Shown here: positions 1 through 52,501 of the stretch, in pieces
Position numbering within the stretch: position 1 is the stretch's first letter
How the letters are laid out: the number at the start of each line of letters is the position of its first letter
Source: Paracoccaceae bacterium
GTDB lineage: Bacteria; Pseudomonadota; Alphaproteobacteria; Rhodobacterales; Rhodobacteraceae
Length of the DNA: 52,501 bases
Reading direction: 5' to 3'
Assembly: GCA_007694945.1 (NCBI GenBank)
Contig: REER01000043.1
Location: 1-52,501 of the forward strand
Made by a program: the position numbers and the translations under genes
The notes under the pieces: generated by a model
Databases searched by the model: none
The model's input: only the letters and a program-made list of their open reading frames with translations
What the model was told of the DNA's origin: nothing

Positions 1-125
1 CGGAGCTGGACGCGGCGCGCGAGGTTCTGGGATTGATCTATCTCAAGGGAAAGGTTGTTACTGCGGGTGTGCCCATCACCCGTGAGCAACTCGAACGTCT
101 GAATGACCAAAGCCAATCGGACTGA
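1..125 (+). CDS. 3' end of an unrecognised protein, cut by the window edge
   Basis: Reading from base 3, an open frame of 40 codons runs to a TGA at 123-125 and ends in LERLNDQSQSD. The start lies outside the window. The visible part is mostly helical and hydrophilic, with one hydrophobic stretch (VLGLIYLKGKVV). I do not recognise a family. It lies eight bases upstream of the next small gene on the same strand, so the two are probably co-transcribed. Both sit just beyond the 3' end of a tRNA gene, a common place for prophages and integrative elements. An accessory origin is inferred from this position and the lower GC. Confidence 0.45.
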   Translation, partial: ELDAAREVLGLIYLKGKVVTAGVPITREQLERLNDQSQSD

Positions 126-133
126 GGCGAGAC

Positions 134-361
134 ATGACAATCAAACGGCGGATTGCAAAGCTTGAAAGCAAACGGGGCCTTGACTGCAATCCCGTGAAAA
201 TCATCACACACCAAATCGTATGGGCGAATGGTGACGTGAAAGCCTATCTCGGAAAGGCCCTGACCCCGACCGGATGGCAAACCATATCCGCCGGGGCAGA
301 CACAACCGAAGCTGAATTTGAGAGGCGGTTGCAGGCTATGGCGGAAGGCGGCACGTCCTGA
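134..361 (+). CDS. Small hypothetical protein, possibly part of an integrated element
   Basis: A 75-residue protein beginning MTIKRRIAKLES, with a basic helical N-terminus, a central beta-rich part (VKIITHQIVWANGDVKAYLG) and an acidic C-terminal helix. A weak purine-rich ribosome site (gaggcgag) precedes the ATG. Base composition is visibly lower in GC than the core genes from base 690 onward. Small proteins with this kind of start occur next to phage packaging genes, but I cannot assign a function. It is the last gene before the 3' end of tRNA-Phe, which fits cargo at the boundary of an integrated element. Confidence 0.55.
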   Translation: MTIKRRIAKLESKRGLDCNPVKIITHQIVWANGDVKAYLGKALTPTGWQTISAGADTTEAEFERRLQAMAEGGTS

Positions 362-487
362 CGCTTCTGCCCCCTGAATGTGGAAATCCATGCGTCAAGC
401 AAGCGACAAAGGGTATATAATTAGGGGGATACGCGCAACCAAACTATCCAATTTCTCTATACATTACAGGCGCTTATCTGAAAAATA

Positions 488-562
488 TGGTGCCCGGGGG
501 CGGAATCGAACCACCGACACGAGGATTTTCAATCCACTGCTCTACCCCTGAGCTACCCGGGC
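488..562 (-). tRNA. tRNA-Phe (anticodon GAA)
   Basis: The reverse complement folds as a complete cloverleaf. The acceptor strands GCCCGGG and CCCGGGC pair perfectly, followed by discriminator A and an encoded CCA at 488-490. The D-arm is GCTC...GAGC, the anticodon loop is TTGAAAA with GAA at plus-strand 528-530, and the T-loop is TTCGATT. The anticodon stem has one apparent mismatch. A T-run on the minus strand (plus-strand 481-485) follows the 3' end almost immediately. The 3' end faces the low-GC genes at 1-361, making this a candidate integration site. Confidence 0.95.
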
Positions 563-690
563 ACGGGTGCATCCTGCGATGTAAGCGCTGTCTTTTGCGC
601 TGGGTGAGAGCGTCTTATTGCAGCCGTCTCGCGCTGTCCAGAGGGCGTTTCGAAAAATCTGCGAGCGCGCGCGTTGTTGTAGTCAGCCCG

Positions 691-876
691 CTAATTCCGG
701 CGCCCCGGGTCACCCGCGCCAGGTGCTGGCGGCATGGTCTCATCCATCTCCTCGGGGGCTACCGGCAGGCGGTAATCCTCGCGCAGCCAGCGGGCCAGAT
801 CCACATCCGCGCAGCGCCGCGAACAGAACGGTCTGCAGGCCGGGTCAGTGGGTTTGGTGCAGATCGGGCAACTCAT
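691..876 (-). CDS. yacG: YacG family zinc protein, DNA gyrase inhibitor
   Basis: A 61-residue protein with four zinc-ligand cysteines at positions 3, 6, 18 and 22 (CPIC and CSRRC) followed by the conserved acidic WLREDYRLPV segment. This is the YacG signature and length. In E. coli, YacG binds GyrB and inhibits gyrase. The start overlaps the end of the upstream RNase E/G gene by four bases (ATGA), so the two are probably translationally coupled. The linkage Maf, RNase G-like, YacG is common in alphaproteobacteria. The C-terminal tail (MPPAPGAGDPGRRN) is low-complexity. Confidence 0.93.
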   Translation of the reverse strand: MSCPICTKPTDPACRPFCSRRCADVDLARWLREDYRLPVAPEEMDETMPPAPGAGDPGRRN

Positions 877-1910
877 GCCAGCACCTCATGTAAAGGCACG
901 CGGTCGCGCTTGCGGGTCAGCTCGAAATTACCGAGCGGCGTCCAACCTGCCAGAACCGTGTCGCGCCCGTCGCGGCGAAAGGCCGCTTTCAGGGATTGCT
1001 CGAGGATATGGCGGTCTTTCTTGGGGAAGGGCGCGAAATCGATCAGCACCTGCCCGCCCAGACCGCGCAGATACAAGGCGCGGGGCACGGCGCGGGCGCA
1101 GGCGATATTGGCCTTGAGCCCGGCAGCGGGGCTGGTGTCGGGGCCGGTATTCACATCGACCGCGATCAGCGCGCGCGTCGGCTCGATCACCATATGCGCG
1201 CCTTTGCCCAGCGGGGCTTCGGGGCGCAACAGCGCGTCGATGGCCTCGATCACGCCATGGCGGGCGAAGCTGCCGGCGGCTTCGTCCAAGGTGTCGGGCG
1301 TGGGCCAGTCGCGCCAGGCGGCGAGATGCGGGGCAGGGGCGTCGAACAGGGTCTCGGGCGTGCCTTTGGTATCAGCCAGCAGCTTCTCGGCGAGGTCTCG
1401 CATCCGCGCAATATCCTCGGCAATTGCCTCCTCGGGCGCGCCCTCGCAGGCCGAGCGCAGGATCAGCCCAAGCCTGTTCTTGGCGCCGTCCATGCCCTGC
1501 GCGGCAAGCTGTTCCAGCGGGGCGCGGGTGTCCGCTTCGGTGATCTGGCGCGAGACATTCAGCCCCGGCGCATCGGGGGTGATGATGGCGAAGCGGCTTT
1601 TCAGCATCAGCCGGGTGCTCACAGGCACGGCCTTGCCCGCCTCGGCCAGCCCGGTCACCTGCACCATCACCGGATCGCCCGGTCGCAACCCCTTGGTCTG
1701 GCGCAGAAAGCCGCTCTGGCCGCTGGGCAGATCGACAAAGGCCCCACCCAGTCCCTTGACGGGGCGCCCCAGTTTGCCGCGCAGGATGGTCTCGGGCGCG
1801 ATGATGCTGTCGGGCAGCGCAATCAGCAAATCCTCAAGCTGTCCATCGACCATCCGCGCAGCTGCCTCGCGGCCCCGGAAATTGTCAAGCGCGATCACGC
1901 TGCCCTTCAT
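873..1910 (-). CDS. Short ribonuclease E/G family protein
   Basis: A 345-residue single-domain member of the RNase E/G family. The N-terminal half carries an S1-like segment (around 35-100). The DNase I-like catalytic core has the two metal-binding aspartates at D252 (AVDVNTG) and D291 (LIDFAPF), equivalent to D303 and D346 of E. coli RNase E. It lacks the zinc-link CPxCxG motif and the long C-terminal scaffold, so it is shorter than RNase G (about 490 residues) and far shorter than RNase E. It overlaps maf upstream and yacG downstream by four bases each. It probably processes or degrades RNA in the cytoplasm; a separate full-length rne is expected elsewhere. Confidence 0.88.
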
Positions 1911-2476
1911 GCCCAGACCCTCCAGCCTGCGGCATGCAGAAGCTGCGCGGTCTCGGCAGCGGGCAGACCCATGATGCCGCTATAGGAGCCTGATATCCAC
2001 GGGATGAAGGCCGATGCACGCCCCTGGATCGCATAGCCCCCGGCCTTGCCCTGCCATTCGCCCGAGGCCAGATAGCCATTCACCTCGTCATCCGAGAGGC
2101 GCTTGAACTTGACCTGACTGACTTGTGTGCGCGCCCAGTGTCGCGCGCCACAGCGCAAAGCCACAGCGGTGATGACCGAATGCCTGCGCCCCGAGAGCAT
2201 ATGCAGGAAGGACGCGGCCTCGCCTGCATCCGCAGGCTTGCCGAGTATGCGCCGCCCGAGTGCGACCGTGGTATCGGCACAGAGCACGATGTTGGCGGAG
2301 TCTGCGGCAATCGCGTCGAGCTTGGCGCGCGTGACGCGTTCGCAATAGTGCCGGGGCAATTCGCCATTCAGCGGTGTTTCGTCGATATCGGCGGCGATGA
2401 CAGCATCGGGCGTGACCCCGATTGTCGCCAGAATCTCTTTCCGGCGCGGGCTCGCGGAGCCTAGGATCAGCCGCAC
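1907..2476 (-). CDS. maf: Maf family nucleoside triphosphate pyrophosphatase
   Basis: Maf/YhdE-type nucleotide pyrophosphatase, which hydrolyses non-canonical or modified NTPs. The conserved N-terminal loop [14 protein letters not shown], the DIDET motif, the central [15 protein letters not shown] segment and the C-terminal YAIQGRA motif are all present. I start it at the GTG four bases after the infA stop, giving 189 residues and the family's usual N-terminus. An in-frame ATG at 2521 would add 15 residues and overlap infA. It lies between infA and the RNase E/G gene, overlapping the latter by four bases. Confidence 0.9.
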
Positions 2477-2480
2477 GGGC

Positions 2481-2699
2481 TTATTTGAAGCGGTAATTGA
2501 TCCGCCCCTTGGTGAGGTCATAGGGGGTCATTTCCACCTGCACCTTGTCGCCGACCAGAACCCGGATGCGGTTCTTGCGCATCTTGCCTGCCATATGCGC
2601 GTTGATCTCATGGCCGTTTTCCAGCTCGACCCGAAATGTCGCATTAGGCAGGAGTTCCTTCACGACGCCGGGGAATTCGAGCAGTTCTTCCTTGGCCAT
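2481..2699 (-). CDS. infA: Translation initiation factor IF-1
   Basis: A 72-residue OB-fold protein starting [11 protein letters not shown], the universal IF-1 N-terminus, and ending KGRINYRFK. It binds the A site of the 30S subunit during initiation. The frame is open upstream for 18 more codons, but the ATG at 2699 has a GGAG ribosome site six bases before it and gives the canonical length. It is followed at once by maf. In related genomes infA usually follows the phosphatase gene at 4639-5097; here a three-gene insert separates them. Confidence 0.97.
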
Positions 2700-2774
2700 G
2701 GTCACTCCATCATTGTTGCATGCATCCATGATGCGCCGCTTAAATGCGCTCAAAAGGGGCGGTTTTCAAGCGTT

Positions 2775-3662
2775 TTATGAGGGCTTCACGCGCTCGCGAA
2801 GGGGCTCGAGGCGCATTTTCTGCTCATCCCAATGCGCGTGGTTCAGCACCGCACCCTCGCGCCGTACGCGCGCGATCGCCGCGCGGTCGATCTCGGCGAT
2901 GGCCCAGCCGGGGGAGTTGAGCGCTCTCTCGGCCAGAATGCCGGTTTCGGGAAAGCCCAGATCGGGCGGGCCGTAGATGGCGGCGGCGCCTGTGTTCAAA
3001 TCGACCGCAGGGCACCAGGGGGCCGGCCCGACAGTGGGTGCATGGGCGACAACGCATTGGTTTTCCAGAGCGCGCGCCATGGCACCGACCTTGACGCGGG
3101 TATAGCCTGCCAGCGCTTCGGTTGCAGAAGGCGCAAGCAGGATCTCGGCGCCGTCTTCCACCAAAGCGCGGGCCAGCAGCGGGAATTCGGCGTCATAGCA
3201 GATGATCACGCCAATCCGGCCCAAAGGAGTGTCGAACACCTGCAAGCCCTGTCCTGGTGCGATATCCCATTCCTCACGCTCAAACCGGGTCATGATCTGC
3301 TTGTCCTGATGCCCGATCATCCCCGAAGGCCCGTAGAGGGTGGCGCGGTTTACAGGTCGTGCGGCGTCGGATATGGCTGGTGCGCTGGCACCAAGGATAT
3401 GAACACCATGGCGCGCGGCGAGTTCTTCATGCAGTGCCGTAACCTGCGGGGCGTGGCGCATGACCTCGTGCAGCGCAGCTTCCAGATCAGCGGCGACAGC
3501 CGCGCCACCAAGGCTGGCCAGTTCCATCGAGCCGTATTCCGGGAAGACAAGCAAATCGGCCCCGTCACCCGCCGCCCGCGCGACCCAGTCCGAAAGCTTG
3601 GCACGATAGGCCGCCCAGTCGGGCAGGAAATCGAGCGGATAGGCAGCGGCGGCGAGTTTCAT
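2775..3662 (-). CDS. Carbon-nitrogen hydrolase (nitrilase superfamily, YhcX-like branch)
   Basis: A 295-residue nitrilase-fold amidohydrolase with the full triad: E42 (FPEYG), K121 (HQDKQIMT) and C155 (ICYDAEFP). The sequence around the triad, including RVKVGAMARALENQ, resembles the nitrilase half of GNAT-nitrilase fusion proteins such as B. subtilis YhcX more than biotin-dependent or plant nitrilases. It probably hydrolyses an amide or nitrile in the cytoplasm; the substrate is unknown. Its start overlaps the upstream GNAT gene by four bases. The three genes from 4635 to 2775 form a coupled cassette. Confidence 0.88.
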   Translation of the reverse strand: MKLAAAAYPLDFLPDWAAYRAKLSDWVARAAGDGADLLVFPEYGSMELASLGGAAVAADLEAALHEVMRHAPQVTALHEELAARHGVHILGASAPAISDAARPVNRATLYGPSGMIGHQDKQIMTRFEREEWDIAPGQGLQVFDTPLGRIGVIICYDAEFPLLARALVEDGAEILLAPSATEALAGYTRVKVGAMARALENQCVVAHAPTVGPAPWCPAVDLNTGAAAIYGPPDLGFPETGILAERALNSPGWAIAEIDRAAIARVRREGAVLNHAHWDEQKMRLEPLRERVKPS

Positions 3663-4240
3663 GGCTCTCTCATCCAGAATTGCATCGGCTTTTCAGTGTC
3701 CCCCTGCGCGTCGATGTCGCGCCAGCTGAAACTGGCCGTGACACCGGGCAGCGGCGCATAGCCTCGCTTGCGCCAGAACGGGTCGAGCGGGCGATAGTCG
3801 TCCGGTCGGGCAGGGTGATCCTCGGGGCGGATCACGCCGCAGAAACAGGTGCGACGAAAGCCAAGAGCGCGCGCGTGGTCTTCGCGCAGGTCAAAGAAGC
3901 GATGACCCGCGCCCTGGCCGCGGTATTCGGGCAGCAGGACAGATTCGGCGCAGTAGAAGATATCCGAGATATCCTGCCCGGCGAAAGCGGCCTGAAATTC
4001 GGCATCGGCATCTGCGAGCGGCAGGCCCGTCGCAGCGCCGACGAGTCTGTCACCGTCAAAGGCGGCTGCGACGACTGCGCGGGGGTTGTCCTGATAGACT
4101 CGCAGATAGCTGGCCTCATAATCGGCATCGCCATCATAGAGATAGGGCCAGTCGCGGAACACGCGGATGCGCAAAGCCGCCAGCCCATCGATGATCGGGG
4201 CAATCGCCTCACCCGTGAGGGATTCGAATCGAAGGCTCAT
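3659..4240 (-). CDS. GNAT family N-acetyltransferase
   Basis: A 193-residue GNAT protein. The acetyl-CoA pyrophosphate loop lies in ESVLLPEYRGQGAG, followed by a helix HRFFDLREDHARALG and a beta strand, as in GNAT motif A. The C-terminal WRKRGYAPLPGV fits motif B. The substrate is unknown. It is coupled by four-base overlaps to the NTF2-like gene upstream and the nitrilase downstream. In other bacteria a GNAT domain is fused to the same kind of nitrilase, so I infer that these two proteins act on one pathway or physically associate. Confidence 0.88.
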   Translation of the reverse strand: MSLRFESLTGEAIAPIIDGLAALRIRVFRDWPYLYDGDADYEASYLRVYQDNPRAVVAAAFDGDRLVGAATGLPLADADAEFQAAFAGQDISDIFYCAESVLLPEYRGQGAGHRFFDLREDHARALGFRRTCFCGVIRPEDHPARPDDYRPLDPFWRKRGYAPLPGVTASFSWRDIDAQGDTEKPMQFWMREP

Positions 4241-4635
4241 GCCGAGACCTGCCTGATCCAGTCCTGCAGATTATAATAAGTCGTGATCCGCGTGATCTTG
4301 CCATCCGCCAGCGAGAAAAAAGACCCCGCAGGCAGGACATAGCGCTGCCCATGCGCCTCGGGCAGGCCCGGATCGGTTTGCAGATATTCGCCATGCACCG
4401 TGAATTCGGCAGCCGCGCGACTGCCATCGTCATTGACGAAGATCACCATATGGCGCAGCTCTTCGCGGTAGCTTACGCCCATATGGGAGCAGAACTCGGC
4501 AAACGCCGCACGGCCCTGCCGCAGATCGCCCTGATTGACGAAATGCTGCACATCGTCGCTGACAACTGCCAGCATGCCCTCGGCGTTACCCGAATTGAAC
4601 GCATCGAAATAGCGTTGGATCGTTTCTTTGCTCAT
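4237..4635 (-). CDS. SnoaL/NTF2-like fold protein
   Basis: A 132-residue cone-shaped alpha+beta protein of the SnoaL/NTF2-like superfamily. The N-terminal helix MSKETIQRYFDAFNSGNAEGML is followed by the typical VSDDVQHFVNQGDLRQGRAAF segment. It ends in strands with ADGKITRITTYYNLQDWIRQV, characteristic of ketosteroid-isomerase-like proteins. Such proteins are small enzymes or binding modules with very varied ligands, so no reaction can be assigned. It is the first gene of a coupled trio (NTF2-like, GNAT, nitrilase) whose stops and starts overlap by four bases. Confidence 0.82.
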   Translation of the reverse strand: MSKETIQRYFDAFNSGNAEGMLAVVSDDVQHFVNQGDLRQGRAAFAEFCSHMGVSYREELRHMVIFVNDDGSRAAAEFTVHGEYLQTDPGLPEAHGQRYVLPAGSFFSLADGKITRITTYYNLQDWIRQVSA

Positions 4636-4638
4636 CTC

Positions 4639-5097
4639 TCATTCCTTTTCCGGCGGGCCGAAACGCGCCAGCAGATGCTGTCTGATCTGATCGCGGGTCT
4701 GACGATAGGCGGCAAGCTTTGCTTCGCGTGTCTCGCCCAGACCTGACGGGTCCATGATCGGCCAGTATTCTACGTCGATATGGGCGTAGCGCGTGAGCTC
4801 AAGTGCCTGTCTTTGGCTCGCGGGCGACAGCGCGATGATCAGATCGAAGCCTGTCAGATCATCGCCCCATTCGACCATCTCTTCGAACGAGCGCGACCGG
4901 TGCCGTTCCAGTTCCACACCCTCTTCGGCACTGACCGCGATCGAAAACCCGTCTATCTCGCGATCATTGCGCACACCCGCCGATTGCACATAGGCGCGCT
5001 GGCCATAGAGCTTCTTCATCAATCCTTCGGCTATGGGCGAACGCACGGAATTGTGGTCGCAGCAGAACAGCACCGAAGAGGGGAAGCGCTCGGCCAT
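4639..5097 (-). CDS. Low molecular weight phosphotyrosine phosphatase family protein
   Basis: A 152-residue protein with the CX5R(S/T) phosphate loop at C13-R19 (CDHNSVRS) and the general-acid aspartate at D116 (MDPSG). This defines the low molecular weight tyrosine phosphatase / arsenate reductase family. The P-loop lacks the usual GN/GH start, so both activities remain possible. It starts directly at the end of the UPF0262 gene, with which it is commonly paired in Rhodobacteraceae. The next conserved neighbour, infA, is displaced by the nitrilase cassette. Confidence 0.88.
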   Translation of the reverse strand: MAERFPSSVLFCCDHNSVRSPIAEGLMKKLYGQRAYVQSAGVRNDREIDGFSIAVSAEEGVELERHRSRSFEEMVEWGDDLTGFDLIIALSPASQRQALELTRYAHIDVEYWPIMDPSGLGETREAKLAAYRQTRDQIRQHLLARFGPPEKE

Positions 5098-5577
5098 TCA
5101 GCCCCCGAAATGCAGAACGCAAACAAGGGTGAAAAGGCGGCGTGCGGTGTCGATATCCATCTCGGCCTTGCCCTCGAGCCGCTCTTGCAGAATGCGCGCG
5201 CCCTCGTTGTGGATACCGCGTCGGGCCATGTCGATGGCTTCGATCTGGCTGGGCGGCAGGCGTTTAACCGCATCGAAATAGCTGCCGCAGATTTGGTAGT
5301 AATCCTTCACCACCTGCCGGAACGGCCCGAGCGAGAGTATGATTTCGCCGATGGATGCGCCGCTCTCGTCGCTGAGCGCGACAACAAGCCGCCGGTCCCG
5401 GATAGCAAGCTGCATGTGGAACGGCCCGGATTGCACCTTCTGTCCGTCGCGCGCACAGAGCGAAAAACTGTTGTCTTCGAGCAGGTCGAAAATGGCGACC
5501 TTGCGCTCCTGTTCGATTTCCGGCGTGGGGGTGGGCAGCCCCCTGTCGTCAATCTCGATCTGGCAAATTCGGCTCAT
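5098..5577 (-). CDS. UPF0262 family protein
   Basis: A 159-residue protein that I recognise as the alphaproteobacterial UPF0262 family. Markers are the N-terminal ICQIEIDDRGLPTPTPEIEQ, the central PFRQVVKDYYQICGSYFDAVK, and the helical C-terminus with IHNEGARILQERLEGK. Function is unknown; no catalytic motif or membrane segment is visible. It is normally found just after hisD and before the phosphatase gene. Here hisD is absent upstream, where about 220 bases of intergenic DNA and then sqrR are found instead. Confidence 0.9.
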   Translation of the reverse strand: MSRICQIEIDDRGLPTPTPEIEQERKVAIFDLLEDNSFSLCARDGQKVQSGPFHMQLAIRDRRLVVALSDESGASIGEIILSLGPFRQVVKDYYQICGSYFDAVKRLPPSQIEAIDMARRGIHNEGARILQERLEGKAEMDIDTARRLFTLVCVLHFGG

Positions 5578-5662
5578 CTGGGGTCTTCATGCAGGGAATT
5601 CGGCAATGGTGATGCCCTGTTCGCGCGACCAGCGCAAGGGCACGGGATGACCCAGGCTGACC

Positions 5663-5683
5663 GAAAAGCCCACGAAAGCGGGC
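5663..5683 (-). terminator. Rho-independent terminator after sqrR
   Basis: On the minus strand the sequence reads GCCCGC-TTTC-GTGGGC followed by TTTT. The six-pair stem contains a G-U wobble that would be a mismatch in the plus-strand transcript, so it serves the minus strand. It lies about 115 bases after the sqrR stop and separates sqrR from the UPF0262 operon. Confidence 0.65.
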
Positions 5684-5797
5684 ATGGCTCGAAGAACTCA
5701 CTGACGCTTCTGATCAAGCAATTTCGAAAAAGCACCCTATAGGCTGGCTTTGGAACCTGTCAGGGCTGATGACGCGGGGCGCAGGGTCTCGCGTTGG

Positions 5798-6181
5798 TCA
5801 GGACTTCGCCTGTGCGCAGAACATGTCATAGACCACGCTGATCAGTCGCGCGGCCTTGGGGTCGTGCAAGGCATAGTAGATGGTCTTGCCTTCGCGCCGG
5901 GCCGACACGATCCCCTCGAGGCGCAGCCGCGCGAGCTGCTGGCTGACAGCCGCCTGACGCGACTGCAGCAGATGCTCCAGTTCCGTAACCGATTTCTCAC
6001 CCGATGAGAGATGGCACAGGATCATCAACCGACCCTCATGCGCCAGCGCCTTGAGGAAATTCGAAGCAGCCTGCGCCTGTTCGATCATGTCCGTCGGCGC
6101 AACCGTCGCACAGTCGCCGGTTTCGGCCTGAATCTCAAACTCGTTCGTGTCCTGCGTCGTCAAACTTTGCGCATATGCCAT
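5798..6181 (-). CDS. sqrR: SqrR/BigR-type ArsR-family persulfide-sensing repressor
   Basis: A 127-residue winged-helix repressor of the ArsR family. The helix-turn-helix (TELEHLLQSRQAAVSQQLARL) and wing (ARREGKTIYYAL) are clear. Three cysteines at 24, 56 (MILCHL) and 122 (DMFCAQ) match C9, C41 and C107 of Rhodobacter capsulatus SqrR with a constant offset of 15. C41 and C107 are known there to form a polysulfide bridge that releases DNA. SqrR represses sulfide-oxidation genes and affects photosynthesis genes. It has its own terminator and a long upstream region with an ATTCA inverted repeat. The cysteine match is seen; the ligand is inferred from the family. Confidence 0.88.
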   Translation of the reverse strand: MAYAQSLTTQDTNEFEIQAETGDCATVAPTDMIEQAQAASNFLKALAHEGRLMILCHLSSGEKSVTELEHLLQSRQAAVSQQLARLRLEGIVSARREGKTIYYALHDPKAARLISVVYDMFCAQAKS

Positions 6182-6256
6182 GGCGAATATCCTGACTTGG
6201 AGTGCATGATCGGCGGCGGATGTGTCACGAAGCCTGTTGTGGCATGCTGCTCCGCT

Positions 6257-6278
6257 ATTCAGTTATGATTTCTTGAAT
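6257..6278. promoter_or_regulatory. Inverted repeat upstream of sqrR, possible operator
   Basis: ATTCA and TGAAT arms are separated by twelve AT-rich bases, about 75 bases before the sqrR start. SqrR is reported to recognise ATTC-N8-GAAT; the spacing here is N14, so autoregulation through this site is only a guess. The rest of the roughly 300-base stretch between sqrR and rplI holds the rplI terminator structures and no gene that I can see. Confidence 0.3.
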
Positions 6279-6383
6279 ATGTGTCAGCAAAGGCCGCAAG
6301 GCAAGCGCATAACTGGGAAAAAATCCCAAATCCGGCATCGCGTTGCGGATCGGTAACAAAATACTGCGATTTTGAGCGAAACC

Positions 6384-6442
6384 GAAAAAATATTCTTTGG
6401 GATTCCGAAAGAATCGGGGCCCGCCACGATATGGCGCGCCCC
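6384..6442 (-). terminator. Composite terminator after rplI
   Basis: On the minus strand a strong hairpin (6416-6442, ten of eleven pairs, GGGGCGCGCCA against TGGCGGGCCCC) is followed by a second one. The second has ATTCTTT and AAAGAAT arms (6392-6398 and 6408-6414) and leads into a T-run at 6385-6390. Together they would end the rpsF-rpsR-rplI transcript, 44 bases or more after the rplI stop. Confidence 0.65.
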
Positions 6443-6485
6443 GAAAGGTGAATATGGCGCAGGGCAAAGCTCTCGCGTGGCGCAC

Positions 6486-7100
6486 TTATGCGTCGCGCGG
6501 ATCCGTGCTCTCGCCGCGGTCGCGCGGGTCGTCATCATCCTGACCCGCTGCGCCAATATCATCGAAGAGTTCCGCGATCTCGAATTCCGCAGCGGCTTCT
6601 TCTTCGGCAGCCACTTCCTGAATGGTCTTGCCGCTCGCCTGCAACTCGGCCTCTTCGGTCGAGCGCGCCACGTTCAGCCCGATCTCGACTTCGACCTCGG
6701 GGTGCAGGACGATCTGTGCATTGTAGAGCCCAAGCGCCTTGATCGGTGCGCCGATGACGACCTGGCGCTTCTCGACCGTGACGCCGGCCTCTGCCAGCAG
6801 ATCAACCACGTCGCGTGGGCTGACCGAACCATAAAGCGCGCCAGCGTCGGACGCCTGACGGATCACGACATAGGCGGCATCATTCAGCTTGGCGGCGACG
6901 GCCTCGGCCTCTTTGCGGGTCTCGAGGTTTTGCGCTTCGAGCTCGGCCTTGCGGTTCTCGAAGGACTTGATGTTGTCATCCGAGGCGCGCAGCGCCTTGC
7001 CCTGCGGCAGCAGATAGTTGCGGGCATAGCCGGGCTTGACGTTGACCACGTCGCCCATCTGGCCCAGCTTGGCCACGCGTTCCAGAAGGATCACTTGCAT
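6486..7100 (-). CDS. rplI: 50S ribosomal protein L9
   Basis: L9, which binds 23S rRNA helix 76 near the L1 stalk. The N-terminal domain [32 protein letters not shown] is canonical, followed by the long connecting helix and the C-terminal domain ([32 protein letters not shown]). At 204 residues it is about 50 longer than E. coli L9. The extra C-terminal part, from about 155, is acidic and low-complexity ([18 protein letters not shown] and DDDDPRD). Such tails occur in other alphaproteobacteria. It is the last gene of the rpsF-rpsR-rplI operon. Confidence 0.97.
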
Positions 7101-7112
7101 GTCTGTGGCTCC

Positions 7113-7340
7113 TTATTTCACGGCGTAGGGCAGCAGGGCGAGGAACCGCGCGCGCTTGATGGCGCGGGCGAGTTCGCGCTGCTTGCTGGCCGAAACAGCG
7201 GTGATGCGCGACGGTACGATCTTGCCACGCTCGGAAATGTAGCGTTGCAGCAGACGCGTGTCCTTGTAATCGATCGCGGGGGCATTGTCGCCCGAGAACG
7301 GGCAGACCTTGCGACGGCGGAAAAACGGTTTTGCAGCCAT
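7113..7340 (-). CDS. rpsR: 30S ribosomal protein S18
   Basis: A 75-residue protein with the S18 signature: [10 protein letters not shown] at the N-terminus, [25 protein letters not shown] in the middle and the basic helix [19 protein letters not shown] at the end. It pairs with S6 in the 30S platform. It lies 14 bases after rpsF and 12 before rplI in the standard order. S18 is the substrate of RimI, encoded at 33730-34158. Confidence 0.97.
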
Positions 7341-7354
7341 GGATCAGATCTCCC

Positions 7355-7714
7355 TTATGAGGCGCGGCGGCGGTCGCCGCGGTCGCGTTCGTCGCGTTTC
7401 TGCATCTGGACCGAGGGGCCCTCGGCATGTGCATCGACCTTGACGGTCAGCACGCGCATAACGTCATCATGCAGACGCATCAGGCGCTCCATCTCCTGAA
7501 CGGCGGGCGCGGGCGCGTCGGTGCGCAGAAAGGCGTAATGCCCCTTGCGGTTCTTGTTGATCTTGTAGGCCATGGTCTTGACGCCCCAGTACTCGTGATC
7601 GACGAGTTTTCCGCCATTATCGGCCAGGGCAGCTCCAAAATGCTCGATCAGCGCTTCGGCCTGCGTATTCGACAGATCCTGACGCGCGATCATGACATGC
7701 TCGTAAAGCGGCAT
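7355..7714 (-). CDS. rpsF: 30S ribosomal protein S6
   Basis: A 119-residue S6 starting MPLYEHVMIARQDLS, with the ferredoxin-like core and the family motif YWGVKTMAYKINKNRKGHY. The C-terminus is a charged tail (QKRDERDRGDRRRAS). I chose the ATG at 7714 because a GGAGA site lies six bases before it and the product then has the usual N-terminus; an upstream ATG would add six residues. First gene of the operon, behind a leader of about 100 bases that can form a long hairpin. Confidence 0.97.
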   Translation of the reverse strand: MPLYEHVMIARQDLSNTQAEALIEHFGAALADNGGKLVDHEYWGVKTMAYKINKNRKGHYAFLRTDAPAPAVQEMERLMRLHDDVMRVLTVKVDAHAEGPSVQMQKRDERDRGDRRRAS

Positions 7715-7759
7715 GCGATCTCCATTCATCATTTACGTGCATTTCAAAAGACAGGGCTC

Positions 7760-7813
7760 TCTTTCCGCCCCTGCCTACGAGAGCTGCACAGGTGTCATTG
7801 TCTCGCGGAAAGA
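7760..7813 (-). promoter_or_regulatory. Leader hairpin of the rpsF operon, candidate S6:S18 autoregulatory site
   Basis: On the minus strand perfect nine-base arms TCTTTCCGC (7805-7813) and GCGGAAAGA (7760-7768) flank 36 bases. Those contain further pairing arms (CGAGA with TCTCG, CCTG with CAGG). The structure would begin almost at the predicted transcription start. S6:S18 complexes are known to bind structured rpsF leaders containing a CCG element; a CCG lies in the left arm here. Match to that RNA family is not verified. Confidence 0.5.
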
Positions 7814-7820
7814 TGGTGGG

Positions 7821-7849
7821 GCCATAGCCGATCCGGGGGGCGTGCGCAA
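7821..7849 (-). promoter_or_regulatory. Candidate promoter of rpsF-rpsR-rplI
   Basis: On the minus strand TTGCGC (7844-7849) and TATGGC (7821-7826) are separated by 17 bases. This would start transcription near 7814, exactly at the leader hairpin. The -10 is a weak match. Confidence 0.4.
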
Positions 7850-7935
7850 GAGTGCGTGCAGGGCCGGAAGGAGAGACTTGTCACAGACCGGGCCAGCAGG
7901 CATAAAGAGCGCAAATTCCATGGAGGCTGACGCTG

Positions 7936-8511
7936 ATGACTGTTTCAACCCCGCTGATGACGGCGCTTGGTGGCAATGACACGCTGGCGCGCAAACTGGC
8001 GATGGTGCTTTTCGGATCGGTTCTGGTGGGCATGTCCGCGCAAGTGAGCGTGCCGATGTATCCCGTGCCGATGACGCTGCAGACACTGGCCATTTCGCTG
8101 ATCGGGCTGACCTATGGCGCGCGCCTGGCCGGGGTGACCCTCGCTGCTTATCTAGCGCAGGCTGCGGCTGGCCTGCCGTTTTTCGCGGGTGGCGCGTCTG
8201 GGGTGGTCTATTTGTTTGGACCGACTGGAGGGTTTCTGTTTGGCTTTGTGGCGATGGCCTGGCTGACCGGCTGGCTGGTCGAGCGCGGGCTGTCGCGCGG
8301 CTTTGGTCGGCTGTTCCTCGCGGCCTTTATCCCGGCACTGCTGCTGTTCATTCCGGGCGTGTTGTGGGTTTGGATCATCACGCCGCTGGACCTGAACGCG
8401 GCCATCATGGGCGGCGCGGTGCCGTTCCAGTTGGGCGGGGTCGTGAAATCGGCTGTGGCCGCGCTGATCGTCACCGGCGCATGGGCAGCGTTCAAGGCAC
8501 GTTGGTCCTGA
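7936..8511 (+). CDS. bioY: Biotin transporter BioY (S component)
   Basis: A 191-residue, six-helix membrane protein with BioY features: QVSVPMYPVPMTLQTLAI near the N-terminus, YLAQAAAGLPFFAGGASG in the middle and PFQLGGVVKSAVAALI near the end. BioY is the biotin-binding subunit of an ECF transporter. No bioM or bioN energy subunits lie next to it, so it is a solitary BioY, which in some species can work alone or with shared subunits. A GGAGG ribosome site lies ten bases before the ATG, and a strong terminator follows. It is divergent from rpsF. Confidence 0.92.
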   Translation: MTVSTPLMTALGGNDTLARKLAMVLFGSVLVGMSAQVSVPMYPVPMTLQTLAISLIGLTYGARLAGVTLAAYLAQAAAGLPFFAGGASGVVYLFGPTGGFLFGFVAMAWLTGWLVERGLSRGFGRLFLAAFIPALLLFIPGVLWVWIITPLDLNAAIMGGAVPFQLGGVVKSAVAALIVTGAWAAFKARWS

Positions 8512-8538
8512 CCGGATTTTAAAACTGACCATTGAGGA

Positions 8539-8564
8539 AGCCCGGCCTTGTGGCCGGGCTTTTT
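8539..8564 (+). terminator. Rho-independent terminator of bioY
   Basis: Perfect nine-pair stem AGCCCGGCC / GGCCGGGCT with a TTGT loop, followed directly by TTTT. It begins 27 bases after the bioY stop. Confidence 0.92.
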
Positions 8565-8716
8565 CGTTGCCGCTTCGGGGCCCCCTTGCCACTCATATGG
8601 CGATTATCTGGGCGGAAGCTCGGTGTGCAGTTTGGGATACCCGATCGTGCCGGCGCGCTCACCCGTGGCCGCGGGCCATGACTCGCCGCAGAATGAGTAT
8701 TCTTGGCAAGAAAATG

Positions 8717-9169
8717 CTACCAGCGGGAGAGCGCGGCCTCGTCGCTGTCTTTTGCCGCCACCCAGTCGCTGCCGACGCGCGTGGTTTCCTTCTTCCAGAA
8801 GGGGGCGCGGGATTTGAGGTAATCCATCAGGAAATCCGCCGCAGCAAAGGCCTCGGCGCGATGCGCCGAGGCAGTCGCGACCATCATGATGCGCTCACCG
8901 GGTGTGAGGGGGCCATAGCGATGCAGGATCAGCACTTCTGTCAGGCTCCAGCGCGCGGCGGCATCGCGCGCGATCTTGTCAAGCGCGCGTTCGGTCATGC
9001 CGGGGTAATGCTCGATCTCCATCATCTCGAGGGTTGCACCCTCATGCTCGCGCACGATGCCGCAGAAGGTGACCACCGCGCCGGTATCCTGCCGCCCATC
9101 GGCAAATTGCGTGCATTCGGCGCCGAAATCGAAGGGCCCTCGCTGCACGCGGATCGTGATGGATGTCAT
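8717..9169 (-). CDS. moaE: Molybdopterin synthase catalytic subunit MoaE
   Basis: A 150-residue MoaE, the large subunit that converts cyclic pyranopterin monophosphate to molybdopterin with sulfur from MoaD. Visible family motifs are GAVVTFCGIVREHE, EMMEIEHYPGMTE, RYGPLTPGERIMMVAT and the lysine-rich KSRAPFWKKE that contacts the MoaD tail. It follows moaD by four bases. The coding sequence contains a perfect ten-pair hairpin with a three-base loop at 8850-8872. Confidence 0.96.
   Translation of the reverse strand: MTSITIRVQRGPFDFGAECTQFADGRQDTGAVVTFCGIVREHEGATLEMMEIEHYPGMTERALDKIARDAAARWSLTEVLILHRYGPLTPGERIMMVATASAHRAEAFAAADFLMDYLKSRAPFWKKETTRVGSDWVAAKDSDEAALSRW
8850..8872. repeat. Perfect 10-bp hairpin with a 3-base loop inside moaE
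   Basis: Arms GCCTCGGCGC and GCGCCGAGGC surround GAT. It lies within the coding sequence and is not explained by a gene boundary. Similar hairpins occur at 16220-16240, 31372-31394 and 33511-33533. Confidence 0.6.
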
Positions 9170-9173
9170 CGGT

Positions 9174-9425
9174 TCAGCCTCCGGTCATGGGCGGGAAGAA
9201 GGCGATTTCGCGCGCGCCCGCGAGGCTGGCATCGAAATCGCGCAACTCCTGGTCGATCGCCACACGCACCGCAGCGAGGTCCGAGAAGGCCAGCGCATAG
9301 CGCTCTTCGCGCGCGCGCAATTCCTCGACCAATGCATTTACGGTTGTGGCCTCGGTCTCGACTGTTTCGCGCGGCAGCCCGATGCGCTCGCGCAGCCAGG
9401 CAAAATACAGGATATCCAGTTTCAT
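9174..9425 (-). CDS. moaD: Molybdopterin synthase sulfur carrier subunit MoaD
   Basis: An 83-residue beta-grasp, ubiquitin-like protein starting MKLDILYFAWLRERIG and ending in the essential Gly-Gly (PPMTGG). The C-terminal glycine is adenylated and thiocarboxylated by a MoeB-type E1 enzyme; a candidate E1-like protein is encoded at 13305-14372. It overlaps the end of pgsA by four bases and precedes moaE by four bases, so the small and large subunits are co-translated. Confidence 0.95.
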   Translation of the reverse strand: MKLDILYFAWLRERIGLPRETVETEATTVNALVEELRAREERYALAFSDLAAVRVAIDQELRDFDASLAGAREIAFFPPMTGG

Positions 9426-10129
9426 GGCGCATCATCTCGCAGAAGGGGCCGGGCCTTGCGGAAATAATCCCAGCCAGTGATCAATGTCAGGATCGCCGCC
9501 AGCCAGATCAGGGCCAGCCCTGCGTGCCAGACGAAATTGCCACCAAGAACGGCGACGTCAACCAGGCTGACATCTTCGGTGCCGATATCGCTAAGTGTGG
9601 CAATGAGATCGGCATGGCTGCGCAGGCTGCCCACCTCGCGCACATATTCCAGCCCCATGGCAAGAAACAGCACGGCGATGGCGGTCATCTGCGCCGTGGT
9701 CTTCCATTTCGCGAGTCCGGTCACTTTCAGAAGCCCCGCCTTGTCACCCAGAAACTCGCGCAGGCCCGAGACGAAGACTTCACGAAACAGGATCGCGGTG
9801 GCGGGCAGGATCAACCACGGGTCCATGCCGGAATAGCCGGTGATGACCAGGAGTGCGATCACCACCATCGCCTTGTCGGCGATCGGGTCGAGCATGGCGC
9901 CGAGGCGGCTTTCCTGTTTCCAGGCGCGTGCCAGGTAGCCGTCGAAGAAATCCGTGATGGCGGCGAGCGCGAAGAGCGCCAGCGCGAACCAGTCCGCCCA
10001 TGGGCGATGGAAATAGAGGAACATTACCGCCACACCGGGCGCGGCCAGCAGACGCAGAACCGTCAGGATATTGGGCAGGGTCCAGAACATATTGGCGCGT
10101 CGGGCAAGAGGTGTGGGCTGCGAGGTCAT
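9422..10129 (-). CDS. pgsA: CDP-diacylglycerol-glycerol-3-phosphate 3-phosphatidyltransferase
   Basis: Membrane enzyme making phosphatidylglycerol phosphate. The CDP-alcohol phosphotransferase motif D-x2-DG-x2-AR-x8-G-x3-D-x3-D is complete, from DFFDGYLAR to MLDPIADK. The N-terminus MFWTLPNILTVLRLLAAP is typical. I start it at the ATG at 10129, which gives 235 residues and clears the upstream gene. An ATG at 10090 would give the usual short N-terminus, and a longer frame reaches 10204. About 35 residues before the last membrane segment (SHADLIATLSDIGTEDVS) look like an inserted loop. Downstream moaD overlaps by four bases. Confidence 0.93.
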   Translation of the reverse strand: MTSQPTPLARRANMFWTLPNILTVLRLLAAPGVAVMFLYFHRPWADWFALALFALAAITDFFDGYLARAWKQESRLGAMLDPIADKAMVVIALLVITGYSGMDPWLILPATAILFREVFVSGLREFLGDKAGLLKVTGLAKWKTTAQMTAIAVLFLAMGLEYVREVGSLRSHADLIATLSDIGTEDVSLVDVAVLGGNFVWHAGLALIWLAAILTLITGWDYFRKARPLLRDDAP

Positions 10130-10182
10130 GGCATTACTGTGGAAGCGCCGGGCATGAAATGCAAGTGCCGCTGCAAAGGCGA

Positions 10183-11124
10183 TCAGACATGCCCGGCAAG
10201 CCATTGCCCGATCAGGAAATGCGCAATCGCGCCGCGTCGTGCTGGCGTGATCCTGGGGTGCTGGCCGCTCCAGGCGGCCAGCACCTCTTCGCGCGACAGC
10301 CAGAGCGCGTCTTCCAGTTCGTCATCAAGGGTGATGTCGCGGTTGGTCGCCTCGGCCACGCAGCCCAGCATCAGCGAATTCGGAAACGGCCAGGGCTGCG
10401 ACGCAATGTAGCGGATTGATCGGGTGGAGAGACCGGTCTCTTCCAGGACTTCGCGCGAGACAGCAATCTCGATGGTCTCACCAGGTTCGACGAAACCGGC
10501 CAGCGCCGAATACATGCCTTCAGGCCAGCCATGCGAGCGCCCCAGCAGCAGCGCGTTGCCATGATTCACCAGCATGATCACCACCGGGTCGGTGCGCGGA
10601 AAATGCTTGGCGCCGCAGGCAGGGCAATGGCGCTCCCACCCGGCCATGGCAATCTCGCTCGGGCTGCCGCAGCGGGCACAGAAGCGGTGTGTGCGGTGCC
10701 AGTTGAAGATTGCGCGCGCCGTAGCGGCCATGGCGGCTTCGGATGCGGGCAACTGGGTCATGGCCAGCCGCAATTCACCGAAATAGGCGCCCGGCGTGGC
10801 CGCTGGGTGGACCTGATGCGTGGTGTCGGTGAACATGGCCAGCGCAGCGCGGTCGAGGACTTCAGGCTCCCAGCGCGAGATATCGGCGGCAAAATGGGCG
10901 CGCCCTTCCTGCTTTCCCAGGTACAGGAACGGAGTCTCGGCCTGTGCAAGGAGCGGGTCTGGCGGCGCAACATAGCCGAGAGCGCCAGAAGCCAACTGCG
11001 GCTTGCCGCGCCACATCGGTAGCACGCGGGTGCGGGCGCTGGCCAGCATCTGCGCCTGACGCGCCGCATTGCCCCGGGCCTGCGCGTCCCGGTCCTGCCA
11101 TCCGCCGCTGAACGCGTTCCTCAT
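10183..11124 (-). CDS. nudC: NAD(+)/NADH diphosphatase, Nudix family (NudC)
   Basis: A 313-residue NudC-type Nudix hydrolase. The zinc ribbon CARCG...CPACG lies at about 149-172. The Nudix box runs from GFVEPGE to REVLEETG at about 216-238. The NudC-specific SQPWPFPNSLM motif follows, which separates it from other Nudix families. It hydrolyses NAD(H) to NMN(H) and AMP and can remove NAD caps from RNA. It lies upstream of pgsA on the same strand with a short gap. Confidence 0.94.
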   Translation of the reverse strand: MRNAFSGGWQDRDAQARGNAARQAQMLASARTRVLPMWRGKPQLASGALGYVAPPDPLLAQAETPFLYLGKQEGRAHFAADISRWEPEVLDRAALAMFTDTTHQVHPAATPGAYFGELRLAMTQLPASEAAMAATARAIFNWHRTHRFCARCGSPSEIAMAGWERHCPACGAKHFPRTDPVVIMLVNHGNALLLGRSHGWPEGMYSALAGFVEPGETIEIAVSREVLEETGLSTRSIRYIASQPWPFPNSLMLGCVAEATNRDITLDDELEDALWLSREEVLAAWSGQHPRITPARRGAIAHFLIGQWLAGHV

Positions 11125-11261
11125 CCTGCCTGTCCGCCTGTAACGCCCCTTTGCAGCCCGGTCTCGCAGCTTTTGCGTATCGCGACAATGGCCTTACCCT
11201 TCCTACTGGACGAATCTATCTAGGGTTGTGCGAGCGGCGGGACTGTCGTAACTCTACGCAC

Positions 11262-11295
11262 ATCATGTTTTGCCGTGACACAAAATGATCATGAT
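11262..11295. promoter_or_regulatory. Interrupted inverted repeat upstream of the cpdB-like gene
   Basis: ATCATG-TTTTG and CAAAA-(4 bases)-CATGAT arms surround eight bases, about 60 bases before the cpdB-like start, in an AT-richer stretch. It could be an operator or an RNA hairpin. No known regulator motif fits it. Confidence 0.3.
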
Positions 11296-11353
11296 CTTGG
11301 TCGGAATATCGCCTTGACCCTGGTCGAATTTCGCAGCGAGTTGAACGAGAATA

Positions 11354-13297
11354 GTGCCCGGTAAAATGAAACAAGACGGCTTTGATACCGCATCCAGCAT
11401 TGATGTGCGTACGGCAGTGGACCTGCGCATCATGGAAACGACCGATCTGCATGTCCATCTGCATCCCTACGACTATTACGCGGATTGCCCAAATCCCGAC
11501 CTGGGCCTTGCCCGACTGGCCGAACTCGTCGATCAGGCCCGCCAGCAGGTGCCGAATTGCCTGCTCTTCGATAATGGCGATTTTCTGCAGGGCACGCCGG
11601 TTGGCGATTATATCGCCTATGACATGGGGCTGAAGGAGGGCGACCTGCATCCGGTCACCGCCGCCATGAACGCAATGCGCTATGATGCGATCACGCTGGG
11701 CAATCACGAGTTCAATTACGGGCTCGATTTCCTGATGCACTCCATTGCGCTGGCCGATTTCCCTGTGGTCTCGTCCAATATCCTGCGCTGCAAGGGCGGC
11801 AATCCGCGCGCCGATCGGCATCTGGTCAAACCCTATCAGCTTCTGCAACGCGATGTCGTCGACCGCTCGGGCCAGCCGCATGTCATTAAGATCGGGGTGC
11901 TGGGCGTGGCGCCGCCCCAGATCATGATCTGGGAGCGCCAGCATCTGCAGGGTCGCATCGAGGCCCGTGACATGGTTCAGGCCGCGCGCGCCTGGGTGCC
12001 CGAGATGCGTGAATCCGGGGCCGATCTGGTCGTCTTGCTGGCCCATAGCGGCATCGGTCCGATCCGCCACACCGAGAATATGGAGAATGCCATCATCCCC
12101 CTTGCAATGATCGAAGGGGTAGACCTGATCCTTTCGGGACATGCGCACCGGCTGTTTCCATCACGCGCCTTTGCCGATATTCCCGGTGTCGATATCGACT
12201 GCGGCACTGTCTGCGGCAAGCCCACCGTGATGAGTGGTTTCTTCGGCTCGCATCTTGGGCTGATCGATCTGCAACTGACCAAGGCCGCCGGGGTATGGCA
12301 TGTGTTCGATGCAAAGGTCAGCACGCTTGCCCTGCGCGATGCCGCCAACCAGTTTGCGCCCGCCATTTTGGAGCACCCGCGCGTGCCCCTGCGCAGCCCC
12401 AAGGTGCGCAAGATCGTGGCCCGCGCGCATGACGCGGTGCTTGAAAGTATCCGCACGCCGATTGGCAGGACCGAAACGCCGATCAACAGTTTCTTCGCCT
12501 ATCTGGGGCGCAGCGCGGCGACAGCGCTTGTCGCCGAAGCGCAGCGTGCCTTTGTCGCACGGCATCTCGAGGGAACCGATCTGGCTGATCTGCCGCTTGT
12601 GTCTTCTGTCTCGCCATCCAAGGCAGGCGGGCTCGGTGGGCCGCGCAATTTTACTAATATCGCGGCTGGGCCGCTGACACTGCGTTCGCTGGCCGATCTC
12701 TATATCTACCCCAATCAGGTCGCCGCATCGCGCCTGACAGGTGCTGATTTGTGGCTCTGGCTGGAGCGCTCGGTCTCGGCCTTCAACTGCCTGTCACCTG
12801 AGGTTGACGAACAGTATCTTATGGATGCCAGCTTTCCGGGCTATAATTTCGAGATCATCTATGGGTTCGATTACGAGGTGGACCTCACGGCACCGGCGCG
12901 GTTTGCAGGTGACGGGTCCGAGATCAGCCCTGAGCATTCGCGCATCCGGAACCTGACCTGGAACGGTGCGCCCATCGATCCCGAACAGCCGTTCATTGTC
13001 TGCACCAACAGTTTCCGGGCGCAGGGGGCAGGTGGCTTCGCGGGCACCGGGCCCGAGAGCGTTGCGCTCGAACACCCGGCGATCACCCGCGATATCCTGC
13101 GCGATTATGTCAGCGCCAGCGATCCGCTGGTGGTCGATGACCGCACACCCTTTCGCATGCGGCCTGTGAGCGGGGTTCAGGCCATCTTGCGCACGGGGAC
13201 AGCGGCGCTCGATTATCTGGACAGGATCGCCGAGTTCTCGCCCGAGTTGTGTGGCGTGGACAAGAGCGGTTTCCTTAGGGTCAAGGTCACACTTTGA
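11354..13297 (+). CDS. cpdB: 2',3'-cyclic-nucleotide 2'-phosphodiesterase / 3'-nucleotidase-like protein
   Basis: A 647-residue two-domain nucleotidase. The N-terminal metallophosphatase domain has TTDLHVHLHPYDYYAD, DNGDFLQGTP, GNHEFNYG, LLAHSGIG and SGHAHRLF, supplying the metal ligands. The C-terminal 5'-nucleotidase domain binds the base (around 380-600). CpdB is normally periplasmic, but no signal peptide is seen: the N-terminus is polar and the frame is closed by a TGA twelve bases upstream of the GTG start. An ATG at 11366 is an alternative start. Stand-alone gene; the downstream neighbour is convergent. Confidence 0.9.
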   Translation: MPGKMKQDGFDTASSIDVRTAVDLRIMETTDLHVHLHPYDYYADCPNPDLGLARLAELVDQARQQVPNCLLFDNGDFLQGTPVGDYIAYDMGLKEGDLHPVTAAMNAMRYDAITLGNHEFNYGLDFLMHSIALADFPVVSSNILRCKGGNPRADRHLVKPYQLLQRDVVDRSGQPHVIKIGVLGVAPPQIMIWERQHLQGRIEARDMVQAARAWVPEMRESGADLVVLLAHSGIGPIRHTENMENAIIPLAMIEGVDLILSGHAHRLFPSRAFADIPGVDIDCGTVCGKPTVMSGFFGSHLGLIDLQLTKAAGVWHVFDAKVSTLALRDAANQFAPAILEHPRVPLRSPKVRKIVARAHDAVLESIRTPIGRTETPINSFFAYLGRSAATALVAEAQRAFVARHLEGTDLADLPLVSSVSPSKAGGLGGPRNFTNIAAGPLTLRSLADLYIYPNQVAASRLTGADLWLWLERSVSAFNCLSPEVDEQYLMDASFPGYNFEIIYGFDYEVDLTAPARFAGDGSEISPEHSRIRNLTWNGAPIDPEQPFIVCTNSFRAQGAGGFAGTGPESVALEHPAITRDILRDYVSASDPLVVDDRTPFRMRPVSGVQAILRTGTAALDYLDRIAEFSPELCGVDKSGFLRVKVTL

Positions 13298-13304
13298 GCC
13301 AGGT

Positions 13305-14372
13305 TCAGGCGTCGGCCTTTGACGGCGCAGCCGTCACCCACCCGCAGCAGGCGCAGCCGGCCCGGCGTGACACGCGCATCACCCGGGTCTCGGCCTCAAG
13401 CGCATCATAGAGCAGCAGCCGTCCGCGCAACCCTGTGCCCGCGCCGGTGATCTCCTTGAGCGCTTCCACTGCCATCATGGTTCCGATCACACCGGGCAGC
13501 GGCCCGATCACGCCGGCCTCGGCGCAGGCGGGGGCCAGTCCGGGGGCAGGACGCTCGGGAAAGACGCATTCATAGCAGGGTGCATCACTGGCCGGATGGA
13601 ACAGGCTGATCTGGCCTTCCCATTGCGTGAGCGCGCCTGAAATGAGCGGCTTGCCTGCTGCGACGGCTGCACGGTTGACCAGATAGCGCGTGTCGAAATT
13701 GTCGGTGCCATCGAGGATCAGATCATATTCGGCGAAAAGCGCGGCTGCACTTTCCGCATCGAGCCGCCGGTGATAGGGCCGCACCGTGATGAAGGGATTG
13801 AGCGCCCGCATCGCGCTTTGTGCCGAGAAGACCTTGGGAGTGTCGATCATCTCGTCGCGATGTATGATCTGACGTTGCAGGTTGGTGCCATCGACCGTGT
13901 CGTCGTCGATCACCCCTATCGTGCCGACACCCGCAGCCGCCAGATAGAGCAGCGCAGGCGAGCCCAGCCCGCCAGCGCCGACGACCAGCACTTTCGCTGC
14001 CTTGAGCTTCTTCTGTCCCGCGCCGCCGATCTCACGCAGCACGATATGCCGCGCATAGCGGTTGAGTTCGGCCTCGCGAAACGAGTCCGGGTTGGCCGCG
14101 GGCTCCGCTTGGCTGTGTGCATTGCGGCGCCGAAGGCGCCGTACCCCGGAAGAATAGGCCAACCCGAGCCCCGCCACACCGCCCAAAACCAGCCAGGGCC
14201 GCACATCACCGCCGGTGGCCTCGCGCAATTCGGTGCCCTCGGGCAGGACCAGATTGGCCACAACCACTGCGACATAGAGCAGCCCGATCATGATCAGTCG
14301 CGCTCTGACCGGGGTTTTCATCATCCAGCCAAGCGCCCAGAGCAGTGCCATCAGGAACAGGATAAACCCCAT
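13305..14372 (-). CDS. Membrane-anchored HesA/MoeB/ThiF family E1-like enzyme
   Basis: A 355-residue protein. Hydrophobic segments near 2-15, 24-41 and 62-75 place the N-terminus in the membrane. The adenylation domain follows: YARHIVLREIGGAGQKKL, the nucleotide loop VVGAGGLGSPALLYLAAAGVG, IDDDTVDGTNLQRQI, and the zinc cysteines PCYECVFP and CACC. It activates the C-terminal glycine of a ubiquitin-like sulfur carrier such as MoaD or ThiS; which one is unknown. No rhodanese domain is fused. The start at 14372 is one base after the dut stop; a longer frame is less likely. A perfect seven-pair hairpin lies in the gene at 14125-14141. Confidence 0.87.
   Translation of the reverse strand: MGFILFLMALLWALGWMMKTPVRARLIMIGLLYVAVVVANLVLPEGTELREATGGDVRPWLVLGGVAGLGLAYSSGVRRLRRRNAHSQAEPAANPDSFREAELNRYARHIVLREIGGAGQKKLKAAKVLVVGAGGLGSPALLYLAAAGVGTIGVIDDDTVDGTNLQRQIIHRDEMIDTPKVFSAQSAMRALNPFITVRPYHRRLDAESAAALFAEYDLILDGTDNFDTRYLVNRAAVAAGKPLISGALTQWEGQISLFHPASDAPCYECVFPERPAPGLAPACAEAGVIGPLPGVIGTMMAVEALKEITGAGTGLRGRLLLYDALEAETRVMRVSRRAGCACCGWVTAAPSKADA
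13320..13336. repeat. Perfect 7-bp hairpin at the convergent end of the cpdB-like and E1-like genes
   Basis: Arms TGACGGC and GCCGTCA surround GCA, 22 bases after the cpdB-like stop and inside the last codons of the E1-like gene. No T-run follows on either strand, so it would be a weak terminator at best. Confidence 0.4.
14125..14141. repeat. Perfect 7-bp hairpin inside the E1-like gene
   Basis: Arms CGGCGCC and GGCGCCG surround GAA within coding sequence for an arginine-rich stretch after the membrane segments. Seven pairs could occur by chance at this GC content. Confidence 0.35.
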
Positions 14373-14373
14373 C

Positions 14374-14841
14374 TCAGCTTGTCCCCGTCGAGCCGAACCC
14401 ACCCGCGCCGCGCGCGGTGGCTTCCAGCGTTTCACTCAGAACAAGCTTTGCCTGCACGACCGGGGCAATCACGATCTGCGCAATCCGCGCGCCATGCGCG
14501 ATCTGAAAGGGTTCCGCCCCCAGATTGAGCAGTATCACCCCGATAGGGCCGCGATAATCGCTGTCGATGGTGGCAGGCGCATTGGGCAGGGTGATCCCGT
14601 GACGCAGGGCAAGGCCCGAGCGCGCGCGGATCTGCATCTCATGGCCCTCGGGGATGGCGCAGGCGAGCCCCGTGGGCACGAGCCGCCGCGCCATGGGCGC
14701 AAGCGTCAGCCCGGCCTCGCGCACCTCCACGGGCAGATTCGCGCGGATATCGGCCCCGGCAGCGCCTTCTGTCGCATAGTCGGGCAGGGGCACCTCGGGG
14801 TCAAAACCGGGCACACGTTGGAAGAAGACCGTAACGCTCAC
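14374..14841 (-). CDS. dut: dUTP diphosphatase
   Basis: Trimeric dUTPase of 155 residues. The five motifs are present: [36 protein letters not shown], a central strand with [19 protein letters not shown], and the C-terminal arm [11 protein letters not shown] start at the GTG at 14841, which overlaps the coaBC stop by four bases (GTGA) and gives [12 protein letters not shown]; a longer open frame upstream lies inside coaBC. It removes dUTP and supplies dUMP. The coaBC-dut pairing is common in proteobacteria. Confidence 0.94.
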
Positions 14842-16028
14842 GCAATCGCCTCGGCAATCCGCTGCGCCAAGCGTTGCGCAACCTCGCCCTTGGGCAGGCG
14901 CGGCCAATCCTCGACTCCGGTCTCGGTGACCAGATGTACGGCATTCTCCGCCCCGCCCATGATCCCCGTCGCGGGCGAGACATCATTCGCGACGATCCAG
15001 TCACAGCCCTTGCGCGCGCGCTTGGCGGTTGCATGGGCGATTACCTCCTCGGTCTCGGCGGCAAAACCGATGACCAGTCGCGGGCGTTGGGCGTGGGTGG
15101 AGAGGGTGGCAAGAATATCAGGGTTCTCAGAAAACTCAAGTAATGGAGTGCCCTGCGCAGTTTTCTTCATCTTTTGCGTGAACTCCTGCGTCACTCGCCA
15201 GTCGGCCACCGCAGCAGCACAGACCGCGACCTCGGCGGGCAGCGCTCCAAGCGCAGCCTCCAGCATCTCGCGCGCTGTCTCGACCCGTACGACCTGCACG
15301 CCGTCGGGCGTGGGCACCAAGGACGGGCCCGCCACGAACACCACCTCGGCCCCCAGATCGCGTAGCGCCGCGGCGATCGCCGTGCCCTGCGCGCCGGACG
15401 ATCGGTTGGCGATATAGCGCACCGGATCGATCGGCTCGTGCGTCGGGCCCGAAGTGACCAGCACGCGCCGTCCTGCCAAGGGGCGCGGACCGAAATGCGC
15501 GGCAATCGCGGCGACAATCTCGGTGGGTTCCGCCATCCGGCCCGGCCCATGCTCGCCGCAAGCCATGTCGCCCACATTCGGCCCGACCACCTGCACCCCA
15601 TCGGCGCGAAGTTGCGTAAGGTTGCGCTGCGTCGTCGGGTGCTGCCACATCCGCACATTCATCGCAGGCGCGATCATCACCGGCTTGTCGGTGGCCAGCA
15701 GAAGCGTGCTGGCCAGATCATCGGCCAACCCCGCCACCATGCGCGCCGTCATGTTCGCGGTTGCAGGGGCCACGACCAGCAGATCCGAAGCGCGCGAAAG
15801 CTGGATATGGCCCATCTCGGTCTCGTCTTTCAGGTCGAACAGGTCCTGAAACACCTGCGCCTCGGCCAGCGCCGCGACCGAAAGCGGTGTCACGAATTCC
15901 GCCCCTGCGCGCGTCAGCACCGGCGTCACCTGCACGCCCGCGCGGCGCAACTGGCGGATCAGATCGAGGCATTTATAGGCCGCGATCCCGCCGCCGATAA
16001 TCAATGTGATGCGCTTGCCTGCCAGCAT
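14838..16028 (-). CDS. coaBC: Bifunctional phosphopantothenoylcysteine decarboxylase / phosphopantothenate-cysteine ligase
   Basis: A 396-residue CoaBC of coenzyme A synthesis. CoaC part (1-180): flavin-binding [14 protein letters not shown], the active histidine in [18 protein letters not shown], and the substrate-clamp cysteine in [13 protein letters not shown]. CoaB part (about 185-396): [26 protein letters not shown], and IVANDVS. In E. coli CoaB the segment after SSG reads KMG, with lysine 289 needed for the ligase. Here it reads SSGAQG, so that lysine is alanine. The dut gene overlaps by four bases. Confidence 0.94.
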
Positions 16029-16089
16029 GTCTCATCCCCTTTGTCACAGCCATACGCGCTTGCGACAGAAATCGGAAGTCCCGAGCCGC

Positions 16090-16887
16090 TCAGCGGAAGG
16101 CCTCGCAAGGGTCGGGGCGAGGGTGGGGTTCGGTGACGAGCCAGAGGTCATTCGGGGCCGGGCCGTTGAGCGGCGCCTCATACTGACCGATCGAGAGTGA
16201 TGACAACTCGGGCGCCGCTCGCGCCAGCTTTGCTGGCGCGCCCCAGTCGGTGCGGGTGTGGCCGGTGCCGGTAATGACCACGACGGGCCCGCCAGTCGCC
16301 TCATGCGCGCGCAGCGCGGCATCGGCCAGCATGGCGTCGCGCAGGCGCTGTATGTCGACGAAAGCGGGCAACATCTCGGCGGGCAAGGCATCGCAATGCG
16401 CCGCGTTCTGGCGCGCCTCGCGCGTGGCCTGAACCTCGGGGTCAAGTGCCTCTTCCAGCCCGAAACGGGCGGGATCGCCCTCGAACACCTCGTCCAGCGG
16501 CTGACCCATGGCCGCGCGCGCCTGGTCACGGGGCAGGGCGGCGCCGAAAATCGAGGCCTTGGGTGCAGCGGTGAACAGAGGGTAATACATGGCAAAACCG
16601 GGCCAGCCTGATGCGCTCCACTCCAACAAGTCACCAAGGGCCGCTTCATCCGGCAGAGGCTCGGGTACGCGCCCGGCCTGCTCGCTGGTCAGCATCTCGA
16701 AAACAAGCGCGCGCGGCTCGATTGCCGCTATGGCCTTGGCCTGATACTCATGATGCAACGGGTTGTCGTGTACTTCGCCCAGAAATACGATTTGGGCCGG
16801 AGGCAGATTACTCAGCGCTTCCGGCCCGATCTCGTCGGCGCAGACAGGCACCCCCGTCAACGCCAGCAACAGTATAACTACTCTCAT
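16090..16887 (-). CDS. ChaN-like family protein
   Basis: A 265-residue protein of the ChaN/DUF399 family, related to the TIKI and EreA-like folds. The defining motif VFLGEVHDNPLHHEYQ is at about 34-49, with VITGTGHTRTDWGAP near 205-219. The N-terminus MRVVILLLALTGVPVCA resembles a signal peptide ending in a possible lipobox-like VCA, though it has only one basic residue. Campylobacter ChaN binds haem at the membrane; the role here is not known. It overlaps rpoH by four bases. The gene contains a nine-pair hairpin at 16220-16240. Confidence 0.82.
   Translation of the reverse strand: MRVVILLLALTGVPVCADEIGPEALSNLPPAQIVFLGEVHDNPLHHEYQAKAIAAIEPRALVFEMLTSEQAGRVPEPLPDEAALGDLLEWSASGWPGFAMYYPLFTAAPKASIFGAALPRDQARAAMGQPLDEVFEGDPARFGLEEALDPEVQATREARQNAAHCDALPAEMLPAFVDIQRLRDAMLADAALRAHEATGGPVVVITGTGHTRTDWGAPAKLARAAPELSSLSIGQYEAPLNGPAPNDLWLVTEPHPRPDPCEAFR
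16220..16240. repeat. Perfect 9-bp hairpin with a TTT loop inside the ChaN-like gene
   Basis: Arms CGCGCCAGC and GCTGGCGCG surround TTT within coding sequence. One of the recurring perfect three-base-loop hairpins of this window. Confidence 0.55.
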
Positions 16888-17762
16888 GCGAGGAAGTGAA
16901 CCACTTCCCGCGACTGCGTTTCAAGGCTCTTGCGCATTTTCTGAAAGGCAGCGGCCTCGACCTGACGGATCCGCTCTTTCGACAGGCCCAATTCTTCGCC
17001 CAGCGATTCCAGCGTCCGCGGCTCTTCGCGCAGCTTGCGCTCACGCACGATGAAGCGCTCGCGCTCGCTCAGCCCTTTCATCGCTTCGATCAGCCAGTCG
17101 CGAAGTTGCGCCATGTCATGCGCCTGTTCGACTTCGACGCCGGGCTGAGCATTTTCATCCTCGAGCGCGTCGATCCATTCGCGGCCATCCTCATCGCTCG
17201 ATTGCAGGGCGTTCAGCGAATAATCGGACCCGGAGAGACGCCCTTCCATCATCTCGACATCATGCAGGGGCACACCCACCTCGCGCGAGATCTGCTCGCG
17301 AAGCTGGTGGCGATCCAGTTCCTCGCCCCGTGCCATCGCTTCACGCTCGAATTTTGCCTGTACGCGGCGCAGGTTGAAGAACAATGATTTCTGGCTGGAT
17401 GTTGAACCGGTGCGCACCATCGACCAGTTGCGCATAACGTAATCCTGAATGCTGGCGCGAATCCACCACACGGCATAGGTAGAAAAGCGTACGCCGCGTT
17501 CGGGGTCAAATTTGTCGGCGGCCTTCATAAGCCCAAGGCCTGCTTCCTGAATGAGATCATTCATTGGCGCGCCATAGCGGCGAAATTTCCCCGCCATCGA
17601 GATTGCGAGCCGCATATAGGCTGTGATCAGCCGGTGCAGGGCGGCCTCGTCGCGGTGGTCGCGCCAAGCGCGGGCGAGTTCCAGTTCGGTCTCCGCATCC
17701 AGAAGTTCAGCCTTCATAGCCTGACGTGACATCCGGCGATCGTCGGTAAAATCGAGTGCCAT
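16884..17762 (-). CDS. rpoH: RNA polymerase sigma factor RpoH (sigma-32 family, RpoH2-like)
   Basis: A 292-residue sigma-70 family factor. Region 2 includes RLAISMAGKFRRYGAPMNDLIQEAGLGLMKAADKFDP and the -10-binding FSTYAVWWIRASIQDYVMRNW. The RpoH box QKSLFFNLRR identifies the heat-shock class. Region 4 has ESLGEELGLSKERIRQVE. I start at 17762, where a GGGGG site lies six bases before the ATG; the frame is open for 20 more codons upstream. Rhodobacter relatives have two RpoH proteins, and the second answers to singlet oxygen. This sequence looks like that class, but the assignment is tentative. Confidence 0.92.
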   Translation of the reverse strand: MALDFTDDRRMSRQAMKAELLDAETELELARAWRDHRDEAALHRLITAYMRLAISMAGKFRRYGAPMNDLIQEAGLGLMKAADKFDPERGVRFSTYAVWWIRASIQDYVMRNWSMVRTGSTSSQKSLFFNLRRVQAKFEREAMARGEELDRHQLREQISREVGVPLHDVEMMEGRLSGSDYSLNALQSSDEDGREWIDALEDENAQPGVEVEQAHDMAQLRDWLIEAMKGLSERERFIVRERKLREEPRTLESLGEELGLSKERIRQVEAAAFQKMRKSLETQSREVVHFLA

Positions 17763-17840
17763 TTTTTCCCCCTGCGTTTTCGCATGTGCAGAGAATACGC
17801 GGCCTGTTTCGGTTTGGTTCACTCGGGCGTTAAAATAATC

Positions 17841-17869
17841 TTGCGCGGGCCGTACACATCTCCGTTAAC
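17841..17869 (+). promoter_or_regulatory. Candidate promoter of comM
   Basis: TTGCGC (17841-17846) and GTTAAC (17864-17869) are separated by 17 bases in the region shared with the divergent rpoH. Both hexamers are partial matches. Confidence 0.3.
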
Positions 17870-17926
17870 AAAATATCAAGCCTTGGCGCGTTAACTCTCC
17901 TTGCAATTTTGGCGAAGGGGCTCTGG

Positions 17927-19450
17927 ATGGTCGCGCGGGCATTGACAGTCGCCTTCGAGGGGATCGAGGCCCGCCTGATCGAAGTGCAATGCGCGCTCTC
18001 ACCCGGAATGCCCGCGTTCCAGATCGTCGGCCTACCTGACAAGGCCGTGTCCGAGGCGCGCGAGCGCGTGCGCGCGGCGCTCTCGGCGCTGTCCATTGCG
18101 CTGCCTTCAAAGCGGATCACGGTCAATCTCTCGCCCGCTGATCTGCCCAAGGAGGGCTCTCATTTCGACCTGCCCATTGCCATGGCGCTGCTCGCTGCGC
18201 TGGAGATTTTGCCACCTGAAGACGTGGCAGAGACTGTCGCGTTGGGGGAATTGTCACTTGATGGCGCGCTGGTGGCCGTAACGGGCGCCCTCCCGGCGGC
18301 AATGGCGGCGGCAGAGGGGGAGCATACGCTGTTCTGCCCCTCGGGCTGCGGGCCAGAGGCCGCCTGGGTCGATGCCACGCGCGTCTTCGCGCCGAAATCG
18401 CTGATGGAGGTGATCCGCCACTATTCCGGTCAGGCCCCGCTCAGCCCCGCGCGACCCGGCGAAGTACTGCGCAGCGAGGGAGGGCGAGACCTGTTCGACG
18501 TCAAAGGGCAGGAACGCGCCAAGCGCGCGCTGGAGATTGCGGCAGCGGGGCGGCATCACATGTTGATGGTGGGCGCGCCCGGTTCGGGCAAGTCGATGCT
18601 CGCCGCGCGCCTGCCTGGCATCCTGCCCGAGCTGAGCCCCGGTGAGGCGTTGGAAACCTCGATGATCCACTCCATCGCCGGATTGCTGGATCAGGGCGGC
18701 ATCTCGCGCACGCGGCCTTTCCGAGAGCCGCATCACACTGCCTCGGTTGCAGCCATTGTGGGTGGCGGCAAGGGCGCCAAGCCCGGTGAGATTTCGCTGG
18801 CCCATAACGGCGTGCTGTTTCTCGACGAATTCCCCGAATTCCCGCGCATGGTGCTGGAAACCCTGCGCCAGCCCATCGAGACCGGCGAGGTCGTGGTCGC
18901 GCGTGCCAATGCTCATGTGCGCTACCCTTGCCGCTTTCTGCTCGTCGCTGCCGCGAACCCCTGCAAATGTGGTTATCTCTCCGAGCCCGCGCGCGCCTGT
19001 GCTCGTGCGCCAGCCTGTGGCGAGGATTATCTCGGCCGCATCTCAGGGCCTTTGCTTGACCGATTTGACCTGCGGGTCGAGGTGCCGCCAGTGGCTTTCA
19101 CAGACCTCGATCTGCCCCCGTCAGGCGACCCATCGCGCGTGGTCGCCGCCCGTGTCGCCGATGCGCGCAAATGCCAGAGCATGCGGTTTGCACCCCATGC
19201 CGGGATGCGCGTCAATGCGGATGCCGAGGGCGCCTTGCTTGAGGAGATCGCTACGCCCGATGATGAGGGCCGTAAGCTGCTGACACAGGCGGCAGAGCGT
19301 TTTGGCCTGAGCGCGCGCGGCTATCACCGGTTGTTGCGAGTGGCACGGACCATTGCTGACCTGGACCAGAGCGCGAGTGTGCGCGCGCCGCATATGGCCG
19401 AGGCGATCAGCTATCGGCTGATGGCCGCGCCGGAAGCCGTTGCCGGATGA
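17927..19450 (+). CDS. comM: YifB family Mg chelatase-like AAA+ ATPase (ComM)
   Basis: A 507-residue protein. The N-terminal Lon-protease-like domain (VEVQCALSPGMPAFQIVGLPDKAV type) is followed by an AAA+ Mg-chelatase domain with Walker A GAPGSGKSM, Walker B FLDEFPEF, a cysteine cluster around CKCGYLSEPARACARAPACG, and the C-terminal lid. ComM is a helicase that promotes branch migration during natural transformation. I start at the ATG at 17927 after a GAAGGGG site; a TTG 18 bases upstream is possible. Its last 44 bases overlap the convergent esterase gene. Confidence 0.92.
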   Translation: MVARALTVAFEGIEARLIEVQCALSPGMPAFQIVGLPDKAVSEARERVRAALSALSIALPSKRITVNLSPADLPKEGSHFDLPIAMALLAALEILPPEDVAETVALGELSLDGALVAVTGALPAAMAAAEGEHTLFCPSGCGPEAAWVDATRVFAPKSLMEVIRHYSGQAPLSPARPGEVLRSEGGRDLFDVKGQERAKRALEIAAAGRHHMLMVGAPGSGKSMLAARLPGILPELSPGEALETSMIHSIAGLLDQGGISRTRPFREPHHTASVAAIVGGGKGAKPGEISLAHNGVLFLDEFPEFPRMVLETLRQPIETGEVVVARANAHVRYPCRFLLVAAANPCKCGYLSEPARACARAPACGEDYLGRISGPLLDRFDLRVEVPPVAFTDLDLPPSGDPSRVVAARVADARKCQSMRFAPHAGMRVNADAEGALLEEIATPDDEGRKLLTQAAERFGLSARGYHRLLRVARTIADLDQSASVRAPHMAEAISYRLMAAPEAVAG

Positions 19451-20336
19451 ATTCGGCCGTATCCGCCAGCGCCTTGCGCGATTCAGGTAGCCAGCCATGA
19501 TAGAACTGCCAGACATGGGGCAGATTGCCCCATTCCTGCACGGTGACATCGACACCATCAGCGCGCAGCCGCTCGGCCATGCGCCGCGAATCGTCCAGCA
19601 GGATTTCGGTGCGGGCCATCTGGATCAATGCTGGCGGCGCGCCCTTGAAGCTTGCGAAAAGTGGCGAGATGCGCGGGTCTGCCGGGTCGCCCCCCGCCAT
19701 CACCCGATCGCGCAACTGCCCGATTCGCTCCGCGGGCAGCAGCAATTCGCTCTTGGCATTCTTCCGGATCGACTCGCCCGACAACGTCATGTCGGTGAAG
19801 GGCGAAAAAGTGAAAACACAATTGGGCAGGGGCGCGCCTATGGCGCAGAGATGCCCGAGTAGCGCCAGTGCCAGCCCGCCCCCCGCCGAATCTCCCCCCA
19901 GCGCGATCTGATCAGCGGCGTGGCCTCGCGCCAGCAGCGCCTGCCAGAGCAGCACGGCATCCTCGAAGGCCGCCGGGAAAGGGTGCTCGGGGGCAAGGCG
20001 GTAGTCTGGCAGGCAGCAAGGGATCCCGGCCTTCCGCGCGATATAGCCCCCGAGCGCGGCATGAGTGCGCGGATTGCCCATGACATAACCGCCGCCGTGG
20101 AAATAGAGAATGAAGGGCGCGCCGGGCTTGGCGGGCGCCGACCAGAGCGCGCCAATCTCGCGCCCCTCCGCGGCAAGGCTGTCCTCGTGAAAGGCCAGAT
20201 AGGGCCGACCCCGCGCATTCAGCCATGCGCCGCGTTCGAACCATGCCCGAGCCGAAAGCGAGTCGCGCTGGCGGCCAAGCGAGGGTCGCACAGCATGGCG
20301 CAGGAAGACGCGCATGGCCTTGAGCTGCCAACTCAT
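19407..20336 (-). CDS. Alpha/beta hydrolase, hormone-sensitive-lipase-like esterase
   Basis: A 309-residue esterase of the HSL family. The oxyanion motif HGGGYVMG is at about 80, the nucleophile motif GDSAGGG at about 148, an acid in EILLDDSR and the histidine in [21 protein letters not shown] between them is typical. It hydrolyses short-chain esters; the natural substrate is unknown. It is preceded by gshB with a four-base overlap. Its 3' end lies inside the comM coding sequence on the other strand. Confidence 0.9.
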
Positions 20337-21280
20337 GTGGCGGCTCTGCGCGCCTCGATCGCCTCCCAGATCAGCGCGGCGCCGTTGGTGCCGTCAAACC
20401 GCTCAAGCTCTTGCAGACCTGTGGGCGAGGTCAGGTTGATCTCGGTGAGCCAATCCCCGATCACGTCGATACCGACGAAGATCTGGCCCTTTTCGCGCAG
20501 GAGCGGGCCGATCGCCTCGCAGATCTCGCGATCGCGGTCGCTCAGGCCGATCTTCTCGGGACGCCCGCCGACATGCATGTTCGAGCGTGTCTCGCCTGCG
20601 GCGGGCACGCGGTTGATGGCGCCGATGGGCTCGCCCTCGACAAGGATGATCCGCTTGTCGCCCTTGCTCACGGCAGGCAGGTATTTCTGCACGATCAGCG
20701 GCTCGCGGCTGATGCCGGTGAAAAGTTCATGCAGCGAGGCGAGGTTGCGGTCATTCGGGTCGAGCCGGAAGACACCTGCGCCGCCATTGCCATAGAGCGG
20801 CTTGAGGATGACATCGCCATGCTCGGCCTTGAATTCTCGGATGGTGGCAAGATCGCGCGCGATCATCGTGGGCGGGGTCAGGTCCGTAAATTGCAGAACA
20901 AGCAATTTCTCGGGGTAATTGCGCACCCAGAAAGGGTCATTCACCACCAGCGTGCGCGGGTGGATCATGTCGAGCAGATGCGTGGTGGTGATGTAGCTCA
21001 TGTCGAAGGGCGGGTCCTGACGTAGCCAGACGACATCAATTGTCGCCAAGTCGATCAATTCTTCCGGCCCACAATGCACATGCGCGCCTTCGACACGCTG
21101 GAGGGTGACCGGTTGCGCCCGCGCCAGCACCTGACCGTCACGGAAAATCAGCTTGTCGGGCGTGTAGACAAAGAGCGCATGACCCCGCTCCTGCGCTTCG
21201 AACGCGATACGGAAGCTGCTATCGGCCGCGATATCGACAGTCTCGATCGGGTCCATCTGGAAGGCAACGCGCAGCGCCAT
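20333..21280 (-). CDS. gshB: Glutathione synthetase
   Basis: A 315-residue ATP-grasp enzyme joining gamma-glutamylcysteine and glycine. It begins [13 protein letters not shown], with the GshB-specific MDP motif. The family's [37 protein letters not shown]-type loop, and [20 protein letters not shown] follow. I start at 21280 because GAGGA lies four bases before that ATG; another ATG is 15 bases upstream. The downstream esterase overlaps by four bases. About 190 bases of intergenic DNA without a visible gene precede it. Confidence 0.95.
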
Positions 21281-21472
21281 GCTGTCCTCATCCATTAACT
21301 GGGCAGTGCCAATCCTGCCCCGCCCCTAGATGGCGGATGGCGAGCGGTGATGCAATGGGGCGCGTGGAGTACCAAAGGTAACCGCGCCACTGTAGGCCCA
21401 AGTAGTAAAATTGCGATAGTGAACGCCGGCAGTGGTACGCTCGAAACGCGTCGGGCGCAAAGCCCCGCGCAT

Positions 21473-21826
21473 TCACTGCCAGAGCGCATTCTCTATGACC
21501 GAGATTTCTCCCCGCGCATTGACCAGCGCGACATCGAAGCGGGTCTCGGTCATCTGACCGTTGGGCATGGTGGCGAGATATTCGTTTGCCGTCTGGAAGA
21601 TGCGCCCGATCTGCGCCGGACCGAGCCGCGCCAGTGCCGCATCGAAACTGCGGCTTTTCTTGACCTCAACGAAGACCACACGCGCCCCGCGTGCAAGCAC
21701 CAGATCGATCTCGCCGCGCATACCATGGAAGCGCTGCGCCAGCAGGTCATAGCCAGCCTCGAGATAGGTCTGGAGCACTGAGCTTTCCGCCGCCAAGCCT
21801 GCCAGATGATTGCGCGCCTGCCTCAT
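21473..21826 (-). CDS. YraN family (UPF0102) endonuclease-like protein
   Basis: A 117-residue protein with the YraN nuclease-fold core: GYDLLAQRFHGMRGEIDLVLA followed by VVFVEVKKSRSFD. These supply the E-x-D...E-x-K residues of the PD-(D/E)xK type. The biochemical role is not established. It overlaps rsmI by four bases, and the rsmI-yraN pairing next to a LpoA-like gene is widespread in proteobacteria. Confidence 0.93.
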   Translation of the reverse strand: MRQARNHLAGLAAESSVLQTYLEAGYDLLAQRFHGMRGEIDLVLARGARVVFVEVKKSRSFDAALARLGPAQIGRIFQTANEYLATMPNGQMTETRFDVALVNARGEISVIENALWQ

Positions 21827-22722
21827 GATGACTTCTCCTTCTGTAATGCGGCTTGATAGACTTGTCGGCGCGGCAGCCCCAACGATTCGGCGACATGCGC
21901 GACCGCTTCTTTCAGGCGCATCTCGCGCAAGGCGATTGTGAGCGCCTGATCGAGTGTTTCAGCATCTGCCAGCGGTTTTTCGCCGCGCCCGACCACCAGC
22001 ACGATCTCGCCGCGCAGCGAGCGGTCTTTGATTGTGGCGGCAAGTTCACCCAAGGGCATGCGGATTACTTCCTCATGGCGTTTGGTCAATTCACGGCAGA
22101 GCGCAGCAGGACGCTCATCGCCCAGAAGCTCGCACATTTCACCTAAGATTCGGCTAACGCGTTTTGCCGATTCGTAGAAAATAAGCGTGGCTGGGATCGC
22201 GGCGGCATCCTGCAGAAAACTGCGCCGCGCCCCTGCCTGCGCAGGCGCAAATCCCATGAAACAGAAGCGGTCGCTCGGCAGGCCGGACACGGTCAGCGCG
22301 GCCAGCATCGCCGAGGGGCCGGGGGCTGCGTGAACGGCATGGCCCGCGGCGATGGCGGCGCGCGCAAGCTGATAGCCGGGATCCGCAACCAGCGGGGTGC
22401 CGGCCTCGGAGGCGTAGAGCACGCGCTTGCCCTCGGCTAGCGTCGCGAGCAGGCCTGGGCGCATCTTTTCGCCATTGTGGTCGTGATAGGCCAGCAGCGG
22501 GCGCGTGCCAGGGCGCAGCCCATGCAACTCCATCAGGTGGCGCAGGCTGCGTGTGTCCTCGGCGACCAGCACGTCGCACCCCGCCAGCAGATCGAGCGCG
22601 TGTAGGGTGATATCGCGCGCAGCGCCGATCGGGGTCGCGATCAGGTGCAGTCCCGGCGGGATCGGGCGGGCGTTTTCTGTTGCGCCGGGCGCAGGCATGG
22701 GAGTGTCATCTTGCATGGGCAT
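21823..22722 (-). CDS. rsmI: 16S rRNA (cytidine(1402)-2'-O)-methyltransferase
   Basis: A 299-residue tetrapyrrole-methylase-fold enzyme. RsmI motifs are LHLIATPIGAARDITLHAL, the VLVAEDTRSLRHLMELHG block, VLYASEAGTPLVADPGYQL, PGPSAMLAALTVSGLP and the RFCFMGFAP segment. It methylates C1402 of 16S rRNA in the decoding centre. The frame is open far upstream, but homology starts near the two ATGs at 22722 and 22716; neither has a strong ribosome site. It is divergent from the LpoA-like gene with about 120 bases between them. Confidence 0.94.
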   Translation of the reverse strand: MPMQDDTPMPAPGATENARPIPPGLHLIATPIGAARDITLHALDLLAGCDVLVAEDTRSLRHLMELHGLRPGTRPLLAYHDHNGEKMRPGLLATLAEGKRVLYASEAGTPLVADPGYQLARAAIAAGHAVHAAPGPSAMLAALTVSGLPSDRFCFMGFAPAQAGARRSFLQDAAAIPATLIFYESAKRVSRILGEMCELLGDERPAALCRELTKRHEEVIRMPLGELAATIKDRSLRGEIVLVVGRGEKPLADAETLDQALTIALREMRLKEAVAHVAESLGLPRRQVYQAALQKEKSS

Positions 22723-22842
22723 CACTTGCGGGCTGGTCGGGGTGAGGGGCCAAGGTCTCGCGAAGGAGCGTTTACTTCCGGGCCGGGCTTGGATTACTCT
22801 GCGCCGCAAGCGTAACTGTTGCAAGCCGGGAGTGCCTTTCAC

Positions 22843-24051
22843 ATGCCAGACAGCACGAAAACCCCCATGCGGGTCGATCCTCGCCCCTTTCTGACCAGGC
22901 GCGGGTTGCTGGGCACGGCCGCAGCCTCGCTGCTGGTGGCGGGCTGTGACATGCCCGCACTCGCGCCCGGTGCCGGCCCCGGCGCGGGCGCGGATGCACG
23001 CGGCCCGGTCACGGTCGGGATGCTGCTGCCGGGAGGCAGTGGTAACGAGGATTTCAATGTCGTGGCACGCAATCTCGAGAATGCGGCACGGCTGGCCGTG
23101 GCCGATCTGCAGGGGGCGCAGATCGATCTGCGCATTTATCAGACCGGGGGTGATCCGGGGCGTGCCCAGTCGCTCGCCGCCGAGGCGCTCAATGACGGAG
23201 CGCGCATCCTGTTGGGGCCCTTGCTTGCCTCGGAAGCTCGCGCGGTGGGGCCTGTCGCGGCGCAGGGCGGGGTAAATGTGCTCAGCTTCTCTAACAACCC
23301 TGAGGTCGCAGGCGGCAATGTTTTCCTGCTGGGCGCGATGTTCGAGAATACGGCGATGCGCCTGCTGTCCTATGCGGCTGCGCAGGACAAGGGCCGGGTG
23401 ATGATCATCTCGGAGCAGAGCGAAGCCGGGCAGGTGGCCGAGCGCGCGATCCAGCGCGCCGCGCAGCGCACCGGGGCCAGCGTTGTGGCTGTGCAATCCT
23501 ACGCGTTTTCGCAACAGGGCATCGTGGATGCTTTGCCCAGCATTTCCTCGGCGGCGCGCTCATCGGGCGCGCAGAGCATTCTGATGACGGCGGGCTCGGA
23601 AGGGGCATTGCCGCTGCTGGTCGAGCTTTTGCCACAGAATAATGTCTCACGAGAAACCTTCCAGTTCATGGGGCTGACGCGCTGGGATATTCCGCCAGCG
23701 ACGATGCAGCTCAGCGGTCTTGAGGGCGGCTGGTTCGCCTTGCCCGACCCGTCACTGAGCAGCGCCTTCGAGGCGCGGTACAACGCCGCTTATGGAACCG
23801 GTCCCAATCCGGTGGCCAGTCTCGGGGTCGATGCGATCAATGTGGTAGGCGCGCTTATTCGCCGAGGAGGGAATGCGCCTTTCTCGGCCGAGGCCATCAG
23901 CCAGCCGAATGGCTTTGTCGGCGCATCCGGCATTTTCCGCTTCCGCCGCGATGGTACCAATGAGCGCGGTCTGGCCTTGGCCGAGATCCGCGATCAGCGG
24001 CGGGTTATCCTGAGCCCGGCACCGCGCAGCTTTGTCGGGGGTGGCTCCTGA
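22843..24051 (+). CDS. Penicillin-binding protein activator (LpoA/LppC-like) lipoprotein
   Basis: A 402-residue lipoprotein with signal RRGLLGTAAASLLVAGC and the lipid cysteine after LLVAG. The mature part is a type I periplasmic-binding fold (VTVGMLLPGGSGN, GARILLGPLLASEARAVGPVA, VLSFSNNPEVAGGNVFLLG) as in the C-terminal half of LpoA. E. coli LpoA activates PBP1a; here the N-terminal TPR half is missing, as usual for alphaproteobacterial members. ATG at 22843 is preceded by GGGAG at a rather long distance; another ATG lies at 22867. It sits next to rsmI and yraN, the conserved setting. Confidence 0.88.
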   Translation: MPDSTKTPMRVDPRPFLTRRGLLGTAAASLLVAGCDMPALAPGAGPGAGADARGPVTVGMLLPGGSGNEDFNVVARNLENAARLAVADLQGAQIDLRIYQTGGDPGRAQSLAAEALNDGARILLGPLLASEARAVGPVAAQGGVNVLSFSNNPEVAGGNVFLLGAMFENTAMRLLSYAAAQDKGRVMIISEQSEAGQVAERAIQRAAQRTGASVVAVQSYAFSQQGIVDALPSISSAARSSGAQSILMTAGSEGALPLLVELLPQNNVSRETFQFMGLTRWDIPPATMQLSGLEGGWFALPDPSLSSAFEARYNAAYGTGPNPVASLGVDAINVVGALIRRGGNAPFSAEAISQPNGFVGASGIFRFRRDGTNERGLALAEIRDQRRVILSPAPRSFVGGGS

Positions 24052-24140
24052 CGACGCTTCAACCATCGCGCGCGCCTGACACCGCGTTTGCAACGCCACT
24101 TCTGACTGAAGATGTCACGGCGCTCTATCCGCCTGCGCAG

Positions 24141-26864
24141 ATGCTGGATGTTTCGGCGCTGCGCAAGGCGGTGTTGGAAGCCTTGGCGGCGCAGCCCGAG
24201 GCCGCGGCCAAAGAGCAGCGGGCCATCATCGTAGCGCAACTGCGGGCGGCGCTGCGCGACGGAGCCGCGCGCCTGGAGGCGCTTTTCGCAGCGCATCCGC
24301 GCGCGTCGCGCGCCTACGTCGCGGCCAATAGCTGGCTGACCGATCAGATCGTGACACTGGTTCTGGAGCTGGTGCAGACACATCTGCACCCCAACCACAA
24401 CCGGTCAGAGGGCGAACGGATCGCGGTGCTGGCCGTCGGTGGCTATGGCCGTGCCGAGATGGCGCCGCATTCGGATATCGACCTGCTCTTTCTGGTGCCT
24501 TGGAAGGTCACAGGCTGGCTCGAACAGGTGATCGAATCGACACTCTACATCTTCTGGGACATGAAGCTGAAGGTAGGCCATGCCAGCCGCACCGTGGATG
24601 AATGCCTGCGGCTCGGGCGGGAGGATGTGACCATCCGCACGGCACTGCTGGAACACCGGTTCCTGTGGGGCAATGAAGCGCTGGCCCAGACGTTGCGCGC
24701 GCGCCTCTGGGACGAGCTTTTCGCCCGCACCCATGCCGAATTCGTCGAGATGAAACTGACAGAGCGGGCCGAGCGGCACACCAAGATCGGCAATCAGCGC
24801 TATATGCTTGAGCCCAATGTGAAAGAGGGCAAGGGTGGCTTGCGCGACCTGCAGACGCTCTACTGGATCGCGAAATATATCCATGCGGTGGATACCGCGC
24901 AGGAACTGGTCGCGCTGGGGTTCTTCCGGGCCGAGGAATACGCGACTTTCCGCGATGCCGAGACCTTTCTCTGGGCCGTGCGCTGCCATATGCACCACCT
25001 GTCGGGTCGCGCGGTCGAACAACTGACATTCGACCTGCAGGTCGGTGTCGCCGAGCGGATGGGCTATACGGACCATGGCGGGCGGCGCGGGGTCGAGCAT
25101 TTCATGCAGGACTATTTCCGCCATGCCACGCATGTCGGTGACCTGACGCGCATCTTCCTGACCGAATTGGAGGCGCGGCACGTCAAACGTGAACCAATAC
25201 TGCGGCATTTTCTAAATAAACGCAAGAAGATGCGCTATGGTCTTAAAGTTGTTCAGAACCGGCTTGATATCGAAGACCAGAACGCATTCCTGCAAGAACC
25301 GATCAACCTCTTGCGGCTGTTCGAAGAGGGGCTGATCACCGGATTCCTGCTCCATCCCAATGCGATGCGGCTGGTGGCGGCCAATCTGCACCTGATCGAT
25401 GACAATCTGCGCGAGACACCCGAGGCGCAGAAACTGTTCCTCCGGATGCTGCTCAAACATTCCAACCCCGAACGCGCGCTGCGGCGGATGAACGAGCTGG
25501 GCGTACTGGGCGCGTTTATACCGGAATTCGAAACAATCGTGGCGATGATGCAATTCAATGTCTATCATCACTACACAGTTGATGAGCATACGATCCAATG
25601 CATCAGCACGCTGGCGCAGATCGAGCGCGAGGAACTGGTCGAGGAATTGCCCGTCGTTTCGCGCATTCTCAAGGAAGGGGTGAACCGGCGGGTGCTCTAT
25701 GCGGCGCTGCTCTTGCATGACATCGGCAAGGGGCGGCCTGAAGATCATTCGATCCTTGGCGCGCAGATCGCGCGCCGGGTGGCGCCGCGTCTGGGGCTGA
25801 AGAAATCCGAATGCGAAAAGGTCGAATGGCTGGTGCGTTACCATCTGCTGATGGCCGATACGGCGCAGAAACGCGACATTTCCGATCCGCGCACGCTGCG
25901 CGATTTCGCCAAGCTGGTGAAGACCCGCGAGCGGCTGGATCTGCTGACCGCGCTGACGGTCTGCGATATTCGCGGGGTCGGGCCGGGCACATGGAACAAC
26001 TGGAAAGCGCAGCTTCTGCGCCAGCTTTACCGCGAAACGGCGGATGCGCTCGAGAACGGGCTCGAGGCGCTCAACCGCGAGAACCGCGCAGACGAGGCGA
26101 AACGTGCCTTGCGCGAGGCGCTGGAAGACTGGTCACGTGCGGACCTGCGTGCCGAGATCGGGCGGCATTATGACCCCTACTGGCAGGGTTTGCCGACCGA
26201 GTCGCACCGGATCTTCGCCGGGCTTCTGCGAGATCTGGAACCCGACGAGATCAGTATCGACCTGCACCCGGACCCGGACCGCGATGCCACGCGGGTGTCA
26301 TTCGTGCTCTCTGATCATCCAGGGCTGTTCGCGCGGTTCGCAGGGGCCTTGGCACTGGTCGGAGCGAATATCGTCGATGCGCGGACCTATACCACCAAGG
26401 ATGGCTTTGCGACGGCCGTATTCTGGATTCAGGATGCCGAGGGTCGGCCCTATGAGGACAACCGCTTGCCGCGATTGCGAACCATGATCGAGCGCACGCT
26501 GAAAGGCGAAGTTGTGGCCTCGAAAGCGCTGGCGGATCGCGACAAGGTCAAGAAGCGCGAACGCGCCTTCCGCGTACCGACAAACATCAGCTTCGACAAT
26601 GAAGGCTCTGAAATATATACGATTATCGAGGTCGACACCCGCGACCGTCCAGGGTTGCTGTTCGATCTGGCACGCACGCTGGCGGATGCCAATATCTCGA
26701 TCTCCAGCGCCGTGATCGCGACCTATGGCTTGCAGGCGGTAGATACGTTTTATGTCAAGGACATGTTCGGGCTGAAGCTGCATTCGAAAGCCAAGCAGGA
26801 AGCGCTGGAGCGCAAGCTGCGTGCGGCGATCTCCGACGGGGCCGAACGGGCGGCTAAGGCATGA
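24141..26864 (+). CDS. glnD: Bifunctional uridylyltransferase / uridylyl-removing enzyme GlnD
   Basis: The nitrogen sensor that uridylylates PII at low glutamine and reverses this at high glutamine. Four domains are seen in 907 residues: nucleotidyltransferase with GGYGRAEMAPHSDIDLLF (about 100-117), a central domain, an HD hydrolase with HHYTVDEHT (about 475) and LLHDIGKGRPEDHS (about 524), and two ACT domains starting near 718 and 828. The frame remains open upstream of the ATG through codons resembling family N-termini (for example LYPPAQMLDVS). A non-ATG start a little upstream is therefore possible. Confidence 0.95.
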   Translation: MLDVSALRKAVLEALAAQPEAAAKEQRAIIVAQLRAALRDGAARLEALFAAHPRASRAYVAANSWLTDQIVTLVLELVQTHLHPNHNRSEGERIAVLAVGGYGRAEMAPHSDIDLLFLVPWKVTGWLEQVIESTLYIFWDMKLKVGHASRTVDECLRLGREDVTIRTALLEHRFLWGNEALAQTLRARLWDELFARTHAEFVEMKLTERAERHTKIGNQRYMLEPNVKEGKGGLRDLQTLYWIAKYIHAVDTAQELVALGFFRAEEYATFRDAETFLWAVRCHMHHLSGRAVEQLTFDLQVGVAERMGYTDHGGRRGVEHFMQDYFRHATHVGDLTRIFLTELEARHVKREPILRHFLNKRKKMRYGLKVVQNRLDIEDQNAFLQEPINLLRLFEEGLITGFLLHPNAMRLVAANLHLIDDNLRETPEAQKLFLRMLLKHSNPERALRRMNELGVLGAFIPEFETIVAMMQFNVYHHYTVDEHTIQCISTLAQIEREELVEELPVVSRILKEGVNRRVLYAALLLHDIGKGRPEDHSILGAQIARRVAPRLGLKKSECEKVEWLVRYHLLMADTAQKRDISDPRTLRDFAKLVKTRERLDLLTALTVCDIRGVGPGTWNNWKAQLLRQLYRETADALENGLEALNRENRADEAKRALREALEDWSRADLRAEIGRHYDPYWQGLPTESHRIFAGLLRDLEPDEISIDLHPDPDRDATRVSFVLSDHPGLFARFAGALALVGANIVDARTYTTKDGFATAVFWIQDAEGRPYEDNRLPRLRTMIERTLKGEVVASKALADRDKVKKRERAFRVPTNISFDNEGSEIYTIIEVDTRDRPGLLFDLARTLADANISISSAVIATYGLQAVDTFYVKDMFGLKLHSKAKQEALERKLRAAISDGAERAAKA

Positions 26865-26898
26865 GTTGCCTGTCAGCCGGTTGGCGCGGCGTGTCTGA

Positions 26899-26957
26899 CC
26901 GAACAGCCCGCGCAACCCGCCCCACCCACCCGCCCGCGGGTCGCGCGGGCTGTTCGG
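26899..26957 (+). promoter_or_regulatory. Long perfect inverted repeat between glnD and murJ
   Basis: Perfect 15-base arms (CCGAACAGCCCGCGC at 26899-26913 and its complement at 26943-26957) flank 29 bases. An internal GCCCGC (26932-26937) can instead pair with GCGGGC inside the right arm (26945-26950), so two exclusive hairpins are possible. The right arm ends 12 bases before the murJ ATG, beside its ribosome site. No T-run follows. Confidence 0.6.
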
Positions 26958-26969
26958 GGAGCTGAGAGA

Positions 26970-28520
26970 ATGGCGCGCATCCGTCTGGTGGCGGGGTTTC
27001 TCACGGTCGGGCTCTGGACCTTGCTCAGCCGCATTTTCGGCTTTGTTCGCGATGTGATGATGGCGGCTTTTCTGGGCGCAGGGCCGGTGACGGACGCCTT
27101 CTTCGTGGCCTTCTCGCTTCCCAACATGTTCCGCCGCTTCTTTGCCGAGGGCGCGTTCAACTTCGCTTTTGTGCCGATTTTCGCCAAGAAGCACGAAGCG
27201 GGCGAGGGCGCCGAGGCTTTCGCCCGCGATGCCTTCTGGGGCATGACGGCGCTTTTGCTGGTCTTCTCGATCCTCGCCATCATCGCCATGCCACTGCTGG
27301 TCTGGGCCATGGCGGCGGGATTCGCGCAAGATGATCGCTTCGACATGGCCGTGCTCTTCGGGCGCGTGGCCTTTCCCTATATCTTCTTCATCTCGCTGGT
27401 GGCGCTGCTGTCGGGGATGCTCAACGCGGTCGGGCGGTTCACCGCGGCGGCGGCGGCACCCGCGCTGCTGAACGTGGTCTTCGTCGTGGCTATGATCCTC
27501 GCTGACCGCGCCGGCTGGCCGATGGGGCTGACGCTGTCCTGGGCCGTGCCTGTGGCCGGGGTGGCGCAACTCGTGCTGCTCTGGCTCGCCGTGCAACGCG
27601 CCGGGTTCGCGATGCGCTTCCGCCGTCCCCGGCTGACGCCCGAACTCAAGCGGCTGGCCGTCATCGCAGCGCCTGCCGTGCTGGCGGGCGGGGTGGTGCA
27701 GATCAATCTGCTGGTCGGGCGGCAGGTGGCGAGTTTCACGGAGAATGCGGTCTCTTGGCTCTCCTATGCCGACCGGCTGTATCAATTGCCCTTGGGGGTG
27801 GTGGGGATTGCCGTGGGTGTCGTGCTGCTCCCGGAACTCTCGCGCCGTCTGCGCGCGGGTGATGCGGGCGCGGGGCAGCATTCCTTCAACCGCGGCCTCG
27901 AATTCGCGCTGTTCCTGACCCTTCCAGCGGCTGTCGCGCTGGTGGTGATCGCAACGCCGATTGTCTCTGTTCTGTTCGGGCGCGGGGCCTGGAGCGCTGC
28001 CGACACTGACGCGACGGCCCTTGCGCTGGCGGTCTATGCCATGGGCCTGCCTGCCTTCGTGCTGCATAAGGTACTTCAGCCGCTCTATTACGCGCGCCAT
28101 GACACCAAGCGCCCGTTCAAATATGCGCTGGTCTCGATGGTGGTGAATGCTGTCGTGGCGATCGGGCTGATGCCGTTTATCGGTTTCATTGCCGCCGCGC
28201 TGGCAACGAGCGTCGCGGCCTGGGTCATGGTCTGGCAACTCTGGGCAGGCTCACGCGGGATGGGGCGTGAGGCGCAGCTTGACGCGCAGATGCGCGCGCG
28301 GCTGTGGCGGATGGTGCTGGCGGCTGCACTGATGGGGGCGGTGCTTTACGGGTTGGCAGCAGGGTTCGAGGAGTGGCTGGTGCTCTCGGGCAAGCGCTAT
28401 CTGGCGCTGCTGATCATCATTCTGGGCGGATCAGGCGTGTATCTGGGTCTCGCGCAACTGATAGGGGCGTTTTCGCTGGGTGAAATGCGCGCAGCGCTGA
28501 AGCGGTCGCGCGCGGAGTAG
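26970..28520 (+). CDS. murJ: Lipid II flippase MurJ
   Basis: A 516-residue polytopic membrane protein of the MOP superfamily with about 14 hydrophobic segments. Typical MurJ elements are LLSRIFGFVRDVMMAAFLGAG at the N-terminus, ADAFFVAF-like TDAFFVAFSLPNMFRRFFAEGAFN, and the later LYYARHDTKRPFKYALVS. It exports lipid II for peptidoglycan synthesis. It follows glnD after 105 bases that contain a strong inverted repeat, and precedes a convergent rhomboid-like gene by six bases. Confidence 0.95.
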   Translation: MARIRLVAGFLTVGLWTLLSRIFGFVRDVMMAAFLGAGPVTDAFFVAFSLPNMFRRFFAEGAFNFAFVPIFAKKHEAGEGAEAFARDAFWGMTALLLVFSILAIIAMPLLVWAMAAGFAQDDRFDMAVLFGRVAFPYIFFISLVALLSGMLNAVGRFTAAAAAPALLNVVFVVAMILADRAGWPMGLTLSWAVPVAGVAQLVLLWLAVQRAGFAMRFRRPRLTPELKRLAVIAAPAVLAGGVVQINLLVGRQVASFTENAVSWLSYADRLYQLPLGVVGIAVGVVLLPELSRRLRAGDAGAGQHSFNRGLEFALFLTLPAAVALVVIATPIVSVLFGRGAWSAADTDATALALAVYAMGLPAFVLHKVLQPLYYARHDTKRPFKYALVSMVVNAVVAIGLMPFIGFIAAALATSVAAWVMVWQLWAGSRGMGREAQLDAQMRARLWRMVLAAALMGAVLYGLAAGFEEWLVLSGKRYLALLIIILGGSGVYLGLAQLIGAFSLGEMRAALKRSRAE

Positions 28521-28526
28521 CGGTGT

Positions 28527-29195
28527 TCAGGGGCGGCGCAACCGCGCGCGCAACCCGGGCCGTAGGATCGGCGCGAGGGCCACGCCCGCAGCACAGGCGG
28601 TCAGATCCGCCACCCAATCCACCCCGCCTCCAACGAGCGCGGCCAATACCAGCCGCCCGATGACCAGCACCATGACAACCGCGATCGCCCGCATCCGTGC
28701 CGTAGCCCCATGGGCCTCGTGCCAGGCGAACCAGCCATAGGCGCCCGCCAGCGCAAAGATCAGCGGATAGCCCCCGATCAGCCAGGCCTCGGGCACCGCG
28801 ATCATCCCGAAGGCAAACCCGCCTGCAGCCTGCGCGCAGGCCAGAAGCACAAGCAGACGCAGCGAGCCGAGCCGCTCGGCGCAATACTTCCCCAGTGCTG
28901 CCGTGATCACCACCACCAACGCGGCCTGCGCGGGGCCCATATGCACGAAGCCAAAGGCCAGATAGCGCACCAGATGCGCCAGCGGGGTCTGGCCAGTATC
29001 GACCATCCAGCCTTGCACTGCCGGGCTGATACCGACCGCGACCAACGCCTGCGTGCGCCAGCCCGCACTGCCCACCCAGTTGACCAGCCCATGCGCGCCC
29101 GCCCAGAGTACCATCTCGACCCCGGCAATCGCCAGTGTCAGCGCCCAGACACCCCAGGGCAGCGGGTTGAGCGCAGCGTCCCTGTCTCCTGTCAT
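28527..29195 (-). CDS. Rhomboid-like membrane protein lacking catalytic residues
   Basis: A 222-residue protein with about six membrane segments in the rhomboid layout: a helix at 14-31, YLAFGFVHMGPAQAALVV at about 78-95, then helices to the C-terminus. Where active rhomboids have GxSG, this reads GGYPLIFALAGAYG (141-154) with no serine. Where the catalytic histidine is expected, it reads WVADLTACAAG with D197. Both dyad residues are thus missing. I start at 29195; the open frame upstream to 29363 overlaps trpS. It lies between murJ and trpS and converges with murJ. Confidence 0.78.
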   Translation of the reverse strand: MTGDRDAALNPLPWGVWALTLAIAGVEMVLWAGAHGLVNWVGSAGWRTQALVAVGISPAVQGWMVDTGQTPLAHLVRYLAFGFVHMGPAQAALVVVITAALGKYCAERLGSLRLLVLLACAQAAGGFAFGMIAVPEAWLIGGYPLIFALAGAYGWFAWHEAHGATARMRAIAVVMVLVIGRLVLAALVGGGVDWVADLTACAAGVALAPILRPGLRARLRRP

Positions 29196-29269
29196 CTGCA
29201 GCCTCGGTTGACCTCCTGCAGCCCCGAGGCTAAGGCAGCGCGACAGGTTTTTCCAGCCAGGACACAGCC

Positions 29270-30307
29270 ATGACCGACACCTCGCCCAAGAGCTTTTCGC
29301 CGCGTATCTTCTCGGGCATCCAGCCTTCGGGTGGGCTGACGCTGGGTAATTATCTGGGCGCAATCAAGCGTTTCGTCGCGGCGCAGGAGCAGGGGATCGA
29401 GACGATCTATTGCTTGGTCGATCTGCACGCGATCACGGTCTGGCAGGACCCGGCCAAGCTGCGCAATGCGACGCGCGAACTGGCGGCAGGCTATCTCGCT
29501 GCCGGGATCGACCCCAGGCGCTCGATCCTGTTCAATCAGTCGCAGGTGCCCGCCCATGCTCAGCTTGCTTGGATCTTCAACTGCGTCGCGCGGATGGGCT
29601 GGCTGCGGCGGATGACACAGTTCAAGGACAAGGCGGGTAAACATGCCGAGGAAGCCTCGGTCGGCCTCTTTGCCTATCCGAACCTCATGGCTGCCGACAT
29701 TCTGGTCTATCACGCGACCCATGTGCCTGTGGGCGAGGATCAGAAACAGCATCTGGAGTTGGCGCGCGATATCGCGATCAAGTTCAACCATGATTTCGGG
29801 TTGGAGTTCTTCCCCGTGGTCGAACCGGTGATCGAAGGTGCGGCGACGCGGGTCATGTCCCTGCGCGATGGCACAAAGAAAATGTCGAAATCCGACCCGT
29901 CGGACCAGTCGCGCATCAACCTGACCGATGACGCCGATGCGATTGCCTCGAAAATACGCAAGGCGCGCACGGATCCCGAGCCTTTGCCCGAGAGCGTGGA
30001 CGGGCTGGAGGGGCGGGCCGAGGCGCGCAATTTGGTGAACATCTATGCCGCGTTGGCCGATATTGCGCCTGCCGAGGTGATTGCACAATTCGGCGGGCAG
30101 GGCTTTGGCGCGCTCAAGCCTGCGCTGGCCGAGCTTGCGGTCGAAAAACTGAGCCCGCTCAATGCCGAGATGCGCCGCCTGATGCAGGACCCGGCCGAGA
30201 TCGACCGGCTGCTGGGTGAGGGGGCCGAACGCGCCCATTCCATCGCTCAGCCGATCCTCGAGCAGACGCTCGATATCGTCGGCATGATCCGCTCGCGCCG
30301 GGGCTGA
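29270..30307 (+). CDS. trpS: Tryptophan-tRNA ligase
   Basis: A 345-residue class I aminoacyl-tRNA synthetase. The HIGH-like motif is in [18 protein letters not shown] near residue 20. KMSKS is intact at about 203 ([14 protein letters not shown]). [16 protein letters not shown] and [18 protein letters not shown] are TrpRS-specific. An AGGA ribosome site precedes the ATG. The downstream membrane protein begins six bases after the stop and is likely co-transcribed. Confidence 0.96.
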
Positions 30308-30313
30308 GGCAGA

Positions 30314-31378
30314 ATGCGGCCCTTCTGGCATTTGGTGCTGGGAGGGCTGCTGGTCGCCTCGCTGCTCTGGTCTGGCTGGTCCCTGTGGCAGCTTTCGCGC
30401 TTGCCCCTGGGCGCTTGGGTGATCGAGCGCAGCGCTCACGAGCTTGGCGCCGCCTATGACCGCGTCCTCGCGCGTCGGGCAACGCCCGAGGCCATTGCCG
30501 CCCGGGTCGAGGAACGTCTGGAGGATGCACCGCGCAACTGGGTCGCGCTGGAGGGGCTCTGGACGCTGGCCGAGGCGCAAGCGGTTGACCTGCCCGAGGC
30601 CACACGCGTAGCCTATCAGCTTGCTCATGCCGCGGATCACGGCAGCTTGCGGCGGGCGCAGGACTGCATCGCCTGCGCCTACGACCTGCGCACCTGTGCC
30701 ATGGGGGCGGCTCTGGGCTGCGGTGTTGTCGTCAACATGACTGCGCTTGGCGATCTGCTCTCGCTGGGGCGCGCGGCCGGGGTCTGGGTGCAGGGCGGCG
30801 AGGTCGATCAACTGGATGTGACGCTCTCGTTCATCGGGATCGGGGCGACCGGGCTGGTCGTCGTGACCGGCGGCACGTCATATGCGGTCAAATCGGGTGC
30901 CGGGCTGATGAAGGTCGCACATCGGATGGGGCGGATGACGCCGGGGGTGCGCTCAACCTATCGGCGCGGCTTTCGCGATGGCGTGGACTGGGCACGGGTG
31001 CCTGCCATCCGCCGCGCTGATGATCTGGCACAGGTGGCGCGGCCCGAGGCGTTGCGTCCGGCGGTGGAGTTGACGGGATCGCTGGGGGCGATGCAAGCGC
31101 GTCTTGGGTCGCGCGGGGCGCTTTACATGATGGGGCAGGTCGAGACGGTTGCGGACGCGCGCCGCATGGCGCGCGCCACCGAAGCCCTCGGCACCCGCAG
31201 TGTGGGCACGCTGGAGCTTCTGGGCAAGTCGCGCTTTCTGCGCGTCGGGCTGCGGCTGGCCGATGCGCTGCGTGAGATGATCGCTGCCTTTCTGGGGGCG
31301 CTTTCCGTGATATTGGGACTGACCTGGAGCCGCCTGCTGCGCGGGCTCAGACGGCTGGCGTGGGTGCCGAACGGCTGA
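30314..31378 (+). CDS. Membrane protein of unknown function with a cysteine cluster
   Basis: A 354-residue protein I cannot assign. A membrane segment spans about 7-27. A soluble helical part follows, containing four cysteines in a C-x2-C-x6-C-x7-C pattern (118, 121, 128, 136). Further hydrophobic segments lie near 134-145, 171-186 and 322-338, and the C-terminus is basic (SRLLRGLRRLAW). The cysteine spacing could hold a metal or form disulfides. It begins six bases after trpS, and its stop lies inside a perfect hairpin shared with the convergent aldolase gene. Similar proteins appear next to trpS in relatives, as far as I recall. Confidence 0.75.
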   Translation: MRPFWHLVLGGLLVASLLWSGWSLWQLSRLPLGAWVIERSAHELGAAYDRVLARRATPEAIAARVEERLEDAPRNWVALEGLWTLAEAQAVDLPEATRVAYQLAHAADHGSLRRAQDCIACAYDLRTCAMGAALGCGVVVNMTALGDLLSLGRAAGVWVQGGEVDQLDVTLSFIGIGATGLVVVTGGTSYAVKSGAGLMKVAHRMGRMTPGVRSTYRRGFRDGVDWARVPAIRRADDLAQVARPEALRPAVELTGSLGAMQARLGSRGALYMMGQVETVADARRMARATEALGTRSVGTLELLGKSRFLRVGLRLADALREMIAAFLGALSVILGLTWSRLLRGLRRLAWVPNG

Positions 31379-31394
31379 CGCGCAGCGTCAGCCG
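31372..31394. terminator. Perfect hairpin containing both stop codons of two convergent genes
   Basis: Arms CGGCTGACGC and GCGTCAGCCG (ten pairs) surround GCA. The left arm contains the TGA of the membrane protein gene, the right arm the TCA (TGA on the minus strand) of the aldolase gene. No T-run follows on either side, so it would be an atypical bidirectional terminator. Confidence 0.5.
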
Positions 31395-32440
31395 CCTCCC
31401 TCAAACATCCCCAGAAACGCATCGACCTGCCCGGGCGTCGTCGACCAGGAGGTCACCATACGCGCGCTGACGGGCTCCGCCTCGGGGCCCTCCAGCGTCT
31501 CGCCCTCGGGCCACAGGTAATACTGCGCGCCCTTTGCCTGCATCTGCCGATGCAGGCCGCGCGGCCAGCGGGCGAAGAGCATGTTGCCCTTGCGCGCAAA
31601 CAGCATCTCGGCATGGGGCGCGAGCCCGGCCTCGAGTGTCGCGGCCATGGCATTGGCATGCGAGGCGAGGCGCAGCCAGAGGTCATCCTCCAGCCAGGCC
31701 AGCATCTGCGCCGACAGAAAGCGGTGTTTCGACCACAAATGCCCTGCGCGCTTGCGCCGAAGCTGCAATTCCCAGGCATGGGCCGGGTCGAACTTCACCA
31801 CGGCCTCGACTCCCATCAGCCCGTTCTTGGTGCCCCCCAGCACCAGCGCATCCACGCCCGCGCGCCAGCTCATCTCGGCAGGTGTCGCGCCAGCAGCCAC
31901 CAGCGCATTGGCAAAGCGCGCGCCATCAAGATGCACGGCGAGACCGTGATCATGGGCGATATCGGCCAGCGCCCTGATCTCGGCGGGACTGTAGAGGGTG
32001 CCGCATTCGGTCAGGTTGGTCAGGCTCAGCGCGGCGGGCTGCACGCTATGGACCACACCGCGCCCTGCCAGGGCCAGCTTTGCGGCCAGTGCCTCGGGCG
32101 TCATCTTGCCGTTGTCGCCCGCCACATGCACCAGTTTCGCCCCGCCGGTGTAGAACTCGGGTGCGCCGCATTCATCGACCTCGATATGCGCAAGCCCATG
32201 GCAATAGATTGCGCCCCAGGGCGGGCTCAGCGTGGCGAGCGCCAGCGCGTTGGCGGCGCTGCCCGTGGTGACAAGGCAGATTTCGGCTTCGGGGGCCTCG
32301 AAGACCTCGCGGACGCGGTCGCGCAGGCGGGTGCTCAGCGCGTCATTGCCATAGCCTAGCGCATAGCCTTCATTTGCCTGCGTGATCGCGACCAGGATCT
32401 CGGGTGGCAGGCCGGATGTGTTGTCAGAGGCGAAATTCAT
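31388..32440 (-). CDS. Low-specificity L-threonine aldolase
   Basis: A 350-residue fold-type I PLP enzyme that cleaves L-threonine or allo-threonine to glycine and acetaldehyde. It begins MNFASDNTSGLPPEIL, a typical start. TGSAANALAL binds the cofactor phosphate, HLDGARFANAL contains the PLP-ring aspartate, and the Schiff-base lysine is in LVLGGTKNG (about 205). It converges on the membrane protein gene with nine bases between stops. The start is divergent from the Nfu gene. Confidence 0.92.
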   Translation of the reverse strand: MNFASDNTSGLPPEILVAITQANEGYALGYGNDALSTRLRDRVREVFEAPEAEICLVTTGSAANALALATLSPPWGAIYCHGLAHIEVDECGAPEFYTGGAKLVHVAGDNGKMTPEALAAKLALAGRGVVHSVQPAALSLTNLTECGTLYSPAEIRALADIAHDHGLAVHLDGARFANALVAAGATPAEMSWRAGVDALVLGGTKNGLMGVEAVVKFDPAHAWELQLRRKRAGHLWSKHRFLSAQMLAWLEDDLWLRLASHANAMAATLEAGLAPHAEMLFARKGNMLFARWPRGLHRQMQAKGAQYYLWPEGETLEGPEAEPVSARMVTSWSTTPGQVDAFLGMFEGGG

Positions 32441-32541
32441 GCGCCATTGGTGGGGTGCGCGGCGCAGAGTGTCAAGGCGCCCCCAAGCTTGACAGAGTGC
32501 AGGGCAGGGCGCATATCCCCTGCAAACGCAGGAGTATCGCC

Positions 32542-33099
32542 ATGTTCATCCAGACCGAATCCACCCCCAACCCCGCCACGCTGAAATTCCTGCCCGGGCA
32601 GGAAGTTCTGGGGTTGGGCACGGCGGATTTCCCCAATCCCGAAGCGGCCACGTCCTCACCCTTGGCTCGCCGTCTGTTTCAGGTCGCAGGCGTGACCGGG
32701 GTGTTCCTCGGCAGCGATTTCGTGACCGTGACCAAGGCCGAGGATGTCGATTGGGCCCATATAAAGCCCGAAATCCTCGGTGCGATCATGGAGCATTTCC
32801 AGTCTGGCGCGCCCGTGATGGAGGGGGAGGCCGAGGCAGGCCATGCCTCCCATGACGGCCCGGATTCCGAGATCGTGGGTCAGATCAAGGAGTTGCTCGA
32901 CAGCCGCGTACGCCCGGCAGTGGCGCAGGACGGCGGCGACATCACCTTCCACGGGTTTGAGCGCGGTGTGGTCTATCTGCACATGAAAGGCGCTTGTGCG
33001 GGCTGCCCGTCCTCGACGCTCACGCTCAAGATGGGGATCGAGAACCTGCTGCGGCACTACATCCCAGAAGTGACCGAGGTGCGCCCGGTTGCAGTCTGA
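32542..33099 (+). CDS. NifU family iron-sulfur scaffold or carrier (Nfu type)
   Basis: A 185-residue protein with two domains. The N-terminal Nfu_N domain begins MFIQTESTPNPATLKFLPGQ and includes LFQVAGVTGVFLGSDFVTVTK. The C-terminal NifU domain includes RPAVAQDGGDITF and the cluster-binding CxxC (CAGC, near 152 and 155). It hands 4Fe-4S clusters to target proteins. GGAG lies eight bases before the ATG at 32542. The tsaB start overlaps its end by 11 bases, linking it to the tsaB-rimI pair. Confidence 0.95.
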   Translation: MFIQTESTPNPATLKFLPGQEVLGLGTADFPNPEAATSSPLARRLFQVAGVTGVFLGSDFVTVTKAEDVDWAHIKPEILGAIMEHFQSGAPVMEGEAEAGHASHDGPDSEIVGQIKELLDSRVRPAVAQDGGDITFHGFERGVVYLHMKGACAGCPSSTLTLKMGIENLLRHYIPEVTEVRPVAV

Positions 33100-33733
33100 A
33101 CCTCTGATCCTCGGTTTTGACACATCGGCCGCGCATTGCGCGGCCGCTTTGCTGCGGGGTGATACGATCCTCGCACAGGCTGAAGTGACAATGCCGCGCG
33201 GTCAGGCCGAGCGTTTGATTCCACTGCTCGAAGACCTGCTTGCGCAGGGCGGGGTGTCATGGTCTGCGCTCGATGCGCTGGCGGTCGGGGTCGGGCCGGG
33301 GAATTTCACTGGTATTCGCATCGCCGTTGCGGCGGCGCGCGGGTTGGCGCTCGGGCTAGGGCGGCCCGCGATCGCGGTCTCGGTTTTCGAGGCACGCGCT
33401 CAAGGGCAGCCGCGCCCGCTCACCGTGATCGAGCAGGCGCGGCGAAGCGAGGTCTATGTCCAGCGTTTCACGCCGGAGGCAGAGGAACCTTTCCTGCAAG
33501 CTCTTGAAGGCGCCGTCGCCTTTGGCGACGGCGTTGTCACGGGCAGCGCGGCCAGTGCCTGGGCCGCACAGACAGGGGAAAGGGTGCTGGCGGCGCGCTA
33601 TCCTCTCGCGGAGGGGATCGCGCGCGCAGCGCGCGCCCGGCTGGGTCATGACCACAAACGCCCGGCGCCGCTCTACATCCGCCCTGCGGACGCGGCCCCG
33701 CCCTCCGAGGCCCCGCCCGTCCTGCTGCCATGA
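33089..33733 (+). CDS. tsaB: tRNA threonylcarbamoyladenosine biosynthesis protein TsaB
   Basis: A 214-residue ASKHA-fold protein. The N-terminal LGFDTSAAHCAAAL and the GVGPGNFTGIRIAVAAARGLALGL motif identify TsaB, partner of TsaD in making t6A37 of tRNA. It uses a TTG start that overlaps the Nfu gene by 11 bases, and its stop overlaps the rimI start. A perfect ten-pair hairpin with a TTT loop lies inside it at 33511-33533. Confidence 0.93.
   Translation: MQSEPLILGFDTSAAHCAAALLRGDTILAQAEVTMPRGQAERLIPLLEDLLAQGGVSWSALDALAVGVGPGNFTGIRIAVAAARGLALGLGRPAIAVSVFEARAQGQPRPLTVIEQARRSEVYVQRFTPEAEEPFLQALEGAVAFGDGVVTGSAASAWAAQTGERVLAARYPLAEGIARAARARLGHDHKRPAPLYIRPADAAPPSEAPPVLLP
33511..33533. repeat. Perfect 10-bp hairpin with a TTT loop inside tsaB
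   Basis: Arms CGCCGTCGCC and GGCGACGGCG surround TTT in the middle of the coding sequence. Confidence 0.6.
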
Positions 33734-34158
33734 GCCCCGAGGCGCTGGCCGCGGTCCATGCGGCTGCATGTCGCTGGCCTGCCCCATGGTCAGCCCGTGA
33801 CTTCCGCGCTTTCCTCGCGGACCCCACCTGCTTCGTCGAACTGGCCCATGACGGCATGGCGCTCGCAGGCTTTTCGCTGTTTCGCGTCGCGGGCGGTGAG
33901 GCGGAATTGCTGACCCTCGCTGTCGCGCCGCATGCTCGGCGACAGGGCCATGCGCGTCGCTTGCTGGCGCAAGGGCTGGAAAAAGCGCGCACGCGTGGAG
34001 CAGAGCGCTGTTTTCTGGAGGTGGCCGAGAGCAATTGCGCGGCCCGCGCGCTCTATCGCGCCGCAGGGTTTGCCGAGGTCGGGCGGCGCAAGGGTTATTA
34101 CCGACGCCATGGCCTTGCACCTGTTGATGCGCTTGTTCTGGAGGCGTCACTTAACTGA
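33730..34158 (+). CDS. rimI: Ribosomal protein S18-alanine N-acetyltransferase RimI
   Basis: A 142-residue GNAT enzyme. Motif A is clear in LTLAVAPHARRQGHARRLLAQGLEKA, and motif B in ERCFLEVAESNCAARALYRAAGFAEVGRR. The last pattern, with YYRR, is typical of RimI, which acetylates the N-terminal alanine of S18 (encoded at 7113-7340). Assignment rests on the conserved tsaB-rimI pairing and a four-base overlap with tsaB. A general GNAT annotation would be the fallback. Confidence 0.88.
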   Translation: MSPEALAAVHAAACRWPAPWSARDFRAFLADPTCFVELAHDGMALAGFSLFRVAGGEAELLTLAVAPHARRQGHARRLLAQGLEKARTRGAERCFLEVAESNCAARALYRAAGFAEVGRRKGYYRRHGLAPVDALVLEASLN

Positions 34159-34204
34159 GCATGGCCTTGTGCCGCGCCTGCTCGCCTGTTGCGCGATTTT
34201 GCTG

Positions 34205-34233
34205 TTGACCGCGCGACGAATTGCGAGGTTAAT
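34205..34233 (+). promoter_or_regulatory. Candidate promoter of the BMP transporter operon
   Basis: TTGACC (34205-34210) and GTTAAT (34228-34233) are separated by 17 bases. Transcription would start near 34240, giving a leader of about 80 bases. The gap 34159-34322 holds no gene. Confidence 0.5.
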
Positions 34234-34322
34234 CAAGGACAATCGCGGCTCAGTGCGCTGTGCCCGAGCGCAGTCCCGGCGCGCCCTTTCATCAACCGGG
34301 ATCTTAACAGGAGAGATGACAG

Positions 34323-35315
34323 ATGACAGGTTTCAAGCCCTTTGCCCTGACCGCCTCGGTTCTTGCCCTTACCGCCGGGCTGGCACAGGCGGACTCGCCC
34401 GCGCTCATGTTCGACATGGGCGGCAAATTCGACAAGTCCTTCAACGAAGCTGCCTATAATGGCGCCGAGCGCTGGAGAGAATCGACCGGCGGCAGCTATC
34501 GCGAGATCGAGATTTCTGCCGAGGCGCAGCGTGTGCAATTCGCCCGCCGTCTGGCCGAGGCAGGCTCCAATCCCATTGTCGTGATGGGCTTTGCCAATGA
34601 GTCGACCCTTGTCGAGGTCGCGCCCGATTATCCCGACACGACCTTCGTTCTGATCGATGCCGTGGTCGATCTGCCCAATGTCCGCTCGGTCATCTTTGCC
34701 GAGCAGGAAGGCAGCTATCTGGTGGGCATGCTGGCGGCGATGGCCACCGAAACCGGCACTGTCAGTTTTGTCGGCGGCATGGAAATCCCGCTGATCACGG
34801 CTTTCGCTTGCGGCTATGCGCAGGGTGTCAAGGCCGTGAACCCCGATATCGACGTGATCGTCAATTACACCGGCTCGACGCCGGCGGCCTGGAATGACCC
34901 GGTGCGCGGGGGTGAGATCGCGAATGCACAGTTCAGCCAGGGTTCGGACATTGTATTTGCCGCAGCGGGCGGCACGGGTCTGGGCGTGTTGCAGGCTGCC
35001 GAAGATGCTGGGTTGAAATCCATCGGCGTGGACAGCAACCAGAACCATTTGCACCCGGGATCGGTCCTGACCTCGATGCTCAAGCTCGTCGATCAGGCGG
35101 TCTATGATGCCTTCACCGAGGGCCCGGACATGGAAACCGGCGTCGTGGTGATGGACCTTGCCGCAGGTGGCGTGGGCTATGCTGTGGACGAGTTCAACGA
35201 GCATCTCATCACGGCTGAGATGATGGAGGCTGTCGAAGAGGCCAGGGCCGCGATCATCGCTGGTGAACTGACCGTTCACGACTACCGCACTGATAGCACC
35301 TGCCCGGCGTTCTGA
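34323..35315 (+). CDS. BMP family ABC transporter substrate-binding protein
   Basis: A 330-residue periplasmic binding protein of the BMP/PnrA family, which bind purine nucleosides. The signal peptide MTGFKPFALTASVLALTAGLAQA ends in AQA before DSPA. The family motifs MGGKFDKSFNEAAYNGAERW, PIVVMGFANES, and VDSNQNHLHPGSVLTSMLKLVD are present. The LTAG signal has no lipobox, so the protein is soluble in the periplasm. AGGAGA lies nine bases before the ATG. First gene of a complete operon with an ATPase and two permeases. Confidence 0.94.
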   Translation: MTGFKPFALTASVLALTAGLAQADSPALMFDMGGKFDKSFNEAAYNGAERWRESTGGSYREIEISAEAQRVQFARRLAEAGSNPIVVMGFANESTLVEVAPDYPDTTFVLIDAVVDLPNVRSVIFAEQEGSYLVGMLAAMATETGTVSFVGGMEIPLITAFACGYAQGVKAVNPDIDVIVNYTGSTPAAWNDPVRGGEIANAQFSQGSDIVFAAAGGTGLGVLQAAEDAGLKSIGVDSNQNHLHPGSVLTSMLKLVDQAVYDAFTEGPDMETGVVVMDLAAGGVGYAVDEFNEHLITAEMMEAVEEARAAIIAGELTVHDYRTDSTCPAF

Positions 35316-35320
35316 ACGCC

Positions 35321-36880
35321 ATGGCGCTGAATACGCCCGCGATGCGGCAGGAAACTGCCGCATCCGACAATGCCATCGAGCTCAGTGGCATTTCCAAAGC
35401 CTTCGGCTCGGTGCAGGCCAACAAGGATATCTCGATCCGTGTCCGGCGTGGCACGATCCACGGGATTGTGGGCGAGAATGGCGCGGGCAAATCGACACTG
35501 ATGTCGATCCTGTTCGGTTTCTACCGCGCCGATTCGGGTGAGATATTCATCAATGGCAAACCCACCGAGATAACCGATAGCGAGTCGGCCATTCGGGCGG
35601 GCATCGGCATGGTGTTCCAGCATTTCAAGCTGGTCGAGAATTTTACTGTTCTGGAAAATGTTATCCTCGGGGCCGAGGCCGGGGGGTTGTTGCGCCCTTC
35701 GCTGGCGCGAGCGCGAGGGCTGCTGAAAGACCTCGCCCGAGAATTCGAACTGAATGTGGACCCGGATGCCAAGATCGAGGATCTCTCGGTCGGCCACCAG
35801 CAGCGTGTCGAGATCCTCAAGGCGCTCTATCGCGAGGCCGATATCCTGATCCTCGACGAGCCGACCGGCGTGCTCACACCGTCTGAAGCCGACCATCTGT
35901 TCCGCATCCTCAAGGGGCTGAAGGAGCAGGGCAAGACCATCATCCTGATCACGCATAAGCTGCGCGAGATCATGGATGTCACCGATGATGTCAGCGTCAT
36001 GCGCCGGGGCGAGATGGTCGCGACTCGCGTGACCGCCCAGACCAGCCCCACTGAGCTGGCCGAACTCATGGTCGGGCGCAAGGTGCTGCTGCGCGTCGAG
36101 AAGACGCCCGCTCAGCCGGGTGCCGAGGTTCTGCGGGTCGAGAACCTGCGCCATGTGGATTCTCAGGGTGTGGAGCGCTTGCGCGGCATTTCCCTTGGCA
36201 TCCGAAAGGGCGAGATCCTCGGCATTGCCGGGGTCTCGGGCAACGGGCAGTCGGAACTGCTGGAGGTGCTGGCCGGGCTGCGCCATGCCGAGGGGCAGGT
36301 GGTGCTGGACAATGAGGCGCTGCCGCTCTCTGGTGCGGGGTGCGATGGGCAGGCGCGCCGCGCGCGCCGTATCGCGCATGTGCCCGAAGACCGGCAGCGG
36401 CGCGGGCTGGTCATGAATTTTCACGCCTGGGAGAATATCGCGCTCGGCTACCATCATGACCCGCTCTACAACCCCAGCCGCTGGCGCATGGATAACCCCG
36501 CCATCATTCGCGACACCGAGGGCAAGATGAGCGCTTTCGACGTGCGCCCGCCCGACCCGCAACTCAAGGCCAGCGGGTTTTCGGGCGGCAACCAGCAGAA
36601 ACTGGTCCTTGCTCGCGAGATCGAATACGAACCCGACCTTCTGCTGGTCGGCCAGCCCACGCGCGGGGTGGATATCGGCGCCATCGAATTCATCCACCAG
36701 CGGCTGATCCGGCTGCGCGATGCCGGGGCGGCGATCCTGCTGATCTCGGTGGAGCTTGACGAGATCATGGCGCTGTCAGACCGGATCATCGTGATGTTCG
36801 ACGGGCGGATCATGGGCGAGCGGATGCCGGATGAGACCAATGCGCAAGAACTGGGGCTGATGATGGCAGGCATGGCATGA
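35321..36880 (+). CDS. ABC transporter ATP-binding protein with two nucleotide-binding domains
   Basis: A 519-residue double ATPase. Domain 1 is complete: Walker A GENGAGKST, signature LSVGHQQRVEIL, Walker B ILILDEP. Domain 2 is degenerate: GVSGNGQSE in place of Walker A, an intact FSGGNQQKLVLARE signature, and LLLVGQPTRGVD where Walker B would have a D-E pair. This asymmetry is normal for BMP-type nucleoside importers. It starts five bases after the binding-protein stop and overlaps the first permease by four bases. Confidence 0.93.
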   Translation: MALNTPAMRQETAASDNAIELSGISKAFGSVQANKDISIRVRRGTIHGIVGENGAGKSTLMSILFGFYRADSGEIFINGKPTEITDSESAIRAGIGMVFQHFKLVENFTVLENVILGAEAGGLLRPSLARARGLLKDLAREFELNVDPDAKIEDLSVGHQQRVEILKALYREADILILDEPTGVLTPSEADHLFRILKGLKEQGKTIILITHKLREIMDVTDDVSVMRRGEMVATRVTAQTSPTELAELMVGRKVLLRVEKTPAQPGAEVLRVENLRHVDSQGVERLRGISLGIRKGEILGIAGVSGNGQSELLEVLAGLRHAEGQVVLDNEALPLSGAGCDGQARRARRIAHVPEDRQRRGLVMNFHAWENIALGYHHDPLYNPSRWRMDNPAIIRDTEGKMSAFDVRPPDPQLKASGFSGGNQQKLVLAREIEYEPDLLLVGQPTRGVDIGAIEFIHQRLIRLRDAGAAILLISVELDEIMALSDRIIVMFDGRIMGERMPDETNAQELGLMMAGMA

Positions 36881-37974
36881 GAACGGGAAAGATCCCCCAC
36901 TGGGCCGATGTGACCCTGGTGCCGCTGCTTTCCGTGGCGCTGGCTTTCGCGATCTCGGCGGTTCTGATCTGGGCCATCGGCGAGAGCCCGAGTGAGGCCG
37001 TCAAGCTGATGGTCGAGGGGGCGTTCGGTTCCACCTATGGCTGGGGCTATACGCTGTTCTATGCCACGAATTTCATCTTCACCGGCCTCGCGGTTGCCGT
37101 CGCCTTTCAGGCGCGGCTGTTCAATATCGGCGGCGAGGGGCAGGCGCTGCTAGGCGGTCTGGGCGTGGCGCTGGTGTGTCTCTATATCCCCTGGCCGCAT
37201 TGGTCGATTGCGCTGATTGCGGCCTCGCTGGGGGCGGCGCTGTTCGGTGCGGCCTGGGCGCTGATTCCGGGCTATCTGCAGGCCAAGCGCGGCAGTCATA
37301 TCGTGATCACCACGATCATGTTCAATTTCATCGCCGCGTCGCTGCTGGGATACATGCTGGTCAGCGTGCTGCGCGTGCCTGGCTCGCAGGACCCGGCCTC
37401 GCCACGCTTCCCGTCAGAGATCGCCCTACCCAAGCTGCATGAAATCCTGGGTCTTGTCGGCATTCCCTTCAGCACAGTGCCGCCCGTGAATATCGCACTT
37501 CTGCTCGGGATCGCGATGTGTTTCGCAGTCTGGTTCATGCTCTGGCGCACGCGGCTGGGCTATCAGATCCGCGCCTTTGGCGAATCCGAGCCTGCGGCGC
37601 AATATGCCGGCATCAGTCCAGTGCGGACCACGATCTATGTGATGCTGATCTCCGGCGCGCTGGCCGGCATGATGGCCGTCAATTCGGTCATGGGCGAGCA
37701 GCAAAGGCTGGTGCTCAACGCGGTAGAGGGGGCGGGCTTCATCGGTATTGCCGTGGCGCTGATGGGGCGAAACCATCCGTTCGGTGTGTTTCTGGCCGCG
37801 ATCCTGTTTGGCTTTCTCTATCAGGGCGGGGCAGAGCTTGCGCTCTGGACCTCGATCCCGCGCGAATTGATCGTCGTCATTCAGGCGCTGGTGATCCTGT
37901 TTACGGGCGCGCTCGACAATATGGTGCGAATGCCGATCTCGCGGCTTTTCGCGCTGCGCAAGAGGGCAGGCTGA
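36877..37974 (+). CDS. ABC transporter permease, nucleoside type (first)
   Basis: A 365-residue permease of the BPD_transp_2 family with about ten hydrophobic segments. Recognisable elements are LFNIGGEGQALLGGLG, HIVITTIMFNFIAASLLGYM, and LGYQIRAFGESEPAAQYAGIS, followed by VEGAGFIGIAVALMGRNHP. It resembles the B. subtilis NupP/YufP class. It overlaps the ATPase gene by four bases and the second permease by one (TGATG). Confidence 0.93.
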   Translation: MRTGKIPHWADVTLVPLLSVALAFAISAVLIWAIGESPSEAVKLMVEGAFGSTYGWGYTLFYATNFIFTGLAVAVAFQARLFNIGGEGQALLGGLGVALVCLYIPWPHWSIALIAASLGAALFGAAWALIPGYLQAKRGSHIVITTIMFNFIAASLLGYMLVSVLRVPGSQDPASPRFPSEIALPKLHEILGLVGIPFSTVPPVNIALLLGIAMCFAVWFMLWRTRLGYQIRAFGESEPAAQYAGISPVRTTIYVMLISGALAGMMAVNSVMGEQQRLVLNAVEGAGFIGIAVALMGRNHPFGVFLAAILFGFLYQGGAELALWTSIPRELIVVIQALVILFTGALDNMVRMPISRLFALRKRAG

Positions 37975-38936
37975 TGGATGTCGCAACCATTGTGCAGGTG
38001 CTCGAATCGACCCTGCGACTGGCCACCCCGCTACTGTTCGCCTGCCTTGCGGGGTTGATTTCGGAACGCGCGGGTGTGTTCGATATCGGGCTGGAAGGCA
38101 AGATGCTGATGGCGGCCTTCATGTCGGCGGCGATTGCTTATGTTTCAGGCAATGTCTGGGTGGGGCTCACTGCGGCAGTCTTTGCCTCGGTGGTGCTCTC
38201 GCTGGTGCATGGCGTGGCTTCGATCACCTTCCGGGGCAATCAGCTCATCTCGGGGGTGGCGATCAACTTCCTTGCGGCTGGCATCACGGTTGTTGTGGCG
38301 CAGAACTGGTTCCGGCAGGGCGGACGCACGCCCTCGCTATCGGGCAATGCAAGAATGCAGCGGATTGACCTCCCCTTTGTCGATGTGGTGCGTGATGTGC
38401 CGGTTCTGGGACCAATATACACCATCCTGTCGGGCCATGCGCTTCTGGTTTACCTCGCCTTCCTCTGCGTGCCACTGACCTGGTATGTGCTGTTCCGCAC
38501 CCGTTTCGGGCTGCGCCTGCGCGCGGTGGGGGAGAACCCGGCGGCAGTGGACACGGCGGGCGTCTCGGTGGTGCGGCTGCGCTATGGGGCGGTGGCAATC
38601 TGCGGGGTGCTGTGTGGGCTGGCGGGGGCCTATCTCGCCACGGGCCTCTCGGCCGGATTCGTCAAGGACATGACCGCCGGGCGCGGCTTCATCGCGCTCG
38701 CGGCGATGATCTTCGCCAAATGGCGGCCATGGCATGCGATGGGGGCGGTGTTGCTCTTCGGCCTGCTCGAAGCTGTGGCGAACAGGTTCCAGAATATCGA
38801 GATTCTGGGGGTGGGCGTGCCGGTTCAGGCGATGCAGGCCTTGCCCTATATCCTGACGGTCGTCATTCTGGCAGGGTTCGTGGGCAAGGCCATCCCGCCG
38901 CGCGCGGGGGGCTCGCCCTATGTCAAGGAACACTAA
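37974..38936 (+). CDS. ABC transporter permease, nucleoside type (second)
   Basis: A 320-residue permease starting MDVATIVQVLESTLRLATPLLFACLAGLISERAGVFDIGLEG. The coupling segment FGLRLRAVGENPAAVDTAGVSV and the glycine-rich GRGFIALAAMIFAKWRP are typical of the NupQ/YufQ class. The ATG overlaps the stop of the first permease; the open frame extends upstream but overlaps that gene. It completes the importer encoded from 34323. Confidence 0.93.
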   Translation: MDVATIVQVLESTLRLATPLLFACLAGLISERAGVFDIGLEGKMLMAAFMSAAIAYVSGNVWVGLTAAVFASVVLSLVHGVASITFRGNQLISGVAINFLAAGITVVVAQNWFRQGGRTPSLSGNARMQRIDLPFVDVVRDVPVLGPIYTILSGHALLVYLAFLCVPLTWYVLFRTRFGLRLRAVGENPAAVDTAGVSVVRLRYGAVAICGVLCGLAGAYLATGLSAGFVKDMTAGRGFIALAAMIFAKWRPWHAMGAVLLFGLLEAVANRFQNIEILGVGVPVQAMQALPYILTVVILAGFVGKAIPPRAGGSPYVKEH

Positions 38937-38963
38937 CCGCCCCTGACGGGCGAAAGACAGCCG

Positions 38964-39884
38964 ATGCAGGTCTATCTGCCGATTGCCGAAACCTCGGTCA
39001 ATGCCTTCACGCTGCTGGGGGTGGGTGGGGGCGTGGGTGTGCTCTCGGGCATGTTCGGCGTCGGCGGCGGTTTTCTGATCACACCGCTTCTGTTCTTCAT
39101 CGGCGTGCCACCTGCCATCGCCGTGGCGACCGGCGTCAATCAGGTGGTCGCGTCCTCCATCTCGGGGGTGCTGGCGCATCTCAAGCGCAAGACGGTCGAT
39201 CTGCGGATGGGTATGGTTCTGCTCATCGGTGGCCTGATCGGTTCGATCATCGGGATTTGGTTCTTCAACCTGATGCAACGCCTGGGCCAGATCGATCTTA
39301 TCGTGCAGCTCTCCTATGTCATCTTCCTCGGCATCATCGGCGCGCTGATGTTTCAGGAAGCCCTGCGCGCACTGATGCGGGCGAAAGACCCAAATGCCCG
39401 ACGGCGCAAGCTGCATGTGCATACATGGGTCCATAATCTACCGTTGAAGATGAAATTTCGCGCCTCGGGGCTCTATATCTCGGTTTTTCCCCCGCTTGCT
39501 GTGGGCATTGGAGTGGGCATTCTTGCGGCAGTCATGGGCGTCGGTGGCGGGTTCATCCTTGTGCCCGCGATGATCTACCTGCTGGGAATGCCGACCAAGG
39601 TCGTGATCGGCACCTCTCTGTTTCAGGTCACTTTCGTGGCGGCCTTCACCACCATGATGCACGCGGTCACCAATCAGAGTGTCGATGTGCTGCTGGCGCT
39701 GTTCCTGATCATTGGCGGCGTGGTCGGGGCGCAGATCGGCACGCGGGTGGGGCTGAAACTCGGGGCCGAGCAATTGCGCATTCTGCTGGCGCTGCTGGTG
39801 CTTTCGGTCGCGGGCAAAATCGCCTTCGACCTGCTCTGGACACCGGCAGAGCTCTATTCCGTCACAGTGCCGAGGCAGTTCTGA
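38964..39884 (+). CDS. TauE/SafE family sulfite/sulfonate exporter
   Basis: A 306-residue membrane protein of the TauE/SafE (DUF81) family. It has the internal repeat: VLSGMFGVGGGFLITPLLFFIGVP near 26-49 and ILAAVMGVGGGFILVPAMIYLLGMP near 186-210. About eight membrane segments are visible. Members export sulfite or sulfoacetate, but many have no tested substrate. The stop overlaps the start of the TIGR02186 gene (TGATG), a pairing seen in many alphaproteobacteria, so the two probably form one complex. Confidence 0.92.
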   Translation: MQVYLPIAETSVNAFTLLGVGGGVGVLSGMFGVGGGFLITPLLFFIGVPPAIAVATGVNQVVASSISGVLAHLKRKTVDLRMGMVLLIGGLIGSIIGIWFFNLMQRLGQIDLIVQLSYVIFLGIIGALMFQEALRALMRAKDPNARRRKLHVHTWVHNLPLKMKFRASGLYISVFPPLAVGIGVGILAAVMGVGGGFILVPAMIYLLGMPTKVVIGTSLFQVTFVAAFTTMMHAVTNQSVDVLLALFLIIGGVVGAQIGTRVGLKLGAEQLRILLALLVLSVAGKIAFDLLWTPAELYSVTVPRQF

Positions 39885-40642
39885 TGCGCGCGCTGGTCCT
39901 CCTCCTCATGCTGTTTGCAGTGCTGCCATTGCGTGCCGAAGAGGTGGTCGCGGGGCTCTCGCAGGACCGCGTGTCGCTGACGGTGAATTTCGAGGGCTCG
40001 GAAATCCTGATCTTTGGGGCGATCCGGCGCGAAGCGCCTCTGCCAGCGGATTCGACGCTCGATGTCGCTGTCGCCATCGAGGGCCCACCCATGCCAGCAA
40101 TCATCTGGCGCAAGGCCCGGCGGGCTGGGATCTGGGTCAATACCGAACGTCAGGACGTGCGCGCGGCACCGAGTTTCTACGCGGTCGCTTCCACCGCACC
40201 GCTGCGCGACATTCTGTCGCCCGAGGCGGATCTGACCTATCGCATCTCGCCGCGGCTTGCGATTTTCGAGGCGCGCGGCACAGTCGATGTGCACGATCCG
40301 GCAGTCTTTACCGAGGCGTTGATCCGCATCCGCGAGCGCGAAGGGCTTTATCAGCAGTTGGACGGCGCTGTGAATTTGCAGCGCGACACGCTGTTCTCGA
40401 CCCGGATCACCCTGCCCAAGCAGATCGTCGAGGGTCGCTATGATGCGCGTATCTTCCTGCTGCGCGAGGGCGAGGTGATCGACGAGTTCGAGACCTTCAT
40501 AGATGTGCGTAAGGCGGTGTTCGAGCGCTGGCTCTTCAACCTCGCCTATGAACAACCCTTCATCTACGGGTTAATGGCACTGGCCATCGCAGTTTTCTTC
40601 GGCTGGGGGGCCTCGGCATTGTTCCGGTTCGTACGGAGTTGA
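39884..40642 (+). CDS. TIGR02186 family membrane-anchored periplasmic protein
   Basis: A 252-residue protein with signal MRALVLLLMLFAVLPLRA and a C-terminal membrane anchor around 229-247 (PFIYGLMALAIAVFFGWGA). The periplasmic part is beta-rich (VSLTVNFEGSEILIFGAI, LPKQIVEGRYDARIFLLREG). I recognise it as the TIGR02186 family, always next to TauE/SafE transporters. Function is unknown; a periplasmic partner of the exporter is a reasonable guess. Confidence 0.87.
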   Translation: MRALVLLLMLFAVLPLRAEEVVAGLSQDRVSLTVNFEGSEILIFGAIRREAPLPADSTLDVAVAIEGPPMPAIIWRKARRAGIWVNTERQDVRAAPSFYAVASTAPLRDILSPEADLTYRISPRLAIFEARGTVDVHDPAVFTEALIRIREREGLYQQLDGAVNLQRDTLFSTRITLPKQIVEGRYDARIFLLREGEVIDEFETFIDVRKAVFERWLFNLAYEQPFIYGLMALAIAVFFGWGASALFRFVRS

Positions 40643-40746
40643 GCAGCGCTGCAGTCGGCCATGTGCGGCAAATCGCCGAATGCTGGCGCGGCGGGTTGTA
40701 TCGATGCCGGGACATGCTACCTTGAATATGACGATCGGAGGTCAAT

Positions 40747-41049
40747 ATGCCCAAGCTCATCAAGGTCTATATCCAGCAGGTCGCCATCGGTTTTGCCCTG
40801 TCTGCCGTGTTTACGGTCATCCTGATCTGGTTCGATGTCGCCGGTCTCCAGCGTCTGTTGCTCAACTCGCCCGATGGCTGGCTGGGCACATTCCTGATCT
40901 TCTTCTTCAACGGTCTGGTTTTTGCCGGGGTGCAATTCGCCATTCGCATCATGCGCATGGGTCATGAGGATGACGACGACGATGATGATGATCGTGGCAT
41001 GCCCGTGCGTGCGCATGACCCGACGCCGGTGCGCATCTCGATCCGCTGA
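40747..41049 (+). CDS. Small membrane protein with an acidic tail
   Basis: A 100-residue protein with two hydrophobic segments (about 10-30 and 45-65) and a cytoplasmic-looking tail with eight consecutive aspartates at about 75-82, encoded by GAT/GAC repeats. It resembles small membrane proteins of unknown function common in alphaproteobacteria. GATCGGAGG precedes the ATG at normal distance. Aspartate codon runs are prone to length change; the tail may bind cations, which is only a guess. It may be transcribed with the TauE pair. Confidence 0.8.
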   Translation: MPKLIKVYIQQVAIGFALSAVFTVILIWFDVAGLQRLLLNSPDGWLGTFLIFFFNGLVFAGVQFAIRIMRMGHEDDDDDDDDRGMPVRAHDPTPVRISIR

Positions 41050-41054
41050 GCAAA

Positions 41055-41120
41055 GGGAAAAGCGACAGGCCCGCAGCAACCGTGGCGGCGTGAATTTCCC
41101 GAGAGCCTGAATACTCAGGT
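41055..41120 (+). other. Intergenic stretch with possible RNA structure
   Basis: The 250 bases between the acidic membrane protein and mmcB hold no gene. GGGAAA (41055-41060) can pair with TTTCCC (41095-41100) around an inner CCGC/GCGG, and a small CCTGA-ATAC-TCAGG hairpin follows near 41107-41120. There is no T-run and no match to a riboswitch that I know. Confidence 0.25.
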
Positions 41121-41265
41121 GGGCGCCAGATAACGAGGCCAGGACCCCGCCAGAGCCAGCTCCCTCGGTCATACTTATCGGCCACTGGAAAAGGGCCGCA
41201 CACGCGAGGAGCAGAACCTGCCGGAGTTTAAGATAGGGCAGGGGGGTAGGGTCTGCAAGGCGCGC

Positions 41266-41294
41266 TTGACATATGTTCACTTTCTGTTCATTTT
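41266..41294 (+). promoter_or_regulatory. Promoter of mmcB
   Basis: TTGACA (41266-41271) matches the -35 consensus perfectly; CATTTT (41289-41294) lies 17 bases on. Transcription would begin within a few bases of the ATG at 41301, implying a leaderless or nearly leaderless mRNA. Confidence 0.6.
41275..41289 (+). promoter_or_regulatory. LexA (SOS) box of mmcB
   Basis: GTTC-N7-GTTC, the direct-repeat form of the alphaproteobacterial LexA site, placed between the -35 and -10 of the mmcB promoter. A third GTTC follows at 41296-41299. MmcB is known to be LexA-controlled in Caulobacter. Confidence 0.8.
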
Positions 41295-41300
41295 TGTTCG

Positions 41301-41768
41301 ATGAATGATCGCGCAGCTTTCAGATCGACAGAGTTGGCACACGCACCTGGCATGGTGCTGGCACGCGGGGTTTGTCGTTGCCTGACCTCGCTGGGTTTTG
41401 CACCAATGACCGAGTTCGTGCCCGCGCGCGGCTTGCGGGTGGATGTGATGGCGCTGGGGCCGAAGGGTGAGATCTGGGTGGTGGAGTGCAAATCCAGCCG
41501 CGCAGATTTTCGCGGTGATCAGAAATGGCGGGGCTATCTGGACTGGTGCGACCGGTTCTTCTGGGCTGTCGATACCGACTTTCCTATCGAGATCCTGCCG
41601 GAGGGCACTGGGCTGATGCTGGGTGACGGGTTCGGTGCCGAAGTGCTGCGAATGGGGCCGGAATCACGCCTTGCAGCGGCGCGGCGCAAGGTGCTGATAC
41701 AGGTATTCGCGCGGCAGGCGGCGTGGCGTCTGTCGCGGCAAGCCGACCCTGCGGGCCTCGGGATGTGA
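41301..41768 (+). CDS. mmcB: MmcB family DNA repair protein
   Basis: A 155-residue PD-(D/E)xK nuclease-like protein. The core LRVDVMALGPKGEIWVVECKSSRADF carries the D...E-x-K residues. It belongs to the MmcB (DUF1052) family; Caulobacter mmcB is SOS-induced and needed for mitomycin C resistance. The ATG at 41301 would be nearly leaderless. A second ATG at 41349 (MVLARGVCRCLTSLG) gives a start more like the relatives that I recall, so the true start is unsettled. Confidence 0.88.
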   Translation: MNDRAAFRSTELAHAPGMVLARGVCRCLTSLGFAPMTEFVPARGLRVDVMALGPKGEIWVVECKSSRADFRGDQKWRGYLDWCDRFFWAVDTDFPIEILPEGTGLMLGDGFGAEVLRMGPESRLAAARRKVLIQVFARQAAWRLSRQADPAGLGM

Positions 41769-41907
41769 GAAGGTTTCCGCCCTACCTGTGTGGCACATCC
41801 GTAATGCGCCCTCGGACCGTGCCCACCCACCCACCCTCACGGCCCGAGCGCGCATTGCACTTGTGTGTTGGGCGTGGGCGCGGCTCCGAGGTATCAGCCG
41901 AAACGGT

Positions 41908-43728
41908 TCAGGCGCTGGCGCGCGCCTGCCGTTTGCGCTCATGCGGGTCAAGGAAGCGTTTGCGCAGCCGGATCGCCTTGGGCGTCACTTCCACCAGTTC
42001 GTCATCGTCGATATAAGCAATCGCCTGTTCCAGCGACATGATCACCGGCGGCGTCAGCTTGACGGCATCATCCGAACCCGAGGCGCGGACATTGGTCAAC
42101 TTCTTGCCCTTGAGCGGGTTCACTTCCAGATCATTGTCACGGCTATGCTCACCGATGATCATACCCTGATAGACCGGGTCCTGCGGGTTGATGAACATCC
42201 GCCCGCGTTCTTCCAGGTTCCACAGCGCATAGGCGACGGCCGTGCCATCCTCCATGGAAATCAGCACCCCCTCGCGCCGCCCCGGAATGGTACCGCGATA
42301 AGGCGCCCATTCATGGAAAACGCGGTTCAGCACACCCGTTCCGCGCGTGTCGGTCAGGAACTCGCCATGGTAGCCGATCAGTCCGCGCGAGGGCACATGC
42401 GCTATGATACGTGTCTTGCCGCTACCTGCGGGTTTCATCTCGACCAGATCGCCGCGGCGAGGGCCGGTCAGTTTCTCGATCACTGTGCCGGTGTAGTCGT
42501 CATCGACATCGATGGTGACTTCCTCGACCGGCTCGAGCCTCGCGCCGCCTTCATCGCGCATCAGCACGCGAGGGCGCGAGACCGAGAGTTCAAACCCCTC
42601 GCGGCGCATGTTCTCGATCAACACGCCCATCTGCAGTTCACCGCGTCCGGCCACGTCGAAGGCTTCGCCGCCCGGCGTGTCGGTCACCTTGATCGCGACA
42701 TTGACCTCGGCCTCGCGCATCAGCCGCTCGCGGATGACGCGGGATTGGACCTTGGACCCATCACGACCGGCCAAGGGCGAATCATTGATGCCGAATGTCA
42801 CCGAGATCGTCGGCGGGTCGATGGGCTGTGCGGGCAGCGCCGTGTCGACCTCCAGTGCGCAAAGCGTGTCGGCAACGGTCGCTTTCGACATGCCGGCCAG
42901 TGTCACGATATCGCCAGCCTCCGCCGAGTCGATGGGCGCCTGCGCCAGACCGCGGAAGGCCAGAACCTTGGTCACGCGGAACTGCTCGATTTTCTTGCTG
43001 TCGCGCGACAGCGCTTTGATCGTCTCACCTGCTTTTAGCCGGCCCGACTCTACCCGGCCTGTCAGAATCCGCCCCAGATAGGGGTCGGCCGAAAGCGTCG
43101 TCGCAAGCATCCGGAAGGGCTCGGCCCGGCGTGCAATCTGCGCAGGCGCAGGCACATGGGCGACCACCAGATCGAACAGCGCCGACATATCCTTGCGCTG
43201 CCCATCCATCTCCGCATCTGCCCAGCCATTGATTCCCGAGGCGTAAAGCACAGGGAAATCAAGCTGTTCATCGCTCGCACCCAGATTAGCGAACAGGTCG
43301 AACACCTCATTCAGCGCCCGGTCAGGTTCTGCAGCGGGCTTGTCGACCTTGTTGAGCACCACAATCGGCCGCAACCCCAGCGCCAGCGCTTTCGCGGTCA
43401 CGAATTTTGTCTGCGGCATCGGACCTTCAGCGGCATCGACCAGCAACACAACCCCATCGACCATCGACAGAATCCGCTCCACCTCGCCACCGAAATCGGC
43501 ATGGCCAGGTGTGTCGACGATATTGATCCGCGTGTCCTTCCACTCGACCGAAGTCGCCTTGGCAAGGATCGTGATGCCGCGCTCGCGTTCCAGATCATTG
43601 CTGTCCATGGCGCGCACGGCCACGGCCTGGTTCTCGCGAAACGCCCCCGATTGCTTCAGAAGTTCGTCCACCAGCGTGGTCTTGCCATGGTCGACATGGG
43701 CGATGATCGCGATATTGCGAAGGGTCAT
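41908..43728 (-). CDS. typA: Translational GTPase TypA/BipA
   Basis: A 606-residue ribosome-associated GTPase. G motifs are [10 protein letters not shown] (G1), RGITI (G2), [14 protein letters not shown] (G3) and NKVDKP (G4), followed by EF-Tu-like domain 2 and EF-G-like domains III and V, then the BipA C-terminal domain ending [13 protein letters not shown]. It helps 50S assembly and stress adaptation. It is divergent from the AerR/PpaA-like gene, sharing a 141-base region. The long open frame on the plus strand across this gene is a shadow. Confidence 0.97.
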
Positions 43729-43869
43729 TGGTCCGGCCTTTTCGGGATTCTGCGCTGCCGCATTAGCGCAAGTCCAGCGGAAAGGCCAGTCACGAGTCGA
43801 GGACGGTTAGTCCGCTGACTCCTTGACGAAACCAATGCGCGCAATAAGTCGATCGAAGGTGACATTGTC

Positions 43870-44571
43870 GTGAACCTGCCTGAACTCATGGACCATCTGA
43901 CGCGCGATCTGATCGAGTCCGTTCTCTCCGGAGATTACATATGCGCATTGCGAATTTGCCGCGATGCCCTCGCGCGTCCCGAGATCGGACCAGAGCGAAT
44001 TCATCAGATCGTGATACTGCCGACAATCCGCGCTGTCGGTCAAGCCTGGGCGGATGACTCCGCGAGTTTTGAACAGGCATCCCTGGCACATATCCTTCTG
44101 CATCGGCTGCTAGAGTATGTCGCGCGCAGCAACGGGGCGGCAACTGGTATGCGACAGGCATGGCCTGTCCACGACGCGCGGGTGATGGTCACCGTCGCTC
44201 CGGGCGATACGCATGATTTCGGCGCGCAGATTCTGTCACAGCACCTTCGGCTCTCGGGCTGGCCCGTCACGTTTTTCGGGCATCGACAACGGGAAAGGGT
44301 GGTGCCAACGCTTGCGCAGCAGCGCTACTCGGCCTTGGCCATTTCGGTCAGTTGTGACGAGAATCTGGCTGGGCTGGCAGATTTCGTCATGACCAGCCGA
44401 ATGGCAAGCACCAGCCCCAAGCTGCATCTCATGATCGGCGGCGCTGCGATTCAGCCTCCCTTCGATCAATATGACTTTCTGGGCGCGGACCGGGTAGGGC
44501 TCGCAATTGACGAAGTGGCATCTTATCTATCAAATATGACTCCAGCGATCCCTGCCGACAGGTGGAATTGA
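43870..44571 (+). CDS. Cobalamin-binding regulator of the AerR/PpaA type
   Basis: A 233-residue protein. The N-terminal helical domain (about 1-95) has the family pattern IRAVGQAWADDSASFEQASL. The B12-binding Rossmann domain follows, with D113-x-H115-x2-G118 (GDTHDFG), S-V-S (159-161) and GG (190-191), the DxHxxG...SxS...GG signature of base-off/His-on cobalamin. This is the AerR/PpaA (SCHIC-like) architecture; those proteins are antirepressors of PpsR/CrtJ. It starts with GTG, ends one base before a PpsR-like gene, and lies away from any visible photosynthesis gene. Ligand and partner are inferred. Confidence 0.82.
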   Translation: MNLPELMDHLTRDLIESVLSGDYICALRICRDALARPEIGPERIHQIVILPTIRAVGQAWADDSASFEQASLAHILLHRLLEYVARSNGAATGMRQAWPVHDARVMVTVAPGDTHDFGAQILSQHLRLSGWPVTFFGHRQRERVVPTLAQQRYSALAISVSCDENLAGLADFVMTSRMASTSPKLHLMIGGAAIQPPFDQYDFLGADRVGLAIDEVASYLSNMTPAIPADRWN

Positions 44572-44572
44572 C

Positions 44573-45337
44573 ATGACGATTACGACCAGTGACATCGCAC
44601 GCATGTCACAGCGCCTCGCGGCCTTCCCAACGAAGGTCTCCAGTGAGCTGGTGCTCGCGGCGGCCGATCTCTGCATCATGGTAGATGCAGATTTGCGCGT
44701 GCAGGAGGTCTTTTTCGGCAATGCGCTTGAGGACGTCAGTTGCGCGCGTTGGGATGGTGCGTTTCTGCGCAGCGTCGTGGCGCCCGAAGGGCAGCGCAAG
44801 ATTGACCTGCTCTGGCAGGAGGGCGCCGATGCCATCTCCGGGTGGCGGCATCTCAATTTCCGGACCCACCGCGGAGACGAAACCCTGCCGCTTCTGATAA
44901 AGCGCATCGATGTCGGAGGCGGGGCGTCGATCCTGCTTGGGCGCGATCTGCGCCCTGCTGTGCGGATGCAGGAGCAGTTCAATGCCGCCATGATGGAGAT
45001 GGAGCAGAGCTATCGGGATTCCTTCGATGATCCATTCGCACCGCCTCCCGCCCCTTCCCTGACAGATGTAAGCGGCAACGATCACGGCAATTGCAACGCA
45101 TCAAATCTGCCTGCTGCAGAGGCGCAATTGCAGATGCTGGTCAATCAGACAATGGGCGAACTGGGACGGCAGCCTGTCGCTCAGATCGTTTCGCAAACGG
45201 CAAAGGTGCTGGAGGATATGTGCATCCGCGAAGCCTATGCCCAAAGCCAGTATGATTTGCAGAAGACAGCAGAGGTGTTGGGCATGAATGCCGACGACCT
45301 TGCCCAGCGTATGGTGGCCTTGCCGCGCAAGCCCTGA
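44573..45337 (+). CDS. Truncated PpsR/CrtJ-like protein: N-domain plus Fis-type C-terminus
   Basis: A 254-residue protein. Residues 24-130 match the PpsR N-domain, including ASILLGRDLRPAVRMQEQF (PpsR has ILMLGRDLRPIAEVQQQL). The linker helix 128-150 follows, then a low-complexity stretch, then a Fis-type helix-turn-helix region (197-250; VAQIVSQTAKVLEDMCIREA against PpsR DIVAETTDVVEKMCIETA). Both internal PAS domains of PpsR (about 464 residues in total) are absent. C217 matches the redox cysteine C424 of Rhodobacter PpsR. The recognition helix reads NADDLAQRMVAL rather than SRQSLYVKLRKFG, so DNA binding is doubtful. Confidence 0.82.
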   Translation: MTITTSDIARMSQRLAAFPTKVSSELVLAAADLCIMVDADLRVQEVFFGNALEDVSCARWDGAFLRSVVAPEGQRKIDLLWQEGADAISGWRHLNFRTHRGDETLPLLIKRIDVGGGASILLGRDLRPAVRMQEQFNAAMMEMEQSYRDSFDDPFAPPPAPSLTDVSGNDHGNCNASNLPAAEAQLQMLVNQTMGELGRQPVAQIVSQTAKVLEDMCIREAYAQSQYDLQKTAEVLGMNADDLAQRMVALPRKP

Positions 45338-45345
45338 GGCCCGCG

Positions 45346-45996
45346 TCAGACGGCGATGTAGCGATCACGGCGGTGGTTGATGGCGATGATCGCATTGAGG
45401 ACCAAGGCCCCCAAGAGCGACCAGAGCACCAGTATTGGCTCCAGCAGGGTCATGGCGACCGCAAACACCACCAGATCGAAGCCAAACTGCACCCAGCCCG
45501 CAGGGAAGCCTGTACGCTCCTGCAGCCAATAGGCCAGAATGCCAATGCCGCCAAGGCTCGCCCGATGGCGGAAGATTGCCAGCAACCCCGCGCCCGCCAC
45601 CATCCCGAAGAGCACGGAAGCCACCGCCGGATGCACTGGGTTGATGCTGATCAGCCACGGGATGATCATGGAAAAGCCCGAGATCAGGGCCACGGCGATA
45701 AAGGTCTTGATAGCAAAGGCTGCCCCGATCTGCCGCCAGGCGAGCCAGTAGAAGGGCAGGTTGATGACGAAGAAGACCGGCCCGAAACCCCAGCCCATGG
45801 TATAGGCGATGAGCACAGCCAGACCTGCGGTCTGGCCCGTCACCAAGCCGGCGCCAGTCAGGATCATGACGCCGAACGCACACATGACGGTGCCGAACAC
45901 CAGCCCCTGCGCATCCTCGAAGGGCGTGTGGGTCTCGGCGGCGCTCGCAGTTTCAGACCTTGGCGCTGAAGATGTTGATAACGACAATCCCTGCAA
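45346..45996 (-). CDS. YitT family membrane protein
   Basis: A 216-residue protein with five membrane segments of the YitT/DUF161 type: EDAQGLVFGTVMCAFGVMILTGAGLVTGQTAGLAVLI is the characteristic start of the family. The DUF2179 domain found in longer members is absent. Function is unknown. The most upstream start is a TTG at 45996, overlapping the SMR gene by 44 bases; a start closer to the first helix cannot be excluded. It converges with the PpsR-like gene, with eight bases between stops. Confidence 0.83.
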   Translation of the reverse strand: MQGLSLSTSSAPRSETASAAETHTPFEDAQGLVFGTVMCAFGVMILTGAGLVTGQTAGLAVLIAYTMGWGFGPVFFVINLPFYWLAWRQIGAAFAIKTFIAVALISGFSMIIPWLISINPVHPAVASVLFGMVAGAGLLAIFRHRASLGGIGILAYWLQERTGFPAGWVQFGFDLVVFAVAMTLLEPILVLWSLLGALVLNAIIAINHRRDRYIAV

Positions 45997-46276
45997 TTAT
46001 CAGCCCGATGCCCAGCAGGGCGGGTGCATCAAGCCGCTGGCCGAAGACGAACCAGCCGATGAGGGCGATGAAGCAGATGCCGAGCCCCGACCAGATGGCA
46101 TAGGCCACGCCGACCGGGATCACCCGCAGCACGATGGCCAGCAGCCAGAAGGACAGGGCATAAGCCAGCACCACGACCAGCGCGGGCAAAGCCCGAGTCA
46201 TGCCGTCGCTGGCCTTGAGCGCCGTGGTGCCGATGGTCTCGAACAGGATCGCCACGCCAAGATAGAGCCAATGCAT
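45953..46276 (-). CDS. Small multidrug resistance (SMR) family transporter
   Basis: A 107-residue, four-helix protein starting MHWLYLGVAILFETIGTTALKAS. It has the conserved membrane glutamate E14 and the loop GVAYAIWSGLGICFIALIGW with the SMR tryptophan. Members export quaternary amines, guanidinium or polyamines; the substrate is not predictable. A perfect AGGAGG lies seven bases before the ATG at 46276. Its 3' end overlaps the YitT start by 44 bases. The upstream M48 gene ends 13 bases before it. Confidence 0.92.
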   Translation of the reverse strand: MHWLYLGVAILFETIGTTALKASDGMTRALPALVVVLAYALSFWLLAIVLRVIPVGVAYAIWSGLGICFIALIGWFVFGQRLDAPALLGIGLIIAGIVVINIFSAKV

Positions 46277-46289
46277 GTGAACCCTCCTG

Positions 46290-47015
46290 TCAGATCGGTT
46301 GCCCCGCGCGCACCCGCGCGACGGTGCGCTCGACTTCGCGCAGCCGTTCGGCATTGGGCGGGTGCGTGGCCAGAAAGCGGTTGCCGGGGTCGGGGATGCG
46401 GCGGAAGATTTCGGCCCCGCGCAACGCATCATAGCCCGCGCGTTCGGCAATCAGCGCGCCAAGGCGGTCGGCTTCGAGTTCGATCGGTTTGGAATAGCGC
46501 CGCGCACCGACCGTGGCCGAGACATCCATGATCTGCCGCGCGGTGGCCTCATCCGCACCGATCAGAAGTGCGGCCACCCCGCCCAGAATCGCCCCGCGCT
46601 GTGCCTCGCGCTGGATCAGCGGCAGATGATCACCGATATGGTGCCCGGCCTCATGGCCGAAGATGAGGGCGATCTCGTCAGGGGTCTGCAACTCGCGGAT
46701 CAAAGCGTCTGTAAAGGCGATGATCGGGCGCCCGTCGCGGTCGCGGGTATGGAAGGCGTTCGGGGGCTGGCTGGGGCGGTCATCGAGGATGACGGTGAAT
46801 TCGCAGCGCAGTTGCGGGCTACGCTCGCGGCAGACCTCGGTCGCCACCGGGGACATGCGGCGCACCACGGCATCGAATTGCGCGCGTGTGACAGTTGCCG
46901 CTGGGCGCGCGGGGGTGCTGGTTACTGGCGAAGGTGGTGGGGCGATGGCACAGCTTGCAACCAGCAGCAGGGCGAGGAGGGCTGCAAACCGGCGAAAAAT
47001 GAGAGCGGCTGGCAT
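46290..47015 (-). CDS. M48 family metallopeptidase, lipoprotein
   Basis: A 241-residue lipoprotein: MPAALIFRRFAALLALLLVASC with the lipid cysteine C22. The zinc motif HEAGHH is at about 120, the third ligand glutamate is in ELEADRLG, and the C-terminal RRIPDPGNRFLATHPPNAERL is typical of the M48C (LoiP/BepA-like) group. It probably degrades or helps fold envelope proteins in the periplasm. It lies just upstream of the SMR gene. Confidence 0.9.
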   Translation of the reverse strand: MPAALIFRRFAALLALLLVASCAIAPPPSPVTSTPARPAATVTRAQFDAVVRRMSPVATEVCRERSPQLRCEFTVILDDRPSQPPNAFHTRDRDGRPIIAFTDALIRELQTPDEIALIFGHEAGHHIGDHLPLIQREAQRGAILGGVAALLIGADEATARQIMDVSATVGARRYSKPIELEADRLGALIAERAGYDALRGAEIFRRIPDPGNRFLATHPPNAERLREVERTVARVRAGQPI

Positions 47016-47350
47016 GGCGTTCTCCGCGAGTCCAAAAGGTGGGGAAGGTTCTGGTCAGAACTTGAGAGATAGCGCGTTTGTAGTTGGGGGGCAATTCGGC
47101 ACCCGGTCGATCCTGCTCATTCGGCGACGGTCAACGCCCGGTCTGCTGGGGTGATGTTTCGACGCGATGGTATTGTGACCTCGGGAGGCATTGTTGGCTC
47201 GGGCATTTATCGAATGGCAGAATTTAAGTATTTTGAGCAAGAAAATGCTGGATCAGTCGAGCTTGCTGTCGCTGTAACGCAGGGCCGGTCTCGACGGGAT
47301 GACTGCCGCACTGGTTCGGGATGCGCAGGCATTCGCAGGGGCGCGCCCTG
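47016..47350. other. 335-base intergenic stretch with an AT-rich patch
   Basis: No gene with convincing codon use is seen. A plus-strand frame from 47151 runs into the antisense of the DUF4139 gene, and a minus-strand frame 47055-47240 has no known features. About 47205-47260 is markedly AT-rich for this genome, and 47116-47155 is rich in palindromic pieces. It probably holds the promoter of the M48 gene. Confidence 0.4.
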
Positions 47351-49213
47351 TCAGCCCGCATCGCGGATCAACGCGCGCAGGTCGCGGGCGATGGCGTCGA
47401 GGCGCGTTTGCGTGGTTGCCCGTTCGGCGCGACCCGCCGTGATCTCGGCCTCGATCGCATCAACTCGCGCGCGGCGCTCGCGTGTCGCCGGGCTGTCATC
47501 GCGCAGTTGCACGATCAGGCTGACCAGCCGTTCCTGATCGGCGATCAGTTCGGCCTCGGCGGCGCTCAGTCGCGCCAGCAGCCGCCGCAACTCGCGCTCT
47601 TCCTCGCGCAGGTTCTGCATCTCGCGCAGAAGGGCCACCAGTTCCGGGTCGGGCAGGCGTGTGGACCATGCCGCCAGTGCCTCGGCTTCGAGGTCGAGAA
47701 GCGCGATGCGCGTGGCGGTGGTGTGTGTTTCCACCACTTCATGATTGACCTGCTCGCCCGCAGGCACCGGGATCGTGAAGCGTGTGGCGTCAAAACTGGC
47801 CTCGCCGCCCTCGGTCTGCATCTCCCAGCCATGGCGCAGCGGGTGGAGGAGCGTCAGCACCCGGTCGGCCTCGGGCGCGCCTTCTATACGGTAGGTGCTG
47901 CGCCGCTCGATCCGGTCCTCGGCCGTCAGTACACCGTCCACGATCCGCGCGGATTGCAGGCGTTGCGCCTCAGAGGCCTGTTCGGCTATGCGCATCGCCG
48001 TGTCGCGGGCAAATTCCACCATCTCGCGCGCACCGGGGGCCAGTTCGGGGATCATCGCATCCCCGGCATGGCCGCGCCCGGTCTCGTAAAGCGTCATGAT
48101 GCCTGCAGGCAGGCGCAGGGGCAGGGGGTTGTTTATCTCGAGCGCGATCATCGGGTGGGCCGCGCCGGAGCCGCCGCGATAGAGCGTCAGGCGCGCCTCC
48201 TCCAACGTTTCGCGCAGGAAAGGCAGCGAGATCATGTCACCGGCCTGCAGGGTGACCGGGGCGGCGAGGGTGAAGCGGGAAAAGCTCTCGCCCTCGTCCA
48301 TCGCGACGTCGGCGATGTCCATCTCGGCCTCGAACATCTGGGTCCCGCGGCGGGGCGCATCGGCAGCAAGCGCAGGCTCGAAGACTGCGGCGGCCTGTGC
48401 GCGTATAGGCTCGAGCCGATCATAGAGCTGTGCCTGCAGCGCCTGCACGGCACCTGTGGCGAGCGTCAGATCAACCGCGTCCCAATCCTGCCCGGTCGTA
48501 TTTTCGACGACCGCCCAGCCGGTCAGTACCAGCCCATCCGCACCGTGCTCGGCGCGCCAGGCGGTTTTCCACAGGGGTGCGGGTTGCAGCCAGCCAAGCG
48601 TGACCTCGCGCGGGGCGGTTTCGGTGCTGGTCAGCGTGACATCAAGCGTGAGCGCGCGGCTGGTCGCGCGCAGTGCGTCGAGCCCGCGCGCCATGGCGGA
48701 GCGGTCGGCTTCGTCGGTGAAATGCAATTCCGTGGCCTCATCCAGCGCGATCTGACGGATACGCCCTGCCTCATCGCGCAGCGCGAGGGCAACGCAGCCG
48801 CTCTGGCCCTCTGTCGCGCAGGGGACCGGGCGGGTGCCCATCACGGCCCCGCTCAGCGCGGTGCCGCGCCGCTCCGCCTCGACCGGTGCGCCGATCATGG
48901 CGGCCAGCAGCGCCTGCAGGTCGCTCAGCGCCTCGGGCGCGAAGGGCAGGCCCGCGAAGACATCCGCCACCCCGCCTGGGCCGGTCATGGACAGCATCGG
49001 CACACCGCCACCGGGGTCGGCAAGGCGCAGGGATTTCAGAAAATCATCGATATCGGTGCGGCGGATCTGCATCTGCATCCCCTCGGCATCGAGCACCCCC
49101 TCTGCTTCGATCATGGCGAGCCCGCCGGTGGAAAGCGTAACGGCGCGGATCTGCGGTTCGGCAATGGCAGGCAGCGCGAGGCTTGCGAGGAAGAGGGTCA
49201 GGACAAGACGCAT
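47351..49213 (-). CDS. DUF4139 domain protein, periplasmic
   Basis: A 620-residue protein with signal peptide MRLVLTLFLASLALPAIA. The DUF4139 region covers about 200-500 (VTLGWLQPAPLWKTAWRAE, VENTTGQDWDAVDLTLATG). The last 110 residues form a coiled coil rich in E, R and L (MQNLREEERELRRLLARLSAAEAEL). Relatives are called mucoidy inhibitor A-like, with the coiled coil normally N-terminal; here it is C-terminal. Function is unknown. AGGA precedes the ATG at 49213. Divergent from parC. Confidence 0.82.
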   Translation of the reverse strand: MRLVLTLFLASLALPAIAEPQIRAVTLSTGGLAMIEAEGVLDAEGMQMQIRRTDIDDFLKSLRLADPGGGVPMLSMTGPGGVADVFAGLPFAPEALSDLQALLAAMIGAPVEAERRGTALSGAVMGTRPVPCATEGQSGCVALALRDEAGRIRQIALDEATELHFTDEADRSAMARGLDALRATSRALTLDVTLTSTETAPREVTLGWLQPAPLWKTAWRAEHGADGLVLTGWAVVENTTGQDWDAVDLTLATGAVQALQAQLYDRLEPIRAQAAAVFEPALAADAPRRGTQMFEAEMDIADVAMDEGESFSRFTLAAPVTLQAGDMISLPFLRETLEEARLTLYRGGSGAAHPMIALEINNPLPLRLPAGIMTLYETGRGHAGDAMIPELAPGAREMVEFARDTAMRIAEQASEAQRLQSARIVDGVLTAEDRIERRSTYRIEGAPEADRVLTLLHPLRHGWEMQTEGGEASFDATRFTIPVPAGEQVNHEVVETHTTATRIALLDLEAEALAAWSTRLPDPELVALLREMQNLREEERELRRLLARLSAAEAELIADQERLVSLIVQLRDDSPATRERRARVDAIEAEITAGRAERATTQTRLDAIARDLRALIRDAG

Positions 49214-49348
49214 GGGGCATTCCTTTCGCTTGTGGCGCAAGCCTAGGGCGCAGGGCGCAAGGCCGACAAGCGGGATTGTCGGGGCAGGCGTAAATTTGCC
49301 GTGTTCATGGGGCTGGACGCGCGCTATTGCTGGGGGTATTGCTCACCC

Positions 49349-51652
49349 ATGCCGCAAGATGATGACGCCACCCCGGATCTGAACGCGCTTGCCACCGAAC
49401 CGTTGCGCCGGGCGCTGGGATCGCGCTATCTGCAATATGCGCTGTCGACCATAATGCACCGCGCACTACCCGATGCGCGCGACGGGCTGAAGCCTGTGCA
49501 CCGCCGCATCCTCTATGCGATGCGCGAATTGCGCCTCTCGCCCATCGGGGGATATCGCAAATCGGCCAAGATCACCGGCGATGTAATGGGCAATTACCAC
49601 CCCCATGGCGACGCCGCGATCTATGACGCCATGGCGCGGCTGGCGCAGGATTTCAACGTCCGCTATCCGCTGGTGGACGGGCAGGGCAATTTCGGCAATA
49701 TCGATGGCGACAACCCCGCTGCCGCGCGCTACACCGAGGCGCGCATGACCCGCGCCGCCGAGATGCTGCTGGAGGGGCTGGCCGAGAACGCGGTCGATTT
49801 CCGGCCCAATTACGACGGCACACTGGAAGAGCCGGTCGTGCTGCCCGCAGCCTTCCCCAACCTGCTGGCCAATGGCGCAAGTGGCATTGCGGTGGGGATG
49901 GCCACGAATATCCCGCCGCACAATCTCGATGAATTGATCGAGGGCTGCCTTGCGCTGATCAAGACGCCGAACCTGCCCGATGAGGAGTTGCTGAACCTGA
50001 TCCCCGGCCCGGATTTTCCCACCGGCGGGGTGGTGGTCGAGCCGCGCGAGGCAATTCTCGCCGCCTATCAGAACGGGCGCGGTGCCTTTCGCCTGCGCGC
50101 GCGATGGCAGATCGAGGATCTGGGGCGCGGCGCCTGGCAGGTGGTGGTGACCGAAATCCCCTATCAGGTGCCGAAATCGCGCCTGATCGAAAAGCTCGCC
50201 GAAGTGATCCAGACCCGCAAGGTGCCGCTCTTGGCCGATGTGCGCGACGAATCAGCCGATGATGTGCGCATCGTTCTGGAACCCCGCGCACGCACTGTGG
50301 ACCCGGAATTGATGATGGGCCTGCTGTTCAAGAATTCCGATCTGGAGGCGCGCTTCAGCCTGAACATGAATGTACTGATCGACGGGCTGACGCCCAAGGT
50401 CTGCTCTTTGCGCGAGGTGCTGCGCGCCTTTCTCGACCACCGCCGCGAGGTCTTGCAGCGGCGCAGCCAGCACAGGCTCGACAAGATCGACCACCGGCTG
50501 GAGGTGCTCGAGGGTTTCATCATCGCCTATCTGAATCTTGACCGCGTGATCGAAATCATTCGCTATGACGAGGCCCCCCGCGACGCGCTGATGCGCGAGA
50601 CATGGGGGCGCAGCTTCCCACGCGCGACCTCGGAAAAGGACTATGTGTCGCCCGCACCGGGTGAGGGCGAGTTGTCCGAGTTGCAGGCCGAATCGATCCT
50701 CAACATGCGGCTGCGCAGCCTGCGCCGTCTGGAAGAGATCGAGCTACGCAAGGAGCGTGACGCACTGCTGATCGAGCGCGCCGAACTCGAAGACCTGCTG
50801 GCCTCGGAGCGGTTGCAATGGACGCGCATCGGCAAGAATCTGCGCGAAGTGCAGGCCAGTTTCGGCAAAGCCACCGATCTCGGCCGCAGGCGCACCAGCT
50901 TCGCCGAGGCGGGTGAGGTCGAAGAGGTTCCGATGGAGGCCATGATCGAGCGCGAGCCGATCACGGTCATCTGCTCGAAAATGGGCTGGATCCGTGCGAT
51001 GAAAGGCCATGTCGCGCTGGATCAGGCCTTCAAGTTCAAGGATGGCGATGAGGGCCGATTCGCTTTTCATGCCGAGACGACCGACAAGATCGTGCTCTTC
51101 GGCTCCAACGGTCGGTTCTACACGCTGATGGGGGCCAATCTGCCCAGCGGGCGCGGTATGGGAGAGCCGGTACGGCTGATGGTGGACCTGCCCAACGAGG
51201 CCGGGATCGTCGATCTGTTCACGCATCGCGCGGGCAGGCGGCTGATCGTGGCCTCGAGCAAGGGGGACGGCTTTGTGGTTCCGGCCGACGAGGTCATCGC
51301 CCAGACGCGCTCGGGCAAGCAGGTGCTGAACTTGCGCGACGGCGTGCGCGCGCATGTCTGCCGCGTGGCGACAGGCGATCATCTGGCCGTGGTGGGCGAG
51401 AATCGCAAGTTGCTGATCTTCCCGCTGTCGGAACTGCCCGAGATGACACGCGGCAAGGGCGTGCGGCTGCAGGCTTACAAGGATGGTGGGTTGTCGGATC
51501 TGACCAGTTTCGTCCTCGCTGACGGGTTGCGCTGGAAAGATCCCGCCGGGCGCACCCGTACCGAGACAGAGCTGAGCGAGTGGATCGGCAAACGCGCGAG
51601 CGCCGGCCGCATGGCCCCGCGCGGCTTCCCGCGTGACAATCGCTTTAACTGA
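49349..51652 (+). CDS. parC: DNA topoisomerase IV subunit A
   Basis: A 767-residue type IIA topoisomerase subunit. The breakage-reunion domain has [16 protein letters not shown], the quinolone-region [12 protein letters not shown] and the catalytic tyrosine near 128 (ARYTEARMT). The C-terminal half forms a beta-pinwheel with fewer blades than GyrA, which with the start [14 protein letters not shown] marks ParC. With ParE it decatenates chromosomes. The residues at E. coli ParC positions 80 and 84 are Ala and Asp. A start 48 bases upstream is open but less likely. Confidence 0.94.
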
Positions 51653-51721
51653 TCCGCCGCTGGTTTGCGCTGCGCGACCGGATCATGTAGCAGTGGGCGA
51701 GATGTTGGCCGGAGATGACAT

Positions 51722-52339
51722 ATGACAGGGATCAGGGCGTTCGCGCGCAAGGCTGGCGCGCTCATGCTGGCGGCGTTTCTTTCCGCCTGCGCCAGCGGGG
51801 CGGAACTGGGGGACGAGCGCGCCGAACTCGGTGACTTCTTCCTGTCGCATGCGATTGTCGTGGCCGATGAGGCAACCGCGCTTCCCGGGTCGCGCTCGGC
51901 CACTGCCGAAGAATGGGAGGAATCGCTGACTGACGAGTTGCGCCGCAGGCTGGGGCGCTATGATGGCGACACGCTCTATCATGTCGCCGTCAAGGTCCAT
52001 GGCTACATGCTCGCACCGCCCGGCATCCCGCTGGTGGCCTCGCCGCGCTCGGTGCTGGGCATCACGGTCGATCTCTGGGATGATGCCGCTGGCGAGCGGC
52101 TCAACCGTCGCCCGCATCAGATCATCATCGGCGAGGCCTTTTCAGGCTCGACAATCGTGGGCTCCGGCCTGACTCTGACCCGCGAGGAACAGATGCAGCA
52201 ACTCTCGGAAAACGCCGTGCTTTCCATCGAGCGCTGGCTGGCCAACAACTCGGACTGGTTCCCGCCCAAGGGAACAGGTGCGCCCGACCCGGAGTTGCTG
52301 GCCGAGCTGGGGCTGGGTGAGGAAGGAGAGCCGCTCTGA
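51722..52339 (+). CDS. Lipoprotein of unknown function
   Basis: A 205-residue lipoprotein with signal MTGIRAFARKAGALMLAAFLSAC and the lipid cysteine C23. The mature part has a beta-strand repeat (TLYHVAVKVHGYMLAPPGIPLV, SVLGITVDLWDDAAGERL) reminiscent of small outer-membrane assembly lipoproteins, and an acidic C-terminus. I recognise no named family. GGAGATGACAT places a GGAGA site nine bases before the ATG. It lies between parC and tuf on the same strand. Confidence 0.8.
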   Translation: MTGIRAFARKAGALMLAAFLSACASGAELGDERAELGDFFLSHAIVVADEATALPGSRSATAEEWEESLTDELRRRLGRYDGDTLYHVAVKVHGYMLAPPGIPLVASPRSVLGITVDLWDDAAGERLNRRPHQIIIGEAFSGSTIVGSGLTLTREEQMQQLSENAVLSIERWLANNSDWFPPKGTGAPDPELLAELGLGEEGEPL

Positions 52340-52358
52340 ACCTCTGTCGCAAAGGCGC

Positions 52359-52387
52359 TTGATTTTCCTGCGCAAGCTGGATATGCC
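52359..52387 (+). promoter_or_regulatory. Candidate promoter of tuf
   Basis: TTGATT (52359-52364) and TATGCC (52382-52387) are separated by 17 bases. Transcription would begin near 52394, giving a leader of about 53 bases. Confidence 0.45.
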
Positions 52388-52446
52388 CCGCCGCGTATCC
52401 TCTCGGGCCGCGTTTGAAGGGCCTATCAACAAAGGGTTGTGAGACC

Positions 52447-52501
52447 ATGGCAAAGCAAAAGTTTGAACGCAATAAACCGCATGTGAACGTTGGCACGATT
52501 G
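52447..52501 (+). CDS. tuf: Elongation factor Tu, 5' end only
   Basis: The first 18 codons, MAKQKFERNKPHVNVGTI, are the universal EF-Tu N-terminus leading into the GHVDHGKT loop. The gene is cut by the window end. A GAGA site lies three to six bases before the ATG. It follows a short intergenic region with a candidate promoter. Confidence 0.95.
   Translation, partial: MAKQKFERNKPHVNVGTI

Follow-up and report, generated by a model that had tools for sequence, protein, structure and literature searches.

Results

A B12-type protein gene directly followed by a short PpsR-related gene

The window, a stretch of 52,501 nucleotides, belongs to the draft genome (145 contigs) of a relative of the purple bacterium Roseinatronobacter. 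The initial annotation had described two adjacent open reading frames, with one base between the stop codon of the first and the start codon of the second, flanked by typA and yitT. The sequence bore out the frames and their spacing, and profile searches identified both neighbours. We call the first gene AerR2 and the second mini-PpsR. The features of the locus are as follows.

41908 to 43728, minus strand: typA, left neighbour (TIGR01394, 924 bits, above the cut-off)
43870 to 44571, plus strand: AerR2, GTG start, 233 amino acids; AerR/PpaA-type protein with B12-binding domains, a four-helix bundle plus an alpha/beta domain
44569 to 44572, plus strand: TGA stop codon of AerR2 and the single base C (44572) before the ATG of mini-PpsR
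44573 to 45337, plus strand: mini-PpsR, ATG start, 254 amino acids; PpsR relative without PAS1 and PAS2
44630 to 44944, plus strand: N-domain of mini-PpsR, PAS-like fold (residues about 20-124), with a WRHLNF signature at 91-96
44942 to 45025, plus strand: RDLRP and the first part of the Q-linker helix of mini-PpsR (residues about 124-151), its AerR/AppA-facing side changed
45026 to 45112, plus strand: spacer of mini-PpsR replacing PAS1 and PAS2 (residues about 152-180), probably disordered (pLDDT below 50 at 153-180)
45113 to 45322, plus strand: C-terminal part of mini-PpsR, with helix 181-197, helix 202-224 (in which Cys217 lies) and an HTH of degenerate Fis type (helices 229-236 and 240-247)
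45346 to 45996, minus strand: YitT-family membrane protein gene, right neighbour (PF02588, 86 bits)

The same TGAC-ATG junction between the two genes was found at loci L054 and L055. A sigma-70 promoter scan of positions 43500-45600 found no promoter. Strict TGT-N12-ACA sites were absent from the 400 bases upstream of the pair at all nine loci inspected (the contig of genome G004 is cut there), and control of the pair by PpsR sites was therefore rejected. The whole window contains three TGT-N12-ACA sites, against 4.1 expected.

AerR2 keeps the residues that hold cobalamin

AerR2 matched the Pfam families B12-binding (5.4e-10, 39.6 bits, cut-off 32.1) and B12-binding_2 (6.9e-5, 23.4 bits, cut-off 23), and a sequence search of the PDB returned CarH as the best match and AerR (7te2) as the next, in agreement with the initial assignment of this protein as an AerR/PpaA-like cobalamin protein. 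Its AlphaFold2 model (mean pLDDT 77.5) has helices at residues 3-19, 23-34, 40-61 and 67-90, forming a four-helix bundle that is followed by an alpha/beta part, and the Foldseek matches of the model included B12 proteins, with AerR 7te2 at rank 15. The model of the heme-binding SCHIC domain, PF21966, gave 13.3 bits, below its cut-off of 28.6.

Residues 113-118 of AerR2 read DxHxxG, a variant of the lower-ligand motif ExHxxG. Among ten AerR2 proteins, H115 and G118 are invariant and the glutamate is replaced by aspartate in eight, including that of the window. For the conserved glycine near the nucleotide tail, G190 and G191 are present in all ten; of the W/F cap over the corrin, W60 is present in all nine with a letter at that position and F67 in eight of the ten, F67 being found in just 27 of 50 canonical AerRs. 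The cobalamin-holding residues of R. capsulatus AerR are thus present in AerR2, from which we infer that it binds cobalamin.

The AerR2 of the window is a short form, without the N-terminal extension that carries His10 in the long form of AerR, and the 17 open codons upstream of its start contain no ATG, GTG or TTG. For the short form SAerR, the binding of several cobalamins is light-independent (PMC6199135). The AerR2 of the window is likewise short and may therefore respond more to cobalamin status than to light; by this analogy, cobalamin rather than light is a plausible signal for it. Seven of nine AerR2s (L045-L050, L178) have a CxxW-bearing N-terminal extension, absent from that of the window, in which the cysteine might take the part of upper cobalt ligand that His10 has in LAerR.

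When the window was compared with the corresponding locus of G004 (L044), identity per 100 bases was 75-80% over positions 44050-44450 and 86-99% over 44450-46450, so that the step, at about 44450, falls inside AerR2. Synonymous divergence between the two was 0.79 for AerR2 and 0.12 for mini-PpsR. The step and the unequal divergence suggest a likely recombination edge, which would make the sensor of the pair a mosaic.

mini-PpsR is related to PpsR but lacks PAS1 and PAS2

The best NCBIfam match of mini-PpsR was PpsR-CrtJ (TIGR02040, 1.5e-17), at 63.8 bits against a cut-off of 275.4, and its N-domain corresponds to positions 3-126 of that model. The best PDB match by sequence was PpsR (4hh3/4hh2). 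Its AlphaFold2 model is of modest confidence (mean pLDDT 65.5); the top seven Foldseek matches, with E values of 0.001 or less, were all PpsR. The PpsR model matched all ten short forms, and two other families matched one member each (E 0.005-0.008). An unrelated PAS-HTH family was therefore rejected, PpsR being best by profile, by PDB sequence and by fold.

Both the alignment to the genome's own PpsR and the AlphaFold2 model showed that PAS1 and PAS2 are absent, so that the initial description of a PpsR/CrtJ relative with an N-domain and without these two domains was correct. It had also been proposed that the linker and the Fis-type end are kept. This was true of the start of the linker, whose helix is modelled over only about 25 residues (127-151), of the HTH fold and of its cysteine; the recognition-helix residues were not kept. 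Over its N-domain and linker, the mini-PpsR of the window shares only 17-29% identity with 54 full-length PpsRs. Because several PpsR-defining features are absent from mini-PpsR, we filed it as PpsR-related and not as PpsR.

In a tree, the short proteins formed one group apart from the 54 full-length PpsRs, with long branches whose joins may be false and with an unsure placement of the proteins of G274 and G425. The short proteins do not nest with the PpsRs of their genus, and a recent truncation of the resident PpsR is therefore not supported.

The HTH scaffold is retained and the presumed reading face largely lost

Ten short proteins were compared with 54 full-length PpsRs, the distinct sequences among the 69 that passed out of 99 candidate ORFs; the short protein of G035, a C-terminal piece at a contig edge, was left out of the ten. 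The RQSLY recognition helix, which we take to be the DNA-reading helix of PpsR, was present in 52 of the 54 full-length proteins and in none of the ten short ones. Conversely, WRHLNF was found in all ten short proteins and in none of the 54. In the numbering of mini-PpsR, N228, R229, R240, Q241 and Y244 were each invariant in the full-length set and R248 was present in 53 of 54, whereas the short proteins had D at 228 in every case, retained R229, Q241 and Y244 in none, and retained R240 and R248 in one each. The net charge of residues 226-250 was +2 to +5 in full-length PpsRs and -4 to 0 in nine of the ten short proteins, the exception being that of G425 at +3.

The HTH cysteine was kept in 64 of 64 proteins (10 of 10 short and 54 of 54 full-length). 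Cys217 of mini-PpsR aligns with the sole fully conserved HTH cysteine of the 54 PpsRs and, with CrtJ itself outside the alignment, is taken as the equivalent of Cys420, the redox-active HTH cysteine of CrtJ (PMC9144470). By these comparisons, the short proteins retain the HTH scaffold but have lost the greater part of the presumed reading face, and mini-PpsR probably no longer reads PpsR sites. The initial annotation implied that mini-PpsR is an output with the DNA-reading mode of PpsR; this was not supported, given that most recognition-helix residues have changed. Position 246 is basic in all ten short proteins (R in nine, K in one), and the G425 protein retains R240 and R248 together with a positive HTH, so that some DNA binding may persist, or its loss may be confined to part of the family.

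The modelled contact faces appear changed on both partners

Six residues of the CrtJ Q-linker (Q133, L136, Q140, E144, Y147 and R151) face AerR, and the action of AerR on the Q-linker of CrtJ/PpsR rests on models that follow the AppA-PpsR structure (PMC9144470). These positions were located in the short proteins by spacing, CrtJ being outside the alignment. Q133 was retained in nine of the ten short proteins, E144 in seven, Y147 in three, Q140 in one and L136 in none, and R151 in four of the nine with a letter there; the corresponding counts in the 54 full-length PpsRs were 54 each for Q133, L136, Q140 and E144, 44 for Y147 and 53 for R151. L136 was replaced by F, Y or W in all ten.

On the AerR side, the controls were 50 canonical AerRs scoring above 60 bits and chosen by similarity to the genome's own AerR. 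In helix 4, R76 was present in 50 of 50 canonical proteins and in none of the ten AerR2s, and R82, present in 46 of 50, was E or D in all ten AerR2s. The helix-4 residues modelled as touching the Q-linker are Thr105, Ser109 and Gln112 (PMC9144470), whose equivalents in AerR2, assigned by offset from Trp94/Phe101, are positions 71, 75 and 78. Here S/T, S and Q were found in 5, 5 and 1 of the ten AerR2s and in 49, 13 and 46 of the 50 canonical AerRs, respectively; the AerR2 of the window has S71, I75 and H78. With Ser in only 13 of 50 canonical proteins, position 75 says nothing. R76 and R82 lie outside the contacts named in PMC9144470, and among the changed helix-4 residues only Q78 (Gln112) is named there.

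The pattern fits a drift of AerR2 and mini-PpsR away from the ordinary pair while the B12 residues stay. PAS2 binds the Q-linker in the PpsR tetramer (PMC3949515), so the loss of PAS2 may itself explain the changes in the Q-linker of mini-PpsR, which could follow simply from it.

The short pair is additional to an ordinary AerR-PpsR pair

The genome has a full-length PpsR on its own contig C145 (407 bits, above the model cut-off), with an AerR-type gene just upstream. This contig also carries acsF, puhB, puhA, bchM and bchE, and reaction-centre genes are present in the genome. The idea that the short pair represents the genome's only AerR and PpsR, with domains lost by sequencing error, was rejected on account of this separate full pair. 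With the C145 pair present and the short pair conserved elsewhere, the initial proposal of a second module beside a normal AerR-PpsR pair is a fair reading. Among the ten carriers whose ppsR region was retrieved, nine have an intact full-length PpsR, and in the tenth (G004) the gene runs off the contig. The genome's own photosynthesis cluster (L052) has paired TGT-N12-ACA sites at 15419 and 15561, before the canonical aerR, and at 17994 and 18019, just before the bchE frame.

The pair occurs in three genera and is under purifying selection

Of the 37 genomes of the genus, eight, including that of the window, carry both genes with the AerR-type gene first, and two further genera have them as well, giving at least 10 genomes in three genera. 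With mini-PpsR as the query, the short form was found in 9 of the 37 genus genomes, that of G035 being cut by a contig edge. With AerR2 as the query, eight genus genomes matched at 263-462 bits and all other matches were at or below 66 bits; two of these weaker matches are contig-edge pieces resembling AerR2, one being the other half of the G004 protein and one from G028. The G028 piece (C11, L182:1-323) is a 107-amino-acid AerR2-like N-terminal fragment with CxxWL at a contig edge, and G028 may carry the pair. Another protein that resembles AerR and has a B12-binding domain was seen in L185 (G013:C148, 831-1673), where it adjoins a TspO-family gene, and in L184 (G028:C5).

A family survey of 394 genomes, mostly one per genus, gave at least three short forms, of which those of G274 and G425 were new; a short match in G388 was discarded as an ordinary PpsR cut at contig edges. 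The G274 and G425 proteins scored above 200 bits, against at most 83 bits for full-length PpsRs, with a model that includes both, so that their scores are high by construction. When the model was built from the genus alone, their scores were 50 and 44 bits, respectively, amid full-length PpsRs, and they were separated from these by their short frames. A survey of the class with the model that includes both found no short form among 385 genomes besides the window's own. A plasmid collection contained one, in Roseinatronobacter sp. S2 (G021); a second match there was an annotated ppsR of Sulfitobacter and was set aside. The S2 pair lies on a 612,909-base replicon recorded as complete, where the two genes are annotated as 'cobalamin-dependent protein' and 'hypothetical protein'.

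In all ten pairs AerR2 precedes mini-PpsR, and both genes lie on one strand. The distance between the genes is one base in G000, G004 and G017, two in G020 and three in G274, and the genes overlap in G012, G021, G027 and G425, with start codons chosen in this analysis for some of these overlaps. In G022, an IS1595-type transposase gene lies between them on the opposite strand (L049:10293-11279). The dN/dS of the pair genes was 0.13-0.34 in four comparisons by two methods, indicating that the pair is under purifying selection. Reaction-centre matches were found in 7 of 9 carriers and in 20 of 28 non-carriers of the genus, a difference too weak to argue for a link between the pair and phototrophy; the two carriers without a match, G027 and G035, have completeness values of 79% and 71%.

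The pair moves between sites

At the yitT loci of the genus, typA adjoins yitT directly in 22 of 28, five, including the window, hold the pair or its edge at this site, and one has other genes. In three carriers (G012, G021 and G022) the typA-yitT site is empty and the pair is found at another place. That of G012 and G021 adjoins cycA and hemA (2 of 30 cytochrome loci examined), and in G021 puhE, acsF, puhC, puhB and puhA come after it. G274 belongs to another genus and has the pair between bchO on one side and SOUL, cytochrome c, hemA and acsF genes on the other, and in G425 transposase genes are near it. The pair thus moves between sites. The initial annotation had placed it outside a photosynthesis cluster, which holds for this genome and not for the family, because in three of ten carriers (G012, G021 and G274) it lies in or beside such a cluster, next to genes for cytochrome c, hemA and acsF.

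Discussion

PpsR/CrtJ is a main repressor of purple-bacterial photosynthesis. As in the AerR-CrtJ/PpaA-PpsR pair of Rhodobacter capsulatus, R. sphaeroides and Dinoroseobacter shibae, the gene for a protein with B12-binding domains lies here directly before a PpsR-type gene, and the lower-ligand His motif, the W/F cap, the N-domain, the start of the Q-linker and the HTH cysteine are common to both. Unlike that pair, the one described here lacks PAS1, PAS2 and RQSLY, has apparently changed contact faces on both proteins, and is an addition to the ordinary pair, not a replacement for it. AerR2 resembles AppA of R. sphaeroides, a SCHIC-domain antirepressor that binds the Q-linker of PpsR, in its four-helix and alpha/beta layout and presumably in its docking helix, but it keeps the cobalamin residues, falls below the SCHIC cut-off, has no BLUF domain and has a short PpsR as its partner. 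HP1 (Rru_A0625) of Rhodospirillum rubrum is likewise a reduced, unusual member of the AerR/PpsR set; there it is the AerR-like partner, beside ppsR, that is reduced, without a recognisable B12 domain (PMC10734443), whereas here it is PpsR. LdaP of D. shibae is also an extra antirepressor beside PpaA that acts on PpsR, but it is a LOV-domain protein and no PpsR relative (PMC10890935). Engineered truncations of PpsR have been described (PMC3949515). A literature search by title and abstract beginning, with subscription papers mostly outside its scope, returned no natural PpsR lacking PAS1 and PAS2.

In R. sphaeroides PpsR, dimers form through the N-Q-PAS1 part and tetramers are supported by PAS2, and the Q-linker is the docking site of AppA (PMC3949515). 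Set against this architecture, AerR2 would bind cobalamin and dock on the Q-linker helix of mini-PpsR. Without PAS2, mini-PpsR would form no PpsR-type tetramers, and with its altered recognition helix it would not read TGT-N12-ACA sites; if both hold, it would act by protein contact. Its N-domain, linker start and scaffold HTH could dimerise and bind an AerR-type partner while failing to read DNA. Since nine of ten carriers have an intact PpsR, the resident PpsR would be the simplest target. Joined to it through the N-domain, mini-PpsR could form mixed dimers with little affinity for DNA, controlled by AerR2 and B12, and so possibly be a brake on PpsR. Our preferred reading, to which we give a probability of roughly 0.4, is therefore a dedicated B12-responsive pair in which the short PpsR acts by protein contact, likeliest on the resident PpsR.

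A more detailed form of this reading is more doubtful. Here, mini-PpsR would be a DNA-blind, microProtein-like paralogue that cobalamin-loaded AerR2 holds or releases, and its mixed dimers with PpsR would block tetramers and DNA binding, so that B12 would provide a second, movable control of photosynthesis. The proposed principle, a shortened paralogue that poisons the complexes of the full protein, is that of plant and animal microProteins (PMC6003976, PMC4807768), though as an analogy only and not one drawn from bacteria of this group. The low identity of the N-domain and linker to full-length PpsRs, together with the signature of their own, means that mini-PpsR may dimerise only with itself.

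An insulated circuit or an AerR sink fits the data nearly as well as the targeting of PpsR. In the former, mini-PpsR would pair only with itself and AerR2 and would act on genes other than those of photosynthesis with a changed DNA specificity. The changed contact faces modelled on both partners, the grouping of the short proteins apart from the 54 full-length PpsRs, the non-photosynthesis neighbours in the window, the basic residue at position 246 in all ten and the basic HTH of G425 are all consistent with such a circuit. We nevertheless regard it as unlikely, because most recognition-helix residues are gone, residues 226-250 are net negative in eight of the ten proteins, and three of the ten carriers have the pair in or beside a photosynthesis cluster.

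It is slightly less likely still that mini-PpsR serves as a B12-gated sink, binding AerR2 or the canonical AerR and thereby shifting the amount of AerR free for PpsR without touching PpsR or DNA. The retention of Q133 in nine of ten and of E144 in seven of ten short proteins is perhaps enough for some docking of AerR, and the genes are co-directional and touching in nine of ten pairs; the other AerR-facing residues are lost, however, and docking of the canonical AerR therefore looks weak.

That mini-PpsR is a decaying copy of PpsR without function is very improbable: the PAS domains and the recognition helix have been lost, and a transposase gene of the IS1595 type separates the two genes in G022, but the dN/dS values of 0.13-0.34, the open frames in ten of ten, the shared invariant residues (WRHLNF, Cys217) and the same gene order in three genera speak against decay. 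An assembly or sequencing error in an ordinary ppsR can be dismissed almost entirely, because, although the assembly is a draft in 145 contigs, a separate full-length PpsR lies on C145 and the short form recurs in nine other genomes, including the S2 replicon recorded as complete.

Returning to the preferred reading, a B12-responsive pair acting by protein contact, these results suggest a second control layer in which contact between proteins may take the place of direct binding to DNA. With its N-domain, linker start and HTH scaffold without the usual recognition residues, and its own B12-type partner, mini-PpsR offers a natural test of the sensing, dimerising and repressing parts of PpsR. 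Should PpsR be its target, evolution would here have produced an inhibitor of this family of repressors, which might also serve as a small tool responsive to B12 or light.
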